Source of the DNA: Streptomyces sp. NBC_00513
GTDB taxonomy: Bacteria > Actinomycetota > Actinomycetes > Streptomycetales > Streptomycetaceae
Assembly (NCBI RefSeq): GCF_041431415.1
Contig: NZ_CP107845.1
Span: 5,704,001-5,768,000 of the forward strand
Reading direction: 5' to 3'
Length of the DNA stretch: 64,000 bases
This document shows positions 1 to 64,000 of the stretch, piece by piece. How positions within the stretch are numbered: the stretch's first letter is position 1; each line of letters starts with the position of its first letter. The position numbers were made by a program, and so were the translations under genes. Under the pieces are notes generated by a model. The model did no database searches. It was not told the DNA's origin and saw only the letters and a list, made by a program, of their open reading frames with translations.

Positions 1-2436
1 CCGCTCGGCTCGGGACCGGCTCCGGCCGAGGCCCGGTCCCTCGACCCGGGAGACCCAGGACCCGGCCGGGCCCAGGCGTCGTCCCCGATCCAGAGGGCGT
101 CCCGGGAGGACACCCTCTCGGCCCACTCCGTACCGGATCCGGTACGAGACACCGCCCCCACCTCAGCACCAAGCCAGCCCACCCCGGGCGCCCGGCCGGA
201 CTCGACACCGACACTGGGCACCCACCAGAACCCGCCCGGTTCCGACACCGCACCCGGTTTCGACACCCTGCCCACTCCCGAGGCCGCGCCCAGCCTCAGC
301 CCCAGCGCAAGCCCAGGTCCCAGCGCAAGCGCAAGCGCAAGCGCAAGCCCCGGCCCCGGAGTCGCCCCGGCGCCGGAGGCCGCCCGGCCGCCCAAGGCCG
401 CTCCGGCGGCAGGCCCGGAGTCCGACCAAGCGCCGGATGTGGCGGAGTACCGCAGCGCCCCGGCCGCCCCGGAAGCCGACCGTTACCAGGCCGCCCCAAC
501 GTCCCGGGCCGTCCCATCCGCAGTCGATCCAAGGTCCCGGGCCGAGGAGCCGTCCCGGGCCGAGGACGCGCCACCGGCCGAGGCGGCGGCCGAACCGCAC
601 CCCACGGCGGTGTCCCCCGGCGGCGGCGTGCCACGGCAGTTGGGCGGGAGCCGCAGATCCGGAGCCGGAGGAGCCGGTCCCGTCGGATCGGGATCGGCCA
701 TGCTCCCCGATCCCCTCGACCACCCCGATCCGGCCCTCGCCGCCGAGGCCGCTGCGGTGGAGAACCTGCTTCGGTGCTGGGTCCGCGAAAGCGGCCTCGG
801 CCGCCCCGACGGGCCCGCCGGAACACCGCTCCGCATCCCCCTCCCCGCATCCGGCACGGCGGTGCTCGTCGCAGTCCGGTACTGGTCCTCGGCCGGCTGG
901 CACCGGTTCGCCTCCGCCCGGATCGAAGGCGCCCCGGCCGAATCCCCCGCCCTGGACGCCGTGACCCTCGCCGCGCTCATCGCGCGTGAGGGCACCGGCC
1001 GAGGTGGCGCCGATCTGGTGGGCCGGGTCGCCGACTCGGTCCAGCGCACGGCGGAGTTCATCGCCGACCGGCGAGCCCGCCCCGCCGCCCCCGCCCCCGT
1101 CGCCGAGGACCGATTCCTCACCGCCGAACAGTCGCTCCTCCTCGGCCATCCCCTGCACCCGACCCCGAAGAGCCGCGAAGGCCTCTCCGAAGCCGAGGTA
1201 CGTCGCTACTCACCCGAACTCCACGGCTCCTTCCCCGTGTACTGGTTCGCGGTCGCGCCCGCCGTCCTCGCCACCGACTCCGCCTGGACCGAACGAGGCC
1301 GCCCGGTTTCCGCCGCCCAACTGCTCGCCCGCCTCGCACCCGGCCTCCAACCGCCCACCGGCACCACCCTTCTTCCGCTGCACCCCTGGCAGGCCCGCGA
1401 CCTCCTCCAACGCCCGGCCGTGGCCGCCCTGTGCGACGCCGGACTACTGACCGACATGGGCCCGTACGGTGACCCCTGGTACCCCACCTCCTCCATTCGC
1501 ACCGTCCACCGCCCCGGTTCCCCCGCGATGCTCAAGCTGTCCCTGGGCCTGCGCATCACCAACTCCCGCAGGGAGAACCTCCGCAAGGAACTCCACCGCG
1601 GCGTCGAGGTTCACCGCCTTCTGCGCGCCGGACTCGCAGAGCAATGGCAGTCGTCCCACCCCGGTTTCGACATCGTCCGCGACCCCGCCTGGGTCGCCGT
1701 CGACTCCCTCGACGGCACACCCATCCCCGGACTCGACGCCCTCCTGCGCCACAACCCCTTCCACTCCGACGACGACACCCTCTGCATCGCCGCGCTGACC
1801 ACTCCCCGCCCATGGCCCGGTCGGACCACGATGCGCTCCCCGCTCGCCGAGACAGTCGCCCGGCTCGCCACCTCCACCGGGCGCTCGGTCCCCGCCGTCG
1901 CCGCCGAGTGGTTCCTGCGCTACCTCGACCACGTGGTCCTGCCGATCCTCGCCCTCGACGCGCTCGCCGGAGTCGCCCTCGAAGCGCACCAACAGAACAC
2001 CCTGGTGCTCCTCGACCCGGCCGGCTGGCCGATCGGCGGCCGCTACCGCGACAACCAGGGCTACTACTTCCGCGACTCCCACCGGGCGGAACTGCACCAC
2101 CGGCTCCCCGGCATCGGCAGCGCCAGCGACACCTTCGTCTCCGACGCCGTCACCGACGAACGCTTCGCCTACTACCTCGGCATCAACAACGTGCTCGGCC
2201 TGATCGGCGCCTTCGGCTCCCAACACCTCGCCGACGAACGCGTACTCCTCGCCGCCTTCCGCCGCTTCCTCGGGAAGAACTCGGGCCTCGGGCCGCTCCC
2301 CGCCCAACTGCTCGACTCACCCACCCTCCGCTGCAAGGCCAACCTGCTCACCCGCCTGGGCGGCCTCGACGAACTCGTCGGCCCCGTCGACACCCAGTCC
2401 GTCTACGTCACCATCACCAACCCCCTTCACGACTGA
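1..2436 (+). CDS. IucA/IucC-family NIS siderophore synthetase, 5' end outside window
   Basis: The frame is open from the first base, so the gene starts outside the window. IucA/IucC enzymes adenylate a carboxylate and condense it with an amine or alcohol in NRPS-independent siderophore assembly in the cytoplasm. Family motifs are visible: HPWQ at 1381-1392, SSIRTVHRP near 1490-1515, the KLSLGLRITNSRRE block near 1531-1575 and EAHQQN at 1981-1998. The catalytic part begins about the internal ATG at 700 (MLPDPLDHP). At least 230 codons before that are Pro/Ala/Ser-rich with no visible domain. If these are translated, the enzyme has an unusually long disordered N-terminal extension; otherwise the true start is near 700. 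It heads an operon with the acyltransferase at 2468 and a second synthetase at 3245, so the three probably build one hydroxamate-type siderophore. Function is family-level; substrate unknown. Confidence 0.88.
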   Translation, partial: PLGSGPAPAEARSLDPGDPGPGRAQASSPIQRASREDTLSAHSVPDPVRDTAPTSAPSQPTPGARPDSTPTLGTHQNPPGSDTAPGFDTLPTPEAAPSLSPSASPGPSASASASASPGPGVAPAPEAARPPKAAPAAGPESDQAPDVAEYRSAPAAPEADRYQAAPTSRAVPSAVDPRSRAEEPSRAEDAPPAEAAAEPHPTAVSPGGGVPRQLGGSRRSGAGGAGPVGSGSAMLPDPLDHPDPALAAEAAAVENLLRCWVRESGLGRPDGPAGTPLRIPLPASGTAVLVAVRYWSSAGWHRFASARIEGAPAESPALDAVTLAALIAREGTGRGGADLVGRVADSVQRTAEFIADRRARPAAPAPVAEDRFLTAEQSLLLGHPLHPTPKSREGLSEAEVRRYSPELHGSFPVYWFAVAPAVLATDSAWTERGRPVSAAQLLARLAPGLQPPTGTTLLPLHPWQARDLLQRPAVAALCDAGLLTDMGPYGDPWYPTSSIRTVHRPGSPAMLKLSLGLRITNSRRENLRKELHRGVEVHRLLRAGLAEQWQSSHPGFDIVRDPAWVAVDSLDGTPIPGLDALLRHNPFHSDDDTLCIAALTTPRPWPGRTTMRSPLAETVARLATSTGRSVPAVAAEWFLRYLDHVVLPILALDALAGVALEAHQQNTLVLLDPAGWPIGGRYRDNQGYYFRDSHRAELHHRLPGIGSASDTFVSDAVTDERFAYYLGINNVLGLIGAFGSQHLADERVLLAAFRRFLGKNSGLGPLPAQLLDSPTLRCKANLLTRLGGLDELVGPVDTQSVYVTITNPLHD
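322..345 (+). repeat. AGCGCA hexamer repeat (four units)
   Basis: Four perfect tandem copies of AGCGCA encode alternating Ser-Ala in the low-complexity N-terminal part of the first siderophore synthetase. Related Ser/Ala/Pro codons flank it, so the tract looks like slippage-prone linker DNA. Confidence 0.85.
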
Positions 2437-2467
2437 CGCGCCCGCACCGACACGGAGAAGAGCCCCC

Positions 2468-3151
2468 ATGCCCTCCACCGACACCTCGACCGGTCCCGTC
2501 GGTTCAGCCCTCGCCACAACCGGCTACTACCTCGGCTCAATGCGTCGCCCCCCGCAGCGGTGGCCCCTGCTCGCCGAGGCCGACCTGCTCGACTCCCCAG
2601 CCACATGGGACGCCGTCGCCACCGCTGCCGGAGCCTTCCGCCTCGAACCCGTACGCCCGCGTCGAGACCTGGACCTCCTCGTGGGTTGGATGAACGACCC
2701 GGAGGTGGCCGCCTACTGGGAACTCGCCGGCCCGGCCTCGACCACCGCCGATCACCTGCGGGCCCAGCTCGATGGCGACGGCCACAGCGTCCCCTGCCTC
2801 GGCCTTCTCGACGGCACGCCGATGAGCTACTGGGAGATCTACCGGGCCGACCTCGACCCGCTCGCCCGGCACTACCAGGCACGCCCCCACGACACCGGTA
2901 TCCACCTGCTCATCGGAGACGGCACGAACCGCGGCCGAGGTCTGGGCACCACCCTGCTGCGCGCCGTCGCCGACCTGTTGCTCGACAACCGTCCACGCTG
3001 CACACGCGTCATCGCCGAACCGGACATCCGCAACACCCCCTCCGTATCAGCCTTCTTGAACTCCGGCTTTCGCTATTCCGCCGAAATCGACCTTCCCGAG
3101 AAGCGCGCGGCACTGATGATCCGGGAGCGGGCACTGCGCAATCTCATCTGA
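2468..3151 (+). CDS. GNAT acyltransferase for siderophore assembly (IucB/RhbD-like)
   Basis: 227 aa. It resembles the acyltransferases that acylate N-hydroxylysine or N-hydroxydiamines before NIS condensation (IucB, RhbD, AlcB; Acetyltransf_8 type). The acyl-CoA binding region is seen as GIHLLIGDGTNRGRGLG (about residues 143-159), followed by the helix TTLLRAVADLLL, and then EPDIRNTPSVSAFLNSGF, the usual C-terminal GNAT strand-helix. The ATG follows GGAGAAG at 2454-2460 with a 7-nt gap. It lies 31 bp after the first synthetase and 93 bp before the second, on the same strand, which supports one pathway. The acyl donor cannot be read from the sequence. Confidence 0.87.
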   Translation: MPSTDTSTGPVGSALATTGYYLGSMRRPPQRWPLLAEADLLDSPATWDAVATAAGAFRLEPVRPRRDLDLLVGWMNDPEVAAYWELAGPASTTADHLRAQLDGDGHSVPCLGLLDGTPMSYWEIYRADLDPLARHYQARPHDTGIHLLIGDGTNRGRGLGTTLLRAVADLLLDNRPRCTRVIAEPDIRNTPSVSAFLNSGFRYSAEIDLPEKRAALMIRERALRNLI

Positions 3152-3244
3152 TCGCCGCCACCGCGCTCCGAAGCATCCGCTTCACGCCTCTCCCTTCGAA
3201 AACTCTGCGTCACGCAGCAAAGTTCCCGATCTTCGAGGAGTCCC

Positions 3245-5101
3245 GTGCCGAATTTTCCCGAAGCCCCCGACTCCCCGGAGCCCGCTCTGCCCCCGTCGCC
3301 TCAGCACCCGGTCACGCCGCCCGAGATCAACGCACCGACCTGGGACTTCGCGGCCCGCACACTGCTCGCCAAGATGCTCGGCGAATTCGCGTACGAGGAG
3401 ATCGTCAGCCCCGTCCCGACTCCGTCCGCCGCGGGCGACGCCTGGACCCTGACCCTCGACGACGGCGGCCGTCTCGGGTTCCGCGCGCGCCGCCGCTCGT
3501 ACGGGAGCTGGCAGGTCGCCCCCGACACCATCACCCTCACCGCGCCGCCACCCTCCACGGAGAGTTCGACGGCGTTCGGGGATCCGTACGAGTTCCTCAT
3601 CCGAGCCCGCACCCTCCTCCGACTCGACGGAGAGACCCTCGGCCACCTGGTCCGCGAGCTGAGCGCCACCCTCGCCGCCGACGCCCGTCTCGATCACCAC
3701 GCCCTGACCGCGGACGTACTCGCCGATCTCGACTACGCCGCGCTCGAAGGACATCAGACGGGTCACCCCTGGCTCGTCCTGAACAAGGGCCGCATCGGAC
3801 TGTCCGCCTCCGACACCGCCGCCTGGGCCCCCGAGGCCCGCACCCGACAGCGGTTGCCCTGGCTCGCCGCGCACACCTCCCTGGCGGAGTACCGCGGCGC
3901 CGCCGGTCTGGAAGACCCCGCCCGGCTGTACTCCGCCGAACTCGACCCCGTCACCCGGGCCGGCTTCGACCAGGTCCTGCGCGACCGCGGCCTCGACCCG
4001 CGGGGCTACCTCTACCTTCCCGTGCACCCCTGGCAGTGGGACGAGATCGTGCTGCCCCTGTTCGCGCCGGCCCTCGCGTCGGGCGCCCTGGTGCCGCTGC
4101 CCGCGGACCTCGACATGCGCCTCCCGCAACAGTCGATCCGTACTTTCCTCAACCTCACCCGCCCCGACCGGCACAGCGTCAAACTGCCGCTCTCCGTCTT
4201 CAACACCATGGTCTGGCGGGGCCTGCCCTCGGATCTCGCGCTCGCCGCCCCCGCCGTCACCGGATGGATCCACTCCCTTCGCGACTCCGACCCCTTCCTG
4301 CGTGACGAATGCGGGGTCATCCTGCTGGGCGAGGTCGCGTCCGTCACCGTCCGCCATCCCGTCTACGACCGGCTCCCCGAGGTCCCGTACCAGTACAAGG
4401 AACTCCTCGGGGCGATCTGGCGCGAGCCGCTGACCGGCCGTCTCGCCCCCGGCGAGCGGGCCCGCACCCTCGCCTCGCTCCTCCACACGGACCCGCGCGG
4501 TCGCTCCTTCACCGCGGAGCTGGTCGCCCGCTCCGGGCTCACCCCCACCGTGTGGCTCCAGCGGCTGTTCGCCGCCCTGCTGCCGCCGCTGCTCCACTTC
4601 CTCTACCGCTACGGGACCGTCTTCTCGCCGCACGGAGAGAACGCCATCGTGGTCTTCGACGAGAACGACGTTCCCGTCCGGCTGGCGGTCAAGGACTTCG
4701 TGGACGACATCAACATCAGCCGCGAGCCGCTGCCCGAACACCAGTCGATGCCCGCCGAGGTCCGCGCCGCCCTCCTCACCGAGCCGCCGACCTTCCTCAC
4801 CCAGTTCATTCACTCCGGACTCTTCATCGGCGTGTTCCGCTACCTGTCCGCGATCTGCGACGACCGGCTCGGCGTTCCCGAGGACGACTTCTGGTCCCTC
4901 GTCCGGGCGGAAATCCTTCACCACCAGTCCCGGTTCCCCGAGCTCAAGGAGCGCTTCGAGCTCTTCGACCTGCTCAGCGAGCGGATCGACCGACTCTGCC
5001 TCAACCGGAACCGGCTCCACGAGGACGGCTACCGCGACCGGCCGGACCGCCCGCACGCCGTCACGCACGGCACCGTCCCCAACCCCCTTCACCGATCGTG
5101 A
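3245..5101 (+). CDS. IucA/IucC-family NIS siderophore synthetase (second copy)
   Basis: 618 aa, full length for the family. Motifs: HPWQ at residues 261-264 inside YLPVHPWQWDE, QQSIRTFLNLTRP near 295-307, KLPLSVFN near 313-320, HGENAIVVFDEN near 463-474 and LAVKDFVDDINISR after it. These cover the ATP and carboxylate sites of IucA/IucC enzymes. GTG start follows CGAGGAG ending at 3240, four bases upstream; no better start is close. It is clearly different in sequence from the synthetase at 1-2436, so the two probably catalyse successive condensations rather than being a recent duplication. Clusters with two synthetases flanking one acyltransferase occur in streptomycetes beside a PLP enzyme, which would lie outside this window. 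No iron box was recognised between the genes. Confidence 0.93.
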   Translation: MPNFPEAPDSPEPALPPSPQHPVTPPEINAPTWDFAARTLLAKMLGEFAYEEIVSPVPTPSAAGDAWTLTLDDGGRLGFRARRRSYGSWQVAPDTITLTAPPPSTESSTAFGDPYEFLIRARTLLRLDGETLGHLVRELSATLAADARLDHHALTADVLADLDYAALEGHQTGHPWLVLNKGRIGLSASDTAAWAPEARTRQRLPWLAAHTSLAEYRGAAGLEDPARLYSAELDPVTRAGFDQVLRDRGLDPRGYLYLPVHPWQWDEIVLPLFAPALASGALVPLPADLDMRLPQQSIRTFLNLTRPDRHSVKLPLSVFNTMVWRGLPSDLALAAPAVTGWIHSLRDSDPFLRDECGVILLGEVASVTVRHPVYDRLPEVPYQYKELLGAIWREPLTGRLAPGERARTLASLLHTDPRGRSFTAELVARSGLTPTVWLQRLFAALLPPLLHFLYRYGTVFSPHGENAIVVFDENDVPVRLAVKDFVDDINISREPLPEHQSMPAEVRAALLTEPPTFLTQFIHSGLFIGVFRYLSAICDDRLGVPEDDFWSLVRAEILHHQSRFPELKERFELFDLLSERIDRLCLNRNRLHEDGYRDRPDRPHAVTHGTVPNPLHRS

Positions 5102-5153
5102 GCAGTCGTCGATGCGGGCAGTGTCAGTGGCGCCCCGTAGGCTTGGCGATGCT

Positions 5154-7124
5154 ATGACGAAGCCCTCCCTCCCCGACCTGCTGCATGCCGCCGTCTCCGC
5201 CGTCGGCGGCACGGAGCGGCCCGGCCAGGTGGCCATGGCCGAAGCCGTTGCCGAAGCGATCGACGAGAACTCCCACCGGCTGATCCAGGCAGGAACCGGT
5301 ACCGGCAAGTCCCTCGGCTACCTGGTGCCCGCCCTCGCACACGGCGAGCGCGTGGTCGTCGCCACCGCGACCCTGGCCCTCCAGCGCCAGCTCGTCGAGC
5401 GCGACCTGCCCCGGACGGTGGAGGCACTGCATCCGCAGCTCCGGCGCCGCCCGCAGTTCGCCATGCTCAAGGGCCGTTCCAACTACCTGTGCCTGCACCG
5501 ACTGCACGAGGGCGCACCGCAGGACGAGGAGGAGGGCCTCTTCGACCAGTTCGAGGCGGCCGCCCCCAGCAGCAAGCTCGGGAAGGACCTCCTGCGCCTG
5601 CGCGACTGGGCGGACGACACCGAGACCGGCGACCGTGACGACCTCACGCCGGGCGTCTCCGACAAGGCGTGGCAGCAGATCTCCGTCTCGTCCAGCGAGT
5701 GCCTGGGTGCGACGAAGTGCGCCTACGGCGCCGAGTGCTTCGCCGAGGCCGCCCGTGAACGGGCCAAACTCGCCGACGTGGTCGTCACCAACCACGCGCT
5801 GCTCGCCATCGATGCCATCCAAGGCGCCCCGGTGCTGCCGCAGCACGAGGTGCTGATCGTGGACGAGGCCCACGAGCTGGTCTCCCGGGTCACGGGTGTC
5901 GCCACCGGCGAGCTCACCCCGGGTCAGGTCAATCGGGCCGTGAAGCGGGCCGCGAAGCTCGTCGACGAGAAGACGGCCGACGCCCTGCAGACCGCCTCCG
6001 AGTCGTTCGAGCGCGTCATGGAACTGGCGCTCCCGGGCCGACTGGAGACGGTCCCCGAAGACCTCGGCTACGCCCTGATGTCCCTCCGGGACTCCGCGCG
6101 CAACGTGATCTCGGCGATCGGCAACACCCGCGACAAGTCCGTTCAGGACGAGGACGCCGTGCGCAAGCAGGCCCTCGCCGCCGTGGAGAGCATCCACGGC
6201 GTGGCGGAGCGGATCGTCCTCGGGTCCGAGTACGACGTCGTCTGGTACGAGCGGCACGACCGCTTCGGTGCCACCCTGCGCGTCGCACCGCTGTCGGTGT
6301 CCGGGCTGCTGCGCGAGAAGCTGTTCGAGGACCGCTCGGTCGTCCTCACCTCCGCCACGCTCAAACTGGGCGGGGACTTCAACGGGGTCGCCGCGTCGAT
6401 GGGCCTGTCCCCGGAAGGGGTGGAGGGCGACGACGCTCCCGTCTGGCGAGGTCTGGATGTGGGATCCCCGTTCGACTACCCGAAGCAGGGAATCCTGTAC
6501 GTCGCCAAGCACCTGGCCACACCCGGCCGGGAGGGCACCCGCGGCGACATGATGGACGAGCTCGCCGAGCTGATCGAGGCGGCCGGCGGTCGCACCCTCG
6601 GTCTCTTCTCCTCCATGCGGGGCGCCAAGGCGGCGGCCGAGGAACTGCGCGAGCGACTCGACCACCCGATCCTCCTCCAGGGCGAGGAGACGCTCGGCGA
6701 GTTGATCAAGGCCTTCGCCTCGGACCCGAAGACCTGCCTGTTCGGAACGCTCTCGCTGTGGCAGGGCGTCGACGTGCCGGGTCCCAGCTGCCAGCTCGTG
6801 ATCATGGATCGGATTCCGTTCCCGCGTCCCGACGACCCGTTGATGAGCGCGCGACAGAAGTCGGTCGAGGAACGTGGCGGCAACGGCTTCATGGCGGTGG
6901 CCGCCACACACGCCGCGCTGCTGATGGCCCAGGGAGCGGGCCGGCTCGTCCGGGCGACGGACGACAAGGGTGTCGTCGCGGTCCTGGACCCCCGACTGGC
7001 GACGGCTCGCTACGGCAGTTTCCTGCGGGCCACGCTCCCGGACTTCTGGTACACCACCGACCGGAACCAGGTCCGTCGCTCGCTGGCCGCCATCGACGCG
7101 ACCGCCCAGGCGGACGGCAAGTAG
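5154..7124 (+). CDS. DinG/XPD-like ATP-dependent DNA helicase
   Basis: 656 aa superfamily 2 iron-sulphur helicase. Walker A is AGTGTGKS at residues 46-53, and DEAH is at 237-240 (LIVDEAHELVSR). Between them are cysteines in NYLCLHRL and in SECLGATKCAYGAECF, the four-Cys pattern expected for the 4Fe-4S cluster of DinG/XPD enzymes. Motif V/VI-like LWQGVDVPG and QGAGRLVRATDD lie near the C-terminus. The enzyme probably unwinds forked DNA, R-loops or G-quadruplexes. An in-frame ATG at 5112 would add 14 residues, but MTKPSLPDLL begins the conserved part, so 5154 is preferred; neither start has a strong ribosome site. It is convergent with lexA and shares a hairpin terminator with it, which fits a repair role. 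Confidence 0.9.
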   Translation: MTKPSLPDLLHAAVSAVGGTERPGQVAMAEAVAEAIDENSHRLIQAGTGTGKSLGYLVPALAHGERVVVATATLALQRQLVERDLPRTVEALHPQLRRRPQFAMLKGRSNYLCLHRLHEGAPQDEEEGLFDQFEAAAPSSKLGKDLLRLRDWADDTETGDRDDLTPGVSDKAWQQISVSSSECLGATKCAYGAECFAEAARERAKLADVVVTNHALLAIDAIQGAPVLPQHEVLIVDEAHELVSRVTGVATGELTPGQVNRAVKRAAKLVDEKTADALQTASESFERVMELALPGRLETVPEDLGYALMSLRDSARNVISAIGNTRDKSVQDEDAVRKQALAAVESIHGVAERIVLGSEYDVVWYERHDRFGATLRVAPLSVSGLLREKLFEDRSVVLTSATLKLGGDFNGVAASMGLSPEGVEGDDAPVWRGLDVGSPFDYPKQGILYVAKHLATPGREGTRGDMMDELAELIEAAGGRTLGLFSSMRGAKAAAEELRERLDHPILLQGEETLGELIKAFASDPKTCLFGTLSLWQGVDVPGPSCQLVIMDRIPFPRPDDPLMSARQKSVEERGGNGFMAVAATHAALLMAQGAGRLVRATDDKGVVAVLDPRLATARYGSFLRATLPDFWYTTDRNQVRRSLAAIDATAQADGK

Positions 7125-7181
7125 CCGTACCCGAGGCAGCGGCGGAGCGGTGGAACCACAGAAGCGAATGCGGACACGAAG

Positions 7182-7216
7182 CAGCTCCGGGACCGGCGCA
7201 GTAGGTCCCGGAGCTG
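7182..7216. terminator. Bidirectional terminator between the DinG-like gene and lexA
   Basis: Perfect 13-bp stem CAGCTCCGGGACC (7182-7194) and its complement (7204-7216) with a 9-nt loop. It lies between the two convergent stop codons, 7122-7124 and 7233-7235. Confidence 0.85.
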
Positions 7217-7232
7217 GCTGAGGGCGCGAGGG

Positions 7233-8024
7233 TCAGACCCTGCGCAGTACGGCGACGACCTTGCCGAGGATGGTCGCCTCGTCACCCGGGATCGGCTGGT
7301 AGGCGGCGTTGTGCGGGAGCAGCCAGACATGGCCGTCCTCGCGCTTGAACCGCTTGACCGTGGCCTCGCCGTCCAGCATCGCGGCGACGATGTCGCCGTT
7401 CTCCGCGACGGGCTGGCGTCGGACGGTAACCCAGTCGCCGTCACAGATCGCGGCCTCGATCATCGAGTCGCCGACGACCTTGAGGACGAAGAGCTCGCCG
7501 TCACCCACCAGCTGGCGGGGGAGGGGGAACACGTCCTCGACCGATTCCTCGGCGAGGATCGGGCCGCCGGCCGCGATCCGGCCCACCAGTGGAACGTACG
7601 ACGCGGCAGGCTTGCCGGTGGTGTCGGTGGGCTGCGAGCTGGGCTGGTCCGAGCCACGCACCTCGTACGCCCGGGGGCGGTGCGGGTCGCGGCGCAGGAA
7701 GCCCTTGCGCTCCAGCGCCATCAGCTGGTGCGCGACCGACGAGGTGCTGGACAGTCCCACCGCCTGGCCGATCTCCCGCATCGACGGCGGGTACCCCCTG
7801 CGCTGCACGGAGTCGCGGATGACCTCGATGACCCTCCGCTGCCGATCCGTGAGTCCGGAACTGTCGGCGCGGATGCCTGGAGGTCGCCCCGGCATCGAGC
7901 GAGCGGGGCGTGCGGGCTCCGTCTCCGGATTCTGACTTGCGTCATTCATGGCATGCACCGGCTCAAGTCGGCTCTGGGAGCGGTTCTGGGCAGTGATGGT
8001 GGCACTGTCTGCGGTCGTGGTCAC
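7233..8024 (-). CDS. lexA: LexA SOS repressor
   Basis: 263 aa from a GTG at 8024 ([11 protein letters not shown]), which follows GAGAGGGG. An internal ATG at 7949 (MNDASQ) would give 238 aa, closer to the core family. The N-terminal winged helix-turn-helix reads [16 protein letters not shown] then [20 protein letters not shown]. The C-terminal S24 domain has the self-cleavage site GRIAAGG (Ala-Gly), the catalytic Ser in VVGDSMIEA and the Lys in ATVKRFKRE. LexA represses DNA-damage genes and cleaves itself when bound to RecA filaments. A LexA-box-like site at 8090-8105 upstream indicates autoregulation. It is divergent from nrdR-nrdJ, so repair control and dNTP supply share one intergenic region. 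Confidence 0.97.
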
Positions 8025-8089
8025 GTCTGCGGCCCCTCTCGAAATGTTCTCCCTAGTTGGACAACGGTAGTTGCTTTCGAAAGGTTGCG

Positions 8090-8105
8090 CCAAACACACG
8101 TTCGA
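8090..8105 (-). promoter_or_regulatory. LexA (SOS) box upstream of lexA
   Basis: Minus-strand TCGAACGTGTGTTTGG closely matches the actinobacterial SOS box TCGAAC-N4-GTTCGA, with one perfect half and one with two changes. It lies about 66 bp upstream of the GTG at 8024, as expected for lexA autoregulation. Confidence 0.75.
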
Positions 8106-8316
8106 GTGAAAAAGCAAGGATCGTTCACTTGAGATGTCATGGGAGGTGTATAGGCAGGCCGTCCGTCGAACGTGGATTCGGTTCCGCGTTCGCTGATTAC
8201 GGTACCCTTCCGGGTTGGATCGCCGGGGTCCGGGCCGGCGTCCAGTGTGGCACCGGAGGGCACCCGAACGCGGTCGGCTCACGCCGCGACACGCTGAGCG
8301 ATGTAAATCCACTGCA

Positions 8317-8363
8317 ACCCAAGATCTAGTGGTTGGATGAGCGCTGCCGCCCAGAAGTTGTGG
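8317..8363. promoter_or_regulatory. Pair of NrdR boxes before nrdR-nrdJ
   Basis: Box 1 (8317-8332, minus strand CCACTAGATCTTGGGT) matches the palindromic NrdR consensus acaCwAtATaTwgtgt well. Box 2 (8348-8363, CGCCCAGAAGTTGTGG) matches it more weakly. Their centres are 31 bp apart, about three helical turns, which is the paired spacing described for NrdR sites. The rest of the 474-bp lexA-nrdR gap shows only the LexA box and a TATGCT hexamer at 8395-8400 without a clear -35. Confidence 0.65.
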
Positions 8364-8498
8364 TCCCCGGTCCGCCGGAGCCCCCGACATCGCATATGCT
8401 GGTGGCTGCTTCACGAGCCCCCGGCGGGACCGTTTCCTCCGCCGTTCAGGGGCTCCGTGGGGTGATCCAGTCGTGCCGAGAAGGAGGGTGAGGGAACC

Positions 8499-9014
8499 AT
8501 GCACTGCCCCTTCTGCAGGCACCCCGACAGCCGCGTAGTCGACAGCCGCACCACGGACGACGGCACGTCGATCCGGCGGCGCCGTCAGTGCCCCGACTGC
8601 TCCCGTCGCTTCACGACGGTGGAGACGGCCTCACTGATGGTGATCAAGCGCAGCGGGGTGACCGAACCCTTCAGTCGCTCCAAGGTCATCTCTGGCGTCC
8701 GCAAGGCGTGCCAGGGGCGACCGGTCACCGAGGACGCCCTCGCCAAGCTCGGCCAGCGGGTCGAGGAGGCGGTGCGCGCCACCGGGAGTGCCGAGCTGAC
8801 CACCCATGACGTGGGTCTGGCCATACTCGGCCCGTTGCAGGAACTCGACCTCGTCGCCTACCTGCGGTTCGCATCCGTTTACAAAGCGTTCGACACCCTC
8901 GAAGACTTCGAGACCGCCATCGTGGAATTGCGCGAGCAGCGGCCTCATCCCCCTGAGGTCGAGCCCGGTGGGACCCCCTCGGTCGTCCCCGTGCCCGCCT
9001 CCGCCTCCGACTGA
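8499..9014 (+). CDS. nrdR: NrdR, ATP-cone repressor of ribonucleotide reductase
   Basis: 171 aa. An N-terminal zinc ribbon (CPFC at residues 3-6, CPDC near 31-34) is followed by the ATP-cone beginning [20 protein letters not shown] near residues 47-66. NrdR senses the ATP/dATP balance and represses ribonucleotide reductase operons through paired NrdR boxes. ATG follows a purine-rich GAAGGAGGG. nrdJ starts 156 bp downstream on the same strand, the classic Streptomyces nrdRJ order. The boxes at 8317-8363 imply repression of its own operon. Confidence 0.97.
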
Positions 9015-9170
9015 CCTGACGGGCCGCACAGCAGGGCGGTCTGCCCGATCGGTTCGAGGCGCCTCCCGGCGGTAGCCGGGGGCAGATTCGTAGATACAAG
9101 ACACACAGCACCGTGCCGCGGAATAGCGCTGGCACTTTAGGGCGTTTTTGCCCGCATATGGGAGGCGGCC

Positions 9171-12059
9171 ATGACAGAGACGGCGAGCAGCTCGGCACGA
9201 GGTTCCCGAGCCAAGGGAACCAAGGTCACCAAGAGCGGCCTGCGGATCGAGCGCATCCACACCACCCCGGGCGTGCACCCGTACGACGAGGTGAGCTGGG
9301 AGCGTCGTGACGTCGTCATGACCAACTGGCGCGATGGTTCGGTCAACTTCGAGCAGCGTGGCGTCGAGTTCCCCGACTTCTGGTCGGTGAACGCGGTCAA
9401 CATCGTCACCAGCAAGTACTTCCGCGGCGCGGTCGGCAGCCCGCAGCGCGAGACCGGCCTGAAGCAGCTCATCGACCGGATCGTGAAGACGTACACGAAG
9501 GCCGGCGAGGACTTCGACTACTTCTCCTCGCCCGCGGACGCGGAGATCTTCGAGCACGAGCTGACCTACGCCCTCCTGCACCAGATCTTCAGCTTCAACT
9601 CGCCGGTGTGGTTCAACGTCGGTACGCCCCAACCGCAGCAGGTCTCCGCCTGCTTCATCCTGGCCGTCGACGACTCCATGGAGTCGATCCTCGACTGGTA
9701 CAAGGAAGAGGGCATGATCTTCAAGGGCGGCTCCGGCGCCGGCCTGAACCTCTCCCGCATCCGCTCCTCCAAGGAGCTGCTCTCCTCCGGCGGCAACGCC
9801 TCCGGCCCGGTCTCCTTCATGCGGGGCGCGGACGCGTCCGCAGGAACGATCAAGTCGGGTGGTGCCACCCGTCGCGCCGCCAAGATGGTCGTCCTGGACG
9901 TGGACCACCCGGACGTCGAGGACTTCATCGCCACCAAGGTGAAGGAAGAGGAGAAGATCCGCGCCCTGCGCGACGCGGGCTTCGACATGGACCTGGGCGG
10001 CGACGACATCACGTCCGTCCAGTACCAGAACGCCAACAACTCCGTCCGTGTGAACGACGAGTTCATGACGGCCGTCGAGAACGGCACCGAGTTCGGCCTG
10101 CGGGCCCGCATGACCGGCGAGGTCATCGAGAAGGTCGACGCCAAGGCGCTCTTCCGCAAGCTCGCCGAGGCCGCGTGGGCCTGCGCCGACCCGGGCATCC
10201 AGTACGACGGTGTGATCAACAACTGGCACACCTGCCCCGAGTCGGGCCGCATCACCGCGTCCAACCCCTGTAGCGAGTACATGCACCTGGACAACACGTC
10301 CTGCAACCTCGCCTCGCTGAACCTGATGAAGTTCCTCGACGACGACGGCAAGGGCAACCAGGCCTTCGACGCGGAGCGCTTCGCCAAGGTCGTCGAGCTC
10401 GTCATCACCGCGATGGACATCTCCATCTGCTTCGCGGACTTCCCGACGCAGAAGATCGGCGAGAACACCCGCGCCTTCCGTCAGCTGGGCATCGGCTACG
10501 CCAACCTCGGCGCCCTGCTCATGGCCACGGGTCACGCGTACGACTCGGACGGCGGCCGTACCCTCGCCGCCTCGATCACCTCGCTGATGACCGGCACCGC
10601 GTACAAGCGCTCCGCCGAGCTGGCCGCGATCGTCGGTGCGTACGACGGCTACGCCCGCAACGCCGACTCGCACAAGCGCGTCATGAAGCAGCACGCCGAC
10701 GCCAACACCGTCGCGCCGCGCACCCAGAACCTGGACAACTCCATCTGGGCCGCGGCCACCGAGGCCTGGCAGGACGTCCTGCGCCTCGGCGAGAAGAACG
10801 GCTTCCGCAACTCCCAGGCCTCCGTCCTCGCGCCGACCGGCACCATCGGTCTCGCGATGTCCTGCGACACCACCGGTGTCGAGCCGGACCTGGCGCTGGT
10901 CAAGTTCAAGAAGCTCGTCGGCGGCGGCTCGATGCAGATCGTCAACGGCACCGTCCCGCAGGCCCTGCGCCGCCTGGGTTACCAGGAGGAGCAGATCGAG
11001 GCGATCGTCACCCACATCGCCGAGCACGGTGTGGTCGTCGACGCCCCGGGTCTCAAGGCGGAGCACTACTCGGTGTTCGACTGCGCCATGGGCGAGCGTT
11101 CCATCTCCGCGATGGGCCACGTCCGCATGATGGCCGCGATCCAGCCCTGGATCTCCGGCGCGATCTCGAAGACGGTCAACATGCCGGAGACGGCGACCGT
11201 CGAGGAGATCGAGGAGATCTACTTCGAGGCGTGGAAGCTCGGCGTCAAGGCGCTGGCGATCTACCGCGACAACTGCAAGGTCGGTCAGCCCCTCTCCGCG
11301 AAGAAGAAGGAAGCGGAGAAGGTCGAGGTCACCGAGAAGGCCGAGGAGACCATCCGCGCGGCGGTCGAGAAGGTCATCGAGTACCGCCCGGTCCGCAAGC
11401 GCCTCCCGAAGGGCCGTCCGGGGATCACCACCTCCTTCACGGTCGGTGGCGCCGAGGGTTACATGACGGCGAACTCCTACCCCGACGACGGTCTGGGCGA
11501 GGTCTTCCTGAAGATGTCCAAGCAGGGCTCGACCCTCGCGGGCATGATGGACGCCTTCTCCATCGCCGTCTCGGTCGGTCTGCAGTACGGCGTCCCGCTG
11601 GAGACGTACGTCTCGAAGTTCACGAACATGCGCTTCGAGCCGGCCGGTATGACGGACGACCCGGACGTGCGGATGGCGCAGTCGATCGTCGACTACATCT
11701 TCCGTCGCGTGGCGCTCGACTTCCTGCCCTTCGAGACCCGCTCGGCCCTCGGCATCCACTCCGCCGAGGAGCGTCAGCGTCACCTCGACACCGGTTCCTA
11801 CGAGCCGCTGGACGGCGAGCAGATCGACACCGAGACGCTGGCCCAGTCCGCGCCGCTCGCCGCGGTTCCCGCTCCGAAGCCGGTCACGGCCGGAACGGCC
11901 GCGGCCCCGAAGACGGCGCACTCCAGCGCCGAACTCGTCGAGATGCAGCTGGGTGTCTCCGCCGACGCCCCGCTGTGCTTCTCCTGCGGTACGAAGATGC
12001 AGCGCGCCGGCTCCTGCTACATCTGCGAGGGCTGCGGCTCCACCAGCGGCTGCAGCTGA
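9171..12059 (+). CDS. nrdJ: Class II (adenosylcobalamin-dependent) ribonucleotide reductase
   Basis: 962 aa, usual length for actinobacterial NrdJ. It reduces ribonucleotides to deoxyribonucleotides using adenosylcobalamin to make the thiyl radical, so it works without oxygen. Visible landmarks: FKGGSGAGLNLSRIRSSKE near residues 182-200, NPCSEYMHLDNTSCNLASLN near 366-385 (NPCSE carries an active-site Cys), LAPTGTIGLAMSCDT near 555-570, and a Cys-rich tail with CFSCG and CYICEGC that passes reducing equivalents to the active site or forms a zinc ribbon. ATG follows GGGAGGCGGCC. No cobalamin riboswitch was seen upstream; control appears to be through NrdR. Confidence 0.97.
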   Translation: MTETASSSARGSRAKGTKVTKSGLRIERIHTTPGVHPYDEVSWERRDVVMTNWRDGSVNFEQRGVEFPDFWSVNAVNIVTSKYFRGAVGSPQRETGLKQLIDRIVKTYTKAGEDFDYFSSPADAEIFEHELTYALLHQIFSFNSPVWFNVGTPQPQQVSACFILAVDDSMESILDWYKEEGMIFKGGSGAGLNLSRIRSSKELLSSGGNASGPVSFMRGADASAGTIKSGGATRRAAKMVVLDVDHPDVEDFIATKVKEEEKIRALRDAGFDMDLGGDDITSVQYQNANNSVRVNDEFMTAVENGTEFGLRARMTGEVIEKVDAKALFRKLAEAAWACADPGIQYDGVINNWHTCPESGRITASNPCSEYMHLDNTSCNLASLNLMKFLDDDGKGNQAFDAERFAKVVELVITAMDISICFADFPTQKIGENTRAFRQLGIGYANLGALLMATGHAYDSDGGRTLAASITSLMTGTAYKRSAELAAIVGAYDGYARNADSHKRVMKQHADANTVAPRTQNLDNSIWAAATEAWQDVLRLGEKNGFRNSQASVLAPTGTIGLAMSCDTTGVEPDLALVKFKKLVGGGSMQIVNGTVPQALRRLGYQEEQIEAIVTHIAEHGVVVDAPGLKAEHYSVFDCAMGERSISAMGHVRMMAAIQPWISGAISKTVNMPETATVEEIEEIYFEAWKLGVKALAIYRDNCKVGQPLSAKKKEAEKVEVTEKAEETIRAAVEKVIEYRPVRKRLPKGRPGITTSFTVGGAEGYMTANSYPDDGLGEVFLKMSKQGSTLAGMMDAFSIAVSVGLQYGVPLETYVSKFTNMRFEPAGMTDDPDVRMAQSIVDYIFRRVALDFLPFETRSALGIHSAEERQRHLDTGSYEPLDGEQIDTETLAQSAPLAAVPAPKPVTAGTAAAPKTAHSSAELVEMQLGVSADAPLCFSCGTKMQRAGSCYICEGCGSTSGCS

Positions 12060-12068
12060 CACGGGCGT

Positions 12069-12098
12069 GATCACGCGGGACGGCCGTCCCGCGTGATC
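12069..12098 (+). terminator. Terminator after nrdJ (perfect 30-bp palindrome)
   Basis: Starting 9 bp after the nrdJ stop, GATCACGCGGGACGG is followed directly by its exact complement. The stem folds with a 4-nt turn. No T-run follows, which is common in high-GC actinobacteria. Confidence 0.85.
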
Positions 12099-12124
12099 CG
12101 CACGGCCGGTTGAGCGGTGGCTCA

Positions 12125-12158
12125 CGAAGGGGATCGACCTGCTGGTCGGTCCCCTTCG
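12125..12158. terminator. Second hairpin between nrdJ and the DUF1152 gene
   Basis: 15-bp stem CGAAGGGGATCGACC with its complement 12144-12158, one T-G wobble and a 4-nt loop. It lies between convergent genes and could stop either strand. Confidence 0.75.
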
Positions 12159-12219
12159 GCGTGGGCGTGACGAGCAGCCCCGGTCCGGCGCCGATGCCCC
12201 AGTGCCGGGCGTCAGGGCG

Positions 12220-13188
12220 TCAGTGCGGGATGGTGCGCGACGGGCGGGTGATCGTCTCGTCCCGGAAGGCGGAGATCTCGGAATGGACCTGCCGCATCAG
12301 GTGGGTGTTCTCGATGCGGTCCAGGTAGAGGCACCGGGCGGCCAGTCCGGACAGCTCGAACGCGAAGCACAGGGACATCAGCGGATTCACGAAGAGCTCG
12401 CTGAACCGTGTGCGCCGGGTGAACTGGACGTTCCCGAACTCGCCTCGCACGGCCGCCGCGATCGAGCCGTTCACGATGCTGGGGCGATCCGGGGTCTGCT
12501 CCTGGGCGTGGGCGACGGCGTCCACGAAGAGCGCGCCCTCGCGGGTGGCGCGGGATATCGAGAACGCCCCGAGGTAGGCGCCCTCGCGTTCCAGCGCCGC
12601 GATGTTCTCCAGCACGAGGGCGTGGCTCACCCCGTGGTAGGCGTCCACACCGAAGCCGACCGAGACCACGAGGCGCTGCGGTACGTCGTCCAGTGCCGCC
12701 AGCGCGGCGACGCTGGTCAGGTCCTCCTCCGGGGTGCCGAGACCGGCTTCGTCGCCCCGCATGAGGATGTCCGTGCCGCCGTCGACGAGAACCACCGCGT
12801 CGATGTCGTGGAGGTCGATCAGCGCCCGGTAGGCGGCCCGGAGCGGCTGTACTCCGATGAGGGGGAAGGCGTGGACGACGGCCGGATAGCCGTGCAGCTT
12901 CAGCCATCGGGCGAGGGCGCGTTCCGGGAAGTACGCCTGATGAGGGGCGGTGTCCGGGGTGATCACGGCGACGTCGGGGACGATCCAGTCCTCGGCGGGC
13001 AGGCCCGCGAGCGCGCTGAAGGACAGGCTCGCCAGGTGGACCTCCTTGCCCTGGTGGAGGAGGGAGAGCGCGATCGGCAGGCCCGCGTAGACGTCGAAGC
13101 CGCCTCCCGCCCCGGCCACCAGGATCCGCTCGGCATCGGCGAGACGGTCGAAGAGAGGGTTGGTGTGGAGGGCCGTCATGCCGATCAT
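12220..13188 (-). CDS. DUF1152 protein
   Basis: 322 aa conserved protein of the DUF1152 family; biochemical role unknown to me. The N-terminus has a Rossmann-like glycine-rich turn (ILVAGAGGGFDVYAG, residues about 22-36). VDGGTDILMRGDE (about 145-157) and SVGFGVDAYHGV (about 188-199) are acidic and glycine-rich motifs conserved in the family and may bind a metal or nucleotide. No signal peptide or membrane segment. The start is uncertain: ATG 13188 (MIGMTAL) or ATG 13179 (MTALHTN), neither with a good ribosome site. It is divergent from the N-acetyltransferase gene at 13242. Confidence 0.82.
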   Translation of the reverse strand: MIGMTALHTNPLFDRLADAERILVAGAGGGFDVYAGLPIALSLLHQGKEVHLASLSFSALAGLPAEDWIVPDVAVITPDTAPHQAYFPERALARWLKLHGYPAVVHAFPLIGVQPLRAAYRALIDLHDIDAVVLVDGGTDILMRGDEAGLGTPEEDLTSVAALAALDDVPQRLVVSVGFGVDAYHGVSHALVLENIAALEREGAYLGAFSISRATREGALFVDAVAHAQEQTPDRPSIVNGSIAAAVRGEFGNVQFTRRTRFSELFVNPLMSLCFAFELSGLAARCLYLDRIENTHLMRQVHSEISAFRDETITRPSRTIPH

Positions 13189-13241
13189 TGTGCGGGGCGC
13201 GCCGGTCGGGCGCCATGGAGTTCGCGGGGGAGCGGGAAGAC

Positions 13242-14078
13242 GTGTGGAGTTCTGACGAGCTGGACCTGGACGCCTATCTGGCGAGGATCGGCCTGGAGAC
13301 CGGGTCGGGTGGCCGGGAACTCCGTCCCGACCTGGAGACGTTGTACGCAGTGACCCGGGCGCACATCGCCGCCATTCCCTTCGAGAGCCTGGACGTCACG
13401 CTCGGCCGCCCCGTCGCGCTGGACGTCAAGGCACTACAGGACAAGATCGTGCACGGTCGCCGAGGCGGCTACTGCTACGAACAGAACTCGCTGCTGGCCG
13501 CCGCCCTGGAGCGGATCGGCTTCGAGGTCGCCGGGCGCGGGGCCCGCAACCGCACCCGGGGTGACACGCTGCTCGCGGTGACGCACGCCGTCCTCGTCGT
13601 CACCGTCGAGGGTGAACCGTGGCTGTGCGACGCCGGGTTCGGCCACCCCGGACCGCGCGAACCCGTACCGCTCGCGCGTACCGGAGTCGAGGTGCGGCAG
13701 GGGCGGTGGACGTATGCCGTCCGGGCGGAGGCGGACGGCGTTCTGGTGCTCCGCTCACTGCGCGGGGAGGAGTGGCGTGACCTCTACGCGTTCTCGCCAC
13801 AGGCCTACCACCCCGTCGACTACGTGGTGCTGAACCACTTCAGCTCCTCGCACCCGCGCTCCGCGTTCGTCGGCAAGGTCATCGTCCAGTACCCGGGGGA
13901 CTCCGTGCGCGTGGCTCTCGTGGGGAGGGAACTCACCCGGTTGTATCCGGACGGACGCCTCGTTCGGGAGAGCGTGGCACCGGACGAGTTGATCACCGTG
14001 CTCGACCGTGAGTTCGGACTTCGACTGCCCGCGCGGGACGCCGCCGAACTGGTGCGGATCCACCGCGCCGGGGACTGA
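13242..14078 (+). CDS. Arylamine N-acetyltransferase
   Basis: About 278 aa. It moves acetyl groups from acetyl-CoA to arylamines or hydrazines through a Cys-His-Asp triad. Visible are RRGGYCYEQN (catalytic Cys), TRGDTLLAVTHAVL (His) and WLCDAGFGHPG (Asp), with IPFESLDVTLGRP before them as in other NATs. The GTG at 13242 (VWSSDELDLDAYLARIG) has GGGGGAG 9 bp upstream and puts the conserved LDLDAYLARIG near the N-terminus; ATG 13215 would add nine residues. In actinomycetes such enzymes may detoxify amines or act in antibiotic or lipid metabolism. No biosynthetic cluster is adjacent, so the substrate is open. Confidence 0.92.
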   Translation: MWSSDELDLDAYLARIGLETGSGGRELRPDLETLYAVTRAHIAAIPFESLDVTLGRPVALDVKALQDKIVHGRRGGYCYEQNSLLAAALERIGFEVAGRGARNRTRGDTLLAVTHAVLVVTVEGEPWLCDAGFGHPGPREPVPLARTGVEVRQGRWTYAVRAEADGVLVLRSLRGEEWRDLYAFSPQAYHPVDYVVLNHFSSSHPRSAFVGKVIVQYPGDSVRVALVGRELTRLYPDGRLVRESVAPDELITVLDREFGLRLPARDAAELVRIHRAGD

Positions 14079-14110
14079 CCCGGACCGCGCCTGGCCCGTA
14101 CGATGGCGCG

Positions 14111-14716
14111 GTGCTGGTCAAGTGGATTCGCTGCACGGTGACGGACCGACGCGGGTTCGAGCGTGGGCAGCGCAAATGGGCGGGGCTTCCGGGGGAGCCG
14201 GGTTTCCGGGGACAGGGCGGCGGATGGAGCCGGGGCCGGCAAGGCGTCGCGCACGTCTTCGCGTTCTGGGAGAGTCGCTCCTTCTACGACTCGTTCATGG
14301 CCCGCTCGCACGACCGGCTGGCCGCGTCCCAGAACGGCACCTTCACCGACGCGCGGGTCACGCTCTTCGATCACCGCTTCGACGTGAAGACCGGTTTCGA
14401 GCCGCGCTTCTCGGACGCCGATGTCGTCCGGGTCGCCCACACCCGAGTGCGTGAGGGCCGCGTGGATCACTTCGCGCTCATGCAGGAGAAGGTGTGGAAC
14501 CCGGCCATGGCCGGCTCGCCCGGCATGATCCGGGGCCTCTTCGGGGAGGCCCCGGGTCGCGAATTCCTGGTGTTGTCGATGTGGCGCGCGGCCGCCGAAC
14601 ACGGAAAGTACCGACAGGAGCGGGTGGAGCGGCTGTCGCTGCGGGCCCAGACCGAGGCCGACGTGGAGGCGCTCACGGGAGACGTCGTCGACCTCGAACC
14701 CTCCTGGACGGTATGA
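14111..14716 (+). CDS. YdbC/DUF4937-like protein
   Basis: 201 aa from a GTG. The N-terminal half (LVKWIRCTVTDRRGFERGQ, then AHVFAFWESRSFYDSFM) matches what I know of the YdbC/DUF4937 type, probably a dimeric alpha-beta barrel related to monooxygenase-like folds. The second half repeats the pattern (VRVAHTRVREGRVDHFALMQ, FLVLSMWRAAAEHGKY), suggesting two tandem domains. No cofactor motif, signal peptide or membrane segment is visible. It lies 32 bp after the N-acetyltransferase gene on the same strand and may be cotranscribed. Function unknown. Confidence 0.75.
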   Translation: MLVKWIRCTVTDRRGFERGQRKWAGLPGEPGFRGQGGGWSRGRQGVAHVFAFWESRSFYDSFMARSHDRLAASQNGTFTDARVTLFDHRFDVKTGFEPRFSDADVVRVAHTRVREGRVDHFALMQEKVWNPAMAGSPGMIRGLFGEAPGREFLVLSMWRAAAEHGKYRQERVERLSLRAQTEADVEALTGDVVDLEPSWTV

Positions 14717-14788
14717 CCGTACGACGAACGCCGGCGTGAGCGGCGAGCCCGGTGCGCGGGGGACGAGATGTCCGAATAGGGTCGTGGA

Positions 14789-15448
14789 ATGGTTCGACCA
14801 CGGCGCATCGTCCTTGTCCGACACGGGGAGTCGGAGGGGAACGCCGACGACACGGTGTACGAGAGGGAGCCCGACCATGCCCTGCGCCTGACCCGGACCG
14901 GCCGGGAACAGGCCGCCGAGGCCGGTGTACGGCTGCGCGAACTCTTCGGCGACGAGTCGATCAGCGCCTACGTCTCCCCGTACCGCAGGACCCTGCAGAC
15001 CTTCCGCGAGCTACGGTTGGACCCGACCCGGGTCCGGATGCGCGAGGAGCCCCGACTGCGTGAACAGGACTGGGGCAACTGGCAGGACCGTGACGACGTG
15101 CGGTTGCAGAAGGCATACCGGGACGCCTATGGGCATTTCTTCTACCGATTCGCCCAGGGGGAATCGGGTGCGGACGTCTACGACCGGGTCGGCTCCTTCC
15201 TGGAAAGCCTCTACCGCAGCTTTGAGGCCGAGGACCACCCGGAGAACGTTCTGGTGGTGACCCACGGGTTGACGATGCGGCTGTTCTGCATGCGCTGGTT
15301 CCACTGGTCGGTGGCCGAGTTCGAGTGCTTGTCCAACCCCGGGAACGGGGAATTCCGCGCGCTGCTGCTCGGCTCGGACGGCCGGTACCGGATGGACCGC
15401 CCATTTGAACGGTGGACCACACCCGAGCCTTATGACCTGGACGGCTAG
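14789..15448 (+). CDS. Histidine phosphatase family protein
   Basis: 219 aa phosphoglycerate-mutase-like phosphatase. The phosphohistidine motif RHGES is at residues 11-15 (IVLVRHGESEGN), and the second catalytic His lies in VLVVTHGLTMRLF about 153-165. SPYRRTLQTF supplies the phosphate-binding Arg. The small-molecule substrate cannot be inferred. The ADP-ribosylglycohydrolase gene begins 11 bp downstream, so the two probably form one transcript. A role in nucleotide or ADP-ribose turnover is possible but unproven. Confidence 0.9.
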   Translation: MVRPRRIVLVRHGESEGNADDTVYEREPDHALRLTRTGREQAAEAGVRLRELFGDESISAYVSPYRRTLQTFRELRLDPTRVRMREEPRLREQDWGNWQDRDDVRLQKAYRDAYGHFFYRFAQGESGADVYDRVGSFLESLYRSFEAEDHPENVLVVTHGLTMRLFCMRWFHWSVAEFECLSNPGNGEFRALLLGSDGRYRMDRPFERWTTPEPYDLDG

Positions 15449-15459
15449 AGTGGCGCGCG

Positions 15460-16374
15460 ATGACCGCTGACTCCTCCTCCGAAAGGCGCTACGCACGCGC
15501 CATGTCCAGCCTTCGAGGGCTGGCACTGGGTGATGCCCTGGGCTCCCAGTACTTCGTTCCCGTGAACTATCCACGGCTCAAGCGGCGTGAGGTCCCCGCC
15601 GGCACCGAGCCCTGGCAATGGACCGACGACACCGAGATGGCCTGCTCCGTGGTGGCGGTGCTCGCCGAGCACGGGCGCATCGACCAGGACGCGCTCGCGC
15701 TGTCCTTCGCCCACCACCACGACTTCGACCGCGGCTACGGGCCCGCCGTGAACCGGATGCTGCGGCTGATCCGAGAAGGCGCGGACTGGCGCACGCAAGC
15801 GGCCGAACTGTTCAACGGCCAGGGCTCGTGGGGCAACGGGGCCGCCATGCGGATCGCGCCTCTGGGCGCCTGGTACGCGGACGACCCCGAGCAGGCCACG
15901 CACCAGGCCGAGATCTCGGCGTACACCACCCACCAGCACCGCGAGGCGGTCTGCGGAGCGATGGCCGTCGCCGCGGCCGCCTCGCTGGCGGCGGCTCCGG
16001 CCGGCCCGCCGAAGGCCGCCGACCTGTTGGACGCGGTGATCGCGTTGGTGCCGCGCAGCGCGGTCGGCGCCGGACTGCGACGGGCGCGCGGGATGCTCGA
16101 CTACGACGACGCGACCACGGTCGCGGCGGTCCTGGGATGCGGGCGGCGTACGAGTGCCCACGACACGGTGCCGTTCGCGCTGTGGTCGGCGGCCCGGTCC
16201 CTGGACGACTACGAGCGGGCGTTCTGGACCACCGCGCAGGTGGGCGGGGACGTGGACACGACGTGCGCGATCGTCGGCGGAGTCCTGGGCGCGCGGGGGG
16301 ACGCGGTGCTGCCGGAGGCGTGGCGCTCGCGCACCGAGGCCCTTCCCGCGTGGTTGCCGGACGCGGCGCGGTAG
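15460..16374 (+). CDS. ADP-ribosylglycohydrolase family protein
   Basis: 304 aa. The family removes ADP-ribose from proteins or small molecules with two Mg ions. The metal ligands are seen as WTDDTEMACSV (about residues 53-63) and GGDVDTTCAIVGGVLGAR (about 264-281), and the fold begins with the usual SSLRGLALGDALGSQY. It is closely coupled to the histidine phosphatase gene upstream and ends at a strong terminator at 16403-16435. It may reverse arginine-ADP-ribosylation or process ADP-ribosyl metabolites; no dedicated ADP-ribosyltransferase gene was seen in this window. Confidence 0.9.
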   Translation: MTADSSSERRYARAMSSLRGLALGDALGSQYFVPVNYPRLKRREVPAGTEPWQWTDDTEMACSVVAVLAEHGRIDQDALALSFAHHHDFDRGYGPAVNRMLRLIREGADWRTQAAELFNGQGSWGNGAAMRIAPLGAWYADDPEQATHQAEISAYTTHQHREAVCGAMAVAAAASLAAAPAGPPKAADLLDAVIALVPRSAVGAGLRRARGMLDYDDATTVAAVLGCGRRTSAHDTVPFALWSAARSLDDYERAFWTTAQVGGDVDTTCAIVGGVLGARGDAVLPEAWRSRTEALPAWLPDAAR

Positions 16375-16402
16375 TTCGTCCGGTTCGGATCTTCCGGGTC
16401 GA

Positions 16403-16435
16403 GGGCGCCCGAGTACCCCTGGTACTCGGGCGCCC
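16403..16435 (+). terminator. Terminator after the ADP-ribosylglycohydrolase gene
   Basis: Perfect 15-bp stem GGGCGCCCGAGTACC, loop CCT, complement 16421-16435, then TTC. It closes the 14789-16374 transcription unit. Confidence 0.9.
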
Positions 16436-16528
16436 TTCGCGTTGTCCTGCCGAGGGGCGGCACCCGTGCCCTGCGCCCGGTGCGACGGGGCCGCTCCGGT
16501 TTGTCACGGTCCTGACACAAGGCCTTCT

Positions 16529-16542
16529 TGAATATGTTCAAA
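16529..16542. promoter_or_regulatory. AT-rich inverted repeat TTGAA-N4-TTCAA
   Basis: TTGAATATGTTCAA lies 82 bp upstream of the broken DUF4153 gene in otherwise GC-rich DNA. It could be a regulator site or part of a promoter. No matching regulator is identified. Confidence 0.35.
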
Positions 16543-16624
16543 ACTGGCTGGCCCCGGCCTACCCTGTCCGCTTCGCCGCTCTCAACTCCCGCATTCCGGG
16601 CGCGGCTGACAGGGGAGGGACCTG

Positions 16625-18449
16625 ATGTCTGAGAACGCCGACAAGGCGAAACGCGATGCGACCGGAGGCGAGGCCGCCGCCGGGCGGCCTGCGGAGTCCG
16701 GGACCGGTATGCCGGGCGCCGGGGCTCCCGGGGCGGGGGCCCCGGGAGCCACCACCCGTGGAACCGCTCCGGTCGAGCAAACCGCTCCGGCTCAAGGCAC
16801 CGTTCCGGCCGACGCCGCGAGCCCCGGTCCTGTGGCCGCGCCGCCGCCTGCCCCTCCCGGTTCGCCGGGTTTCGACTCCGTGACCTGGCACATCTGGGTG
16901 GCTTAGCAGAAGGGCCCGCGGTGGCAGCAGGCCCAGGCCGAGGCCGCGGCGCGGGCGCAGGCGTCGATGGCCCGCCGGGTCCGGTCCGCACAGCCCGCCC
17001 CGATCCGCACCGTCACCCTGGTCGCCGTGCTCGTCGCCGGTCTCGCCACGGCGGTCCTCCTCGGCGACGGCGTCGGGCCCCGGACTGCTCCTCGCCGCGC
17101 TGCCCGCCATGGTCGCCGCGTACGTCTCCGCCCGTGCGGCCGGTCGTACGATCCGACCCTGGACCGTGGTCTGGTCCCTGGGCTGCGTGGCCCTGCTCGC
17201 CGTCCCGGCCCTGCGCGACTCCGCCTGGCCGTCCACGCTCGCCGTCCTCGCCGCCGTCTCGCCGGCCGCGCTGGCCCTGCACGGAACCCGCCGCTGGCCG
17301 GGCGTCCTGCTCAGCCCGCTCGGCTTCGTCGACACCGCGATCACAGGCGTCGGCTGGGCCTGGGAAGGGGTGCGTTCGCGCGGCGGCGGCGTGGCCCGTA
17401 CGCGTTGGCTGCCCATCGCCAAGGCGACGGTCGTGGCCGTCGTCCTCCTGTTCGTGTTCGGGGCGCTGTTCGCCTCCGCCGACGCGGCCTTCGCGGACCT
17501 GCTGGGCGGTCTGACCCCGGACATCTCCGTCGGGGAGAGCCCGTTCCGCGTCGCCCTGTTCCTGGTGGGCGCGCTCTGCGCCCTCTCGGTCGCCCGGACC
17601 GCCGCCGCGCCGCTGCGCTGGGACCGCGTCTCGACGACCCCGGGCAAGCCGCGCTCCCGCGTGGAGTGGGCGCTTCCGCTCGTCGTGCTCAACCTGCTGT
17701 TCGCGGGGTTCATCGCGGTGCAACTGGCCGTCCTGTTCGGCGGGTACGACAAGGTCCTGGAGCGCACGGACCTGACCTACGCCGAGTACGCCCGCCAGGG
17801 CTTCTGGCAGTTGCTCTGGGCCACCGTGTTCGTTCTGGTCGTCATCGCCCTCGCCCTGCGCTGGGCACCCCGCGGCGGTCCGGGCGACCGCCGCTTCGTC
17901 CGGGTGGTCCTGGGCACCCTGTGCCTGCTGGCACTGGTCGTGGTCGCCTCCGCGGTGCGCCGGATGGACCTGTACGTGGACGCGTACGGGCTGACCCGGC
18001 TGCGCCTGTCGGTGGTCACCTTGGAACTGTGGCTCGGGCTCGTGATCGTGCTGCTCATGGCGGCCGGCGCGTTCGGCGGGCGTTGGCTGGCTTGTGCGGT
18101 GGCCGGCAGCGCCGCCGCTACCGTCCTGGCCTTCGGGCTGATGTCCCCGGACGGGATCATCGCCGAGACGAACGTCGCCCGGTACACGTCGGACGAGAAG
18201 ATCGACGTGGAGTACTTCCGCCATCTGTCGGCCGATGCGGCACCCGCCCTGGACCGCCTGCCCGAACCTCAGCGCTCCTGCGCCCTGATCGGCGTCCGTG
18301 ACGACCTGGCGGAGTCCGAGGGCGCGCCCTGGTTCGCGACGAGCCTGGCGCAGTCCCGAGCGCGCCGCATCCTCGACGCGCGCCCGGTCACGGCCACCGC
18401 ACACGACTGCGTACGGCTCGGCCTGTACGGCGGCCGCAGCGAGTACTGA
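16625..18449 (+). pseudogene. DUF4153/DUF4173 membrane protein gene, broken by a stop codon and a frameshift
   Basis: Reading from ATG 16625 gives a Pro/Ala-rich N-terminus and then an amber codon at 16904-16906. The same frame continues past it with credible protein (QKGPRWQQAQAEAAARAQ, then the hydrophobic VTLVAVLVAGLATAVLLG) until the run of four C at 17078-17081. There one extra base moves the good frame to GLLLAALPAMVAAYV, which runs on through about ten membrane segments to 18449 (PF13687-type DUF4153/DUF4173). So two independent lesions separate the usual cytoplasmic N-terminus and first membrane segments from the rest. An internal restart at ATG 17109 could still make a 446-aa membrane protein lacking the N-terminus. 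Function of the family is unknown to me. A sequencing error at either place cannot be excluded. Confidence 0.8.
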
Positions 18450-18492
18450 CACCCGTACTGAAACGCGCACGAAGGGGGCGCCGGAGGAGGAC

Positions 18493-18520
18493 GCCGCCGT
18501 GCCGCACGGCATCCGGCGGC
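18493..18520. terminator. Compound hairpin between the DUF4153 and MFS genes
   Basis: Outer stem GCCGCCG/CGGCGGC encloses an inner TGCCG-CA-CGGCA hairpin. It lies between convergent genes. Confidence 0.6.
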
Positions 18521-18527
18521 CCCTCAT

Positions 18528-18585
18528 CGGGCCGTGCTCAGCCCACGGGCCGCGTTGGACCGACGGGCCGTGCTCAGCCCACGGG
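18528..18585. repeat. 22-bp direct repeat at the 3' end of the MFS gene
   Basis: CGGGCCGTGCTCAGCCCACG plus GG occurs at 18528-18549 and 18564-18585, period 36 bp. The second copy contains the stop codon of the transporter gene, so the end of the gene appears locally duplicated. Confidence 0.8.
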
Positions 18586-20127
18586 GCCGGCCTTCTCGGC
18601 GGTTCCGTTGAGGGCCTCCAGGTCGCTCTTGCGCACCCGGATCACCAACAGCGCCGTGGCCAGGGCGAGCCCGGCCATCGCCACGGCGGCGATGAACGCG
18701 GTGGAGATGCCCTGGGTGAGGACGATGTCGCCCCACGGGTCGGGTAGCTGGCCGGTCGCCTTGAAGGCCGCCAGTTGCTCCGGTTCCGCCTGCGCCAGGA
18801 ACGCGGGGACCTGCCTTTCGACCTCGTCGCGACCGGCCGTGCCGAAGACGGTCACCAGGATGGACAGGCCGAGCGAGCCGCCGACCTGCTGGGCGGCGTT
18901 GAGCAGACCGGAGGCAGCACCGGCCTCCTTCGGTGCCACCCCGGAGACGGCGGTGAGGGTGAGGGTCACGAAGTTGAGCCCCATGCCGAAGCCGAAGAGG
19001 AGCATCGGGCCCAACACCCCGGACACGTAGGAACTGTCCGTCCGGATGAACGTCAGCCAGGTCAGGCCCGTGCCGGTGAGCGCGGACCCGAGGACCATGA
19101 AGGGCTTGGGTCCGAATCGCGGAAGGAAGCGTTGCGAGAGACCGGCTGCCGTCACGATGGCGACGGTGACCGGCAGGAAGCCGAGTCCGGAACGGATCGG
19201 GGAGAAGCCGAGCACGTTCTGGACGAACTGGACGATGAAGAAGAACATGCCGAACATCGCGGCTGCGAGGCCGAGCATGATCACGTAGGTGCCGGCGCGA
19301 TTGCGGTCGGCGAACATCCGCAGCGGGATGATCGGTTCACGTGCCCGCGATTCGACGATCACGAACAACCCCAGGAGCACGACGGCGGCGGCGAAGGAAG
19401 CGAGGGTGAGCGCGTCGCGCCAACCGTCCTCCGACGCGAGGATGAAGCCGTAGACGAGCGAGGCCATGCCGCCGGTGGACGTGAGGGCCCCGGCGATGTC
19501 GAAGCGACCGGGATGACGTTCGGACTCGCTGATGTAGAGCGGCGCGAGGACGGCGATCAGGATGCCGATCGGCACGTTGACGAAGAGGACCCAACGCCAG
19601 TCGAGCCACTCGGTGAGCATGCCGCCCGTCAACAGGCCGATCGCGCCGCCACCCGCCGAGACGGCGGCGAACACGCCGAAGGCGCGATTGCGCTCGGGGC
19701 CCTCGGCGAAGGTCGTGGTGATCAGGGCGAGCGAGGTCGGTGAGGCGATCGCCCCGCCGACCCCCTGGAGGGCGCGGGCCGCCAGCAGTTGCCAGGGCTC
19801 CTGGGCGAAGCCGCCGAGGAGCGAGGCGAGGGTGAAGAGCAGGATGCCGGTGATGAAGACGCGGCGCCGCCCCAGGATGTCGCCGGCCCGGCCGCCGAGC
19901 AGCAGCAGGCCGCCGAAAGCCAGGGTGTACGCGCTGATCACCCATGACAGGTCGGTGGTGGAGAAGGAGAGCGCGGTCTGGATGTGAGGGAGCGCGATGT
20001 TCACGATCGTCGCGTCGAGAACCACCATGAGCTGGCAGGCGGCGATGACCGCGAGTGCCACTCCCGGGCGCCCGGGATGTCGGGCGGCGCCGGGTATTCG
20101 GGGCGTGGCCAGTTGAGTGCTTGTCAC
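18574..20127 (-). CDS. DHA2-type MFS drug efflux transporter
   Basis: 517 aa integral membrane antiporter of the 14-helix EmrB/QacA group. The N-terminal helix ends LDATIVNIALPHIQ, motif C-like and motif A signatures appear as GGRAGDILGRRRVFITG (about residues 75-91), and hydrophobic helices continue to the end. GTG start with GGGGGGA about 8 nt upstream; an upstream extension is not credible. It is divergent from a TetR gene, with two palindromes in the 141-bp gap, so expression is probably derepressed by a toxic substrate or antibiotic. Substrate cannot be deduced. Confidence 0.93.
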   Translation of the reverse strand: MTSTQLATPRIPGAARHPGRPGVALAVIAACQLMVVLDATIVNIALPHIQTALSFSTTDLSWVISAYTLAFGGLLLLGGRAGDILGRRRVFITGILLFTLASLLGGFAQEPWQLLAARALQGVGGAIASPTSLALITTTFAEGPERNRAFGVFAAVSAGGGAIGLLTGGMLTEWLDWRWVLFVNVPIGILIAVLAPLYISESERHPGRFDIAGALTSTGGMASLVYGFILASEDGWRDALTLASFAAAVVLLGLFVIVESRAREPIIPLRMFADRNRAGTYVIMLGLAAAMFGMFFFIVQFVQNVLGFSPIRSGLGFLPVTVAIVTAAGLSQRFLPRFGPKPFMVLGSALTGTGLTWLTFIRTDSSYVSGVLGPMLLFGFGMGLNFVTLTLTAVSGVAPKEAGAASGLLNAAQQVGGSLGLSILVTVFGTAGRDEVERQVPAFLAQAEPEQLAAFKATGQLPDPWGDIVLTQGISTAFIAAVAMAGLALATALLVIRVRKSDLEALNGTAEKAGPVG

Positions 20128-20150
20128 TGAGGATCCCCCCAAAGTGAAAT

Positions 20151-20170
20151 AGTGAACGCATCCGTTCACT
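20151..20170. promoter_or_regulatory. TetR operator 1 (MFS side)
   Basis: AGTGAACG-CATC-CGTTCACT is a perfect 8-bp inverted repeat 24 bp from the transporter GTG. It shares its half-site with the second palindrome at 20195-20220, the expected pattern for the neighbouring TetR repressor. Confidence 0.85.
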
Positions 20171-20194
20171 GCGGGTCCACGGTAGGAGCCGGCG

Positions 20195-20220
20195 CTTAGT
20201 GAACACAAGCGTTCACTAAG
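20195..20220. promoter_or_regulatory. TetR operator 2 (regulator side)
   Basis: CTTAGTGAAC-N6-GTTCACTAAG is a perfect 10-bp inverted repeat 48 bp before the TetR start. Two operators of one kind between divergent genes suggest coupled repression of pump and repressor. Confidence 0.87.
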
Positions 20221-20268
20221 GCTGAAAATTCGTGCGACGGACGCACGGGGCGGTGGGAGGTGTGGGGC

Positions 20269-20871
20269 ATGACGGGTTCACGCTGGTCGGAGGCCGCGCC
20301 GGGGCGCAGACGGGGTCCGGAGCTCGAAAGGGCGATTCTCGACGCGGCCTTGGAGCAGTTGAGCACCGTCGGGTGGAACGCGCTCACGATGGAGGCCGTC
20401 GCGGCGGGCGCGCGCACCGGGAAGGCGGCCGTCTATCGGCGCTGGCCGTCGAAGGCGGAACTCGTCGTGGAGGTGCTGCGGGCCGGATTGCCGTCACTGG
20501 GTGAGATCGAGGATCACGGATCGATTCGTGAGGACCTCCACCACCTGTGTGCGCGGATGCGTGACGTGATGAGGTCGCGAGCCGGTGAAGCACTGCGTGC
20601 GGTGCTTCACGAATGTGATCACATCCACGCCGATCGCTTTCGGGGGGTGATCTGGAAGGGATTGCACGAACCCGCTCAAGACCTGATCAGGGACCTGGTG
20701 GAACGCGGAATCAAGCGGGGTGACGTCCGTGAGGACGCGGCGGCTCCGTTCGTCACCGACGTGATCCCGGCCATGTTCATGTATCGCGCAAAGGTGTACG
20801 GAAGCGAATGGGAGGACCCCGACATCGCGGAACTGATCGACCGCGTCATGGTGCCGATGCTCAGACCCTGA
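20269..20871 (+). CDS. TetR-family repressor of the divergent MFS pump
   Basis: 200 aa. N-terminal TetR helix-turn-helix: [29 protein letters not shown], then [17 protein letters not shown] (about residues 18-66). The helical C-terminal ligand domain includes [20 protein letters not shown] and ends [11 protein letters not shown] has GGGAGG 8 nt upstream; GTG 20260 is in frame but overlaps that site. It probably binds the two GTGAAC palindromes and releases them on binding a pump substrate. Confidence 0.93.
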
Positions 20872-20953
20872 ACCGGCCGGACGGTCACGCCGCACGCCCC
20901 GGCCCGGGGCGGGGTGTGCAGGGGGCGCGGGGCGGCGTAACCTTGCTGGCGCC

Positions 20954-21664
20954 ATGCCGTACGAAGCACCCACCCACGCCGTCGAACGCTCCCTCCGTGC
21001 AACCACCGGCGCCAAGGTCATAGCCGGGGTCGACGAAGTCGGACGAGGGGCCTGGGCCGGACCCGTCACCGTGTGCGCGGCGATCACCGGCCTGCGCCGG
21101 CCGCCCGCGGGACTCACCGACTCCAAACTGCTCACCCCCAAGCGGCGCGAGGCGCTCCTCGACGTCCTGGAGGACTGGGTCACCGCGCACGCTCTCGGGC
21201 ACGCCTCCCCCGAGGAGATCGATGCGCTCGGGATGACGGCGGCCCTGCGGCTCGCCGCGGTGCGAGCCCTGGAATCCCTGCCGGTGCGGCCCGACGCGGT
21301 GATCCTCGACGGCAAGCACGACTACCTCGGTTCGCCCTGGCGGGTCCGCACGGTGATCAAGGGGGACCAGTCCTGCGTCGCCGTCGCCGCCGCCTCCGTG
21401 ATCGCCAAGGTCCGGCGCGACCGGATGATGGCCGACCTGGCCGAACAGGGCGGCGGAATCGAGGACTTCGCCTTCGCCGCGAACGCCGGCTACCCCTCGC
21501 CCGTGCACCGCGCGGCGCTGGAGGAGCTGGGGCCCACCCCGTACCACCGGCTCTCGTGGTCGTACCTCGACGCGCTGCCCCGTTGGCGGCACCTCAAAAA
21601 GGTGCGCCGCAGCGAGGAGAGCGTGGAGCTGGAAAACGGAGGCCAACTCGGGTTCGATTTCTGA
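20954..21664 (+). CDS. rnhB: Ribonuclease HII
   Basis: 236 aa. It cuts RNA in RNA/DNA hybrids and removes single misincorporated ribonucleotides. The first acidic motif [15 protein letters not shown] is at about residues 23-37 with Asp and Glu of the active site; further acidic residues are in [16 protein letters not shown] and the later [16 protein letters not shown]. The gene begins 82 bp after the TetR gene with a weak ribosome site. It stands apart from rpsB/trmD-type clusters, as usual in this part of Streptomyces chromosomes. Confidence 0.95.
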
Positions 21665-21706
21665 TCGCGTCCACGTGCCACCCGCCGGTACGTTTCGTAC
21701 CGGTGT

Positions 21707-22354
21707 TTGAAAGATGTCAACTCAAGCCTCTCAACCGAGGAGCCTCAGATTCACGAGAGTGCCCAGGGTCCCCGCGTCACGCCGGCCGCGAGCCGCACCG
21801 CGCAGACCCCCCGCCCCGTACCTGGTCCGCGTCCCGCCGCCGTACCCCGGCCCGGACGCCCCGGTCCCGCCCGACCCGCCCCGCCCGCGCAGCGCGCGGC
21901 GCAGGCCGCCCCCGGACCCGTCCCCGCGGCCCCCGAGGCCACCGTCCCGTCCGTCTCCGAGGCGGTCCCGCAGGTCCAGCTGATTCCGGCATCCGCCGAG
22001 GGCGCGCTGGACGCGGCCGAGGAGGCCGTGGACCTGCTGCTCGACACCGGGCGCGCGCCCGGCGACATCCTGGTGCTCACCACCGGCGACCCGCACCCGT
22101 GGGCCGCGCACGAACTGTCCTTCGGCGAGGCCGCGTACTGGGCCCAGCACGATGCCGGGGACGACGTCTTCTACGCGGACGCGGCGCAGGTCCAGCGCGC
22201 CGCCGGCCGCCCCGTCGTGGTCTTCGCGGTCAACGGCGGATCGGTCGAGGACGCCGCCCGCACGCTGCCGGTCGCACTCACCCGGGCCGGCACGCTGCTG
22301 ATCGTGTGCGGCGACGCGCAGCGGATCAACTCCGTGCTGGGCGCGGGCGTCTGA
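21707..22354 (+). CDS. Unknown protein with Pro-rich N-terminus; unusual start
   Basis: 215 aa if it starts at TTG 21707. The first 90 residues are Pro/Ala/Arg-rich. The C-terminal half looks globular: VDLLLDTGRAPGDILVLTTG, SFGEAAYWAQHDAGDDVFYA, RPVVVFAVNGGSVEDAART and AGTLLIVCGD, alternating strands and helices that vaguely resemble the C-terminal lobe of UvrD-like helicases. No other start lies in this frame before residue 100. ATG 21714 is better placed but opens a different frame that stops near 21983. A one-base deletion near 21735 would join that ATG to the real frame, so either a TTG start or a frameshift must be invoked. Function unknown. Confidence 0.6.
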   Translation: MKDVNSSLSTEEPQIHESAQGPRVTPAASRTAQTPRPVPGPRPAAVPRPGRPGPARPAPPAQRAAQAAPGPVPAAPEATVPSVSEAVPQVQLIPASAEGALDAAEEAVDLLLDTGRAPGDILVLTTGDPHPWAAHELSFGEAAYWAQHDAGDDVFYADAAQVQRAAGRPVVVFAVNGGSVEDAARTLPVALTRAGTLLIVCGDAQRINSVLGAGV

Positions 22355-22675
22355 CGCCCGTCTCCCGGTACGGACGGGGGCGGGGCAGGCCGTGAGGCAG
22401 CCCCGCTGAAGTCCGAGGTCCCACCCGCCGCACGCCCGGTTCCTCGGGCGCGGCCGTGAGGGCTGCCCGTGGGTGTGTGGTGTGCGCACGCCCCGGACAG
22501 GCTTGTGGTGCCGGGTGGGTCGGGTTCGTACGCCCGTCCGCGTGCGCGCACCCCACCGGGCCGCACCCCACCGGTCCGCAGGCCACTGGTCTGTGGATTG
22601 GTGGGGTCCGCGCACGCGGTGTACGCGGACCCGAGCGAGGCGGTGCGGATCCGTGCCCCGCCGGCGGTGCGTCGA
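22355..22675. other. 321-bp convergent intergenic region
   Basis: No coding signal. It holds a tandem pair of CGCACCCCACCGG near 22549-22575. The arm ACCCCACC can pair with GGTGGGGT near 22600-22608 to make a terminator-like hairpin between the convergent genes. Confidence 0.5.
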
Positions 22676-23305
22676 TCAGCGCGCGGCGGTACGCCGCAGC
22701 GCCTCGGCCGCGCCGCCGCCGGTACGCAGGCTCATCGGAGCGAACTCCGCCACGGTCGAGCCCAGCGGCTCCGGCCGGGAGTCCGATCCGGGCCGCCGCC
22801 CGCCACGGTCCTCGCCCAGGACCTGCCAGCCGCCCGGGGTCAGCGTGATGTAGGCGCCGCAACGCAGCCCGTGCAGGGTGCAGGCGTCCCGCAGCCCCCA
22901 CATCCAGGCCCCGTCCTCCTCGGTCCACCGCTCGTCGCCGTCACGGCAGTACATCAGCACCGCCGTCCGCACCGGCGTCCGTCGACGCAGGTCGTGCGGG
23001 AGCACCCGGCGCAACCGCGACAGCAGGGCGTTGCGGTACTCCCAGCCGTCGGCCGAGGCCGACCGCTGGACGAACGATGCGCTGGCGACCAGGCGTTCGT
23101 CGGGACCGAGGACGGCGATCACCGCGGTGGTCGGCACCGGACCGTGCCGGGCGTGCAGACCGGTGACGATCTCGCGGGGATTGGTCAGCAGGGGCACCCC
23201 GGCCGACGTCCACTCGGCCGGTTCGAGAAGTCTTCCGTGCCGGATGGCGCCGCCGGTGGCCGTTGTCAGGGACGTGGTGGAGCTCGGGGCGAAACCGAAG
23301 GTCAC
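22676..23305 (-). CDS. Conserved actinobacterial protein of unknown function
   Basis: 209 aa from GTG 23305, which is preceded by the strong ribosome site AAGGGAGG. It reads VTFGFAPSSTTSLTTATGG at the N-terminus, then VPTTAVIAVLGPDERLVASASF and VRTAVLMYCRDGDERW, a pattern of alternating strands, and a Cys-containing stretch GLRDACTLHGLRCGAYITL. No signal peptide, membrane helix or catalytic motif that I recognise. Longer reading frames upstream are not supported. It lies 214 bp from the recQ-like gene on the same strand, so it may follow it in transcription. Confidence 0.7.
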   Translation of the reverse strand: MTFGFAPSSTTSLTTATGGAIRHGRLLEPAEWTSAGVPLLTNPREIVTGLHARHGPVPTTAVIAVLGPDERLVASASFVQRSASADGWEYRNALLSRLRRVLPHDLRRRTPVRTAVLMYCRDGDERWTEEDGAWMWGLRDACTLHGLRCGAYITLTPGGWQVLGEDRGGRRPGSDSRPEPLGSTVAEFAPMSLRTGGGAAEALRRTAAR

Positions 23306-23519
23306 GGTCCTCCCTTCGGGTACACGCCCGCGTACGGGCACGGCTGGGATGCGGGCGCGCCGCAGCACGGCCCTGGAGAGTGCCGGCGAGCCGAGCGGGA
23401 GCACTCCGATTCTCGCGTGGCCCGCGAGGATGGGGCAATGAGCATTTGAGGCTGCCGACCGGAATTCGCCGGTATGCCGCTCATATCCTTGCCCCGCCAC
23501 GCCGAAGATGACGCATCCG

Positions 23520-25679
23520 TTACGGCTGAAGCGCGAGTACCAGCGGAAACACCCCCTTCGCACCGGCCCGGCGGAGCAGCCTGGCAGCCACCGCGAGCGT
23601 CCAACCGCTCTCCGCGCGATCGTCCACCAGAAGAACCGGACCCGGAGTCTCGGCCAGCGTCGCCGCGAGGGCCGGAGGCACCGTCAAGGCCTGGTGGAGC
23701 CCCCGAACCCGTTGGGCACTGTTCGACGAAGGCAGGCCGAACTCCGGTGCCTGGTCGGTGTACGCGAGCGAGCCCAGCAACGGCATCCGTCCGATCTCCG
23801 CGATCCGCGCGGCGAGCGAGCCGACCAACTGGGGACGCGAGCGCGACGGCAGGCAGACCACACCCGCCGGACGGGCGGGGGCGTCCGCGGCCCCGGAGGC
23901 CCAGCCGCCCGGCCCCCGCGCCCAGTCGGCCAGGACGGCCACCACGGCCTGCGCGACATCGTCCGGGACGGGCTGGTCGGGTGCCTGCGGGGCGAGCATC
24001 GGGCGGAGCCGGTTGCCCCAGCCGATGTCGGAGAGGCGGCCCAGGGCCCGTCCGGTGGCGGACTGCTCCCCGGCGGGGATCCGGCCCTTGAGGTCCACGC
24101 CCACCGCCACGAGCCCGGTCGGCCACATCTTGCGCGGTTCCAGTTCCACGCCCGGACGCCCCAACTCGCCTCGGGCGGTGTCCAGGGCCGTGCCGGAGAC
24201 CTCGGCGGTGAACCGGGCCCCGGCGCAGTTGTCGCAGCGCCCGCAGGGTGCCGCCTCCTCGTCGTCGAGCTGGCGGCGCAGGAACTCCATGCGGCAGCCG
24301 TCGGTCGCCGCGTAGTCGCGCATGGCCTGCTGCTCGGCGGAACGCTGACGCGCCACCCACGCGTAGCGCTCGGCGTCGTACGCCCACGGCTCGCCCGTCG
24401 AGGTCCAACCGCCCTTGACCCGGTGCACCGCGCCGTCCACGTCGAGCACCTTGAGCATCGTCTCCAGGCGGGTGCGGCGCAGATCGACCAGCGGTTCCAA
24501 GGCGGGCAGCGACAGCGGGCGGCCCGCCTGGGCCAGGACGTCGAGGGTGCGGCGGACCTGCTCCTCCGGCGGGAAGGCGACGGACGCGAAGTACTGCCAG
24601 ATGGCCTCGTCCTCCCGGCCCGGCAGCAACAGGACCTCAGCGTGCTCCACCCCGCGGCCGGCGCGGCCCACCTGCTGGTAGTACGCGATGGGGGAGGAGG
24701 GTGACCCCAGGTGCACCACGAACCCCAGGTCGGGCTTGTCGAAGCCCATGCCCAGGGCAGAGGTGGCCACCAGCGCCTTGACCCGGTTCGCCTGGAGATC
24801 GTTCTCCGCCTGCTCGCGGTCGGCGTTCTCGGTCTTGCCGGTGTACGAGGAGACGGTGTGACCGCGGTGGCGCAGGTAGGCGGTGACCTCCTCGGCCGCG
24901 GCCACCGTCAGCGTGTAGATGATCCCGGACCCCGGCAGGTCGGTCAGGTGGTCGGCGAGCCACGCCAGCCGGTGCGCGGCATCGGGCAGGGCGAGCACCG
25001 AGAGGCTCAGGCTCTCCCGGTCCAGCGCGCCCCGCAGCACGAGCGCGTCCGTGCCGGCGCCGGTGCCCAGTTGCTCCGCGACGTCGGCGGTCACCCGGGC
25101 ATTGGCCGTGGCGGTCGTGGCCAGCACGGGAACCCCCGGCGGGAGATCGGCCAGCATCGTGCGCAGCCTGCGGTAGTCGGGGCGGAAATCGTGGCCCCAG
25201 TCGGAGATGCAGTGGGCCTCGTCGACCACGAGCAGGCCCGTGGCGGCCGAGAGCTTGGGGAGGACCTGGTCACGGAAGTCCGGGTTGTTGAGTCGCTCGG
25301 GGCTCACCAGCAGGACATCGACCTCGCCGGCGGCGACCTCGGCCTGGATGCCCTCCCATTCCTCCGGGTTGGCCGAGTTGATCGTGCGGGCGCGGATTCC
25401 GGCCCGGGCGGCGGCCTCGACCTGATTGCGCATCAGCGCGAGCAGCGGCGAGACGATCACGGTGGGGCCGGCGCCGCTCGCCCGCAGGAGGGAAGTGGCG
25501 ACGAAGTACACGGCGGACTTGCCCCACCCCGTGCGCTGCACCACCAGCGCCCGCCGCTTCTGCGCGACGAGGGCCTCGATCGCCCGCCACTGGTCCTCGC
25601 GCAGCCGAGCGGTGCCCGTCGGATCGCCCACCAGGCGGGCGAGTACGGAATCGGCTGAGGACCTCAGGTCTGGGTTCAT
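23520..25679 (-). CDS. RecQ-family DNA helicase with C-terminal phosphoribosyltransferase-like domain
   Basis: 719 aa. Helicase motifs: RTGWGKSAVYF (Walker A, about residues 49-59), VVDEAHCISDWGHDFRPDYR (DEAH and RecQ aromatic loop), ATTATAN (motif III), QQVGRAGRG (motif VI). A zinc-binding Cys set follows (CRMEFLRRQL, CGRCDNC). The last 140 residues differ from classical RecQ: VVCLPSRSRPQLVGSLAARI, QRVRGLHQAL and GPVLLVDDRAESGWTLA resemble ComF-type PRTases, whose PRPP loop is VLLVDDvxTTG. So this is a 3'-5' helicase fused to a PRTase-like module that may sense a nucleotide. ATG 25679 is preferred; a TTG at 25691 would add four residues. It is divergent from the DUF4192 gene. Confidence 0.9.
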   Translation of the reverse strand: MNPDLRSSADSVLARLVGDPTGTARLREDQWRAIEALVAQKRRALVVQRTGWGKSAVYFVATSLLRASGAGPTVIVSPLLALMRNQVEAAARAGIRARTINSANPEEWEGIQAEVAAGEVDVLLVSPERLNNPDFRDQVLPKLSAATGLLVVDEAHCISDWGHDFRPDYRRLRTMLADLPPGVPVLATTATANARVTADVAEQLGTGAGTDALVLRGALDRESLSLSVLALPDAAHRLAWLADHLTDLPGSGIIYTLTVAAAEEVTAYLRHRGHTVSSYTGKTENADREQAENDLQANRVKALVATSALGMGFDKPDLGFVVHLGSPSSPIAYYQQVGRAGRGVEHAEVLLLPGREDEAIWQYFASVAFPPEEQVRRTLDVLAQAGRPLSLPALEPLVDLRRTRLETMLKVLDVDGAVHRVKGGWTSTGEPWAYDAERYAWVARQRSAEQQAMRDYAATDGCRMEFLRRQLDDEEAAPCGRCDNCAGARFTAEVSGTALDTARGELGRPGVELEPRKMWPTGLVAVGVDLKGRIPAGEQSATGRALGRLSDIGWGNRLRPMLAPQAPDQPVPDDVAQAVVAVLADWARGPGGWASGAADAPARPAGVVCLPSRSRPQLVGSLAARIAEIGRMPLLGSLAYTDQAPEFGLPSSNSAQRVRGLHQALTVPPALAATLAETPGPVLLVDDRAESGWTLAVAARLLRRAGAKGVFPLVLALQP

Positions 25680-25821
25680 GCCCCCATGCAACCTGATGGC
25701 GCCGACATCGCGCCAATGCCGGCCCCGACCTGTGGATATTGAAGATTGGACCAGTTAGGTCTGATTCGGGGAGTTATCCACAGGGGTTTCGCGATTCGCC
25801 CCCGCACGGGACCGTCGACGC

Positions 25822-27087
25822 ATGACGACCAACCACGCGGTACCGAGCCCGTCCGACCAGCCGTCCAACGGCCCGTCCGGACCGTCCATCGAATCCCAGA
25901 TCACCCTGCGCAGCCCGGCGGAACTGGCCGACGCGCTGCCCTACATGCTCGGCTTCCACCCGACCGACTCCCTTGTCATGGTCGCCGTCCACGGCGAGGG
26001 CGGCCGCTTCGGCGGTCGGCTGCGCGTCGGGATCCCCACCGCTCCGACGGAATGGGAGGAAACCGCCCGACAGGTCGCCGAAACCCTGGTCCGAGGCAGC
26101 GAACGACGCGGAGGCAAGCCCGACGGCATCGTCGTCTTCCTCTGCCAGGACCCGCGCGAAGGAGAGAGCGGACAACGCGTGATGACCCGGTTGCGACCCC
26201 TCGCCCAACGGCTCCGCTTGGCCTGCGGGACGCTGGACGTACCCGTCCTGGAGGCCCTGTGCCTCTCCGAAGGCCGCTACTGGTCCTACGTCTGCCCCGA
26301 CGCGCGCTGCTGCCCGGCCGAGGGCAACCCCCTGGTCATGCCCGGCACCTCCGTGATGGCCGCCGCAGCCACCTTCGCCGGCCTGCAGGTCAGGGGCTCC
26401 CTGAAGGAGATCGAGGGAAGGCTGACCCCACTGCGCGGAGCAGCCGCCAGGGAACAGGAGGCGGCTCTGGAACGAGCCGCCGTCGCCCTGGTGCCGAAGA
26501 TCCTCGACGGAGCCACGCGCGAGGAGATCGGCGCCGAGACCATCGCCCTGGCCCGCACCCTCATGCGGCGCATGACATCGCCTCCGCCGCCGGCCGCGTC
26601 GGGATCCGGCGGGGACGACTGGGACGACGCCCTTTTGGGGCACGACGAGGCGGCCGCCGTGATCATCGGCCTCCAGGATCGCGAGATCCGCGACATCGCC
26701 GCCGAATGGATGGAGGGCGAGGAGGCAGGACCCGCACTGCGCCTGTGGCGCGCCCTGGCCCGGCGCTGTGTAGGGATCTACGCCGAGCACGCCGCGGCCC
26801 CGCTCACCCTCGCCGGATGGGTCTCGTGGTCCACCGGGGACGAACCGACCGCCCGCGTCGCACTCGACCTGGCCCTGCGCGCGGACGCCGACTACCGCTT
26901 CGCCCAACTGCTCCACCACGCCTGCAACGAGGGCATCGACCCGGAGGGACTGCGGCAGTGCCTGCGCGAGGAACGGCAGCGCAGGGAGCCCCGCCGCAAG
27001 CGACCGGCCGGAGCCGGCCGCCCGCCCGGACGACGCACCAAGGCCGAGCGCCGGGACGCCCGCCGCACCACGAGGAGCGAACAGTGA
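25822..27087 (+). CDS. DUF4192 domain protein
   Basis: 421 aa. The conserved opening ITLRSPAELADALPYMLGFHPTDSLVMV (residues about 27-54) identifies DUF4192, an actinobacterial family of unknown role. Further blocks are EALCLSEGRYWSYVC with CCPAEGNPL. The C-terminal 40 residues are rich in Arg/Lys (RRKRPAGAGRPPGRR) and could bind nucleic acid. No membrane segment. It is divergent from the RecQ-like gene (142 bp), a neighbourhood I recall as conserved in streptomycetes, so a DNA-related function is possible but not shown. Confidence 0.88.
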   Translation: MTTNHAVPSPSDQPSNGPSGPSIESQITLRSPAELADALPYMLGFHPTDSLVMVAVHGEGGRFGGRLRVGIPTAPTEWEETARQVAETLVRGSERRGGKPDGIVVFLCQDPREGESGQRVMTRLRPLAQRLRLACGTLDVPVLEALCLSEGRYWSYVCPDARCCPAEGNPLVMPGTSVMAAAATFAGLQVRGSLKEIEGRLTPLRGAAAREQEAALERAAVALVPKILDGATREEIGAETIALARTLMRRMTSPPPPAASGSGGDDWDDALLGHDEAAAVIIGLQDREIRDIAAEWMEGEEAGPALRLWRALARRCVGIYAEHAAAPLTLAGWVSWSTGDEPTARVALDLALRADADYRFAQLLHHACNEGIDPEGLRQCLREERQRREPRRKRPAGAGRPPGRRTKAERRDARRTTRSEQ

Positions 27088-27275
27088 TCCGCTACCGGGG
27101 CCCTCTCCTGGGACGACTTCGCGACGCCCCCGGCCACCCGCCGGAGCCACACCGGGGAGAGCCACCGCCGGGGCCCGTGACCCGGGCGGGGGTGAAAACG
27201 TTCAGCTGTGGGGTGGTGGGGGCCCGGCCGCGCCGCCGCCCAGCGAAACCGACCGGAGCGCAGACAAGGCGACGC

Positions 27276-29243
27276 ATGGCCCACCCCGTACCACCCGCCC
27301 GCAGGCCCGAACTGCCGCCCGTGCACGGAGCCGTCATCTGTCTCGCCGCGCCGTGCCTGGCCATCTCGCCCGAGCACGGCCAGCTGACCGGGCGGGGCAT
27401 CGACGGGGTCTACCGCGCAGGGCTGCGGCTCCTCTCCCGCTGCGTGCTGCGCGTCGGCGGCCGGGACCCGGTGGCCGTGCAGGGGCGCAGCCTCGGCGCC
27501 GACCGGGCCGCCTTCACCGCCACGGTCCGCACCGGAGCCGAGGCCGGCCCCGACCCCGACATCGGCGTCGAGCGCGTCCGGCACGCCGACGGCACCGAAC
27601 GGATCACCCTGCGCAGTTACGCGAGCCGCCCCGTGCGCCTTCCGGTGGAGCTGGCGCTCGGCACCGACCTGGCCGAACTGGCCGTGATCGCCGCTGGCCG
27701 CGCCGGGCCCGAGCTCCCCGCCGCCGTGCACGCGGCCGGGCTGCGCTGGAGCACCGGCGACACCCAGGCCGTCGTCACCGCCGAACCCGCTCCCGACGAC
27801 GCGCTCGCCTCGACCGGGCTGCTGCGCTGGCAGCTCGAACTGGGCCCCGGCGAGTCCCGCACCATCGAGCTGCGGACCGGCCGGGACCGCACCACGAGGG
27901 CGTCGGCCGGTCAGGTGGCCAACCCCTTGGCCGACGCCCGGGCGGAGGGGGACGACCCGAGGGTCGAGGCATGGTTTCGGACAAGCGTGGAAGACCTGGG
28001 CGCGCTGCTGCTGAGGGATCCCGAGCAACCGGGCGACGCCTTCGCGGCTGCGGGAGCGCCCTGGCGGCTCGGCCTGGCCCCGGCGGAGTCGCTGTGGGCG
28101 GCCCGGATGGCGTTGCCGCTCGGCACCGGGCTCGCCGCGGCCACCCTGCGCGTCCTCGCCCGCGGTCAGGTCGACGGGCGCGGACCGGGAGCCGGGATGA
28201 TCCCGGGACCGCTGCGCGGGGCCGGACCACAGTTGCCGCCCGGATGTACCGGGACCGAGGCCACGCTCGCCTTCCCCGCGGTCCTCGCCGAGGCCCGGCT
28301 CTGGGGTCTGCCCGAGGAGGAGGTGGCCCGGCTTCTGCCCGCCGCGGAAGCCTGCCTGGAATGGCTCCGCGGAGCGCTGGGGGAGGACGGTCTACTGGCC
28401 GACCCCGACCCGGGTCCACGACGGTGCGAGACCCAGGCCCATGCGTACCGGGCCGCGCTGCTCGGCGCCGACCTCCTCGACGGGTGCGGGCGGCCCGGCG
28501 CCGAGGAATGGCGGGACCGGGCAGCCCGACTGCGGGACCGGTTCCGGGCGGAGTTCTGGATCGACGGCCCGGACGGCGGACGGCCCGCCGCGGCCCTGCA
28601 TCCCGACGGCCGCCCCCTGCTTCGCCTGACGGGAGCCGCCGCGCACCTGCTGGACACCGGACTGCTGAGCGGCGGCCGGACGGCCCCCGGCCTGCTGGAC
28701 CGGACCCGTACCGAGCAACTGGCCCGGCTGCTCGGAGCACCCGCGATGGACTCGGGATGGGGGCTGCGGAGCATGTCGAGCCGAGAGCCCGGCCACAATC
28801 CGTTCGGGCACCGTTCGGGTGCGGTGCGGGTCCACGAGAGCGTCGTCGCGTTCTCCGGCCTGGCCCAGGCGGGCTTCGAGAAGGAGGCCGCCGGTCTGTT
28901 GCGGGGACTTCTCGACGCGGCCCAGACCTTCGGGTACCGGCTGCCGGAGATGTACGCCGCCGGGCAGCGCACCACGGGCAGCGCTCCGATCCCGCACCCC
29001 GCGGCCTGCCGTCCGGCCGCGGTGGCCGCCGTCGCCGGCGTCCACGCGCTGGTCGCCCTCGCGGGGATCCGCCCGGACGCCCCCGCCGGCACGGTCGCTC
29101 TACACCCGCTCCCCGGTGCCCCGCTCGGCTCCCTGAGGCTCTCGGGGCTGCGCGTGTCGGAGCAACCGTTCGGCGTCAGGGTCAGCCGACTCGGCCTCGG
29201 GATGGTGGAGGAGGCCGCTGATGTGCTCCAACTGGGAGGCTGA
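27276..29243 (+). CDS. Glycogen-debranching-like (GDE N-terminal) glucosidase
   Basis: 655 aa from ATG 27276 (MAHPVPPARRPELPPVHGA). The N-terminal part (ISPEHGQLTGRGIDGVYRAG, about residues 36-55) is the GDE_N_bis domain of amylo-alpha-1,6-glucosidase-like proteins. The C-terminal half is alpha-helical and contains CETQAHAYRAALLGADLL, WGLRSMSSREPGHNPFGHRSG and LPEMYAAGQ, typical of the (alpha/alpha)6 barrel of GH63-like glucosidases. It probably hydrolyses branched or modified glucans. The reading frame is open much further upstream (it overlaps the DUF4192 gene) but composition there is non-coding. The 188-bp gap before it has no clear promoter. Confidence 0.85.
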   Translation: MAHPVPPARRPELPPVHGAVICLAAPCLAISPEHGQLTGRGIDGVYRAGLRLLSRCVLRVGGRDPVAVQGRSLGADRAAFTATVRTGAEAGPDPDIGVERVRHADGTERITLRSYASRPVRLPVELALGTDLAELAVIAAGRAGPELPAAVHAAGLRWSTGDTQAVVTAEPAPDDALASTGLLRWQLELGPGESRTIELRTGRDRTTRASAGQVANPLADARAEGDDPRVEAWFRTSVEDLGALLLRDPEQPGDAFAAAGAPWRLGLAPAESLWAARMALPLGTGLAAATLRVLARGQVDGRGPGAGMIPGPLRGAGPQLPPGCTGTEATLAFPAVLAEARLWGLPEEEVARLLPAAEACLEWLRGALGEDGLLADPDPGPRRCETQAHAYRAALLGADLLDGCGRPGAEEWRDRAARLRDRFRAEFWIDGPDGGRPAAALHPDGRPLLRLTGAAAHLLDTGLLSGGRTAPGLLDRTRTEQLARLLGAPAMDSGWGLRSMSSREPGHNPFGHRSGAVRVHESVVAFSGLAQAGFEKEAAGLLRGLLDAAQTFGYRLPEMYAAGQRTTGSAPIPHPAACRPAAVAAVAGVHALVALAGIRPDAPAGTVALHPLPGAPLGSLRLSGLRVSEQPFGVRVSRLGLGMVEEAADVLQLGG

Positions 29244-29284
29244 GTCTCGGATCACTGTCGTCGGGATCACCAAAGCCCTGTTTA

Positions 29285-29306
29285 TCGTCAGGCAGACGAC
29301 TATGAT
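29285..29306 (+). promoter_or_regulatory. Promoter and possible operator of the NrtR-like gene
   Basis: TATGAT at 29301-29306 lies 6 nt before the ATG at 29313, so transcription would begin at or beside the start codon (leaderless). TCGTC-N5-GACGA (29285-29299) overlaps the promoter and may be an operator. The -35 region is poor. Confidence 0.5.
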
Positions 29307-29312
29307 CGCGGC

Positions 29313-30059
29313 ATGTCGCCCTACGACCCGTCGGCCTTCCCGCCCTTCGCCGTCACCGTCGACCTGGTCGTGCTCACCGTGCAGCGTCACGCGCTCTGCG
29401 CGCTGGTCGTCCGACGGGGGGAGCAGCCGTTCCAAGGACGCTGGGCGCTGCCCGGAGGCTTCGTACGCGATGACGAGGACCTCGCCGGTGCCGCGGCCAG
29501 GGAACTCGCCGAGGAAACCGGCCTCTGCGCGCACGACCCGACCGTGCCGGACGTGGGCAACGGGGCGCACCTCGAACAGCTCGCCACGTACGGAGATCCG
29601 AAGCGCGATCCCCGGATGCGGGTGGTCAGCGTGGCTCACCTGGTGCTGGCTCCGGATCTGCCCGCGCCTCGGGCGGGCGGGGACGCGAACAGCGCCCGCT
29701 GGGCCCCCGTCGACGAACTCCTCGCGGCGGGCGGGGAGGCTCCCGCCGGACTCGCCTTCGACCACGAGCGCATCCTCGCCGACGGAGTCGAGCGGGCGCG
29801 ATCCAAGATCGAATACTCCTCCCTGGCCACCGCCTTCTGCCCTCCCGAGTTCACCGTCGGCGAGCTGCGAAGGGTGTACGAGGCCGTGTGGGGCGTGGCG
29901 CTCGACCCGCGCAACTTCCACCGGAAGGTCACCGGGACCCCCGGGTTCCTGGTGCCGGCCGGAGGGACCACGACCCGTCAGGGAGGCCGACCCGCCCAGC
30001 TCTTCCGAGCGGGCGGAGCGACCCTGCTCAACCCGCCGATGTTGCGCCCGGAGGTCTGA
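29313..30059 (+). CDS. Nudix hydrolase-like protein with C-terminal winged helix (NrtR type)
   Basis: 248 aa. The Nudix box GGFVRDDEDLAGAAARELAE (then ETGL) is at about residues 47-70. The C-terminal part FTVGELRRVYEAVWG then FHRKVTGTPGFLVP is the winged helix of NrtR-type proteins, which repress NAD cofactor genes and respond to ADP-ribose. The Nudix box retains the REXXEEXG residues, so hydrolysis may also be possible. No nad genes are adjacent here. ATG is supported by the -10 hexamer 6 nt upstream. A small palindrome in the promoter fits autoregulation. Target genes remain unknown. Confidence 0.88.
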   Translation: MSPYDPSAFPPFAVTVDLVVLTVQRHALCALVVRRGEQPFQGRWALPGGFVRDDEDLAGAAARELAEETGLCAHDPTVPDVGNGAHLEQLATYGDPKRDPRMRVVSVAHLVLAPDLPAPRAGGDANSARWAPVDELLAAGGEAPAGLAFDHERILADGVERARSKIEYSSLATAFCPPEFTVGELRRVYEAVWGVALDPRNFHRKVTGTPGFLVPAGGTTTRQGGRPAQLFRAGGATLLNPPMLRPEV

Positions 30060-30079
30060 CGTCCCACGGCCCCGGCGAG

Positions 30080-30117
30080 CGGCCCCCGCCTCGGCCGGGA
30101 CCCGGGGGCGGGGGCCG
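30080..30117 (+). terminator. Terminator after the NrtR-like gene
   Basis: 11-bp stem CGGCCCCCGCC with its complement at 30107-30117, in the 21-58 bp after the stop codon. Confidence 0.8.
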
Positions 30118-30163
30118 TCGCAGGCCAGTCCGCCGACACCGACGCGCCTGACAGCCTCATGCG

Positions 30164-30191
30164 TTGAAAATCGGACATATCGCGTTATCTT
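30164..30191 (+). promoter_or_regulatory. Probable promoter of the ABC transporter gene
   Basis: TTGAAA (30164-30169) and TATCTT (30186-30191) with a 16-bp gap resemble a housekeeping promoter. The ATG at 30245 would then have a leader of about 45 nt. The surrounding 30 bp are unusually AT-rich. Confidence 0.55.
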
Positions 30192-30244
30192 GCTTGCGGT
30201 ACTCATGCTGCCGCAGAGCGGTCTCACACCCCGCGAGAGAAGCG

Positions 30245-32209
30245 ATGCTCCAGGCCATCGGACTCACCAGTACACCCCGTCGAGAACTCCCGCCCCTGGT
30301 GGACGACCTCACCTTCGAGGTCCGCCCCGGGTGCGTGACCGCCCTGCTCGGCGATCCGGGCTCGGGCAAGACCACCGCGCTGCGGCTCATGCTCGAACTC
30401 GAACCGGGCCGCGGCATCACCTACTTCCGCGGCCGTCCGCTGCACCGGATCGCGCACCCCGGCCGTGAGGTCGGCGTGCTGCTCGGCGACGTCCCCGGGA
30501 ATCCGGCGCGTACGGTCCTCAACCAGTTGCGGATGCTGTGCGCCGCCTACGGGGTCCCGGCGTCGCGAGCGGACACCATGCTGGAGGTCGTGGGCATCGG
30601 CGGTCTGCGCGACCAGCGGCTCGGCTCGCTCTCGCTCGGCATGGAGCGTCGCGTCGCACTCGCGGCGGCGCTGCTGGCGGACCCCTGCACCCTGCTCCTC
30701 GACGAGCCCGCCGCCGGGCTCTCGCCACGCGAACGCAACTGGATGTACGAGCTGTTGCGCGGGCACGCCGCTCTCGGCGGCGCGGTCCTCTTCACCACCG
30801 ACGACGCGAAGGAAGCCGCCCGCAACGCCGACCGGGTCGTCTCCATCAGGGCCGGCAGGCTCGTCGCGGACCAGGACGCGGCGGACTTCGCACGCACCCG
30901 ACTGCGTCCCCGCGTCGCCGTGCGCACCCCGCACGCGGCCCGGCTCGCGGACGTCCTGGGCCGGGAGGCCCGGGCGGCCCGACGCGCGGTGGAGATCGTC
31001 GCGGAGAGCGGCAGCCGCCTGTCGGTCTACGGCAGCGACTGCGCGGAGGTGGGAGAAGCCGCGTTCAGGCACGGGGTGCTGGTCCACCAACTCGCGGACG
31101 AGATCGGAGACACCGGAACGCCGGTTCCGCCCGTCCCGCAGGCCCGCTCGGAGGCCCGTACGGCCGCCCACGCCACGGCCGTGGCGGCCGCCCACGGCGA
31201 GTCGGGAGCCGCGGCCGAGGCGGGATCCACCGCCGGCCCCGGGGTCGAACCCGGTCCGGAGGTCGAGCCGTCGGCGCCGGTTCGCGGTGCAGGGGCGGGC
31301 CCGGAGCCGGGGCCGGGAGTGGGGTCGGCGCCGGGAGTGGGGTCGGGGTTCACCCCGTTTCCCGCCGCCGACGGGGAGGAGCCGGGCCGGCCCCCGCGGG
31401 TCGGCTCCGGACGATCGGCCCGCGCCGTGCGTCGGGTGGGCGGACCCCTGCGCCCCCTGCGCTACGAACTGCTGCGAACCTTCGGGACCGCGACCCCGCT
31501 CCTGACCTCGGCCGCAGTCGTCGTCGTCTCCGTCGCGATCACGCTCGTCCTCGCCCGCCTCGGACACACCCCGCAGAACCGGCTGCTCGCCGCCTGGCCG
31601 CGGTCGTTGCCGCTGCCGCCCGCCGCGCTCGGCGCAGGGCTGCTCGGCGCCCTGGCCTTCGGCGAGGAGTACCGCTACCCCTCCCTGTCGGCGGACCGCG
31701 GCACGGTTCCGCGTCGAATGGGTCTGCTCGCCGCCAAGCTCGGGGTCTGCGCCGTACTCGCCCTGCTGCTCGGGGGCCTGGCCGTCACCGCGGATGCCGC
31801 GGCCCTCGGACTGGTCTTCGACTCCGGTCCGCTCGACCAGCCGGCGGAGTGGATCGCGCCGGCCGCGAGTTGGGCGGGACTGCTCATCGGCTGCGCCTGG
31901 GCCGGGGTGTTGGCCTCCGGTGTCTTTCGATCCGCGGCGGCCGGTCTGGCGGCGGTGCTCGTCGTGCCGGTGATGGTCGTACCGCTGGTGCGCAAGTCGC
32001 TGCACGGGCCGTCCGCCTACCCGACGGACGGGCTCGCCTCCAGGCTGCGCGAGTTGTCCTGGGCCCAGTGGCCACCGGAGGTGGACCGCCTGGTGATCGG
32101 CGCCCTGCGGGTGATGGCCCAACCCGTCGGCACGGCGCTGGTGTTGTCGTTGATGGTCCTGTTGTGCGCCTATGGGTTCACAGGACTGCGCAGCCGGGTC
32201 CGCTGGTGA
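30245..32209 (+). CDS. ABC transporter with fused ATPase and membrane domains
   Basis: 654 aa. The N-terminal ATPase has GDPGSGKTT (Walker A, residues 36-44), LSLGMERRVALAAALL (signature, LSLGM instead of LSGGQ) and CTLLLDEPAAGLSPRE (Walker B and D-loop). After residue 290 there is a Gly/Pro/Glu-rich linker, then about six hydrophobic segments, for example LLTSAAVVVVSVAITLVLA and LGVCAVLALLLGGLAVTADA. This is the CcmA/ABC-2 arrangement, with ATPase and permease on one chain. ATG follows GAGAGAAG. It lies immediately upstream of whiH, as in S. coelicolor, but a link to sporulation is only positional. Substrate unknown. Confidence 0.88.
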   Translation: MLQAIGLTSTPRRELPPLVDDLTFEVRPGCVTALLGDPGSGKTTALRLMLELEPGRGITYFRGRPLHRIAHPGREVGVLLGDVPGNPARTVLNQLRMLCAAYGVPASRADTMLEVVGIGGLRDQRLGSLSLGMERRVALAAALLADPCTLLLDEPAAGLSPRERNWMYELLRGHAALGGAVLFTTDDAKEAARNADRVVSIRAGRLVADQDAADFARTRLRPRVAVRTPHAARLADVLGREARAARRAVEIVAESGSRLSVYGSDCAEVGEAAFRHGVLVHQLADEIGDTGTPVPPVPQARSEARTAAHATAVAAAHGESGAAAEAGSTAGPGVEPGPEVEPSAPVRGAGAGPEPGPGVGSAPGVGSGFTPFPAADGEEPGRPPRVGSGRSARAVRRVGGPLRPLRYELLRTFGTATPLLTSAAVVVVSVAITLVLARLGHTPQNRLLAAWPRSLPLPPAALGAGLLGALAFGEEYRYPSLSADRGTVPRRMGLLAAKLGVCAVLALLLGGLAVTADAAALGLVFDSGPLDQPAEWIAPAASWAGLLIGCAWAGVLASGVFRSAAAGLAAVLVVPVMVVPLVRKSLHGPSAYPTDGLASRLRELSWAQWPPEVDRLVIGALRVMAQPVGTALVLSLMVLLCAYGFTGLRSRVRW

Positions 32210-32346
32210 ATGACCGTGGATGATCGTTTCGGATCGAGGGGATGGTCAACGTGACCGTTCCGTTCCGTATCAATCAGCCGGGACCACAACTCCCCGCAAA
32301 AGGCCCGGTTCTTTACGATAAGTCGTCAATTGCGTAGGTGGCACCG

Positions 32347-32389
32347 ATCACCCTTTCGTGTGCTTTTCACCAAAGACCTCAAGGGTGAT
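32347..32389. promoter_or_regulatory. Inverted repeat in the whiH upstream region
   Basis: ATCACCCTT (32347-32355) and AAGGGTGAT (32381-32389) are perfect 9-bp arms 25 bp apart, ending 24 bp before the GTG. WhiH is a repressor-like protein, so this may be its own operator or a 5' UTR hairpin. A weak sigma-WhiG-like -10 (TACGATAA, 32314-32321) lies upstream, but its -35 spacing is poor. Confidence 0.45.
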
Positions 32390-32413
32390 GGGAGCACGAC
32401 CGACAAAGGATTC

Positions 32414-33301
32414 GTGAGTACCCTTGCGCACACCATGATGACCGCCGCCCGCCACGCCGACTCCGGCCTCGCCGGCTCGGGCGACCTCGACCGCTACCCC
32501 TACGCGGAGACCCAGGGGGCCGACCGGGTCGGACCGCCCCACTGGGACGGCGCCGACATCGAGTTGAGCCGCGTGGGCCGCCGCGCGACCGGAAGTCGAG
32601 GCCGCGGACTGCACGGCCAACTCGTCCAGCAGCTCGGCCAGATGATCGTCTCCGGCGACCTCGGCGCGGACCGCCCTCTGGTCCCCGAGGAGATCGGCCA
32701 GCGCTTCGAGGTCTCCCGCACGGTCGTCCGCGAATCCCTGCGCGTTCTGGAGGCCAAGGGCCTCGTCAGCGCCCGACCCAACGTCGGCACCCGGGTCCGC
32801 CCGGTCGCCGACTGGAACCTGCTCGACCCCGACATCATCGAATGGCGAGCCTTCGGCCCCCAGCGCGACGATCAGCGCCGCGAGCTCAACGAGCTCCGCT
32901 GGACCATCGAACCGCTGGCCGCGCGCCTCGCCGCCGGACACGGTCGCCCCGACATCCAGCAGCGCCTCGCCGACATGGTCGAGATCATGGGCCACGCCCT
33001 CGGGCAGGGTGACTCGATCACCTTCGCGCGTGCCGACAACGAGTTCCACGCGCTGCTGATCCAGGTCGCGGGCAACCGCATGCTGGAGCACCTGTCAGGC
33101 ATCGTCTCCTCCGCCCTCCAGGTCTCCGGCAGCCCCGTCACCGCGTGCGACCGCCCCAGCGAAACCTGCGTCGCGCACCATGCGCGGATGGTCGAGGCCG
33201 TCGCCGCCGGCGATGCCCTGGGCGCCGAGAACGCCATGCGTCAACTCCTGACGGTGCATCCGGAGGTCGAGCGTGTGGTTCCGGCCCCGCGCGAGCACTG
33301 A
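32414..33301 (+). CDS. whiH: WhiH, GntR-type sporulation regulator
   Basis: 295 aa from GTG 32414 (VSTLAHTMMTAARHAD) preceded by AAAGGA. The GntR winged helix lies at about residues 75-135: LVPEEIGQRFEVSRTVVRE, SLRVLEAKGLVSARPNVGT. The C-terminal FCD/FadR-like domain follows with the helix-rich RWTIEPLAARLAAGHGR, DNEFHALLIQVAGNRMLEHL and the metal-site histidines. WhiH is needed for sporulation septation in Streptomyces aerial hyphae and lies between the ABC gene and hrdB in S. coelicolor as here; the identity rests on that synteny and on my memory of the sequence. Its gene is known to depend on sigma-WhiG. Confidence 0.9.
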   Translation: MSTLAHTMMTAARHADSGLAGSGDLDRYPYAETQGADRVGPPHWDGADIELSRVGRRATGSRGRGLHGQLVQQLGQMIVSGDLGADRPLVPEEIGQRFEVSRTVVRESLRVLEAKGLVSARPNVGTRVRPVADWNLLDPDIIEWRAFGPQRDDQRRELNELRWTIEPLAARLAAGHGRPDIQQRLADMVEIMGHALGQGDSITFARADNEFHALLIQVAGNRMLEHLSGIVSSALQVSGSPVTACDRPSETCVAHHARMVEAVAAGDALGAENAMRQLLTVHPEVERVVPAPREH

Positions 33302-33665
33302 CGGGCTCGACGCGCTCAGGCGCGGGGGTGCACCACATGTCGCCGGGCCCGGTTCGGGTCCGGCGACACCCGTGTGCGGGGGCGTTCGAAGCCCTTGAAT
33401 CCGTGCGTATGACCGTATGCGCGGCAATGGCGGAAAAGTGGTGTGACTCGGGCCACGAAGATTGGGCGTAACGCTCCGCGACGTCACGCGATGACTTAGG
33501 TGGTGATGGCCGACGGAGGGAAGACAGCAGCCCTTGCGGGTGCTGTACAGCTCCCCGGCCCCTGCCCGCGCCCCCGGCCCATCCCCAGTCGGTGGTCGTC
33601 GGCTCCGGTCCAGCACCACCAGGCCCGGGGTCGGAAGCCGTTCCCATCGTTCCGAGAGGTTGTTC
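33302..33665. other. 364-bp region upstream of hrdB
   Basis: No gene. It should hold the hrdB promoters. TTGAAT at 33395-33400 and TATGCG at 33416-33421 are a pair with a short gap; TAACGC near 33469 is another possible -10. I could not match the sigma-R consensus GGAAT-N18-GTT here. Confidence 0.4.
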
Positions 33666-35240
<1,575 letters not shown>

Positions 35241-35264
35241 CGGGACCGACGCCGAGGGGCGTAC

Positions 35265-35300
35265 GCCCGGTGGCCGCGCGGGTGCGCACGGCCACCGGGC
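35265..35300 (+). terminator. Terminator after hrdB
   Basis: 12-bp perfect stem GCCCGGTGGCCG with complement 35289-35300 and a 12-nt loop, 25 bp after the stop codon. Confidence 0.88.
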
Positions 35301-35346
35301 ATCCCACTCTGGGTGGAGTCATGAACACTCGGAGTCAGGAGGCCTC

Positions 35347-36213
35347 ATGCGTCGTCCCTTTGCCCGTGCCCTGGCGGGCGCGCTGACCCTGGTGGCGGGA
35401 GCGGCCGCCGCGCCGCTGGCCCGGATGCCGCAGGCGGCCGCGGACAGCGTGGTGATCGGCGGGCAGCCGGTGAAGGTGGCGGACAGCCCCTGGGTCGTGG
35501 CCCTGGCCAGCCGTGACCGGTTCGGGGGTACCCGTGGCGGCCAGTTCTGCGGGGGCGTGATCGTCGCCCCGACGACCGTGGTGACGGCGGCCCACTGCCT
35601 GGGTCGCCAGGTGCTGGGCGGCCCGGTCGAGTCCGTGCCGGACCTCCGAGTGATCGCGGGCCGTACGGAGCTCCGTGCGACGGACGGTCGGGAGATCGCG
35701 GTGCGGGCGGCGCGGGTGAACCCGGCGTACGACTCCGCGAGCAACGCCGGCGACCTCGCCGTCCTCGAACTCGCGGAGGCGGTGCCGGCGAATCAGGTGC
35801 TCCCCATGGCGGACAAGGGCCACCCGGCCTACGAGGCCGGCACCGAGGCGTCCGTGTACGGCTGGGGGGACACCAGCGGCTTCGGCGACTACGCGTACGG
35901 CCTGCGGGCCGCACGCGTGGAGATCCTCGCAGACCGGGTCTGCGAGGACGCGTACCCGGGGGACGTGGACGGTCAGTACCGAGCCGCCTCCATGGTGTGC
36001 GCGGGGGACAAGGACGGCGGCAAGGACGCCTGCCAGGGGGACAGCGGCGGGCCGCTCGTGGCCCGGGGGCGGCTCATCGGGGTCGTGTCCTGGGGGCGGG
36101 GTTGCGGCAGGGCCGACAGCCCGGGCGTGTACACCCGGATCTCCCCGCTGGTCGGCTTCGTGAGCGGCTCCGAGAGGGGCGCGCGGCCGGTCGGGGAGCG
36201 GGAGGTCCCGTAG
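35347..36213 (+). CDS. Secreted trypsin-like serine protease (S1A)
   Basis: 288 aa. A signal peptide (RRPFARALAGALTLVAGAAAAPLA, then AAADS) precedes a mature start resembling VVIGGQPVKVADSPWV. Catalytic triad: His in TVVTAAHCLG, Asp in NAGDLAVLEL, Ser in CQGDSGGPLV. Asp just before the latter (DACQGDSGG) sits where the trypsin S1 pocket Asp189 is, so cleavage after Arg/Lys is expected. Cysteine pairs are consistent with disulphides. ATG with AGGAGG 5 nt upstream. It begins 46 bp after the hrdB terminator and is probably a separate unit. No propeptide cleavage motif is obvious apart from the IGG-like start. Confidence 0.95.
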   Translation: MRRPFARALAGALTLVAGAAAAPLARMPQAAADSVVIGGQPVKVADSPWVVALASRDRFGGTRGGQFCGGVIVAPTTVVTAAHCLGRQVLGGPVESVPDLRVIAGRTELRATDGREIAVRAARVNPAYDSASNAGDLAVLELAEAVPANQVLPMADKGHPAYEAGTEASVYGWGDTSGFGDYAYGLRAARVEILADRVCEDAYPGDVDGQYRAASMVCAGDKDGGKDACQGDSGGPLVARGRLIGVVSWGRGCGRADSPGVYTRISPLVGFVSGSERGARPVGEREVP

Positions 36214-36231
36214 GGAGCCCCCAGGGGCTCC
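36214..36231 (+). terminator. Short hairpin at the protease gene 3' end
   Basis: GGAGCCCC-CA-GGGGCTCC, 8-bp stem with a two-base loop, immediately after the stop codon. Confidence 0.6.
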
Positions 36232-36340
36232 TCGGGCCCCGTGTGGCCCGACAAGGGGGTAGGGGGGGCCGGTCGTCGGATCCAGGACGGCCGGAGGGTG
36301 GAACTTGGACGCGGGGCGGACATGCGGGGCGGACATGAGG

Positions 36341-36377
36341 ACGGGCGGCACCCCTGGGTCACAGAGGTGCCGCCCGT
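36341..36377. terminator. Terminator between the protease and DUF7455 genes
   Basis: 12-bp stem ACGGGCGGCACC with complement at 36366-36377 and a 13-nt loop, placed between convergent genes. A tandem GCGGGGCGGACAT repeat lies just before it, at about 36310-36335. Confidence 0.82.
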
Positions 36378-36427
36378 CGACCGGCCTGGCCGGTCCTTGC
36401 TCGTCGGATGCGAGGTCTAGGCCTGTG

Positions 36428-36664
36428 TCAGCGGTCCTCGGTGTCGGCGGCATTCGCAGCCGGAGCGGACGTGAGCCGCTCGGTCTCATCCTGTATTTCC
36501 GCGGCGATCTTCTTGAGTTCCGGCTCGAACTTACGCCCGTGGTGGGCGCAGAAGAGCAGTTCACCGCCGCTCAGCAGGACGACGCGCAGATATGCCTGGG
36601 CGCCGCAACGGTCGCATCGGTCAGCGGCCGTCAGCGGGGTCGCGGGTGTCAGAACAGTAGTCAC
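36428..36664 (-). CDS. DUF7455 zinc-ribbon-like small protein
   Basis: 78 aa from GTG 36664 with GAAGAGG upstream. CDRCG (about residues 17-21) and CAHHG (about 39-43) give a CxxC...CxHH metal-binding set, typical of the small DUF7455 proteins I know from Streptomyces. It is followed by a helical, charged segment (ELKKIAAEIQDETERL). Function unknown. The gene is divergent from parE and convergent with the protease gene. Confidence 0.82.
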   Translation of the reverse strand: MTTVLTPATPLTAADRCDRCGAQAYLRVVLLSGGELLFCAHHGRKFEPELKKIAAEIQDETERLTSAPAANAADTEDR

Positions 36665-37109
36665 GTCGCCTCTTCTCTAGCTCGACGAGCTGTCGTACCA
36701 GGGTCAACATCCAACCAGGCCGAAAACGTTCCCGTTCGCGGCTTTCTTTCGAAACTTCCTTCCGAAGCTGGCCGGCTGCTGCCGGTTGGCGGCGAAGGAG
36801 CCGTATTGCGTTGCTTTACGGTTTCGCGTTGTCAGTCGTTCGCTTGTAGCAGTTCAGTCCCCCCGGCGTGAGTGCCGGTTGTTCATGAGGACGTGCCCGA
36901 ACACTAAATGGTTCATGCCTGGAAGGGAACGTGATGTTTGCTTCACCCCCACGGGGGATCGAACACCCGTGCGGGCCTGCACTACGCTGTGGAAGCCACG
37001 AGGGTGGCGTTGCATCGGCTCTACCAGGCCTCGGTACCCTCTGACCGGCAACCGATGAACCCCTGAGCCCGACCGGGCCAGAAAAGAAATTCAGCGAGGA
37101 GCGAACTGC
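36665..37109. other. 445-bp region upstream of parE and the DUF7455 gene
   Basis: No gene of my own support. AGCTCG-A-CGAGCT (36679-36691) is a small palindrome near the DUF7455 start. TCGAAC (36959-36964) and TACGCT (36983-36988) with an 18-bp gap could be a parE promoter. The ribosome site GAGGAG precedes the parE GTG. Confidence 0.4.
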
Positions 37110-39230
37110 GTGACCGCCGACACGTCCGTGCCTTCCAGCGCGCTGCTGTCCGGAGCAGACCGGGACGGTTCCAACTACACCGCGCGGCACCTGCTCGTCC
37201 TCGAGGGCCTCGAGGCCGTCCGCAAGCGCCCCGGGATGTATATCGGGTCCACCGACAGCCGTGGCCTGATGCACTGCCTCTGGGAGATCATCGACAATTC
37301 CGTCGATGAGGCCCTGGGTGGCTACTGCGACCACATCGAGGTGATCCTCCACGAGGACTCCTCCGTCGAGGTCCGGGACAACGGCCGCGGCATCCCCGTG
37401 GACGTTGAGCCCAAGACCGGCCTGTCCGGCATCGAGGTCGTCATGACCAAGCTGCACGCCGGCGGCAAGTTCGGAGGCGGCTCGTACGCGGCCTCCGGCG
37501 GCCTGCACGGCGTCGGCGCCTCCGTGGTCAACGCCCTCTCCGCCCGCCTCGACGTCGAGGTCGACCGCAACAGCTCCACGCACGGCATCAGCTTCCGCCG
37601 CGGCGTCCCCGGGATGTTCACGGAGCAGGGGCCCGACAGCCCCTTCGACCCCGCCAACGGGCTGCGCAAGGTCAAGCGGATCGCCAAGGGCAAGACCGGC
37701 ACCCGGGTCCGCTACTGGGCCGACCGGCAGATCTTCCTCAAGGACGCCAAGCTCAACCTGGAGACGCTCTACCAGCGCGCCCGCCAGACCGCCTTCCTGG
37801 TACCCGGCCTGACCCTCGTGGTCCGCGACGAGCGCGGCATCGACGGCGCCGGGAAGACCGAGGAGACCTTCCGCTTCGACGGGGGCATCAGCGAGTTCTG
37901 CGAGTACCTGGCCCAGGACAAGGCCGTCTGCGACGTGCTGCGCCTGAGCGGGACGGGCACCTTCAAGGAGACCGTGCCGGTCCTGGACGACCGCGGCCAC
38001 ATGACCCCCACCGAGGTCACCCGCGAGCTGGGCGTGGACATCGCCCTGCGCTGGGGCACCGGGTACGAGACCAACGTCAAGTCGTTCGTGAACATCATCG
38101 CCACCCCCAAGGGCGGCACCCACGTGTCCGGCTTCGAGCGCTCGATCGCCAAGACCGTCAACGAGGTGCTGCGCTCGGCGAAGCTGCTGCGCGTGGCCGA
38201 GGACGACGTGGTCAAGGACGACGCGATGGAGGGCATGACGGCCGTTGTCACCGTCCGTCTCGCCGAGCCGCAGTTCGAGGGCCAGACCAAGGAGGTGCTG
38301 GGCACCTCCGCGGCCACCCGGATCGTCGCCGCCGTGGTCGCGAAGGAGCTCAAGGCGTTCCTGACCTCGACGAAGCGGGACGACAAGCAGCAGGCGCGTT
38401 CCGTGATGGAGAAGATCGTCGCGGCCGCCCGGACCAGGATCGCCGCACGTCAGCACAAGGAGGCGCAGCGTCGCAAGACGGCCCTGGAGTCCTCCTCGCT
38501 GCCGGCGAAGCTGGCCGACTGCCGCAGCGACGACGTGGACCGCAGCGAGCTGTTCATCGTCGAGGGGGACTCGGCGCTCGGCACGGCCAAGCTCGCCCGG
38601 AACTCCGAGTTCCAGGCGCTGCTGCCGATCCGCGGCAAGATCCTCAACGTCCAGAAGTCCTCGGTCTCGGACATGCTCAAGAACGCCGAGTGCGGCGCGA
38701 TCATCCAGGTCATAGGAGCCGGCTCGGGCCGGACCTTCGATCTCGACGCCGCCCGCTACGGCAAGATCGTCCTGCTCGTCGACGCCGATGTCGACGGCGC
38801 GCACATCCGCTGCCTGCTGCTCACGCTCTTCCAGCGGTACATGCGCCCGATGGTCGAGGCGGGCCGGGTCTTCGCGGCCGTGCCGCCGCTGCACCGGATC
38901 GAGCTCGTCCAGCCGAAGAAGGGCCAGGACAAGTACGTCTACACGTACTCGGACAACGAGCTGCGTCAGACGCTGCTGGAGTACCAGCGCAAGAACATCC
39001 GCTACAAGGACGCCATCCAGCGCTACAAGGGTCTCGGCGAGATGGACGCCGATCAGCTCGCGGAGACCACCATGGACCCCCGGTTCCGCACGCTGCGCCG
39101 GATCAACATCGGGGACCTCGACTCGGCCGAGTCGGTCTTCGATCTGCTCATGGGCAACGAGGTGGCCCCGCGCAAGGAGTTCATCACCAGCTCCGCCGCG
39201 ACCCTGGACCGCTCGCGCATCGACGCCTGA
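37110..39230 (+). CDS. parE: DNA topoisomerase IV subunit B (gyrB-like)
   Basis: 706 aa. The GHKL ATPase begins RKRPGMYIGSTDSRGLMHCL (residues about 37-56), with HGVGASVVNALS and DNGRGIPVDVEPK. TOPRIM: EGDSALGTAKLARNSEFQAL (about 485-505) and DADVDGAHIRCLLL (about 555-568), which hold the catalytic Mg residues. GTG start after GCGAGGAG. Length and distance from oriC indicate the second type IIA subunit B of Streptomyces, which pairs with the ParC/GyrA-like gene at 50256-52712 about 11 kb away. It is called parE here because S. coelicolor has this subunit at the same locus. Confidence 0.93.
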   Translation: MTADTSVPSSALLSGADRDGSNYTARHLLVLEGLEAVRKRPGMYIGSTDSRGLMHCLWEIIDNSVDEALGGYCDHIEVILHEDSSVEVRDNGRGIPVDVEPKTGLSGIEVVMTKLHAGGKFGGGSYAASGGLHGVGASVVNALSARLDVEVDRNSSTHGISFRRGVPGMFTEQGPDSPFDPANGLRKVKRIAKGKTGTRVRYWADRQIFLKDAKLNLETLYQRARQTAFLVPGLTLVVRDERGIDGAGKTEETFRFDGGISEFCEYLAQDKAVCDVLRLSGTGTFKETVPVLDDRGHMTPTEVTRELGVDIALRWGTGYETNVKSFVNIIATPKGGTHVSGFERSIAKTVNEVLRSAKLLRVAEDDVVKDDAMEGMTAVVTVRLAEPQFEGQTKEVLGTSAATRIVAAVVAKELKAFLTSTKRDDKQQARSVMEKIVAAARTRIAARQHKEAQRRKTALESSSLPAKLADCRSDDVDRSELFIVEGDSALGTAKLARNSEFQALLPIRGKILNVQKSSVSDMLKNAECGAIIQVIGAGSGRTFDLDAARYGKIVLLVDADVDGAHIRCLLLTLFQRYMRPMVEAGRVFAAVPPLHRIELVQPKKGQDKYVYTYSDNELRQTLLEYQRKNIRYKDAIQRYKGLGEMDADQLAETTMDPRFRTLRRINIGDLDSAESVFDLLMGNEVAPRKEFITSSAATLDRSRIDA

Positions 39231-39270
39231 CCCGGCCGGCGTCCACTCGCTGAACGCCCTTACACACCAA

Positions 39271-39306
39271 TGCTCTTCACTTCATCACCTGATGGAGTGA
39301 AGAGCA
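39271..39306. other. 36-bp imperfect palindrome between parE and the DUF485 gene
   Basis: Outer arms TGCTCTTCACT (39271-39281) and AGTGAAGAGCA (39296-39306), inner arms CATCA and TGATG around CC, with one T-G mismatch. It lies 40 bp after parE and 83 bp before the symporter operon. It could be a parE terminator or a regulator site for the operon. Confidence 0.7.
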
Positions 39307-39388
39307 CCGGTACATCAGTCCGGAAAACATCGATTCCACCCATCCTTGTCACCACGCGGCCAATGCGGCGGCGGACAAGGAGAGTTCG

Positions 39389-39880
39389 GTGGAGAAGCAC
39401 GAAGGTCGTGATGCCGGAACGATCCGGCTCGACGACCCCTGGTACGACGCGTTGGCGGTCGGCTGGGGGGAGGGCGAGGTAGCGGAAACGGTCCCTCCGC
39501 GCCCGGTCGCCGGCGACCGGCCCGCAACCGGGGCCTCGGACATCTACCTGGAAGTGCAGCGAAGCGCCGCCTTCCAGGAGGTACGCAGCCGCTACCGGAG
39601 GTTCGTCGTACCCGCGACCGCCGGCTTCTTCCTCTGGTACGTCGCCTACGTGGTCGCGGCGACCGCGGCGCCGGGCATCATGGCCCGGCCGGTGGTGGGA
39701 TCGATCAACGTGGCCCTGCTGGCGGGACTGGGCCAGTTCCTGAGCACGTTCCTCCTCACCTGGGCGTACGCGCGGCACGCGCGGCTGCGCCGCGACCGGG
39801 CCGCGCTCGACCTGCGCTGGACCGTCTTCGAGCAGGAGCGGGACCAGGAGCGCATCCGGACCTGGGAGGCGGGCCGGTGA
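39389..39880 (+). CDS. DUF485 membrane protein
   Basis: 163 aa from GTG 39389, with AAGGAGAG upstream. The C-terminal half has two membrane segments (FVVPATAGFFLWYVAYVVAA, then VALLAGLGQFLSTFLLTWAY), the DUF485 signature that accompanies ActP acetate symporters. The N-terminal 60 residues are acidic and soluble. It overlaps the next gene by four bases (GTGA), implying translational coupling. It probably helps the symporter assemble or function. Confidence 0.9.
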   Translation: MEKHEGRDAGTIRLDDPWYDALAVGWGEGEVAETVPPRPVAGDRPATGASDIYLEVQRSAAFQEVRSRYRRFVVPATAGFFLWYVAYVVAATAAPGIMARPVVGSINVALLAGLGQFLSTFLLTWAYARHARLRRDRAALDLRWTVFEQERDQERIRTWEAGR

Positions 39881-41469
39881 CCACCGAACACCAGACCCTC
39901 GCGCTGATCCTGTTCAGCGTCTTCATCGCGGTCACGCTGGGCATCACCACCTGGGTCAGTCGCAACCGACACGGGTCGGCCGAAGAGTTCTACGCGGGTG
40001 GGCGATTGTTCTCCCCGATGGAGAACGGATTCGCCATCGCGGGCGACTACATGTCCGCGGCCTCCTTCCTCGGCATCTCCGGACTGATCGCCCTCTTCGG
40101 CTACGACGGTCTGCTGTACTCGGTCGGCTTCCTGGTGGCCTGGCTGGTCGTGCTCTTCCTCGTCGCCGAACTGGTCCGCAACTGCGGCCGGTTCACTCTC
40201 GCCGACGTGGTCGCCGCCCGGATGAGCGAGCGGCCCGTCCGGATCGCGGCCGGGGCTTCCTCGGTGGTGGTGTCCGTGCTCTACCTCGTGGCGCAAATGG
40301 TCGGCGCGGGCAGCCTGGTGGGCCTGCTGCTGGGCAACTCGAGCGCCGGCGCACGGACGTTGACCGTGGTCGGCGTCGGCGCGTTGATGGTGGTTTACGT
40401 GTCCTTCGGGGGGATGCGGGCCACCACCTGGATCCAGATCGTGAAGGCCGTGCTGCTCATGGGCGGCGCCGTGACGCTGACCGTCCTGGTGCTGCTGCGC
40501 TTCCACGGGAACTTCGACCAGTTGCTGGCCACCGCCGCCGAACGCAGCGGCCACGGGGCCAAGTTCCTGAACCCCGGCCTCAAGTACGGGGGAGACTGGG
40601 CCGCCCGCTTCGACTTCATGAGCCTCGGCCTCGCCCTGGTCCTGGGCACGGCCGGGCTGCCGCACATCCTGTCGCGCTTCTACACGGTGCCGACGGCGCG
40701 TGCGGCCCGGCGGTCGGTGGTCTGGGCGATCGGCCTGATCGGCGGCTTCTACCTGATGACCATCGTGCTCGGCTTCGGGGCGGCCGCCCTGCTCGGTCCC
40801 GAGCAGGTACGGGCCTCCAACGCCTCGGGGAACACGGCGGTTCCGCTGCTGGCGGCATTCCTGGGAGGCGGCGCCGAGAGCACCGGGGGCGCGGTCCTGT
40901 TCGCCTTCGTGGCGGCCATCGCCTTCGCGACGATCCTCGCGGTGGTCGCCGGGATCACCCTGGCGTCCTCGGCTTCCGTGGCGCACGACCTGTACGCCTC
41001 GCTCAAGCGGCGGCACGCCAAGCAGCGCAGCGAGGTCGCGGTGGCGCGGGTCGCCGCGGTAGGGATCGGCGCGGCGGCGATCGGCCTCGGACTGGTCGCG
41101 CAGAACCTGAACGTGGCCTTCCTGGTGGGCTTGGCCTTCGCGGTGGCCGCCTCGGCGAACCTTCCGGTGCTGCTGTACTCGCTGTTCTGGCGTGAGTTCA
41201 CCACCCGCGGGGCCGTCTGGTCCGTTTACGGGGGACTGGTGCCGGCGGTACTGCTGGTGGTGCTGTCGCCCGTGGTGTCCGGCAGTCCGGAGTCGCTCTT
41301 CCCTGGCGTGGACTTCCAGTACTTCCCGCTCCAGAACCCGGGGATCATCTCGATTCCGCTGGGCTTCCTGGCGGGGTGGCTCGGCACGGTCACCTCGACG
41401 GAGGAGCCGGACATCCGCAAGCACGCGGAGACGGAGGTCCGTTCGTTGACGGGCGCCGGGGCGGTGTGA
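39877..41469 (+). CDS. ActP-like cation/acetate (monocarboxylate) symporter
   Basis: 530 aa sodium:solute symporter family (SSS). About 13 hydrophobic segments are visible, with FYAGGRLFSPMENGFAIAGDYM near residues 35-56, a block typical of ActP-like proteins, and NSSAGARTLTVVGVGA, GGMRATTWIQIVKAVLL and FVSFATILAVVAGITLASS-like helices later. It probably imports acetate or a related short-chain acid with a cation. It follows the DUF485 gene with a four-base overlap and is convergent with the CitA/CitB-type two-component genes, which could control it. Substrate not certain. Confidence 0.9.
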   Translation: MTTEHQTLALILFSVFIAVTLGITTWVSRNRHGSAEEFYAGGRLFSPMENGFAIAGDYMSAASFLGISGLIALFGYDGLLYSVGFLVAWLVVLFLVAELVRNCGRFTLADVVAARMSERPVRIAAGASSVVVSVLYLVAQMVGAGSLVGLLLGNSSAGARTLTVVGVGALMVVYVSFGGMRATTWIQIVKAVLLMGGAVTLTVLVLLRFHGNFDQLLATAAERSGHGAKFLNPGLKYGGDWAARFDFMSLGLALVLGTAGLPHILSRFYTVPTARAARRSVVWAIGLIGGFYLMTIVLGFGAAALLGPEQVRASNASGNTAVPLLAAFLGGGAESTGGAVLFAFVAAIAFATILAVVAGITLASSASVAHDLYASLKRRHAKQRSEVAVARVAAVGIGAAAIGLGLVAQNLNVAFLVGLAFAVAASANLPVLLYSLFWREFTTRGAVWSVYGGLVPAVLLVVLSPVVSGSPESLFPGVDFQYFPLQNPGIISIPLGFLAGWLGTVTSTEEPDIRKHAETEVRSLTGAGAV

Positions 41470-41500
41470 CCCACCCGGTCGGTCGTGGCGGTCGCCCGGT

Positions 41501-42208
41501 TCAGTGCGCGGCGCCGGGATCGGAGTGGCGCCAGGCGTAACGGTGTTCCGGGCGGCCCGTCTCTCCGTAGCGCAGGGCGAGGGTGACGCGACCCGTGCGG
41601 TCCAGGAGCTTGAGGTAGCGCTGGGCCGTCTGACGGCTGATGCCGGCGCGATCGGCGATCTGCTGGGTGGAGAGCGGCCCCTCGGCCGTGCGCAGCACCT
41701 GGCGGACCAGGTCGGCGGTCGGCGGCGAGTGGCCCTTGGGCAGGTCGTTCGGGGTGCCGGCCGAGGCCAGGGCGCCGAAGATGCGGTCCACTTCGGCCTG
41801 TTCCGCCTCCCCTCCGGTCTCCAGGGTGCGCCGCAGGGCGCCGTACGCCTCCAGGCGGGCCCGCAGCCCGGCGAAGGCGAACGGCTTCACCATGTACTGG
41901 AGGGCGCCGAGTCGCATGGCGGCCTGCACGGTGGCGAGGTCGCGGGCGGCCGTCACCATGATGACGTCGGTGTGGTGGCCCCGTTGGCGCAGCCGCCGGA
42001 CCAGGTCCAGGCCGTTCTCGTCGGGGAGGTAGTGGTCCAGGAGGATCAGGTCCACGTCGTGGGTGTCCAGGAACGCCAACGCCTCCGCTGCCGAGTGCGC
42101 TTGGGCGATCACCCGGAATCCGGGAACCTTCGCCACGTACGCCGCGTTGATCCGGGCAACACGCATGTCGTCGTCGACGACCAATACGTGAACCGGGGAC
42201 TCGTTCAT
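41501..42208 (-). CDS. CitB/DctR-type response regulator
   Basis: 235 aa. The receiver has VLVVDDDMRVARIN (acid pocket), LILLDHYLPDENGLD (phosphoacceptor Asp at about residue 54) and VKPFAFAGLRARLEAY (conserved Lys). The output domain near residues 165-215 contains LSTQQIADRAGISRQTAQRYL, a helix-turn-helix of the DcuR/CitB type. It overlaps its kinase gene by four bases (ATGA at 42205-42208), so both are made together. The family controls uptake of carboxylic acids; the symporter next door and citrate synthases nearby fit, but direct targets are not proven. Confidence 0.93.
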   Translation of the reverse strand: MNESPVHVLVVDDDMRVARINAAYVAKVPGFRVIAQAHSAAEALAFLDTHDVDLILLDHYLPDENGLDLVRRLRQRGHHTDVIMVTAARDLATVQAAMRLGALQYMVKPFAFAGLRARLEAYGALRRTLETGGEAEQAEVDRIFGALASAGTPNDLPKGHSPPTADLVRQVLRTAEGPLSTQQIADRAGISRQTAQRYLKLLDRTGRVTLALRYGETGRPEHRYAWRHSDPGAAH

Positions 42209-43821
42209 CGCAGGGCCTCCGGGAGCACGACGGAGAATTCCGCCCCTCCGTCCGCGCTCTCGCCGGCCCGGACGGTACCGCCCTGCCGCTCCGCGAGGCG
42301 ACGAACGAGTGCGAGGCCCAGTCCGCGTTCGCGGTGGGCCGTGGGCTGTTTCGTCGACCAGCCCTCGGTGAAGATCTCCTCGCGGCGCTCGGCGGGTACG
42401 CCGGGGCCACTGTCCCGGACCATGAGGATCGCCGTACGTCCCTCGGCGCGCAGCTCGACCTCGACCAGCGGGGCGGTCGAGCCGGCCGCCGCGTCGAGGG
42501 CGTTGTCCACCAGGTTGCCCGTGATGGTGACGAGGCCGCCGGGGTCCACCACCCGGTCGGGCAGCAGCGTGGAGGGGGCCAGGCGGAGCGGGACGCCACG
42601 CTCCGCGGCCACGGTCGTCTTGCCGACCAGGAGGGCCGCCAGCAGGGGGTCCCGGACCTTCTCGGTGACCTGCTCGGCGGTGCTGCGGTGCACCCCGACG
42701 ACCTCGGTCACGAACTCCACGGCCTCCTCGTACAGGTCGAGCTCCAGGAGACCGAGCAGGGTGTGGAGCCGGTTCGCGTGTTCGTGGTCCTGGGCGCGCA
42801 GGGCGTCGATCAGTCCGCGCGTGGAGTCCAGCTCGCGTCCGAGGTGTTCCAGTTCGGTGCGGTCCCGCAGCGTGGCGACGGCTCCGCCGTCGTCGGTGGG
42901 CATCCGGTTGGCGACCAGGACGCGGGGCCCCTGGACGGTGAGCAGGTCCCGTCCGTCGATCCGGCCCGCGAGGACGTCCGTGGTACGGCCCGCGCCGAGT
43001 ACCTCGTCCAGCGCGCGTCCGGCGACGGTGCCCGATGCGGCGGGGTCGAGGCCCAGCAGTCGGGCGGCCTCGTCGTTGACCAGCCGGATCCGTCCGTGCC
43101 GGTCGAGTGCGATCACGCCTTCGCGGATGGAGTGCAGCATCGCCTCGCGCTCCGAGAGGAGGCCGGCGATGTCGGAGAAGGCCAGGTCGCGGGTCTGTCG
43201 CTGGATGCGGCGGGAGAGCAGGTAGGCGGCGAGGGCGCCCGCGGCCAGGGCGCCGCCCGCGTAGGCGAGCAGGCCGGGGATGGCTCCCAGCAGTCGCTCG
43301 CGGACGCTGTCGTAGGCGATGCCGACGGAGACCGCGCCGACGATCTCCCCGTCGGCGGCCAGGAGCGGGACCTTGCCGCGGGCGGAGCGGCCCAGGGTGC
43401 CGTCGTCGATCTCCATGACCTCGCGGCCCGCCAAGGCGTCGCCGGGGTCGGTGGAGACGGGCAGGCCGATGCGGCTCGGGTCGGGGTGGGAGCGCCGGAT
43501 GCCCCGGAGGTCGACGACGACCACGTACTCGGCGCCGGTGGCACTGCGGATCCGTTCGGCGGCGGACTGCACGGGGCCGTCGCCATCCGGGCCCGAGTCG
43601 AGGAGGTCGGCGGCCAGCGAGGGGTCGGCGGCGGCGCTCTGGGCGATGGCCAGGGCGCGCCGCATGGCCTGGTCGTCCAGTTGCGCTCCGAGCGGCGCCA
43701 GGAAGAGGCCGGTGGCCAGGACCGCCACGCCGGCCGCGATGGCGAGCTGGGTCAGCAGGATCTGGGAGACGGCCCTTCTGGGCAGCCCGAGGCGCCGAGC
43801 GCTCATGTGGGGGAACCGCAT
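42205..43821 (-). CDS. CitA/DcuS-type sensor histidine kinase
   Basis: 538 aa. A first membrane helix (LLTQLAIAAGVAVLATGLFL) and a second (about residues 180-205, LLAYAGGALAAGALAAYLL) flank an extracytoplasmic PAS-like sensor with PVQSAAERIRSATGAEYVVV. A cytoplasmic PAS follows (LHSIREGVIALDRHGRIRLV), then a His box around DHEHANRLHTLLGLLELDL and an ATPase with NLVDNALDAAAG, GPGVPAERREEIF and GLGLALVRRLA. The architecture is that of carboxylate-sensing CitA/DcuS/DctB kinases. ATG 43821 chosen; a TTG three codons upstream is less likely. A palindromic element at 43874-43907 precedes it. Confidence 0.93.
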   Translation of the reverse strand: MRFPHMSARRLGLPRRAVSQILLTQLAIAAGVAVLATGLFLAPLGAQLDDQAMRRALAIAQSAAADPSLAADLLDSGPDGDGPVQSAAERIRSATGAEYVVVVDLRGIRRSHPDPSRIGLPVSTDPGDALAGREVMEIDDGTLGRSARGKVPLLAADGEIVGAVSVGIAYDSVRERLLGAIPGLLAYAGGALAAGALAAYLLSRRIQRQTRDLAFSDIAGLLSEREAMLHSIREGVIALDRHGRIRLVNDEAARLLGLDPAASGTVAGRALDEVLGAGRTTDVLAGRIDGRDLLTVQGPRVLVANRMPTDDGGAVATLRDRTELEHLGRELDSTRGLIDALRAQDHEHANRLHTLLGLLELDLYEEAVEFVTEVVGVHRSTAEQVTEKVRDPLLAALLVGKTTVAAERGVPLRLAPSTLLPDRVVDPGGLVTITGNLVDNALDAAAGSTAPLVEVELRAEGRTAILMVRDSGPGVPAERREEIFTEGWSTKQPTAHRERGLGLALVRRLAERQGGTVRAGESADGGAEFSVVLPEALR

Positions 43822-43873
43822 GACCAGCAACCGTAGGTCGGCTTCGGCGTAAGCGGAATTCCCCTTGCGTCAT

Positions 43874-43907
43874 TTGTGCCCGGCTTGCGCAAGCGATGAA
43901 GGCACAA
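43874..43907. promoter_or_regulatory. Nested inverted repeats upstream of the kinase operon
   Basis: TTGTGCC (43874-43880) pairs with GGCACAA (43901-43907), and CTTGCGCAAG (43884-43893) lies between them. It is 52 bp from the kinase start. Candidate site for autoregulation by the response regulator or for another regulator. Confidence 0.45.
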
Positions 43908-44156
43908 GAGTGCGGTCAGAGCAGTAGACGACTCGGCAGGGCTCGGCAACTCACGTCTACGACGAGGCGAACGTCCGGCCGGGCGAGACCGTCCCGGCCG
44001 GCAGCGGGATCCGACTCCAGCAGGACGCGGCCGACACCTGCCCACACGAGCCTGCCCCGAGGCGGGGCCCCGATCGTCCCGCCGGGCGGAGCGGCGAGTT
44101 CGAGGCCTACGCGCGCTCCTGCGCGGTCCGGTTCCCGTCCCGGTGCTCCCCGCCCG
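43908..44156. other. Rest of the 335-bp gap before the HTH-citrate synthase gene
   Basis: No gene identified. One plus-strand frame reads VYDEANVRPGETVPAGSGIR from 43955 with coding-like codons, but it has no start codon and an upstream stop at 43925-43927. Confidence 0.35.
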
Positions 44157-45416
44157 TCACGGCATCGGCCGCGGCGGGCGGGGGCCCTCGTAGTGCCCGC
44201 TCGGCCGCATCCTCAGCGGCCGTTCCTGGTACTCCTCCAGCGCGTGCGCGATCCACCCCGCCGTCCGGGCCACCGCGAACACCGTCTCCCCGGCCTCGGC
44301 GGGCATCGCGCAGGACACGGTCAGCACCGCCAGGGCCAGGTCCACGTTGGCGTGCAGCCCGCCGCCGTGCCGGGCCATCACCGAGGCCACGTCGCGGGCC
44401 GCGCCCAGCGCCGGGCCGGCCTGGTCCAGGGCCTCCAGCCGGGCGAACAGGGCCGTGGCACGAGGATCCTCGCCGCGGTACAGCCGATGCCCCAGTCCCG
44501 GCACCCGGCGCCCCGCTCGCAGATACTCCGACACGACCGGAGCCGCCCCGCCCCGCTCCAGGACCTCGACCAGCATCCGGTGGGCGAGCCGGCCGGCGGC
44601 GCCGTGCAGCGGGCCTTCGAGCGCGCCGAGTCCGGCCGAGACCGCCGCGTACGGATGGGCCCGCGCCGACGCGGCCACCCGTACCGCCAGGGTCGAGGCC
44701 GCCAGATCGTGGTCGACCAGCAGACCGAGGGCCAGGTCCAGCACGGACAGCGCGTCCGGGTCGGGGTCCAGCGCCGTCAGCCGCGACCACAGCAGGCGGG
44801 CCAGCCGGGTGTCGCCGGCCCACCGGGCGGCGCCCTGCTCGGGCAGGGCGCCGACCAGCGTCGGGATCAGACAGCGCGCGGAGCCCAGTACGGCCTCCTC
44901 GGACAGGTCGAACCGCAGGGGATCCGCCACCGCGGCGGCGGCGACAGCCACCCGAAGCCGGTCCAGTGGTCCGCCGTGCTCGGGCAGGGCGGCCACCGCC
45001 CGCCGGGCGGCGGCCAGCGGCTCCGGGGGAGCGACGAAGCGTGCGCCGTGCTTCAGCGACCCCGTCCACAGCCACTCCGCCACCTCCTCGTAGCGGTACC
45101 GCGAGGCCAACTCGACGGCGTCCACGCCCCGGAAGTAGTAGCGGTCGGGCTCGATGAGCGTGAGCGAGGTGCGAACGGACAGCTCGCCGGCATGGCTCCC
45201 GGTGGGGCCCGCCGCCTCGCGCCGGCTCCGCCGGGCCAGCGCCTCCACCTCGGCCGCGTCGAAGCTGCTGCCGCGCCCGACCGGGTCGCGGCGACTGCCG
45301 AGCTGGCCGCGGCTGACGTACGCGTACACGGTCGCGGGCTTCACTCCGAGCAGCCGCGCCGCTTCCCGGGTGTTGATCCGGCGCGGGCCGGCCGCCTCGT
45401 CGGTCTCGGCATTCAT
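44157..45416 (-). CDS. Citrate synthase-like protein with N-terminal helix-turn-helix
   Basis: 419 aa. The N-terminal 50 residues form a MerR/excisionase-like HTH (INTREAARLLGVKPATVYAY, about residues 14-33). The rest is a citrate synthase fold: GPLHGAAG (His about 271), GLGHRLYRGEDPRA (His about 312), ANVDLALAV (Asp about 357) and RMRPSGHYEGPRP at the end, so the three catalytic positions are present. The usual FYSG after NVD is replaced by LALA. It is divergent from the citrate synthase at 45487. ATG 45416 (MNAETDEA) preferred; GTG 45425 would add three residues. It may be a regulator that senses oxaloacetate or acyl-CoA, an enzyme, or both. Confidence 0.88.
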   Translation of the reverse strand: MNAETDEAAGPRRINTREAARLLGVKPATVYAYVSRGQLGSRRDPVGRGSSFDAAEVEALARRSRREAAGPTGSHAGELSVRTSLTLIEPDRYYFRGVDAVELASRYRYEEVAEWLWTGSLKHGARFVAPPEPLAAARRAVAALPEHGGPLDRLRVAVAAAAVADPLRFDLSEEAVLGSARCLIPTLVGALPEQGAARWAGDTRLARLLWSRLTALDPDPDALSVLDLALGLLVDHDLAASTLAVRVAASARAHPYAAVSAGLGALEGPLHGAAGRLAHRMLVEVLERGGAAPVVSEYLRAGRRVPGLGHRLYRGEDPRATALFARLEALDQAGPALGAARDVASVMARHGGGLHANVDLALAVLTVSCAMPAEAGETVFAVARTAGWIAHALEEYQERPLRMRPSGHYEGPRPPRPMP

Positions 45417-45427
45417 GACGCACACCC

Positions 45428-45480
45428 TACATAGATTGATTCAATCAATATTGACAAGGATTCAATCCATCATCGATGGT
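45428..45480. promoter_or_regulatory. Divergent citrate synthase promoters with two GATTCAATC operators
   Basis: Plus strand: TTGACA (45451-45456), weaker -10 GATGGT (45475-45480), gap 18, ending 6 nt before the ATG 45487. Minus strand: TTGTCA (45452-45457), TATGTA (45428-45433), gap 18. The -35 elements overlap. ATTGATT-C-AATCAAT (45435-45449) fills the minus spacer and GGATT-C-AATCC (45458-45468) lies in the plus spacer. Their GATTCAATC cores are 21 bp apart, two helical turns. This MerR-like geometry fits control by the HTH-citrate synthase. Confidence 0.72.
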
Positions 45481-45486
45481 CAATCC

Positions 45487-46638
45487 ATGAACACCACCGT
45501 CGAAGTACCCCGCGGTCTCGCGGGAGTCGTGGTCACCGAAACCGCACTCGGTGACGTCCGAGGCCGAGAAGGCTTCTACCACTACCGCCAGTACTCGGCC
45601 GTCGAACTCGCGGAGGGCCGCACCTTCGAGGACGTGTGGCACCTGATGTTCCGCGGCGCGCTGCCCGTCGACCTCGCCGAGCGGGACGCCTTCGCCGCCG
45701 AGATCGCCCCCCTGCGCCGACTCCCCGTCGAGGTGCGCGACGCCCTGCCCGCCCTCGCCCGCGCCACCGCCCTGTCCGGGCCGCTCGCCGGTCTCCGTAC
45801 CGCGCTCTCGCTGTTGGGCGCGTCCGCCGGCTTCCGCCCGGTCTACGATCTCGACCCCGCCCGCCGGGCCGCCGACGCCCTCGCCGCCTGCGCCGCGGTG
45901 CCCACCCTGCTCACCGCCCTGCACCGGCTGGGACAGGGGCTGGAGCCGGTGGAACCGCGCGACGACCTCCCGTACGCGGCCAACTACCTCCACATGCTGA
46001 CCGGGCGCGAACCCGACCCGGTCCAGGTCCGAGCGGTGGAGCAGTACTTGATCTCCACCATCGACCACGGGTTCAACGCCTCGACCTTCACCGCCCGCGT
46101 GATCGCCTCCACCGGTGCCGATGTCGCGGCCTGCCTGACCGGGGCGATCGGGGCCCTGTCCGGGCCGCTGCACGGAGGCGCTCCGAGCCGCGCCCTGGAC
46201 ACCCTCGACGCCATCGGCACGGCCGACCGGATCCAGCCGTGGATCCGCGAACGGGTGCTCGCCGGCGAACGGATCATGGGCTTCGGGCACCCGGTCTACC
46301 GCACCGAGGACCCGCGCTCGCGGATGCTGCGGGGCATCGCCCGCCGGTTCGGCGGCCCGCTGGTCGACTTCGCCGTCGAGGTCGAACAGCAGGTGGAGGC
46401 GATCCTGGCCGAGCTCAAGCCGGGTCGGGAACTGCACACCAACGTGGAGTTCTACGCGGGCGTGGTCATGGAACTGTGCGGGCTGCCGCGCGAGATGTTC
46501 ACCCCCACCTTCTGCGCCGCCCGCGTGGTCGGCTGGAGCGCCAACATCCTCGAACAGGCCGCCGACTCGAAGATCATCCGCCCGGCCGCCCGCTACACCG
46601 GGCCGACCCCGCCCCAACCGGTCCCGGCGCTCGGCTGA
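45487..46638 (+). CDS. Citrate synthase homologue with catalytic Asp replaced by Glu
   Basis: 383 aa, normal citrate/2-methylcitrate synthase length for a short bacterial form. Catalytic His residues: [14 protein letters not shown] (His 229) and [14 protein letters not shown] (His 268). The usual catalytic Asp in NVDFYSG reads NVEFYAG here (Glu 321; codon gag at 46447-46449). C-terminal [11 protein letters not shown] keeps the substrate-binding Arg. It condenses acetyl-CoA or another acyl-CoA with oxaloacetate if active. The start is ATG 45487, probably leaderless from the divergent promoter region. Expression is likely tied to that of the HTH-citrate synthase. It could be a slow citrate synthase, a homologue with another substrate, or a partner subunit. 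Confidence 0.88.
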
Positions 46639-46660
46639 GCCGTCACGGTGCCACGCCGGC

Positions 46661-46674
46661 TACCATCGACCGGG
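46661..46674 (+). promoter_or_regulatory. Leaderless-type promoter of the CobW-like gene
   Basis: TACCAT at 46661-46666 lies 7 nt before the GTG at 46674, so the mRNA would start at the GTG. Confidence 0.45.
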
Positions 46675-47864
46675 TGAACAGCAGGCAGTCCCACCCCACC
46701 ATCCCCGTCGTGGTCCTCGCCGGATTCCTCGGATCCGGCAAGACGACCCTGCTCAACCACCTCCTCGCCAACCGGGGCGGCACCCGGATCGGGGTGGTGG
46801 TCAACGACTTCGGCTCGATCGAGATCGACGCCATGTCGGTGGCCGGGCAGCTCGGCGACTCCATGGTCTCGCTCGGCGGCGGCTGCCTGTGCTGCGCCGT
46901 CGACGGCAGCGAGTTGGACGCGTACCTGGAGAAGCTCTCCGCCCCCGTGCACCGGATCGACGTCATCGTCATCGAGGCGAGTGGGCTGGCCGAGCCCCAG
47001 GAACTGATCCGCATGTTGATGGCGAGCGAGAACCCGGCCATCCGCTACGGCGGGATGGTGGAGGTCGTCGACGCGGCGGAGTTCGACGCCACTCGGGCCC
47101 GGCACCCGGAAACCGACCGCCACCTCGGCGTCGCCGACCTGGTGGTGCTCAACAAGACCGACCGGGTGGATCCGGCCGAGCGCGCCCGCATCGAAGCCGA
47201 ACTGGCCGGCCTCTGCGCACCCGGTACCCCCGTGATCGGCGCGGACCACGGTCGGATCGACCCGGAGCTGCTGTTCGACGCGCGCCCCTGGGCGCGGACG
47301 CGCGGCCAGCTCTCCTTCGAGGACCTGCTGGCGGAGGCGGCAGACGGTGAACGGGAACACGGCGACCACACGGGGCATGCGCACGCCGCCTACGAGAGCG
47401 TCGAGTTCGTCTCCGAGCAGGCCCTGGGCCCGCGCCGGTTCATCGACTTCCTCGACCGTCGTCCGGCCGGGCTCTACCGGATCAAGGGCTTCGTCCACTT
47501 CGGCGTCCCCGGCCACGACGAGCGCTACGAGGTCCACGCGGTCGGCCGTTTCCTCCGCTTCGCCCCCGGCCCCTGGGGGAGGGGCGAACCACGGGTGACC
47601 CGACTCGTCCTGATCGGCTCGGGCACGGACGGCCCCGCACTGCTCCGCGAACTGGAGGCCTGCCGCGAACCGCGACCGCACCTCGCGGGCCCGGAGAGCA
47701 TGTGGGGCGTCCTGCGCTACGTGGCCCGGCCCCCGCAAGAGGAGCGGTCGGACCCCGCTGCCGACCCGGACCCCGCTGCCGATCCAGAGCCCTACCCGGA
47801 CCCCGCCCCGAACCCCGCTGCCGACCCGGAGCCCGACACCGTGCCCGGGGTCCGGGCCGGCTAG
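46674..47864 (+). CDS. CobW/COG0523-family GTPase (metal chaperone-like)
   Basis: 396 aa from GTG 46674 ([17 protein letters not shown]). GTP-binding motifs: [15 protein letters not shown] (Walker A, about residues 17-31), IEASGLAEP, and NKTD (about 158-161). [14 protein letters not shown] carries the GCxCC metal motif of COG0523 chaperones. The C-terminal domain includes [20 protein letters not shown], and the tail is a Pro/Asp/Ala-rich repeat ([14 protein letters not shown]). Such proteins insert or distribute zinc, cobalt or other metals. No Zur box was recognised. It lies 35 bp after the citrate synthase gene, and a TACCAT 7 nt upstream suggests its own leaderless promoter. Confidence 0.9.
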
Positions 47865-47871
47865 GCGTCGG

Positions 47872-50088
47872 CTAGGCGACCTCGATGCCGTACTCGCGCA
47901 GGAGGTCTTCCAGACCGCCCCGGTAGCCCTTGCCGCCGATCACGAACTTCCAGTCGCCGTTCGGCCGGCGCCGGAACGATCCGAGCACCAGGGCGGTCTC
48001 GCCCGCCCGGCCGTCGGAGACCTCCAACTCGTCGATCTCCCGGCCGTCCGGAGTGAGGAGGCGGATCCGTGCGTCGGTGAAGCCCGCCAGGTCGGCGTCG
48101 GGGTTGACCTCCGGGTCGATGGCGGCGGCGAGTACCAGGCGGTCGGCCTGGCGCGGCAGCCCGTCGAAGTCGACCTCGACCGCGGCCTTGTCGGGGGCGG
48201 CCCGCTCGCGGGAGCGGACCGAGCCGTCCGGCGTCCGGGGGTTGTTGAAGAACACGAAGTGGTCCTCGCTCAGCACCCGGTTGCCCTCGCAGACGAGCGC
48301 GCACACGTCCAGCGCGACACCGCCCGACCAGTCCATGCCGAGGATGTTGTGATCGCCCGCCGAGGCCGTGCTCGTACGCTGCGCGGGCACCGGGGCGGAC
48401 GCCGGAGCGGGCATCGCGACGGCGACCGTGACCGCCTCCGATGCCGCCTCCGATGCCGAGGCCGAGGAAACCGAAGTCGAAGCCGAAGTTGAACCCGGGG
48501 CCGACGCCGACGCCCGCCCCGCCCCGCCGGTCGCCGCTCCGCCGAGGCGCCCCCGGAGCCCGTACCGGTGCAGCAGGTCCACCAGCTCCACCCCGGGAAC
48601 CAACTCCAGCGGCTTGCCGTTGGAAAAGGTGTACGACCCGGGTCCGAAGGACGAGGTGGTGACCAGCACCCCCTTGTTCGCCCCCGCGTCCTGAACCGTG
48701 CCGTACAGGTCCCGCACCGCCGTCGGCGGGACGGTGTTCCGGTAGCGCTTGACCTGCACCACGATCCGACCGCCCCGGATCGGGGCCGGGTCCAGTGCCT
48801 CCACGTCGACCCCGCCGTCACCGGACCGCTGCGTGGTCACCGCCTCCATGCCCATCGCCCGGAACAGTTCGGCGACCAGGTTCTCGAAAGCGATGGGGTC
48901 CATCGTGAAGAGGTCCGGCTCCTCCGCGTCGCCTCCCGCGTGTCCGCCATGGCTGACGACCGCGCCGACCTCGCCCGGCCTGCGGCCCGCCCGTACGCCG
49001 GCCGGTTGGTCGGGCCGGGTCGACAGCTGCCCCCGCAGCCCGTCGACGAGGCAGTCCACCGCGCTGACCTGCTCCAGGCGCAGCCCGGTGAAGTCGGAGC
49101 GCGCCGCGAGCACGGTGGCCAGGACGATCTGCGCCTCCCGGCCGGTCACCGGATCGTGGTCGTCCACGAAACCGTTGACCACCACCGAGTCCAGCGCGCC
49201 GAACTCGTCCGCCGCGTACAGCTCGCGCAGCACCAGCAACACGCACTGCGCCAGCAGGTCCCGGTACACGGCCCGGCGCTGAGTGGCCGGCCTGGCGGTC
49301 TCCTTGTCCTGGTCGGTGCTCGGCACGTAGCGCACCGACTTGGCCTCGGGGATCACCCCGTACCGAGGCAGTTCCCAGTCCAGCACCAACTGCCGGGCCG
49401 CCGGGTCGTACGCGGCGGACACCTGCCTCGGCAGGTCCTCGGGCCACGCCGTGGAGGAGTACAGCGCCGCCGAGAAGTACTCCACGGCGGCCTCGGCGTC
49501 CCCGGCGCGCAGGGCGTCGGCCAACTCGGCGAGGCCGCTGTTGTGCGCCCGGACGTCGGCGAGCTGCCCGGCCGCCCACTCGTCGTACTGACGTCGGTAG
49601 GCGGCCAGTTGCTGCTGCCGCTGCTGCTCCGCCGCGTGGGCCGCCTGCCAGGCCCGGGTGTACTGCTCGTGCGCCTCGCGCTCCGCCTGCGCCCGTCGGC
49701 TTGAGCCGATTCCCCAACCGCCACCCTGTTGCTGGAACTGCTGGAGGTGTGGCATCGGCACGGGGTGGGCGAGCGTGCCCGGGTTGAAGGGCTCCAGCCG
49801 CTCGGAACGGACCAGGGCGGCCATGCGGAAGGCCGGTGCCCGGCAGCCGGCCGCCAACAATCCCTGGAGGGCCGCCACTTCCGCGTCGATGCGCTCGGTC
49901 CTGCGCCTGGCCTCGGTCTCGCGGTGCTGTTTGTACGCGGCCTGTTGTTCCCGCTGCCCGCGGGCCACGTCCCGTTCGTGGGCGCGCTGTCTGCGCTCGG
50001 CCTCGCGCTGCTGGATCAGTTGAGTCCGCTGCTGTTGGCGCTGGGCCTCGGCCCAGACCCCGATCAACCCGCTCGACCGACGACTCAT
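47872..50088 (-). CDS. Mrr-type nuclease fused to a TerD domain
   Basis: 738 aa from ATG 50088 with GGGAGAGCGG upstream. Residues about 10-80 are a charged Arg/Gln-rich coiled coil, then a mid region of unknown fold. Residues about 410-540 are an Mrr-like PD-(D/E)xK nuclease domain: FENLVAELFRAMGMEAV, GGVDVEALDP (Asp 428) and VVQVKRYRN (Gln 445, Lys 447), all catalytic positions kept. After an Ala/Ser-rich linker, residues about 575-738 form a TerD domain: ILGMDWSGGVALDVCALVCE, AGETALVLGSF and FVIGGKGYRGGLEDLLREYG. TerD proteins act in tellurite and stress response modules and bind calcium. This points to a stress- or phage-activated nuclease, but no partner gene is adjacent. Its stop is 8 bp from the CobW-like gene stop. 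Confidence 0.85.
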   Translation of the reverse strand: MSRRSSGLIGVWAEAQRQQQRTQLIQQREAERRQRAHERDVARGQREQQAAYKQHRETEARRRTERIDAEVAALQGLLAAGCRAPAFRMAALVRSERLEPFNPGTLAHPVPMPHLQQFQQQGGGWGIGSSRRAQAEREAHEQYTRAWQAAHAAEQQRQQQLAAYRRQYDEWAAGQLADVRAHNSGLAELADALRAGDAEAAVEYFSAALYSSTAWPEDLPRQVSAAYDPAARQLVLDWELPRYGVIPEAKSVRYVPSTDQDKETARPATQRRAVYRDLLAQCVLLVLRELYAADEFGALDSVVVNGFVDDHDPVTGREAQIVLATVLAARSDFTGLRLEQVSAVDCLVDGLRGQLSTRPDQPAGVRAGRRPGEVGAVVSHGGHAGGDAEEPDLFTMDPIAFENLVAELFRAMGMEAVTTQRSGDGGVDVEALDPAPIRGGRIVVQVKRYRNTVPPTAVRDLYGTVQDAGANKGVLVTTSSFGPGSYTFSNGKPLELVPGVELVDLLHRYGLRGRLGGAATGGAGRASASAPGSTSASTSVSSASASEAASEAVTVAVAMPAPASAPVPAQRTSTASAGDHNILGMDWSGGVALDVCALVCEGNRVLSEDHFVFFNNPRTPDGSVRSRERAAPDKAAVEVDFDGLPRQADRLVLAAAIDPEVNPDADLAGFTDARIRLLTPDGREIDELEVSDGRAGETALVLGSFRRRPNGDWKFVIGGKGYRGGLEDLLREYGIEVA

Positions 50089-50136
50089 CAGATCCGCTCT
50101 CCCGCCCCCACCGATATGTATCAAGAAAACACTAAT

Positions 50137-50182
50137 GGGCGTGCGGGGTGCGCGGCCCGAAGACCCCGCACCCCGCACGCCC
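50137..50182 (-). terminator. Terminator after parC
   Basis: 16-bp perfect stem (50137-50152 with 50167-50182) and a 14-nt loop. On the minus strand it is followed by ATTAGTGTTTTCTTG, a U-rich tail. So it acts for parC, 74 bp after its stop codon, and isolates the Mrr-TerD gene. Confidence 0.9.
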
Positions 50183-50255
50183 CGGCCCCTGACACGTCAG
50201 TCGCCGCACGCCGCGAGGCGTCGCCCCACAGGGCATCCCCGCACAGCGCGTCCCG

Positions 50256-52712
50256 CTACAGCGCGCCGCCCGCCAGTGCCCCGACGGAAGCGGGCAACGC
50301 CGTCCCCGACCCGTCACGGCGCGGGTCGACGGCCGGCAGCGCCGCAGGCGCCCCGTTCTTGGAGGACGCCCGGACCGGGGCGCCCCCGGCCCACGCGAGC
50401 ACCAACACGTCCTCGCCCTTCAGGAACCGTTGGCAGCGCACGCCGCCGGTGGCGCGTCCCTTGCGCGGGTACTGGTCGAAGGGGGTCAGCTTCGCCGACA
50501 GCAGCGAGTCGTCCAGGGTGCCGTGCGAGCCCGCGACCGTGAACACCATGGCGTCCCGGCCCGGGTCCACGGCCGAGAAGTGGATCACCTTGGCGTCGTC
50601 GGCGAGCTTGATGCCCGCCATGCCGCCCGCGGGGCGGCCCTGCGGACGCACCTGGGCCGCCGGGTAGCGCAGCAGTTGGGCGTCGTCGGTGATGAAGACC
50701 AGGTCCTCCTCGCCCGTGCGCAACTCGACCGCTCCGACGATCCGGTCGCCCTCCTTGAGGGTGATGACCTCCAGCTCGTCCTTGTTCGCCGGATAGTCCG
50801 GCACGACCCGCTTGACCACGCCCTGCTCGGTGCCCAGGGCCAGGCCCTGGGAGGACTCGTCCAGCGAGAGCAGGCAGACCACCGTCTCGTCCGCCTCCAG
50901 CCCGGTCAGGAACTCCGAGACGGGCGCGCCTCCGGCCAGGTTCGGAGCGGAGTGGGTGTCGGGCAACTGGGGCAGGTCGATCACCGACAGCCTCAGCAGG
51001 CGACCGTACGAGGTGACGACACCGACGTCGGCGCGGGCGGTCGCGGCCACCTGCGAGATGATCAGGTCGTGCTTCGCACGGGCCCCGTCCTCCTCCTCGG
51101 GCAGCGGCTCGGCGTTCGCCGTACGGGCCACCAGACCCGTGGACGAGAGCAGGACCCGGCACGGGTCGTCCGCGACCTCCAGCGGAACCGCCGTGATGGC
51201 CGTGCCCGCCGACTCCAGCAGCACCGTCCGGCGCTCGGTGCCGAACTTCTTCGCCACCGCCGCCAGTTCCGAGGAGACGAGCTTGCGGAGCTCGTTGTCG
51301 GAGTCCAGGATCCCGGTCAGCTCGTCGATCTCGCCGGCCAGCCGGTCGCGCTCGGACTCCAGCTCGATCCGGTCGAAGCGGGTGAGCCGGCGCAGCGGGG
51401 TGTCCAGGATGTACTGGGTCTGGATCTCGCTGAGGGAGAAGCGCTCGATCAGGCGTTCCTTCGCCTGCGCCGAGTTGTCGCTGTCCCGGATGAGGCGGAT
51501 GACCTCGTCGATGTCGAGGAGCGCCACGAGGAGGCCCTCGACCAGGTGCAGTCGGTCGCGCCGCTTGCCCCGCCGGAACTCGCTGCGCCGCCGGACGACC
51601 TCGAAGCGGTGGTCGAGGTAGACCTCCAGCAGCTCCTTGAGGCCCAGGGTGAGCGGCTGGCCGTCGACCAGTGCGACGTTGTTGATGCCGAAGGACTCCT
51701 CCATCGGCGTCAGCTTGTAGAGCTGCTCCAGGACGGCCTCCGGGTGGAAGCCGTTCTTGATCTCGATGACCAGGCGCAGGCCGTGCGAGCGGTCGGTGAG
51801 GTCCTTGACGTCCGCGATGCCCTGGAGCTTCTTGGAACCGACCAGGTCCTTGATCTTCGCGATGACCTTCTCGGGTCCGACCGTGAAGGGCAGTTCGGTG
51901 ACGACCAGGCCCTTGCGGCGCGGGGTCACGTCCTCCACGGCCACGGTCGCACGGATCTTGAAGGTGCCTCGACCGTTCTCGTAGGCGTCCTTGATGCCGG
52001 CGAGCCCCACGATGCGCCCGCCGGTCGGCAGGTCGGGACCCGGTACGAAGCGCATCAGCGCCTCCAGGTCCGCCTCCGGGTACCGGATCAGGTGACGTGC
52101 GGCCGCGATGACCTCGCCGAGGTTGTGCGGGGCCATGTTGGTGGCCATGCCGACGGCGATCCCGGAGGCGCCGTTGACCAGCAGGTTCGGGTACGCGGCC
52201 GGCAGGACGACCGGCTCGCGCTCCTGGCCGTCGTAGTTCGCGGCGAAGTCGACGGTGTTCTCGTCGATGCCGTCCGTCATCAGCGACGCGGCGTCGGCCA
52301 TCTTCGACTCGGTGTAACGCATCGCGGCCGGCGGGTCGTCGTTGCCGAGCGAACCGAAGTTGCCGTGGCCGTCGACCAGCGGCAGCCGCATCGAGAAGGG
52401 TTGGGCCATGCGCACCAGGGCGTCGTAGATCGACGCGTCACCGTGGGGGTGGAGCTTGCCCATCACCTCGCCGACGACGCGCGCGCACTTCACGTAGCCG
52501 CGGTCGGGGCGCAGGCCCATCTCGTTCATCTGGTAGACGATGCGCCGGTGCACCGGCTTCATGCCGTCACGGGCGTCGGGCAGGGCGCGGGAGTAGATCA
52601 CCGAGTACGCGTACTCGAGGAAGGAGCCCTGCATTTCGTCGACGACGTCGATGTCGAGGATCTTCTCCTCGAAATCCTCCGGCGGCGGGGTCTTCGTGCT
52701 GCGGCGGGCCAT
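50256..52712 (-). CDS. parC: DNA topoisomerase IV subunit A (gyrA-like)
   Basis: 818 aa, ATG 52712 with AAGGAG upstream. It binds and cleaves [13 protein letters not shown] (catalytic Tyr, about residue 120) follows [17 protein letters not shown] (about 80-96). In this segment the position equivalent to E. coli GyrA Ser83 is Ala, as in mycobacterial GyrA. C-terminal beta-propeller blades occur ([45 protein letters not shown]). It partners with the subunit at 37110-39230 although 11 kb away and on the other strand. Termination at 50137-50182. Confidence 0.95.
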
Positions 52713-52954
52713 CGCTGCGCGGCTCCTTAACCATGAAAGGGGGGTGTACTCGGGGTCTGACGGGGACTGACGGGCTGTGACCGCAAGGCTGGGTCGGCCT
52801 TCCGGACAGTGGTGACGCGGACCATTGTGGCCCGAGGCACCGACAACGCCGACTCCGACCCAGGAGTGAACCCGGGAACTTCTCCGGTGGTCGACGCGCT
52901 TGCATACAGTGGCAGGTCTGACAGAAATCTCTGCATCGCGATCGAAGGGACCAC

Positions 52955-54295
52955 ATGCCCATGGGTCACACGGCCACAGCCCAGGCCGGCTCCGGCGGCC
53001 TGACAGCGACCGAGCACCGGCTGGCCAACGGCCTGCGCGTGGTGCTCTCCGAGGATCACCTGACCCCGGTCGCCGCGGTCTGCCTCTGGTACGACGTCGG
53101 CTCGCGCCACGAAGTCAAGGGCCGGACCGGTCTGGCTCACCTCTTCGAGCACCTGATGTTCCAGGGGTCCGCGAGCGTACCCGGCAACGGGCACTTCGAG
53201 CTCGTCCAGGGCGCCGGCGGTTCGCTGAACGGCACCACCAGTTTCGAGCGCACCAACTACTTCGAGACGATGCCGGCCCACCAGCTGGAGCTCGCCCTCT
53301 GGCTGGAGGCGGACCGGATGGGCTCGCTGCTGACCGCCCTGGACGACGAGTCCATGGAGAACCAGCGCGACGTCGTCAAGAACGAGCGCCGCCAGCGGTA
53401 CGACAACGTGCCGTACGGCACCGCCTTCGAGCGGCTCACCGCCCTCGCGTACCCCGAGGGACACCCGTACCACCACACCCCGATCGGCTCCATGGCCGAC
53501 CTGGACGCCGCCTCCCTGGAGGACGCGCGCCACTTCTTCCGCACGTACTACGCCCCCAACAACGCGGTGCTCTCGGTCGTCGGTGACATCGACCCCGAGC
53601 AGGCGCTCGCCTGGGTCGAGAAGTACTTCGGCTCCATCCCCTCGCACGACGGCAAGCAGCCGCCGCGCGACGGCTCGCTGCCCGAGGTCATGGGCGGCCA
53701 GCTGCGCGAGGAGATCGTCGAGGAGGTCCCGGCCCGCGCGTTGATGGCCGCCTACCGACTGCCGCACGACGGCACCCGGGAGTGCGACGCCGCCGACGTG
53801 GCGCTGACCGTCCTCGGCGGCGGCGAGTCCTCGCGGCTGCACAACCGCCTGGTCCGCCGCGACCAGAGCGCCGTGGCCGCCGGATTCGGCATGCTGCGCC
53901 TGGCGGGCGCTCCGTCGCTCGGCTGGCTGGACGTCAAGACCTCCAGCGGGGTCGAGGTGCCCGCCATCGAGGCGGCCGTGGACGAGGAACTCGCGCGGTT
54001 CGCCGCCGAGGGCCCCACCGCCGAGGAGATGGAACGCGCCCAGGCCCAGCTGGAACGGGAGTGGCTGGACCGGCTGAGCACGGTCGCCGGCCGCGCCGAC
54101 GAACTGTGCCGCTTCGCGGTGCTGTTCGGCGACCCGCAGCTCGCCCTCACCGCCGTCGGCCGCGTCCTGGACGTCACCGCCGAGGAGGTGCAGGCCGTGG
54201 CCGCCGCCCGACTGCGCCCGGACAACCGCGCGGTGCTCGTGTACGAGCCCCTGGCGGCCGACGAGAACGACGAGAACGAAGGGGCGGAGCAGTGA
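52955..54295 (+). CDS. M16 zinc metallopeptidase (catalytic subunit)
   Basis: 446 aa. The inverted zinc motif HLFEH is at about residues 66-70 (GLAHLFEHLMFQGS), and the third ligand Glu lies in ENQRDVVKNERR about 75 residues later. M16 enzymes usually work as heterodimers, with one active and one inactive half. ATG 52955 follows GAAGGGA; ATG 52961 is an alternative. No signal peptide, so it is cytoplasmic. The downstream gene overlaps by four bases (GTGA) and lacks the zinc motif, which supports an obligate pair. Substrate unknown; peptide cleanup is likely. Confidence 0.95.
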   Translation: MPMGHTATAQAGSGGLTATEHRLANGLRVVLSEDHLTPVAAVCLWYDVGSRHEVKGRTGLAHLFEHLMFQGSASVPGNGHFELVQGAGGSLNGTTSFERTNYFETMPAHQLELALWLEADRMGSLLTALDDESMENQRDVVKNERRQRYDNVPYGTAFERLTALAYPEGHPYHHTPIGSMADLDAASLEDARHFFRTYYAPNNAVLSVVGDIDPEQALAWVEKYFGSIPSHDGKQPPRDGSLPEVMGGQLREEIVEEVPARALMAAYRLPHDGTRECDAADVALTVLGGGESSRLHNRLVRRDQSAVAAGFGMLRLAGAPSLGWLDVKTSSGVEVPAIEAAVDEELARFAAEGPTAEEMERAQAQLEREWLDRLSTVAGRADELCRFAVLFGDPQLALTAVGRVLDVTAEEVQAVAAARLRPDNRAVLVYEPLAADENDENEGAEQ

Positions 54296-55683
54296 GCGAC
54301 ACCGCAGCCGTCACGATGACCCTCCACCCGCGGCCGGAGGCCGGCGAGGCCAGGCCGTGGGCCTTCCCGGCCCCCGAGCGCGGCGCGCTCGCCAACGGGC
54401 TGACCCTGCTGCGCTGCCACCGTCCGGGCCAGCAGGTCGTCGCCGTCGAGATCAACCTCGCCGCGCCGCTCGACGCGGAGCCCGAAGGCCTGGACGGGGT
54501 GGCCACCATCATGGCCCGCGCCCTGTCCGAGGGCACCGACAAGCACTCCGCCGAGGAGTTCGCGGCGGAGCTGGAGCGCTGCGGGGCGACCCTCGACGCG
54601 CACGCCGACCACCCGGGCCTGCGGGTCTCGCTGGAGGTACCCGCCTCCCGCCTGGCGAAGGCGCTCGGCCTGCTCGCCGAGGCGCTGCGCGCCCCGGCCT
54701 TCGCCGACAGCGAGGTCGACCGGCTGGTGCGCAACCGTCTCGACGAGATCCCGCACGAGTCGGCCAACCCGCAGCGCCGCGCCGCCAAGCAGCTCTCCAA
54801 GGAGCTGTTCCCGGCCGACCTGCGGATCTCCCGGCCCCGCCAGGGCACCGAGGAGACGGTCGCCCGCATCGACTCCGGTGCCGTACGCGCCTTCTACGAG
54901 GCCCACGTGCGCCCCGCGACCGCCACCGCGGTGGTCGTGGGCGACCTGACCGGGATCGACCTGGACGCCATCCTGGCGGACACCCTGGGTGCCTGGACCG
55001 GCAATTCCGCCGATCCGCGCCCGGTGCCCCCGGTGACGGCCGACGACACGGGCCGCGTGGTCATCGTGGACCGCCCCGGAGCGGTCCAGACGCAGCTCCT
55101 CATCGGCCGGATCGGCGCGGACCGGCACGACCGCGTCTGGGCGGCCCAGGTGCTCGGCACGTACTGCCTCGGCGGCACCCTCACCTCCCGCCTCGACAAG
55201 GTGCTGCGCGAGGAGAAGGGGTACACGTACGGCGTGCGCGCCTTCGGGCAGGTGCTGCGTTCCACCGCCGACGGCAAGGGCGCGTCCATGCTGGCCATCA
55301 GCGGCTCGGTGGACACCCCGAACACCGGCCCGGCGCTGGAGGACCTCTGGACGGTGCTGCGCACCCTCGCGGAGGGCGGTCTGACCGACGCCGAACGGGA
55401 CGTGGCGGTACAGAACTTGGTGGGCGTTGCCCCGCTGAAGTTCGAGACGGCAGCCTCGGTCGCGGGCACCCTCGCCGATCAGGTGGAGCAGGAGCTGCCG
55501 GACGACTACCAGGCCCGGTTGTACGCCCAACTCGCCGCGACGGGAACGGTGGAGGCGACTTCGGCCGTGGTCAACGCCTTCCCCGTGGACCGGCTGGTCA
55601 CGATCCTCGTGGGCGACGCGTCGCAGATCGCGGAGCCCGTGCGGGCGCTGGGGATCGGCGAAGTGAGCGTCGTCGGCAACTGA
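54292..55683 (+). CDS. M16 peptidase homologue without zinc motif (partner subunit)
   Basis: 463 aa from GTG 54292. It keeps the M16 fold (NGLTLLRCHRPGQQVVAVEI, then GGTLTSRLDKVLREEKGYTY) but has ATIMARALSEGTDKHSAEEF where HxxEH is expected, so it cannot bind catalytic zinc. The Arg and Tyr region LREEKGYTYGVRA is present, the substrate-binding part contributed by inactive subunits. It is translationally coupled to the active subunit. The unit ends at a T-rich terminator at 55696-55729. Confidence 0.93.
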   Translation: MSDTAAVTMTLHPRPEAGEARPWAFPAPERGALANGLTLLRCHRPGQQVVAVEINLAAPLDAEPEGLDGVATIMARALSEGTDKHSAEEFAAELERCGATLDAHADHPGLRVSLEVPASRLAKALGLLAEALRAPAFADSEVDRLVRNRLDEIPHESANPQRRAAKQLSKELFPADLRISRPRQGTEETVARIDSGAVRAFYEAHVRPATATAVVVGDLTGIDLDAILADTLGAWTGNSADPRPVPPVTADDTGRVVIVDRPGAVQTQLLIGRIGADRHDRVWAAQVLGTYCLGGTLTSRLDKVLREEKGYTYGVRAFGQVLRSTADGKGASMLAISGSVDTPNTGPALEDLWTVLRTLAEGGLTDAERDVAVQNLVGVAPLKFETAASVAGTLADQVEQELPDDYQARLYAQLAATGTVEATSAVVNAFPVDRLVTILVGDASQIAEPVRALGIGEVSVVGN

Positions 55684-55695
55684 CCTGAAATCGAG

Positions 55696-55729
55696 GGGGC
55701 CCTGGCGACTTGTCGCCGGGGCCCCTTTT
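55696..55729 (+). terminator. Intrinsic terminator after the M16 pair
   Basis: 14-bp stem (one G-U pair) from 55696-55709 to 55712-55725 with loop TT, followed by TTTT. Confidence 0.93.
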
Positions 55730-55871
55730 GTCCATTTAGTGGTGAGGTTGCTTGTATGTGGTGTGGCGTAGGTAACAAAAGCGCGCACCTGTTTGGCGAT
55801 TGACTGAAGATCCGCCTAGCGTCGGCCGTGCTGTTCGTCAGTTGTGCCCGCCGCACCCGCGGCACCGGACA

Positions 55872-56028
55872 GCGATCGCCGAGTCCCCGTCAGGCGCGAG
55901 CCTGGGGAGCCGGGGACCCACATGTGTCCCTGGGGTGAATCGGACCGCCTCGCAAGAGGGGGCCCGTAGGAGACCTTCCTGCTCCGAACCCGTCAGCTAA
56001 CCCGGTAGGCGAGAAGGAAGGAAAGGAT
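55872..56028 (+). promoter_or_regulatory. ydaO-type cyclic di-AMP riboswitch
   Basis: The ydaO/yuaA family signature is clear by eye: CCCCGTCAGGCGCGAGCCTG near 55885-55904, GGGGAGCCGGGGACCC, CTGGGGTGAATCGGACCGCC, GTAGGAGACCTTCCTGCTCC, GAACCCGTCAGCTAACCCGG, ending at GGCGAGAAGGAAGGAAAGGA. It binds c-di-AMP and, in actinomycetes, typically precedes cell-wall hydrolase or Rpf genes. It ends about 10 bp before the M23 ATG at 56039. An extra 140 bp upstream (55730-55870) hold the promoter but no clear hexamers. Confidence 0.93.
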
Positions 56029-56038
56029 CAACCTCTTC

Positions 56039-56839
56039 ATGGCGTTTGGCAGCAGTCGTGTCGCCGGTAAGCACCGTGGTTCGAGCCGTTTGAGCCGCAA
56101 GACCGCCGGCTACGCCGGTATAGCCGCCCTCGCCACCACCGGCGTCGTGGGCACGCTGGCCGGCCCCGCGTTCGCCGCGGGCGAGCCCGCCGCCCCCACG
56201 ATCGAGGACACCGGCCTCAACGCCGTCGTCGTCGCCGAGGACCTCCAGGGCGAGATCGAGACCCAGGCCGAGTCCCAGCAGCGCGCCGCCGACATCACCG
56301 CAGCGAAGGCCCAGGCCGAGGCCGACGCCAAGCAGCGCGCCGCCGAGTCCAAGCGCCTCGCCGAGGCCAAGGAGAAGGCCGAGCGCGAGGCCGCCGAGCG
56401 TGCGGCCCGCGAGGCCGAGCGCAAGCGCCTCAACACCTTCGTCGCTCCCGTCGAGGGCTCCTACGTCAGCACGCAGTACCACGCGGGCGGCGGCATGTGG
56501 TCCTCCGGCAGCCACACGGGCATCGACTTCCACGCGGCGTCCGGCACCTCGGTCCACGCCGTGGGGGCCGGCACGATCGTCGAGGCCGGCTACGGCGGCG
56601 CGTACGGCAACAACGTCGTCATCAAGCACAACGACGGCACCTACACCCAGTACGGGCACATGTCCTCGCTGGACGTCTCCGTCGGCCAGCAGGTCACCCC
56701 GGGTCAGCAGATCGGCCTGTCGGGCTCCACGGGCAACTCCAGCGGCCCGCACCTGCACTTCGAGGCCCGCACCGGTTCGCAGTACGGCTCGGACATCGAC
56801 CCGATCGCGTACCTGCGCTCGCACGACGTCAACGTCTGA
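56039..56839 (+). CDS. Secreted M23 peptidoglycan endopeptidase under riboswitch control
   Basis: 266 aa. A signal peptide (about residues 15-45, GYAGIAALATTGVVGTLAG then PAFAAGEPA) is followed by a long Ala/Glu/Arg coiled coil (AAKAQAEADAKQRAAESKRL). The C-terminal M23 (LytM) domain has SGSHTGIDFHAAS (His, Asp) and SGPHLHFEAR (HxH), the zinc ligands, and the sheet VGAGTIVEAGYGGAYGNNVV. It probably trims peptidoglycan cross-links during growth or germination. ATG is the first start after the c-di-AMP riboswitch, and the ribosome site AAGGAAAGG lies within its 3' end. Confidence 0.95.
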   Translation: MAFGSSRVAGKHRGSSRLSRKTAGYAGIAALATTGVVGTLAGPAFAAGEPAAPTIEDTGLNAVVVAEDLQGEIETQAESQQRAADITAAKAQAEADAKQRAAESKRLAEAKEKAEREAAERAAREAERKRLNTFVAPVEGSYVSTQYHAGGGMWSSGSHTGIDFHAASGTSVHAVGAGTIVEAGYGGAYGNNVVIKHNDGTYTQYGHMSSLDVSVGQQVTPGQQIGLSGSTGNSSGPHLHFEARTGSQYGSDIDPIAYLRSHDVNV

Positions 56840-56860
56840 TCGCTTCGCACCTCTTCGTTG

Positions 56861-56889
56861 AAGGCCCCGGCTCATCGAGCCGGGGCCTT
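56861..56889 (+). terminator. Terminator after the M23 gene
   Basis: 13-bp stem AAGGCCCCGGCTC, loop ATC, complement 56877-56889, then T. Confidence 0.93.
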
Positions 56890-56992
56890 TCGCGTTGGCG
56901 GGAAATGTTTCACATCAAGGGCCGTCCTCGGAAATTATCGTGTGTTGCAATAGAGTCGCGGCACGGTCACGAAATCAAGCGGAGGTCCGGTC

Positions 56993-57658
56993 TTGCGAAT
57001 TCCTGCGCACGCGGTATGCACAGCAATCCGCGACGACATCATCTCCGGAGTCTTCGGACCCGGCGGACGCCTCACCGAGGAAGTACTGGCCCGCCGCTAC
57101 GGGGTTTCGCGCGTCCCGGTCCGCGAGGCCCTGCGCACCCTGGAGTCCGAGGGCTTCGTCACGACCCGCCGGCACGCCGGGGCCTGCGTGGCCGAGCCGA
57201 CCGAGCAGGAGGCCTCGGACCTCCTGGAGCTGCGGATGCTGTTGGAGCCCCTCGCCGCCTCCCGGGCGGCCCGCCGACGCACCGAGGCGCACCTGAAGGT
57301 GCTGCGCGGACTGGTCAGGCTGGGCCAGGAACGGGCCAGGAGGGGCCAGGGAGAGGATCTGCGGGCCCTGGGTGGCTGGTTCCACGAGACGCTGTCCCAG
57401 GCGTCCGCGAGCCCCGGGCTGATCGCCCTGCTGACGCAGACGCGCCACAAGATCGCCTGGATGTTCTCGGTGGAGGCCCCGACGCGCCCCGTGGACTCCT
57501 GGGCCGAGCACGGGGCGATCGTGGACGCGGTGGCGCGCGGCGACGCCGAGCGGGCCCGCTCCCTTACGGCCCTGCACGCCGAACGCGCGGTCGCGGCCCA
57601 CCGGCGGCGCGTGAGGACTTCGCAACCTGCCGTAAACATGGCGAGCGGCCCGCATTAA
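56993..57658 (+). CDS. GntR/FCD-family regulator with TTG start
   Basis: 221 aa. TTG 56993 has GGAGG at 56981-56985, 7 nt upstream, and no ATG/GTG lies suitably in this frame. The N-terminal winged helix reads IRDDIISGVFGPGGRLTEEV, then YGVSRVPVREALRTLESEGF (about residues 12-60). The helical FCD domain has LRMLLEPLAASRAAR and WFHETLSQASASPGLIALL. It may respond to an organic acid. It is convergent with ptsH; no target gene can be named. The DNA immediately upstream is AT-richer, with TAGAGT at 56951-56956 as a possible -10. Confidence 0.9.
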   Translation: MRIPAHAVCTAIRDDIISGVFGPGGRLTEEVLARRYGVSRVPVREALRTLESEGFVTTRRHAGACVAEPTEQEASDLLELRMLLEPLAASRAARRRTEAHLKVLRGLVRLGQERARRGQGEDLRALGGWFHETLSQASASPGLIALLTQTRHKIAWMFSVEAPTRPVDSWAEHGAIVDAVARGDAERARSLTALHAERAVAAHRRRVRTSQPAVNMASGPH

Positions 57659-57725
57659 CAAAGCCCGTATACAAAGGACGGATATGCGGGGGGTTTCGGC
57701 GCCTCGTAATCGCCCGCCTCATTCC

Positions 57726-57755
57726 GTCGGCCTGATTCCGGTCGGCCTGATTCCG
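57726..57755. repeat. Tandem 15-bp repeat (two copies)
   Basis: GTCGGCCTGATTCCG is repeated exactly head to tail in the 284-bp gap between the GntR gene and ptsH. A 15-bp inverted repeat ATTCCG-N3-CGGAAT (57778-57792) lies next to it. Confidence 0.85.
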
Positions 57756-57866
57756 GCCCGCCCTTTTCGACGGGCGGATTCCGTGACGGAATTTCCGGCG
57801 TGCGGTAAAGGTCGCCCCGATGTCCCGCGCCGCGCCGCATTCATGCCGACGCGTTCCGGAAACGAC

Positions 57867-57903
57867 GAAGCCGCGGCCCCCGATGCGCCGGGGCCGCGGC
57901 TTC
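57867..57903 (-). terminator. Terminator of ptsH
   Basis: 14-bp perfect stem GAAGCCGCGGCCCC with complement 57890-57903 and a 9-nt loop, 40 bp beyond the ptsH stop codon. Confidence 0.92.
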
Positions 57904-57942
57904 GCCACGTGTGTGTGATCCGAAGGGCCGGACCGTCTCGGA

Positions 57943-58224
57943 TCAGACCGTCTCGGGGAGCTCGTCGAGACCCTCGGCGACAAGCTTCGCGAGGCGGTCC
58001 AGCGCGACGTCGGCGCCCTCGGCCTCGGACGCGAGGACGATCTCCTCGCCGCCCTGGGCGCCCAGGCCCAGAACCGCCAGCATGGAAGCGGCGTTGACGG
58101 GGTCGCCGCCGGCCTTCGCGATGGTCACCGGAACGCCGGAAGCGGTCGTCGCCCGGACGAAGATCGAGGCGGGACGAGCGTGCAGGCCCTCGGCCCAGCC
58201 GACGTTGACGCGGCGCTCTGCCAT
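57943..58224 (-). CDS. ptsH: HPr phosphocarrier protein
   Basis: 93 aa. His15 is in the phosphorylation motif GLHARPAS (about residues 13-20), and the regulatory Ser region is NAASML about 45-50, lacking HPr kinase signals typical of Firmicutes. It passes phosphate from enzyme I to PTS enzyme IIA proteins and, in Streptomyces, is a general PTS component for N-acetylglucosamine and fructose uptake. ATG follows GAAGGG. It is a single gene with its own terminator; ptsI and the permeases are not in this window. Confidence 0.97.
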   Translation of the reverse strand: MAERRVNVGWAEGLHARPASIFVRATTASGVPVTIAKAGGDPVNAASMLAVLGLGAQGGEEIVLASEAEGADVALDRLAKLVAEGLDELPETV

Positions 58225-58408
58225 GGTGATGCCCTTCAGGTGCTAGCGGTTGTCTAGACCAGTCTCTCACGACACCCGGAATGCTCGAACCGACCTTCGG
58301 CCCGGATCCACCGCCGCTGGACCCTCCCCAGCTTGCACTGATTTGCCCCCGTGTGCCGCACGCGCCGCGCGCGCACCGTTCGGTTGGCCCGCCCCTTAAG
58401 GTGTGGCC

Positions 58409-61330
58409 ATGACCACCGAGTCGGACCCCTCGTACCCGGCCCACTGGGAAGCGGACGTCGTGCTGCGCGACGGCGGCACCGCCCGGATCCGGCCCATCAC
58501 CGCCGAGGACGCGGGTCGCCTGGTCAGCTTCTACGAACAGGTCTCCGACGAGTCGAAGTACTACCGGTTCTTTGCCCCGTACCCCCGCCTGTCCGACCGC
58601 GACGTCCACCGCTTCACCCACCACGACCACGTGGACCGCGTCGGCCTCGCGGCGACCATCGGCGGCGAGTTCATCGCCACGGTCCGCTTCGACCGCATCG
58701 GCCCCGACGGCCGGCCCGCCTCCGCACCCGCCGACGAGGCGGAGGTCGCCTTCCTCGTCCAGGACGCGCACCAGGGCCGCGGAGTCGCCTCCGCCCTCCT
58801 CGAACACATCGGCGCGGTGGCCCGGGAGCGCGGCATCCGCCGGTTCGCCGCCGAGGTGCTGCCCGCCAACAGCAAGATGATCAAAGTGTTCACGGACGTC
58901 GGCTACCAGCAGAAGCGCAGCTTCGAGGACGGCGCCGTCCACCTCACCCTCGACCTCGAACCCACCGCCGAGTCCCTCGCCGTGCAGCGCGCCCGCGAAC
59001 AGCGCGCCGAGGCCCGCTCCGTCCAGCGGCTCCTGGCCCCCGGCTCCGTGGCGGTGATCGGAGTCAGCCGCTCCGGCGGCGGCGTGGGCGCCGCGGCGCT
59101 GCGCAACCTTCGGGACACCGGCTTCCACGGCCAGCTGTACGCGGTCAACGAGGCGGCCTCCGCCGACCTGCTCGACGGCGTACGCGCCTACCGCACCGTC
59201 GCCGACATCGGCGCCCCGGTCGACCTCGCGGTCGTCGCCGTCCCGGCGGACCGGGTCCCGGACGCGGTCCGCGCGTGCGGAGAGCACGGTGTGCAGGGGC
59301 TGGTGGTGCTGTCCGCCGGATACGGCGAGAGCGGCCCGGCCGGGTTGCAACGGCAGCGCGAGCTGGTGCGCCAGGTCCGCTCGTACGGGATGCGGCTGAT
59401 CGGCCCGAACGCCTTCGGGGTCATCAACACCGCTCCGGACGTGGAGCTGAACGCCTCACTGGCCCCCACCCCGGCGTCCGCGCGCGGCCGGATCGGCCTG
59501 TTCACCCAGTCCGGCGCGATCGGCATCGCCCTGCTCTCGGGGCTGCTGCGGCGCGGCGAGGGGCTGTCCTCGTTCGTCTCGGCCGGCAACAGGGCCGACG
59601 TCTCCGGCAACGACATCCTCCAGTACTGGTACGACGACGACTCCACCGACGTGGCCCTGATGTACCTGGAGACCCTGGGCAACCCCCGCAAGTTCACCCG
59701 CCTCGCCCGCCGCACGGCCGCCGTCAAGCCCGTGGTCGTGGCCCGGGGTGGCCGGCACACCCCGGCCGGACACGTGGTCCCCGGCACCCGGCTGCCCGAA
59801 TCCACCGTCTCGGAACTGCTCAGGCAGGCGGGCGTCATCCGGGTCGACACGGTCACGGAACTGGTCGACGTCGGGCTGCTGCTGGCCGGTCAGCCGCTGC
59901 CCGCCGGCCCGAGGGTGGCGATCCTCGGGAACTCCGAATCGCTGGGCGTGCTCACCTACGACGCCTGCCTGACCCGGGGGCTGCGGCCCCTGCCACCGCT
60001 GGACCTGACCACCGCCGCCACGCCCCGGGACTTCCGTACCGCCCTCGCCGACGCCCTGGCCTCGCCGGACTGCGACGCGGTCGTCGTGACGGCGATCCCC
60101 TGGGTGGGGGAGAACGCGCCGGCCGACGACCTGGCGAGCGCACTGCGCGACGCCGTCGCCGAGCACCCGGGCAAGCCGGTCGCGGTGGTGCACGTCGAGC
60201 TGGGCGCGCTGGCCGAGGCCCTCTCCACGGCCGCCGGAACCGTCGCGCCCCGCCCCGCGAACGCGATCACACCGACCACCCCGGCCCCGACCACCCCGGC
60301 CCCGACCACCCCGGCCCCGACCACCCCGGCCCCGACCACCCCGGCCCCGACCACCCCGGTCGCGGGCATCCCCGTCACGCAGACCCCGCCGCCGGGCGCC
60401 CCGCGGCAGGCCGACACCCCTTCGACGGGCCACCCCACCACTCGGCCCGGCACCGCCGGGGAGGGGCGGATCCCCGCCTACCCCGCCGCCGAGCGTGCCG
60501 TCCGCGCCGTCGCCGAAGCCGTGCGGTACGCACAGTGGCGGCGGTCCCTCGCCGACGCCGGCCAGGTGCCCGAGTACGAGGACATCGACGAGGCCGGAGC
60601 CGCCGCGCAGCTCGCCGCCCTCCTCGCCGGCCCCGCGGACTCCGCGATCACCCTCGACGAGGCGGACGCGATCACGCTCCTCGCCCGGTACGGGATCCGG
60701 GTGCTCCCCACCCTGCCCGCGCCCGACGCCGGCGCCGCCGTACGGGCCGCCCGCACGCTCGGCTACCCGGTGGCCCTGAAGACCACCGCCCCGCACCTGC
60801 GCCACCGCGCCGATCTGGGAGGCGTACGCCTGGCCCTGACGGCCGAGGCGGAGCTGCGGCGCGCCTACGACGAACTCACCGAGGCCCTCGGCAAGCCGGC
60901 CGAGCTGCTCCCGGTCGTCCAGGCGATGGTGCCCCGCGGCGTCGACACCGTCGTGCGCAGCGTCATCGATCCCGCCGCCGGCGCCGTCCTCTCCTTCGGT
61001 CTCGCCGGCGTCCCCTCCGAACTGCTCGGTGACACCGCCCACCGGCTCGTCCCGGCCACCGACCGGGACGCGGCCGCCCTGATCCGGTCCATCCGCGCCG
61101 CGCCCCTCCTCTTCGGCTGGCGCGGCAGCGACCCCGTGGACACGCCCGCCCTGGAGGAGCTGCTCCTGCGCCTGTCCCGACTGGTCCACGACCACCCCGA
61201 GGTGATCGGGGTGTCCCTGGAACCCGTCGTCGTCGCCACGGAAGGGCTCTCCGTGCTGAGCGCCACCGTCCGCGTGGCCCGCCCGCCCGTCCGCACCGAC
61301 CTCGGACCGCGCACCCTCCCCAGCTACTAG
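58409..61330 (+). CDS. patA: PatA-like protein: N-terminal GNAT plus acyl-CoA synthetase (NDP-forming)
   Basis: 973 aa from ATG 58409. The N-terminal GNAT covers about residues 15-175 (FLVQDAHQGRGVASALLEHI, then VLPANSKMIKVFTDVGYQQK). Next come the CoA-binding and ligase-like domains (VAVIGVSRSGGGVGAAAL, FTQSGAIGIALLSGLLRRGE, ILGNSESLGVL) and an ATP-grasp (GYPVALKTTAPHLRHRADLG). The GNAT-first order matches S. lividans PatA, which acetylates and inactivates acetoacetyl-CoA synthetase. A linker of TTPAP repeats (60274-60360) separates ligase and ATP-grasp parts. TAAGGT 6 nt before the ATG suggests a leaderless mRNA. Confidence 0.92.
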   Translation: MTTESDPSYPAHWEADVVLRDGGTARIRPITAEDAGRLVSFYEQVSDESKYYRFFAPYPRLSDRDVHRFTHHDHVDRVGLAATIGGEFIATVRFDRIGPDGRPASAPADEAEVAFLVQDAHQGRGVASALLEHIGAVARERGIRRFAAEVLPANSKMIKVFTDVGYQQKRSFEDGAVHLTLDLEPTAESLAVQRAREQRAEARSVQRLLAPGSVAVIGVSRSGGGVGAAALRNLRDTGFHGQLYAVNEAASADLLDGVRAYRTVADIGAPVDLAVVAVPADRVPDAVRACGEHGVQGLVVLSAGYGESGPAGLQRQRELVRQVRSYGMRLIGPNAFGVINTAPDVELNASLAPTPASARGRIGLFTQSGAIGIALLSGLLRRGEGLSSFVSAGNRADVSGNDILQYWYDDDSTDVALMYLETLGNPRKFTRLARRTAAVKPVVVARGGRHTPAGHVVPGTRLPESTVSELLRQAGVIRVDTVTELVDVGLLLAGQPLPAGPRVAILGNSESLGVLTYDACLTRGLRPLPPLDLTTAATPRDFRTALADALASPDCDAVVVTAIPWVGENAPADDLASALRDAVAEHPGKPVAVVHVELGALAEALSTAAGTVAPRPANAITPTTPAPTTPAPTTPAPTTPAPTTPAPTTPVAGIPVTQTPPPGAPRQADTPSTGHPTTRPGTAGEGRIPAYPAAERAVRAVAEAVRYAQWRRSLADAGQVPEYEDIDEAGAAAQLAALLAGPADSAITLDEADAITLLARYGIRVLPTLPAPDAGAAVRAARTLGYPVALKTTAPHLRHRADLGGVRLALTAEAELRRAYDELTEALGKPAELLPVVQAMVPRGVDTVVRSVIDPAAGAVLSFGLAGVPSELLGDTAHRLVPATDRDAAALIRSIRAAPLLFGWRGSDPVDTPALEELLLRLSRLVHDHPEVIGVSLEPVVVATEGLSVLSATVRVARPPVRTDLGPRTLPSY
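60274..60360 (+). repeat. 15-bp minisatellite in the patA linker
   Basis: Five complete copies of GACCACCCCGGCCCC and a sixth partial one, encoding (TTPAP)n between the synthetase and ATP-grasp parts. Exact identity of copies indicates recent slippage or duplication. Confidence 0.95.
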
Positions 61331-61381
61331 GACCGGTCCGGCGCGGTCCGGCTGCCCCGGACGGGCCTTAGGATGGACCTC

Positions 61382-61978
61382 ATGGCGAAATCCGGTACGA
61401 CGACCCAGGGGCTGCGCGCGGCGATCGAGCGCAGCGGCTACTACCCGACCCTCGTGGCCGAGGCCGTGGAGGCCGCGGTGGGCGGCGAGCCGATCTCGTC
61501 GTACCTGGTCCACCAGGAGACGACCTTCGACTCCAACGAGGTGCGCCGGCACGTCACGGTCCTGGTCCTCACCGGCAACCGCTTCATCGTGAGCCACACC
61601 GACGAGCAGGCCGCCGACGCCGGGTCGCCGTCCCCGTACGCGACGACGTCCACCGAGTCGGTCAAGCTCGGCAGCATCTCCTCTGTGGTGCTCAGCCGCG
61701 TCGTCGCCAACCCCGAGTCGTACACCGCCGGCACCCTGCCGCGCGAGGTCGTGCTGACCATCGGCTGGGGTGCGGTCTCGCGCATCGACCTGGAGCCCGC
61801 CGCCTGCGGCGACCCGAACTGCGACTCCGACCACGGCTACACCGGCAACTCCACCGCCGACGACCTCAGCCTGCGGGTCAGCGAGGCCGGCGACGGCCCG
61901 GAGACGGTCCGCCAGACCCTGGTCTTCGCCCAGGCCCTGTCCGAGGCCACCGCGGCCTCGCCCGCCGCCGGCCGCTGA
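61382..61978 (+). CDS. DUF5998 family protein
   Basis: 198 aa. It has a mostly beta-rich, soluble character: ISSYLVHQETTFDSNEVRRH, VTVLVLTGNRFIVSHTDEQ, REVVLTIGWGAVSRIDLEP and a small Cys pair (CGDPNCDSDHG), typical of DUF5998 in actinomycetes. The ATG at 61382 is preferred over ATG 61373, because TAGGAT at 61369-61374 lies exactly 7 nt before it and would be the -10 of a leaderless mRNA. Its stop overlaps the ATG of the next gene (TGATG), so it is coupled to the phosphodiesterase. Role unknown. Confidence 0.88.
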   Translation: MAKSGTTTQGLRAAIERSGYYPTLVAEAVEAAVGGEPISSYLVHQETTFDSNEVRRHVTVLVLTGNRFIVSHTDEQAADAGSPSPYATTSTESVKLGSISSVVLSRVVANPESYTAGTLPREVVLTIGWGAVSRIDLEPAACGDPNCDSDHGYTGNSTADDLSLRVSEAGDGPETVRQTLVFAQALSEATAASPAAGR

Positions 61979-63180
61979 TGTTCTCCTCTGTACCCGCGCA
62001 CTGGGACGAGCCCGAGCCGCTGGACCTCGCCGGCGCCCCCGTCCCGCACTACGGCACCGGCTCGCTCGCCGACCTGCTGCCGACCCTGGCGGCCGGACAG
62101 GGCGTTCCCGGCCTCGCCGCCGGGATCGCCGAACTGACCCCGGCCGACCGGAACTGCGTCTTCCTGGTCGACGGCATGGGCTGGGAGCAGATCAAGGCCC
62201 ACCCGCAGGAGGCCCCGTACCTGGCCTCTCTGCTCGCCGGTTCGCGCGGCGGCACCGGCCGCCCGATCACCTCGGGCTTCCCGGCGACCACCGCCACCTC
62301 GCTGGCCTCCGTCGGCACGGGACTGCCGCCCGCCCGACACGGCCTGCCCGGCTACGCCGTGCGCAACCCGGCCTCCGGCGAACTGATGAACCAGCTCCGC
62401 TGGCAGCCGTGGACCCAGCCGAAGGTCTGGCAGCCGTACCCCACCGTCTTCCAGCTCGCGGACGCCGCCGGCGTGCACACCGCGCAGGTGTCCGCGCCGG
62501 GCTTCCAGACCACCCCGCTCACCAAGATCGCGCTGAGCGGCGGCACCTTCCACGGCCGGATGACCGGCGAGGAGCGGATGGATCTCGCGGCCATCCAACT
62601 CGCCGCCGGCGAACGCTCGCTCGTGTACACGTACTACAGCGAACTCGACGGAGCCGGCCACCGCCACGGCGTCGACTCCGACGTGTGGCGCGGTCAACTC
62701 ATGTACGTCGACCGGCTGGTGCAGCGCCTGGCGGAGCAACTGCCGCCCCGTGCCGCCCTGTACGTGACCGCCGACCACGGCATGGTGGACGTGCCCTTCG
62801 ACGAGGATTCGCGGATCGACTTCGACGAGGACTGGGAACTGGGCGCGGGTGTGGCCCTGCTGGGCGGCGAGGGACGGGCCCGACACGTCTACGCGGTGCC
62901 GGGAGCCGAGGCCGACGTACTCACCGTGTGGCGCGAGGTGCTCGGGGACCGCTTCTGGATCGCGAGCCGCGAAGAGGCCCTGGAACTCGGCTGGTTCGGC
63001 GCCCCGGGGGAGTGCGACGAGCGCGTGCTGGGCCGGATCGGCGACGTCGTCGCCGCCGCCCACGCCGACGTCGCGATCACCGCGTCCCGCAAGGAGCCCA
63101 ACGAGTCGGCGCTCGTCGGCATGCACGGCTCCATGACCGCGGCCGAGCAACTGGTGCCGCTCCTCGAAGTCCGCACCTGA
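61978..63180 (+). CDS. Alkaline phosphatase-superfamily phosphodiesterase (nucleotide pyrophosphatase-like)
   Basis: 400 aa. Metal and nucleophile motifs: FLVDGMGWEQ (Asp), SGFPATTATSLASVGTG (Thr nucleophile), SELDGAGHRHGVD (Asp, His), TADHGMVDV (Asp-His) and GMHGSMTAAE (His). This is the NPP/phosphodiesterase set. The first start codon overlaps the preceding stop (TGATG). No signal peptide, so it is probably cytoplasmic; the substrate could be a nucleotide or phosphodiester lipid. It precedes tdk by 67 bp. Confidence 0.92.
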   Translation: MFSSVPAHWDEPEPLDLAGAPVPHYGTGSLADLLPTLAAGQGVPGLAAGIAELTPADRNCVFLVDGMGWEQIKAHPQEAPYLASLLAGSRGGTGRPITSGFPATTATSLASVGTGLPPARHGLPGYAVRNPASGELMNQLRWQPWTQPKVWQPYPTVFQLADAAGVHTAQVSAPGFQTTPLTKIALSGGTFHGRMTGEERMDLAAIQLAAGERSLVYTYYSELDGAGHRHGVDSDVWRGQLMYVDRLVQRLAEQLPPRAALYVTADHGMVDVPFDEDSRIDFDEDWELGAGVALLGGEGRARHVYAVPGAEADVLTVWREVLGDRFWIASREEALELGWFGAPGECDERVLGRIGDVVAAAHADVAITASRKEPNESALVGMHGSMTAAEQLVPLLEVRT

Positions 63181-63247
63181 CCCCCACGCGCCACCCGACC
63201 GTCCCCGCCCACCCGTGTGCCCCGAACCGAAAGGTCCCGTACTTCCC

Positions 63248-63898
63248 ATGCCCGAGCTGGTGTTCTTCTCCGGAACGATGGACTGCGGAAAGAGCACACT
63301 GGCGCTCCAGATCGCGCACAACCGCGACGCGCGGGGGCTTCAGGGCGTCATCTTCACCCGTGACGACCGCGCGGGCGAGGGCAAGCTGTCGTCCCGGCTC
63401 GGCCTGGTGATGGAGGCGATCGAGGCGCCGGAGGGCATGGACCTCTATGCGTACCTGGTGGCCCAGCTCTCGAAGGGCGGCAAGGCGGACTACGTGATCG
63501 TGGACGAGGCGCAGTTCCTGGCCCCGGTCCAGATCGATCAGCTGGCCCGCATCGTGGACGACCTCGGCTTGGACGTCTTCGCCTTCGGCATCACGACGGA
63601 CTTCCGCACGAAGCTCTTCCCGGGCTCGCAGCGTCTGATCGAACTGGCGGACCGACTGGAGCAGCTCCAGGTCGAGGCCCTGTGCTGGTGCGGCGCCCGC
63701 GCTACGCACAACGCCCGCACGGTGGACGGCGAGATGGTCGTCGAGGGTGCCCAGGTGGTCGTCGGCGACGTGAACCGCCCGGCCGGGGAGATCGGCTACG
63801 AGGTCCTCTGCCGCCGCCACCACCTGCGCCGCATGACCAGCGCCGCAGCCCACGCGGGCGCCCTCTCCCCGGACGTCCTCCCGGTCAACCACGCCTGA
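63248..63898 (+). CDS. tdk: Thymidine kinase
   Basis: 216 aa. P-loop GTMDCGKST (residues about 9-17), DEAQF (about 89-93) and CWCGARATHNAR with a CRRHHL partner supply the zinc site. ATP-dependent phosphorylation of thymidine (and deoxyuridine) for salvage. ATG 63248 (MPELVFFSG) is preferred; a GTG at 63215 would add eleven unconserved residues. The ribosome site is weak (AAAGG). Confidence 0.96.
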   Translation: MPELVFFSGTMDCGKSTLALQIAHNRDARGLQGVIFTRDDRAGEGKLSSRLGLVMEAIEAPEGMDLYAYLVAQLSKGGKADYVIVDEAQFLAPVQIDQLARIVDDLGLDVFAFGITTDFRTKLFPGSQRLIELADRLEQLQVEALCWCGARATHNARTVDGEMVVEGAQVVVGDVNRPAGEIGYEVLCRRHHLRRMTSAAAHAGALSPDVLPVNHA

Positions 63899-63990
63899 CA
63901 GGGCGCGCCCAGTGGGCCTGAGGGAACCGGTGGGGTTCCCGATAGCGTGCTCCTCCAGGACGCTGACCGGCGCTGGAGGGGACGTAGCCC

Positions 63991-64000
63991 ATGGAACTGA
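63991..64000 (+). CDS. Start of a further gene, cut by the window end
   Basis: ATG 63991 follows GGAGGGG (63975-63981) at a suitable distance. Only MEL is visible. Product cannot be named. Confidence 0.4.

Follow-up and report, generated by a model that had tools for sequence, protein, structure and literature searches.

A candidate operator between divergent citrate synthase genes of Streptomyces and its association with a citrate synthase carrying a helix-turn-helix

Introduction

The window analysed here is a stretch of 64,000 nt from Streptomyces sp. NBC_00513, in which 70 bp (45417-45486) separate the ATG codons of two divergent citrate synthase genes. One of the two proteins carries a helix-turn-helix (HTH), and the short gap contains palindromes. 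The locus thus raises the question whether a protein with the fold of a metabolic enzyme acts as a transcription factor on this gap, which genes it would control and in which direction. A first-pass annotation, made from the letters of the window, had proposed two divergent promoters with one palindrome inside each spacer and the HTH-citrate synthase as their binder. Comparisons within the genus Streptomyces, in other Actinomycetota and in plasmid records of further phyla were used in order to examine this proposal.

Results

Layout of the locus

The minus-strand gene, here named HTH-CS, encodes an HTH fused to a citrate synthase, as had been proposed: the Pfam models HTH_17 (32.0 bits) and Citrate_synt (208 bits) were both matched above their cut-offs of 27 bits. 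The ATG at 45416 as its start agrees with the length of 419 aa of the six closest database orthologues, and a protein 100% identical to the window HTH-CS is encoded in Streptomyces sp. WM4235 (locus L043). The plus-strand gene, CS2, consists of a Citrate_synt domain alone. The genes and the motif features of the gap are as follows.

44157..45416, minus strand: HTH-CS, HTH-citrate synthase gene, 419 aa from ATG 45416 (from open reading frame, Pfam and orthologue length)
45487..46638, plus strand: CS2, citrate synthase paralogue (Citrate_synt 361 bits; NF009005 350.3 bits, cut-off 332)
45436..45448: palindrome 1, TTGATTCAATCAA, half-sites TTGAT and ATCAA, spacer 3
45444..45455: candidate operator core, ATCAATATTGAC, half-sites ATCAA and TTGAC, spacer 2
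45458..45468: palindrome 2, GGATTCAATCC, whose exact form is found mostly in close relatives

Both palindromes of the first-pass annotation were found in the gap, namely ATTGATTCAATCAAT at 45435-45449 and GGATTCAATCC at 45458-45468, with GATTCAATC cores that start at 45438 and 45459 and hence lie 21 bp apart. Two copies of GATTCAATC in the window compare with 0.08 expected, and none of 100 shuffles gave two; they are also the only copies in the whole 8.62-Mb genome, in which the reversed control word occurs three times. The candidate operator array spans 45436-45456, between both start codons. Its core takes the left half from palindrome 1 and the right half (TTGAC) from the -35 word of the plus gene, while the right half of palindrome 2 occupies the position at which most other gaps carry an RTCAA-like half-site.

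The surroundings of the pair contain further genes. Genes for a sensor kinase resembling DcuS, CitA and MalK and for a response regulator lie at 41504-43830, near HTH-CS, which suggests a clustering of dicarboxylate or citrate sensing in this region. The gene from 46655 onward, after CS2, which we take to encode a CobW-type GTPase, also adjoins HTH-CS in genomes without CS2 (L125 and L126, compared by eye).

Conservation of the motifs within Streptomyces

Conservation was assessed in 98 distinct genus gaps, a set without identical gap sequences and without the loci that lack an adjacent CS2 (L005, L023, L093, L103, L111 and L113). Palindrome 1, written as TTGAN5TCAA, is present in 96 of the 98 gaps and the core RTCAAnnTTGAY in 97; the exception, L068, lacks the exact core and by eye shows GATTCAATC at its palindrome 2. 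The near-constant unit is ATCAA-NR-TTGAY (ATCAANRTTGAY), of which ATCAATATTGAC is the window copy, and the consensus of the genus gaps reads ATTGATTcAATCAATATTGACAg.gaTt.AgTCaA.CATGGAcaGTCgAatCAa. The complete array TTGA-N-(3 or 6)-N-TCAA-NN-TTGA was recovered in 96/98 genus gaps and in 15/19 upstream regions of distant actinobacterial loci; 50 rounds of dinucleotide shuffling of each set yielded no copy of it.

Among the 97 core-bearing gaps, exact palindrome 1 (TTGATTNAATCAA) occurs in 64 and exact palindrome 2 (GATTNAATC) in 18, that is in 15/36 gaps at 76% identity or above and in 3/61 below. Palindrome 1 is thus widely kept and exact palindrome 2 mostly confined to close relatives, and the design with one palindrome per promoter is not a conserved one. 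The paired GATTCAATC palindromes at 21 bp were also considered as the conserved operator and were rejected, with GATTNAATC-N12-GATTNAATC found in just 10 of 392 genus genomes, in all of them at this locus.

A large regulon in the genome of the window was likewise rejected: the gap holds the only exact TTGATTNAATCAA site, and there are no sites with one mismatch. With up to two mismatches, the scan of this genome gave 20 forward matches against 5 for the control, including repeats at the chromosome ends and the second contig.

Candidate promoters and the position of the core

The overlapping -35 hexamers of the first-pass annotation are both present, and the candidate promoter words were placed as follows.

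45451..45456, plus strand: candidate -35 of the plus gene, TTGACA, the first five letters of which (TTGAC) form the right half-site of the core
45475..45480, plus strand: candidate -10 of the plus gene, GATGGT, 6 bp before the ATG; the transcript is possibly leaderless
45452..45457, minus strand: candidate -35 of the minus gene, TTGTCA (read 45457..45452)
45424..45433, minus strand: candidate -10 words of the minus gene, TATGTA (45433..45428, spacer 18) or TAGGGT (45429..45424, 7 bp before the ATG)

In both candidate promoters the -35 words are good and the -10 words weak, and a consensus scan requiring 9 of 12 matching positions found no promoter in 45300-45600. Palindrome 1 sits in the 18 bp between TTGTCA and TATGTA on the minus strand and palindrome 2 between TTGACA and GATGGT on the plus strand. 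Which of TATGTA and TAGGGT serves as the -10 word of the minus gene is uncertain; the CACC-C/G-TA stretch that holds TAGGGT was seen by eye next to the start codon in many listed gaps. For the plus gene, the hexamer exactly 18 bp past TTGACA is GACAGT (57) or GATGGT (36) in 93 of the 97 gaps. Therefore, the plus promoter keeps a constant position with respect to the operator, and the core overlies its -35 word. The distance from the operator to the start of HTH-CS varies among the 97 gaps.

Since TTGACA is the consensus -35 word and TTGAC makes up half of the core, the motif might be plain promoter DNA, an AT-rich -35 region with palindromes as by-products. This is hardly credible: no promoter consensus includes the conserved TTGAT-n-ATCAA upstream of TTGACA, shuffling either set 50 times never reproduced the array, and the sites listed at the CoA-transferase genes described below have no TTGACA at that place.

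Association of the motif with HTH-CS and rearranged loci

Of 199 genus genomes, 130 gave a match to HTH-CS (E<=1e-40; a few of the matches are fragments) and 126 a match to CS2 (E<=1e-100). When 198 genomes were cross-tabulated, 125 had both genes, 5 HTH-CS alone, 1 CS2 alone and 67 neither. Among the 130 genomes with HTH-CS, 95 contain TTGATTNAATCAA at some position, vs 0 of the 68 without, a comparison whose Fisher value overstates the evidence because related species share descent; the reversed control of TTGATTNAATCAA was found in 0/198. The exact word is absent from 35 of the 130 HTH-CS genomes, and some of the 95 carry it at the CoA-transferase gene alone. The core is rare, with about 75 listed places in about 80 Mb. 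Even so, 26 of 28 genomes or records have it at the HTH-CS gap; these were chosen for having HTH-CS and are largely the same loci as the actinobacterial and plasmid sets described below. Further copies of the core lie away from the HTH-CS gap (G402:C1:1630023, G540:C160:48542, W10:C1:845606 and others) and may be extra targets or chance occurrences.

Several loci in which the gene pair is rearranged show where the motif goes. In G032 (L130) CS2 is inverted and there are two copies of TTGATTGGATCAA, one before each gene, and in L089 the gap is enlarged with one motif copy near each gene. L093, L103 and L113 have HTH-CS without a nearby CS2 and keep the variant ATTGACTCGATCAATGTTGA beside HTH-CS. 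In L111, CS2 and the motif are both lost and HTH-CS is retained; similarly, the gaps of G013, G107, G110 and G181, which have HTH-CS and no CS2 match, contain no TTGAN5TCAA, with decayed half-sites left in G181. The loss of the gap motif from L111 and from these four genomes, in which HTH-CS stayed, argues against an obligatory control of HTH-CS over its own gene. In the reverse case, G027, which has CS2 without an HTH-CS match, no TTGAN5TCAA was found in the upstream stretch that was read.

The gap could alternatively be mainly a site of a global regulator, MtrA or GlnR, with HTH-CS being an enzyme with a vestigial HTH. In S. coelicolor, according to an excerpt of the published report, MtrA bound a TTGACTTAACTGTCCA probe from the SCO5831-SCO5832 gap and lowers both genes at late times, their expression being higher in the mtrA mutant (PMC12323332). 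GlnR represses citA and citA4 in Saccharopolyspora erythraea, as stated in an excerpt of PMC10704036. By description and by the MtrA word, SCO5831/SCO5832 is very probably the same locus as the window pair. The effect of MtrA on both genes means that the operator described here is not the only control. As the main explanation of the gap a global regulator is nevertheless improbable, given that the palindrome tracks HTH-CS within the genus (0/68 without it) and that the core recurs in Proteobacteria and Deinococcus. Moreover, the reverse complement of the MtrA word TTGACTTAACTGTCCA matches the -10 region, which lies downstream of the core, as placed via near forms in the gaps of L039 and L119.

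A family III CoA-transferase gene as second candidate target

Of the palindrome places outside the gap, 13 among the matches listed were read, and 12 of them adjoin a gene for a family III CoA-transferase (PF02515). The 13th, L154 (G079:C1:2861680), is an exact palindrome 1 away from both the gap and the CoA-transferase gene. The CoA-transferase gene is present in 118 of 198 genus genomes (E<=1e-100) and was not found at this threshold in the window's own genome.

Of the 118 genomes, 56 were inspected for sites at the start of the gene and 74 rows were placed in a tree. A site with up to two mismatches to TTGATTNAATCAA lies near the CoA-transferase start in 33 of 40 HTH-CS genomes vs 1 of 16 without HTH-CS, where six of the 40 rows (L150, L151, L153, L155, L156 and L158; four of them also in the tree) had been included for their exact palindrome. 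The palindrome is centred some 24 bp upstream of the ATG, in the interval between the expected -35 and -10 positions, and by eye no clear -35 is visible; two overlapping or tandem palindromes instead of one were seen by eye upstream of the gene in L155 and L201. The CS2-less genomes G013, G107, G110 and G181 carry the palindrome at the CoA-transferase gene with 0, 0, 0 and 1 mismatch, respectively. Among genomes without HTH-CS, the exceptions at this gene are G067, which has TTGACTGAGTCAA, and G063, which has a form with three mismatches.

In the tree of 74 CoA-transferases the association runs in the expected direction: HTH-CS and site occur together in 31 rows and are both missing in 25, with 17 rows having HTH-CS only and 1 the site only. 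The rows without a site include 20 of lower identity, 10 of which have HTH-CS, and 7 more with HTH-CS. Only 7 independent pairs lie on supported branches (mean 2.0 for and 0.2 against the association, p 0.25-1), which are too few independent contrasts for significance, and shared descent may therefore account for these sites. Altogether, the sequences point to a putative action of HTH-CS on the unlinked CoA-transferase gene in many Streptomyces.

Recurrence of the core beyond the genus

A phylum search of 296 genomes gave at least 30 loci, 23 of them distant among the matches listed, and 19 in which the HTH part was matched were kept. RTCAANNTTGAY lies upstream of the distant actinobacterial HTH-CS genes in 16/19 and the full array in 15/19, compared with maxima of 1 and 0 in 50 shuffles. 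The core is off by one base in L215 and L228 and wholly missing in L219. A citrate synthase gene is divergent from HTH-CS in 15/19 of these loci, as in the window; in L215 and L216 the neighbour begins like a LeuA-type synthase, and in L219 and L221 neither of the two was seen.

HTH-CS matches were obtained in 153 plasmid records (Deinococcus, Alpha- and Betaproteobacteria, and others). Fourteen were read, picked from 40 mostly for variety of genus and before the gaps were seen, and the core is present in 14/14 of these loci from Deinococcus and Proteobacteria. Their divergent partners are a citrate synthase (5), a CoA transferase (3), a LeuA-type 'pyruvate carboxyltransferase' (2) and a DUF2332 protein (2), and in the remaining two records, which have no gene table, the next reading frame by eye starts like a citrate synthase. 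One plasmid citrate synthase is 45% identical to CS2, and two of the three CoA transferases are 44% and 41% identical to the Streptomyces protein over nearly the full length. In Azospirillum thermophilum and Comamonas antarctica, HTH-CS stands back to back with a CoA-transferase gene of the same subfamily; as this gene is unlinked in Streptomyces but linked there, it provides the strongest independent support for a common regulator.

Two other partner types were seen beside the operator. A LeuA/homocitrate/citramalate-like gene accompanies it in L215 and L216 (actinobacterial) and in L253 and L254 (Deinococcus plasmids), a call that is based on profile scores below the cut-offs for L216 and L253, on the protein start for L215 and on annotation for L254. 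The partners of L216 and L253 share 28% identity over 194 aa only and stay below every listed NCBIfam cut-off, so they are not one orthologous partner; the LeuA-type gene may replace CS2 at the four loci. A DUF2332 protein is the divergent partner beside the same core in Pseudoroseomonas and Roseomonas (L258 and L332). By eye, the two half-sites of the core are always 2 bp apart in the phyla compared, and the outer TTGAT half-site is set off by 3 bp in Streptomyces, for the most part by 6 bp in other Actinomycetota and in Deinococcus, and for the most part by 7 bp in Proteobacteria.

These loci also bear on the possibility that the DcuS/CitA-type two-component system at 41504-43830 acts on the gap. 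The window kinase resembles DcuS/MalK, with scores below the cut-offs, and an excerpt of PMC9739823 suggests the neighbouring SCO5829/5828 system as a possible repressor of SCO5831. Yet the core is present in the 12 plasmid loci with gene tables (about 6 kb each), which have no such system beside HTH-CS, with the exception of one histidine kinase near the Azospirillum thermophilum locus. Control by this system is therefore very improbable.

Residues of the HTH-CS and CS2 proteins

The presumed recognition helix was identified by its position within the HTH.

45306..45332, minus strand: recognition helix TVYAYVSRG, residues 32-40 counted from GTG 45425

It takes the form T-(V/L)-Y-A-Y-V-S-R-G in 111 genus proteins and 19 distant ones, the single deviation being S for A35 in one distant protein. 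The plasmid loci show the variants SLYSYVSRG (Comamonas), TLYSYVSRG (Roseomonas mucosa) and TLYANVSRG (two Ensifer loci).

For the enzyme part, catalytic motif positions and residue roles were assigned on the assumption that they correspond to those of known citrate synthases. The catalytic His, His and Asp as well as His239 and Arg322 are present in 130/130 HTH-CS proteins, and Arg407 in 128/130. With these active-site residues conserved, HTH-CS gives no impression of a degenerate enzyme, and catalytic activity may persist. Its best score against the NCBIfam citrate synthase models (151.4 bits) is below the cut-off of 332, which CS2 passes with 350.3. In CS2, Glu replaces the catalytic Asp in 115/118 proteins, as it does in PDB entry 2c6x, a citrate synthase 1, and the true reaction of CS2 may not be plain citrate synthesis.

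Membership of HTH-CS in the MerR family is borderline. Its Pfam scores are 21.3 for MerR (cut-off 28.2) and 21.0 for MerR_1 (cut-off 21.6), and orthologues among the best database hits often carry PF00376 (MerR). A long spacer, 19-20 bp, is typical of MerR-type promoters; here, it is 18 bp in 93/97 CS2 promoters, as measured between inferred promoter words. If HTH-CS binds the operator, it could still activate its targets in the manner of MerR. The MerR-like HTH_17, the sub-threshold matches to the MerR models and the palindrome at the CoA-transferase gene, lying between the expected -35 and -10 with no clear -35 by eye, speak for activation, but the 18-bp spacer, the full TTGACA and the position of the core over the -35 in the CS2 promoter do not, and this direction of control is considered doubtful.

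Discussion

Proposed mechanism

Of the claims in the first-pass annotation, the one naming the HTH-citrate synthase as the binder came out strengthened: with the distribution of TTGATTNAATCAA in the genus (95/130 vs 0/68), the core upstream of distant relatives and the matching palindrome at a second gene, HTH-CS is much the best candidate. A conserved operator linked to the protein, as looked for in a transcription factor with an enzyme fold, was thus found. Whatever the sign of control, HTH-CS is likely to be a transcription factor acting through this operator, as judged from comparative sequence data. Given such action, repression is somewhat favoured, and it is the simplest reading because a half-site sits inside the -35 word of CS2.

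Under repression, the N-terminal HTH of HTH-CS would read TTGAY half-sites around the near-constant core ATCAA-NR-TTGAY. Opposed half-sites would form an array over the CS2 promoter, with one half-site inside the -35 word, and HTH-CS bound to this array would block the promoter and keep RNA polymerase off CS2, probably also off its own gene. The citrate synthase body would serve as the sensor, in which a pocket ligand (oxaloacetate, an acyl-CoA or citrate) relieves or strengthens repression. An acyl-CoA or other substrate as ligand is suggested by the conserved pocket together with the families of the partner enzymes. Acyl-CoA handling is a family trait of citrate synthases, CoA-transferases and LeuA-type synthases; the DUF2332 partners may not fit this idea.

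A more far-reaching version can be put forward tentatively, and we regard it as possible at best: HTH-CS would be a catalytically active citrate synthase, or an enzyme of closely related activity, and at the same time a DNA-binding regulator. Occupancy of its active site would set its grip on ATCAANRTTGAY operators, which in several phyla would govern interchangeable acyl-CoA enzymes, namely a Glu-bearing citrate synthase, a family III CoA-transferase and a LeuA-type condensing enzyme perhaps replacing the citrate synthase. The changing partner genes point to a shared, unnamed acyl-CoA pathway.

If HTH-CS acts in this way, the locus would connect transcription directly to the pocket of a citrate synthase, a connection that can be tested with one purified protein and the 70-bp DNA. 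All of the best 120 database hits of HTH-CS have the HTH_17 plus Citrate_synt architecture, and those with names are called citrate synthase, citrate/2-methylcitrate synthase or citrate synthase family protein. The comparison suggests a widespread, overlooked family of regulators built on a metabolic enzyme. Should these proteins be regulators, their annotation as TCA-cycle enzymes, and their treatment as such in metabolic models, would be wrong or incomplete for many bacteria.

Comparison with known systems

HTH-CS shares with the MerR and BldC-type HTH_17 regulators (BldC being an HTH_17-type regulator) the small MerR-like HTH at the N-terminus. It differs from them in that its body is a citrate synthase, its MerR and MerR_1 scores are below the cut-offs and the spacer of its target is 18 bp.

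A search of open-licence PMC papers, mostly of titles and the openings of abstracts, found no HTH-citrate synthase regulator and no operator of this kind. Within this literature, there seems to be no precedent for a citrate synthase as regulator with a conserved pocket and a single operator across phyla. The S. coelicolor genes SCO5831/SCO5832 (citA3/citA4) are likewise a citrate synthase pair with an intergenic control region; their published control is by MtrA, and the excerpt of PMC12323332 names no role of an HTH-citrate synthase or of a palindrome.

A regulator with an enzyme fold is a known concept, as described for BzdR in an excerpt of PMC3602430. Like HTH-CS, BzdR fuses a DNA-binding HTH to an enzyme fold as effector domain, but this fold is a different one, resembling shikimate kinase, and the same excerpt gives the loss of enzymatic activity as essential for regulation, whereas HTH-CS keeps the catalytic His, His and Asp. 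The citrate synthase CitA of Caulobacter has a role in cell-cycle control which, according to an excerpt of PMC7083601, is independent of its enzymatic activity; a DNA-binding head is not mentioned in that excerpt, whereas HTH-CS possesses one.
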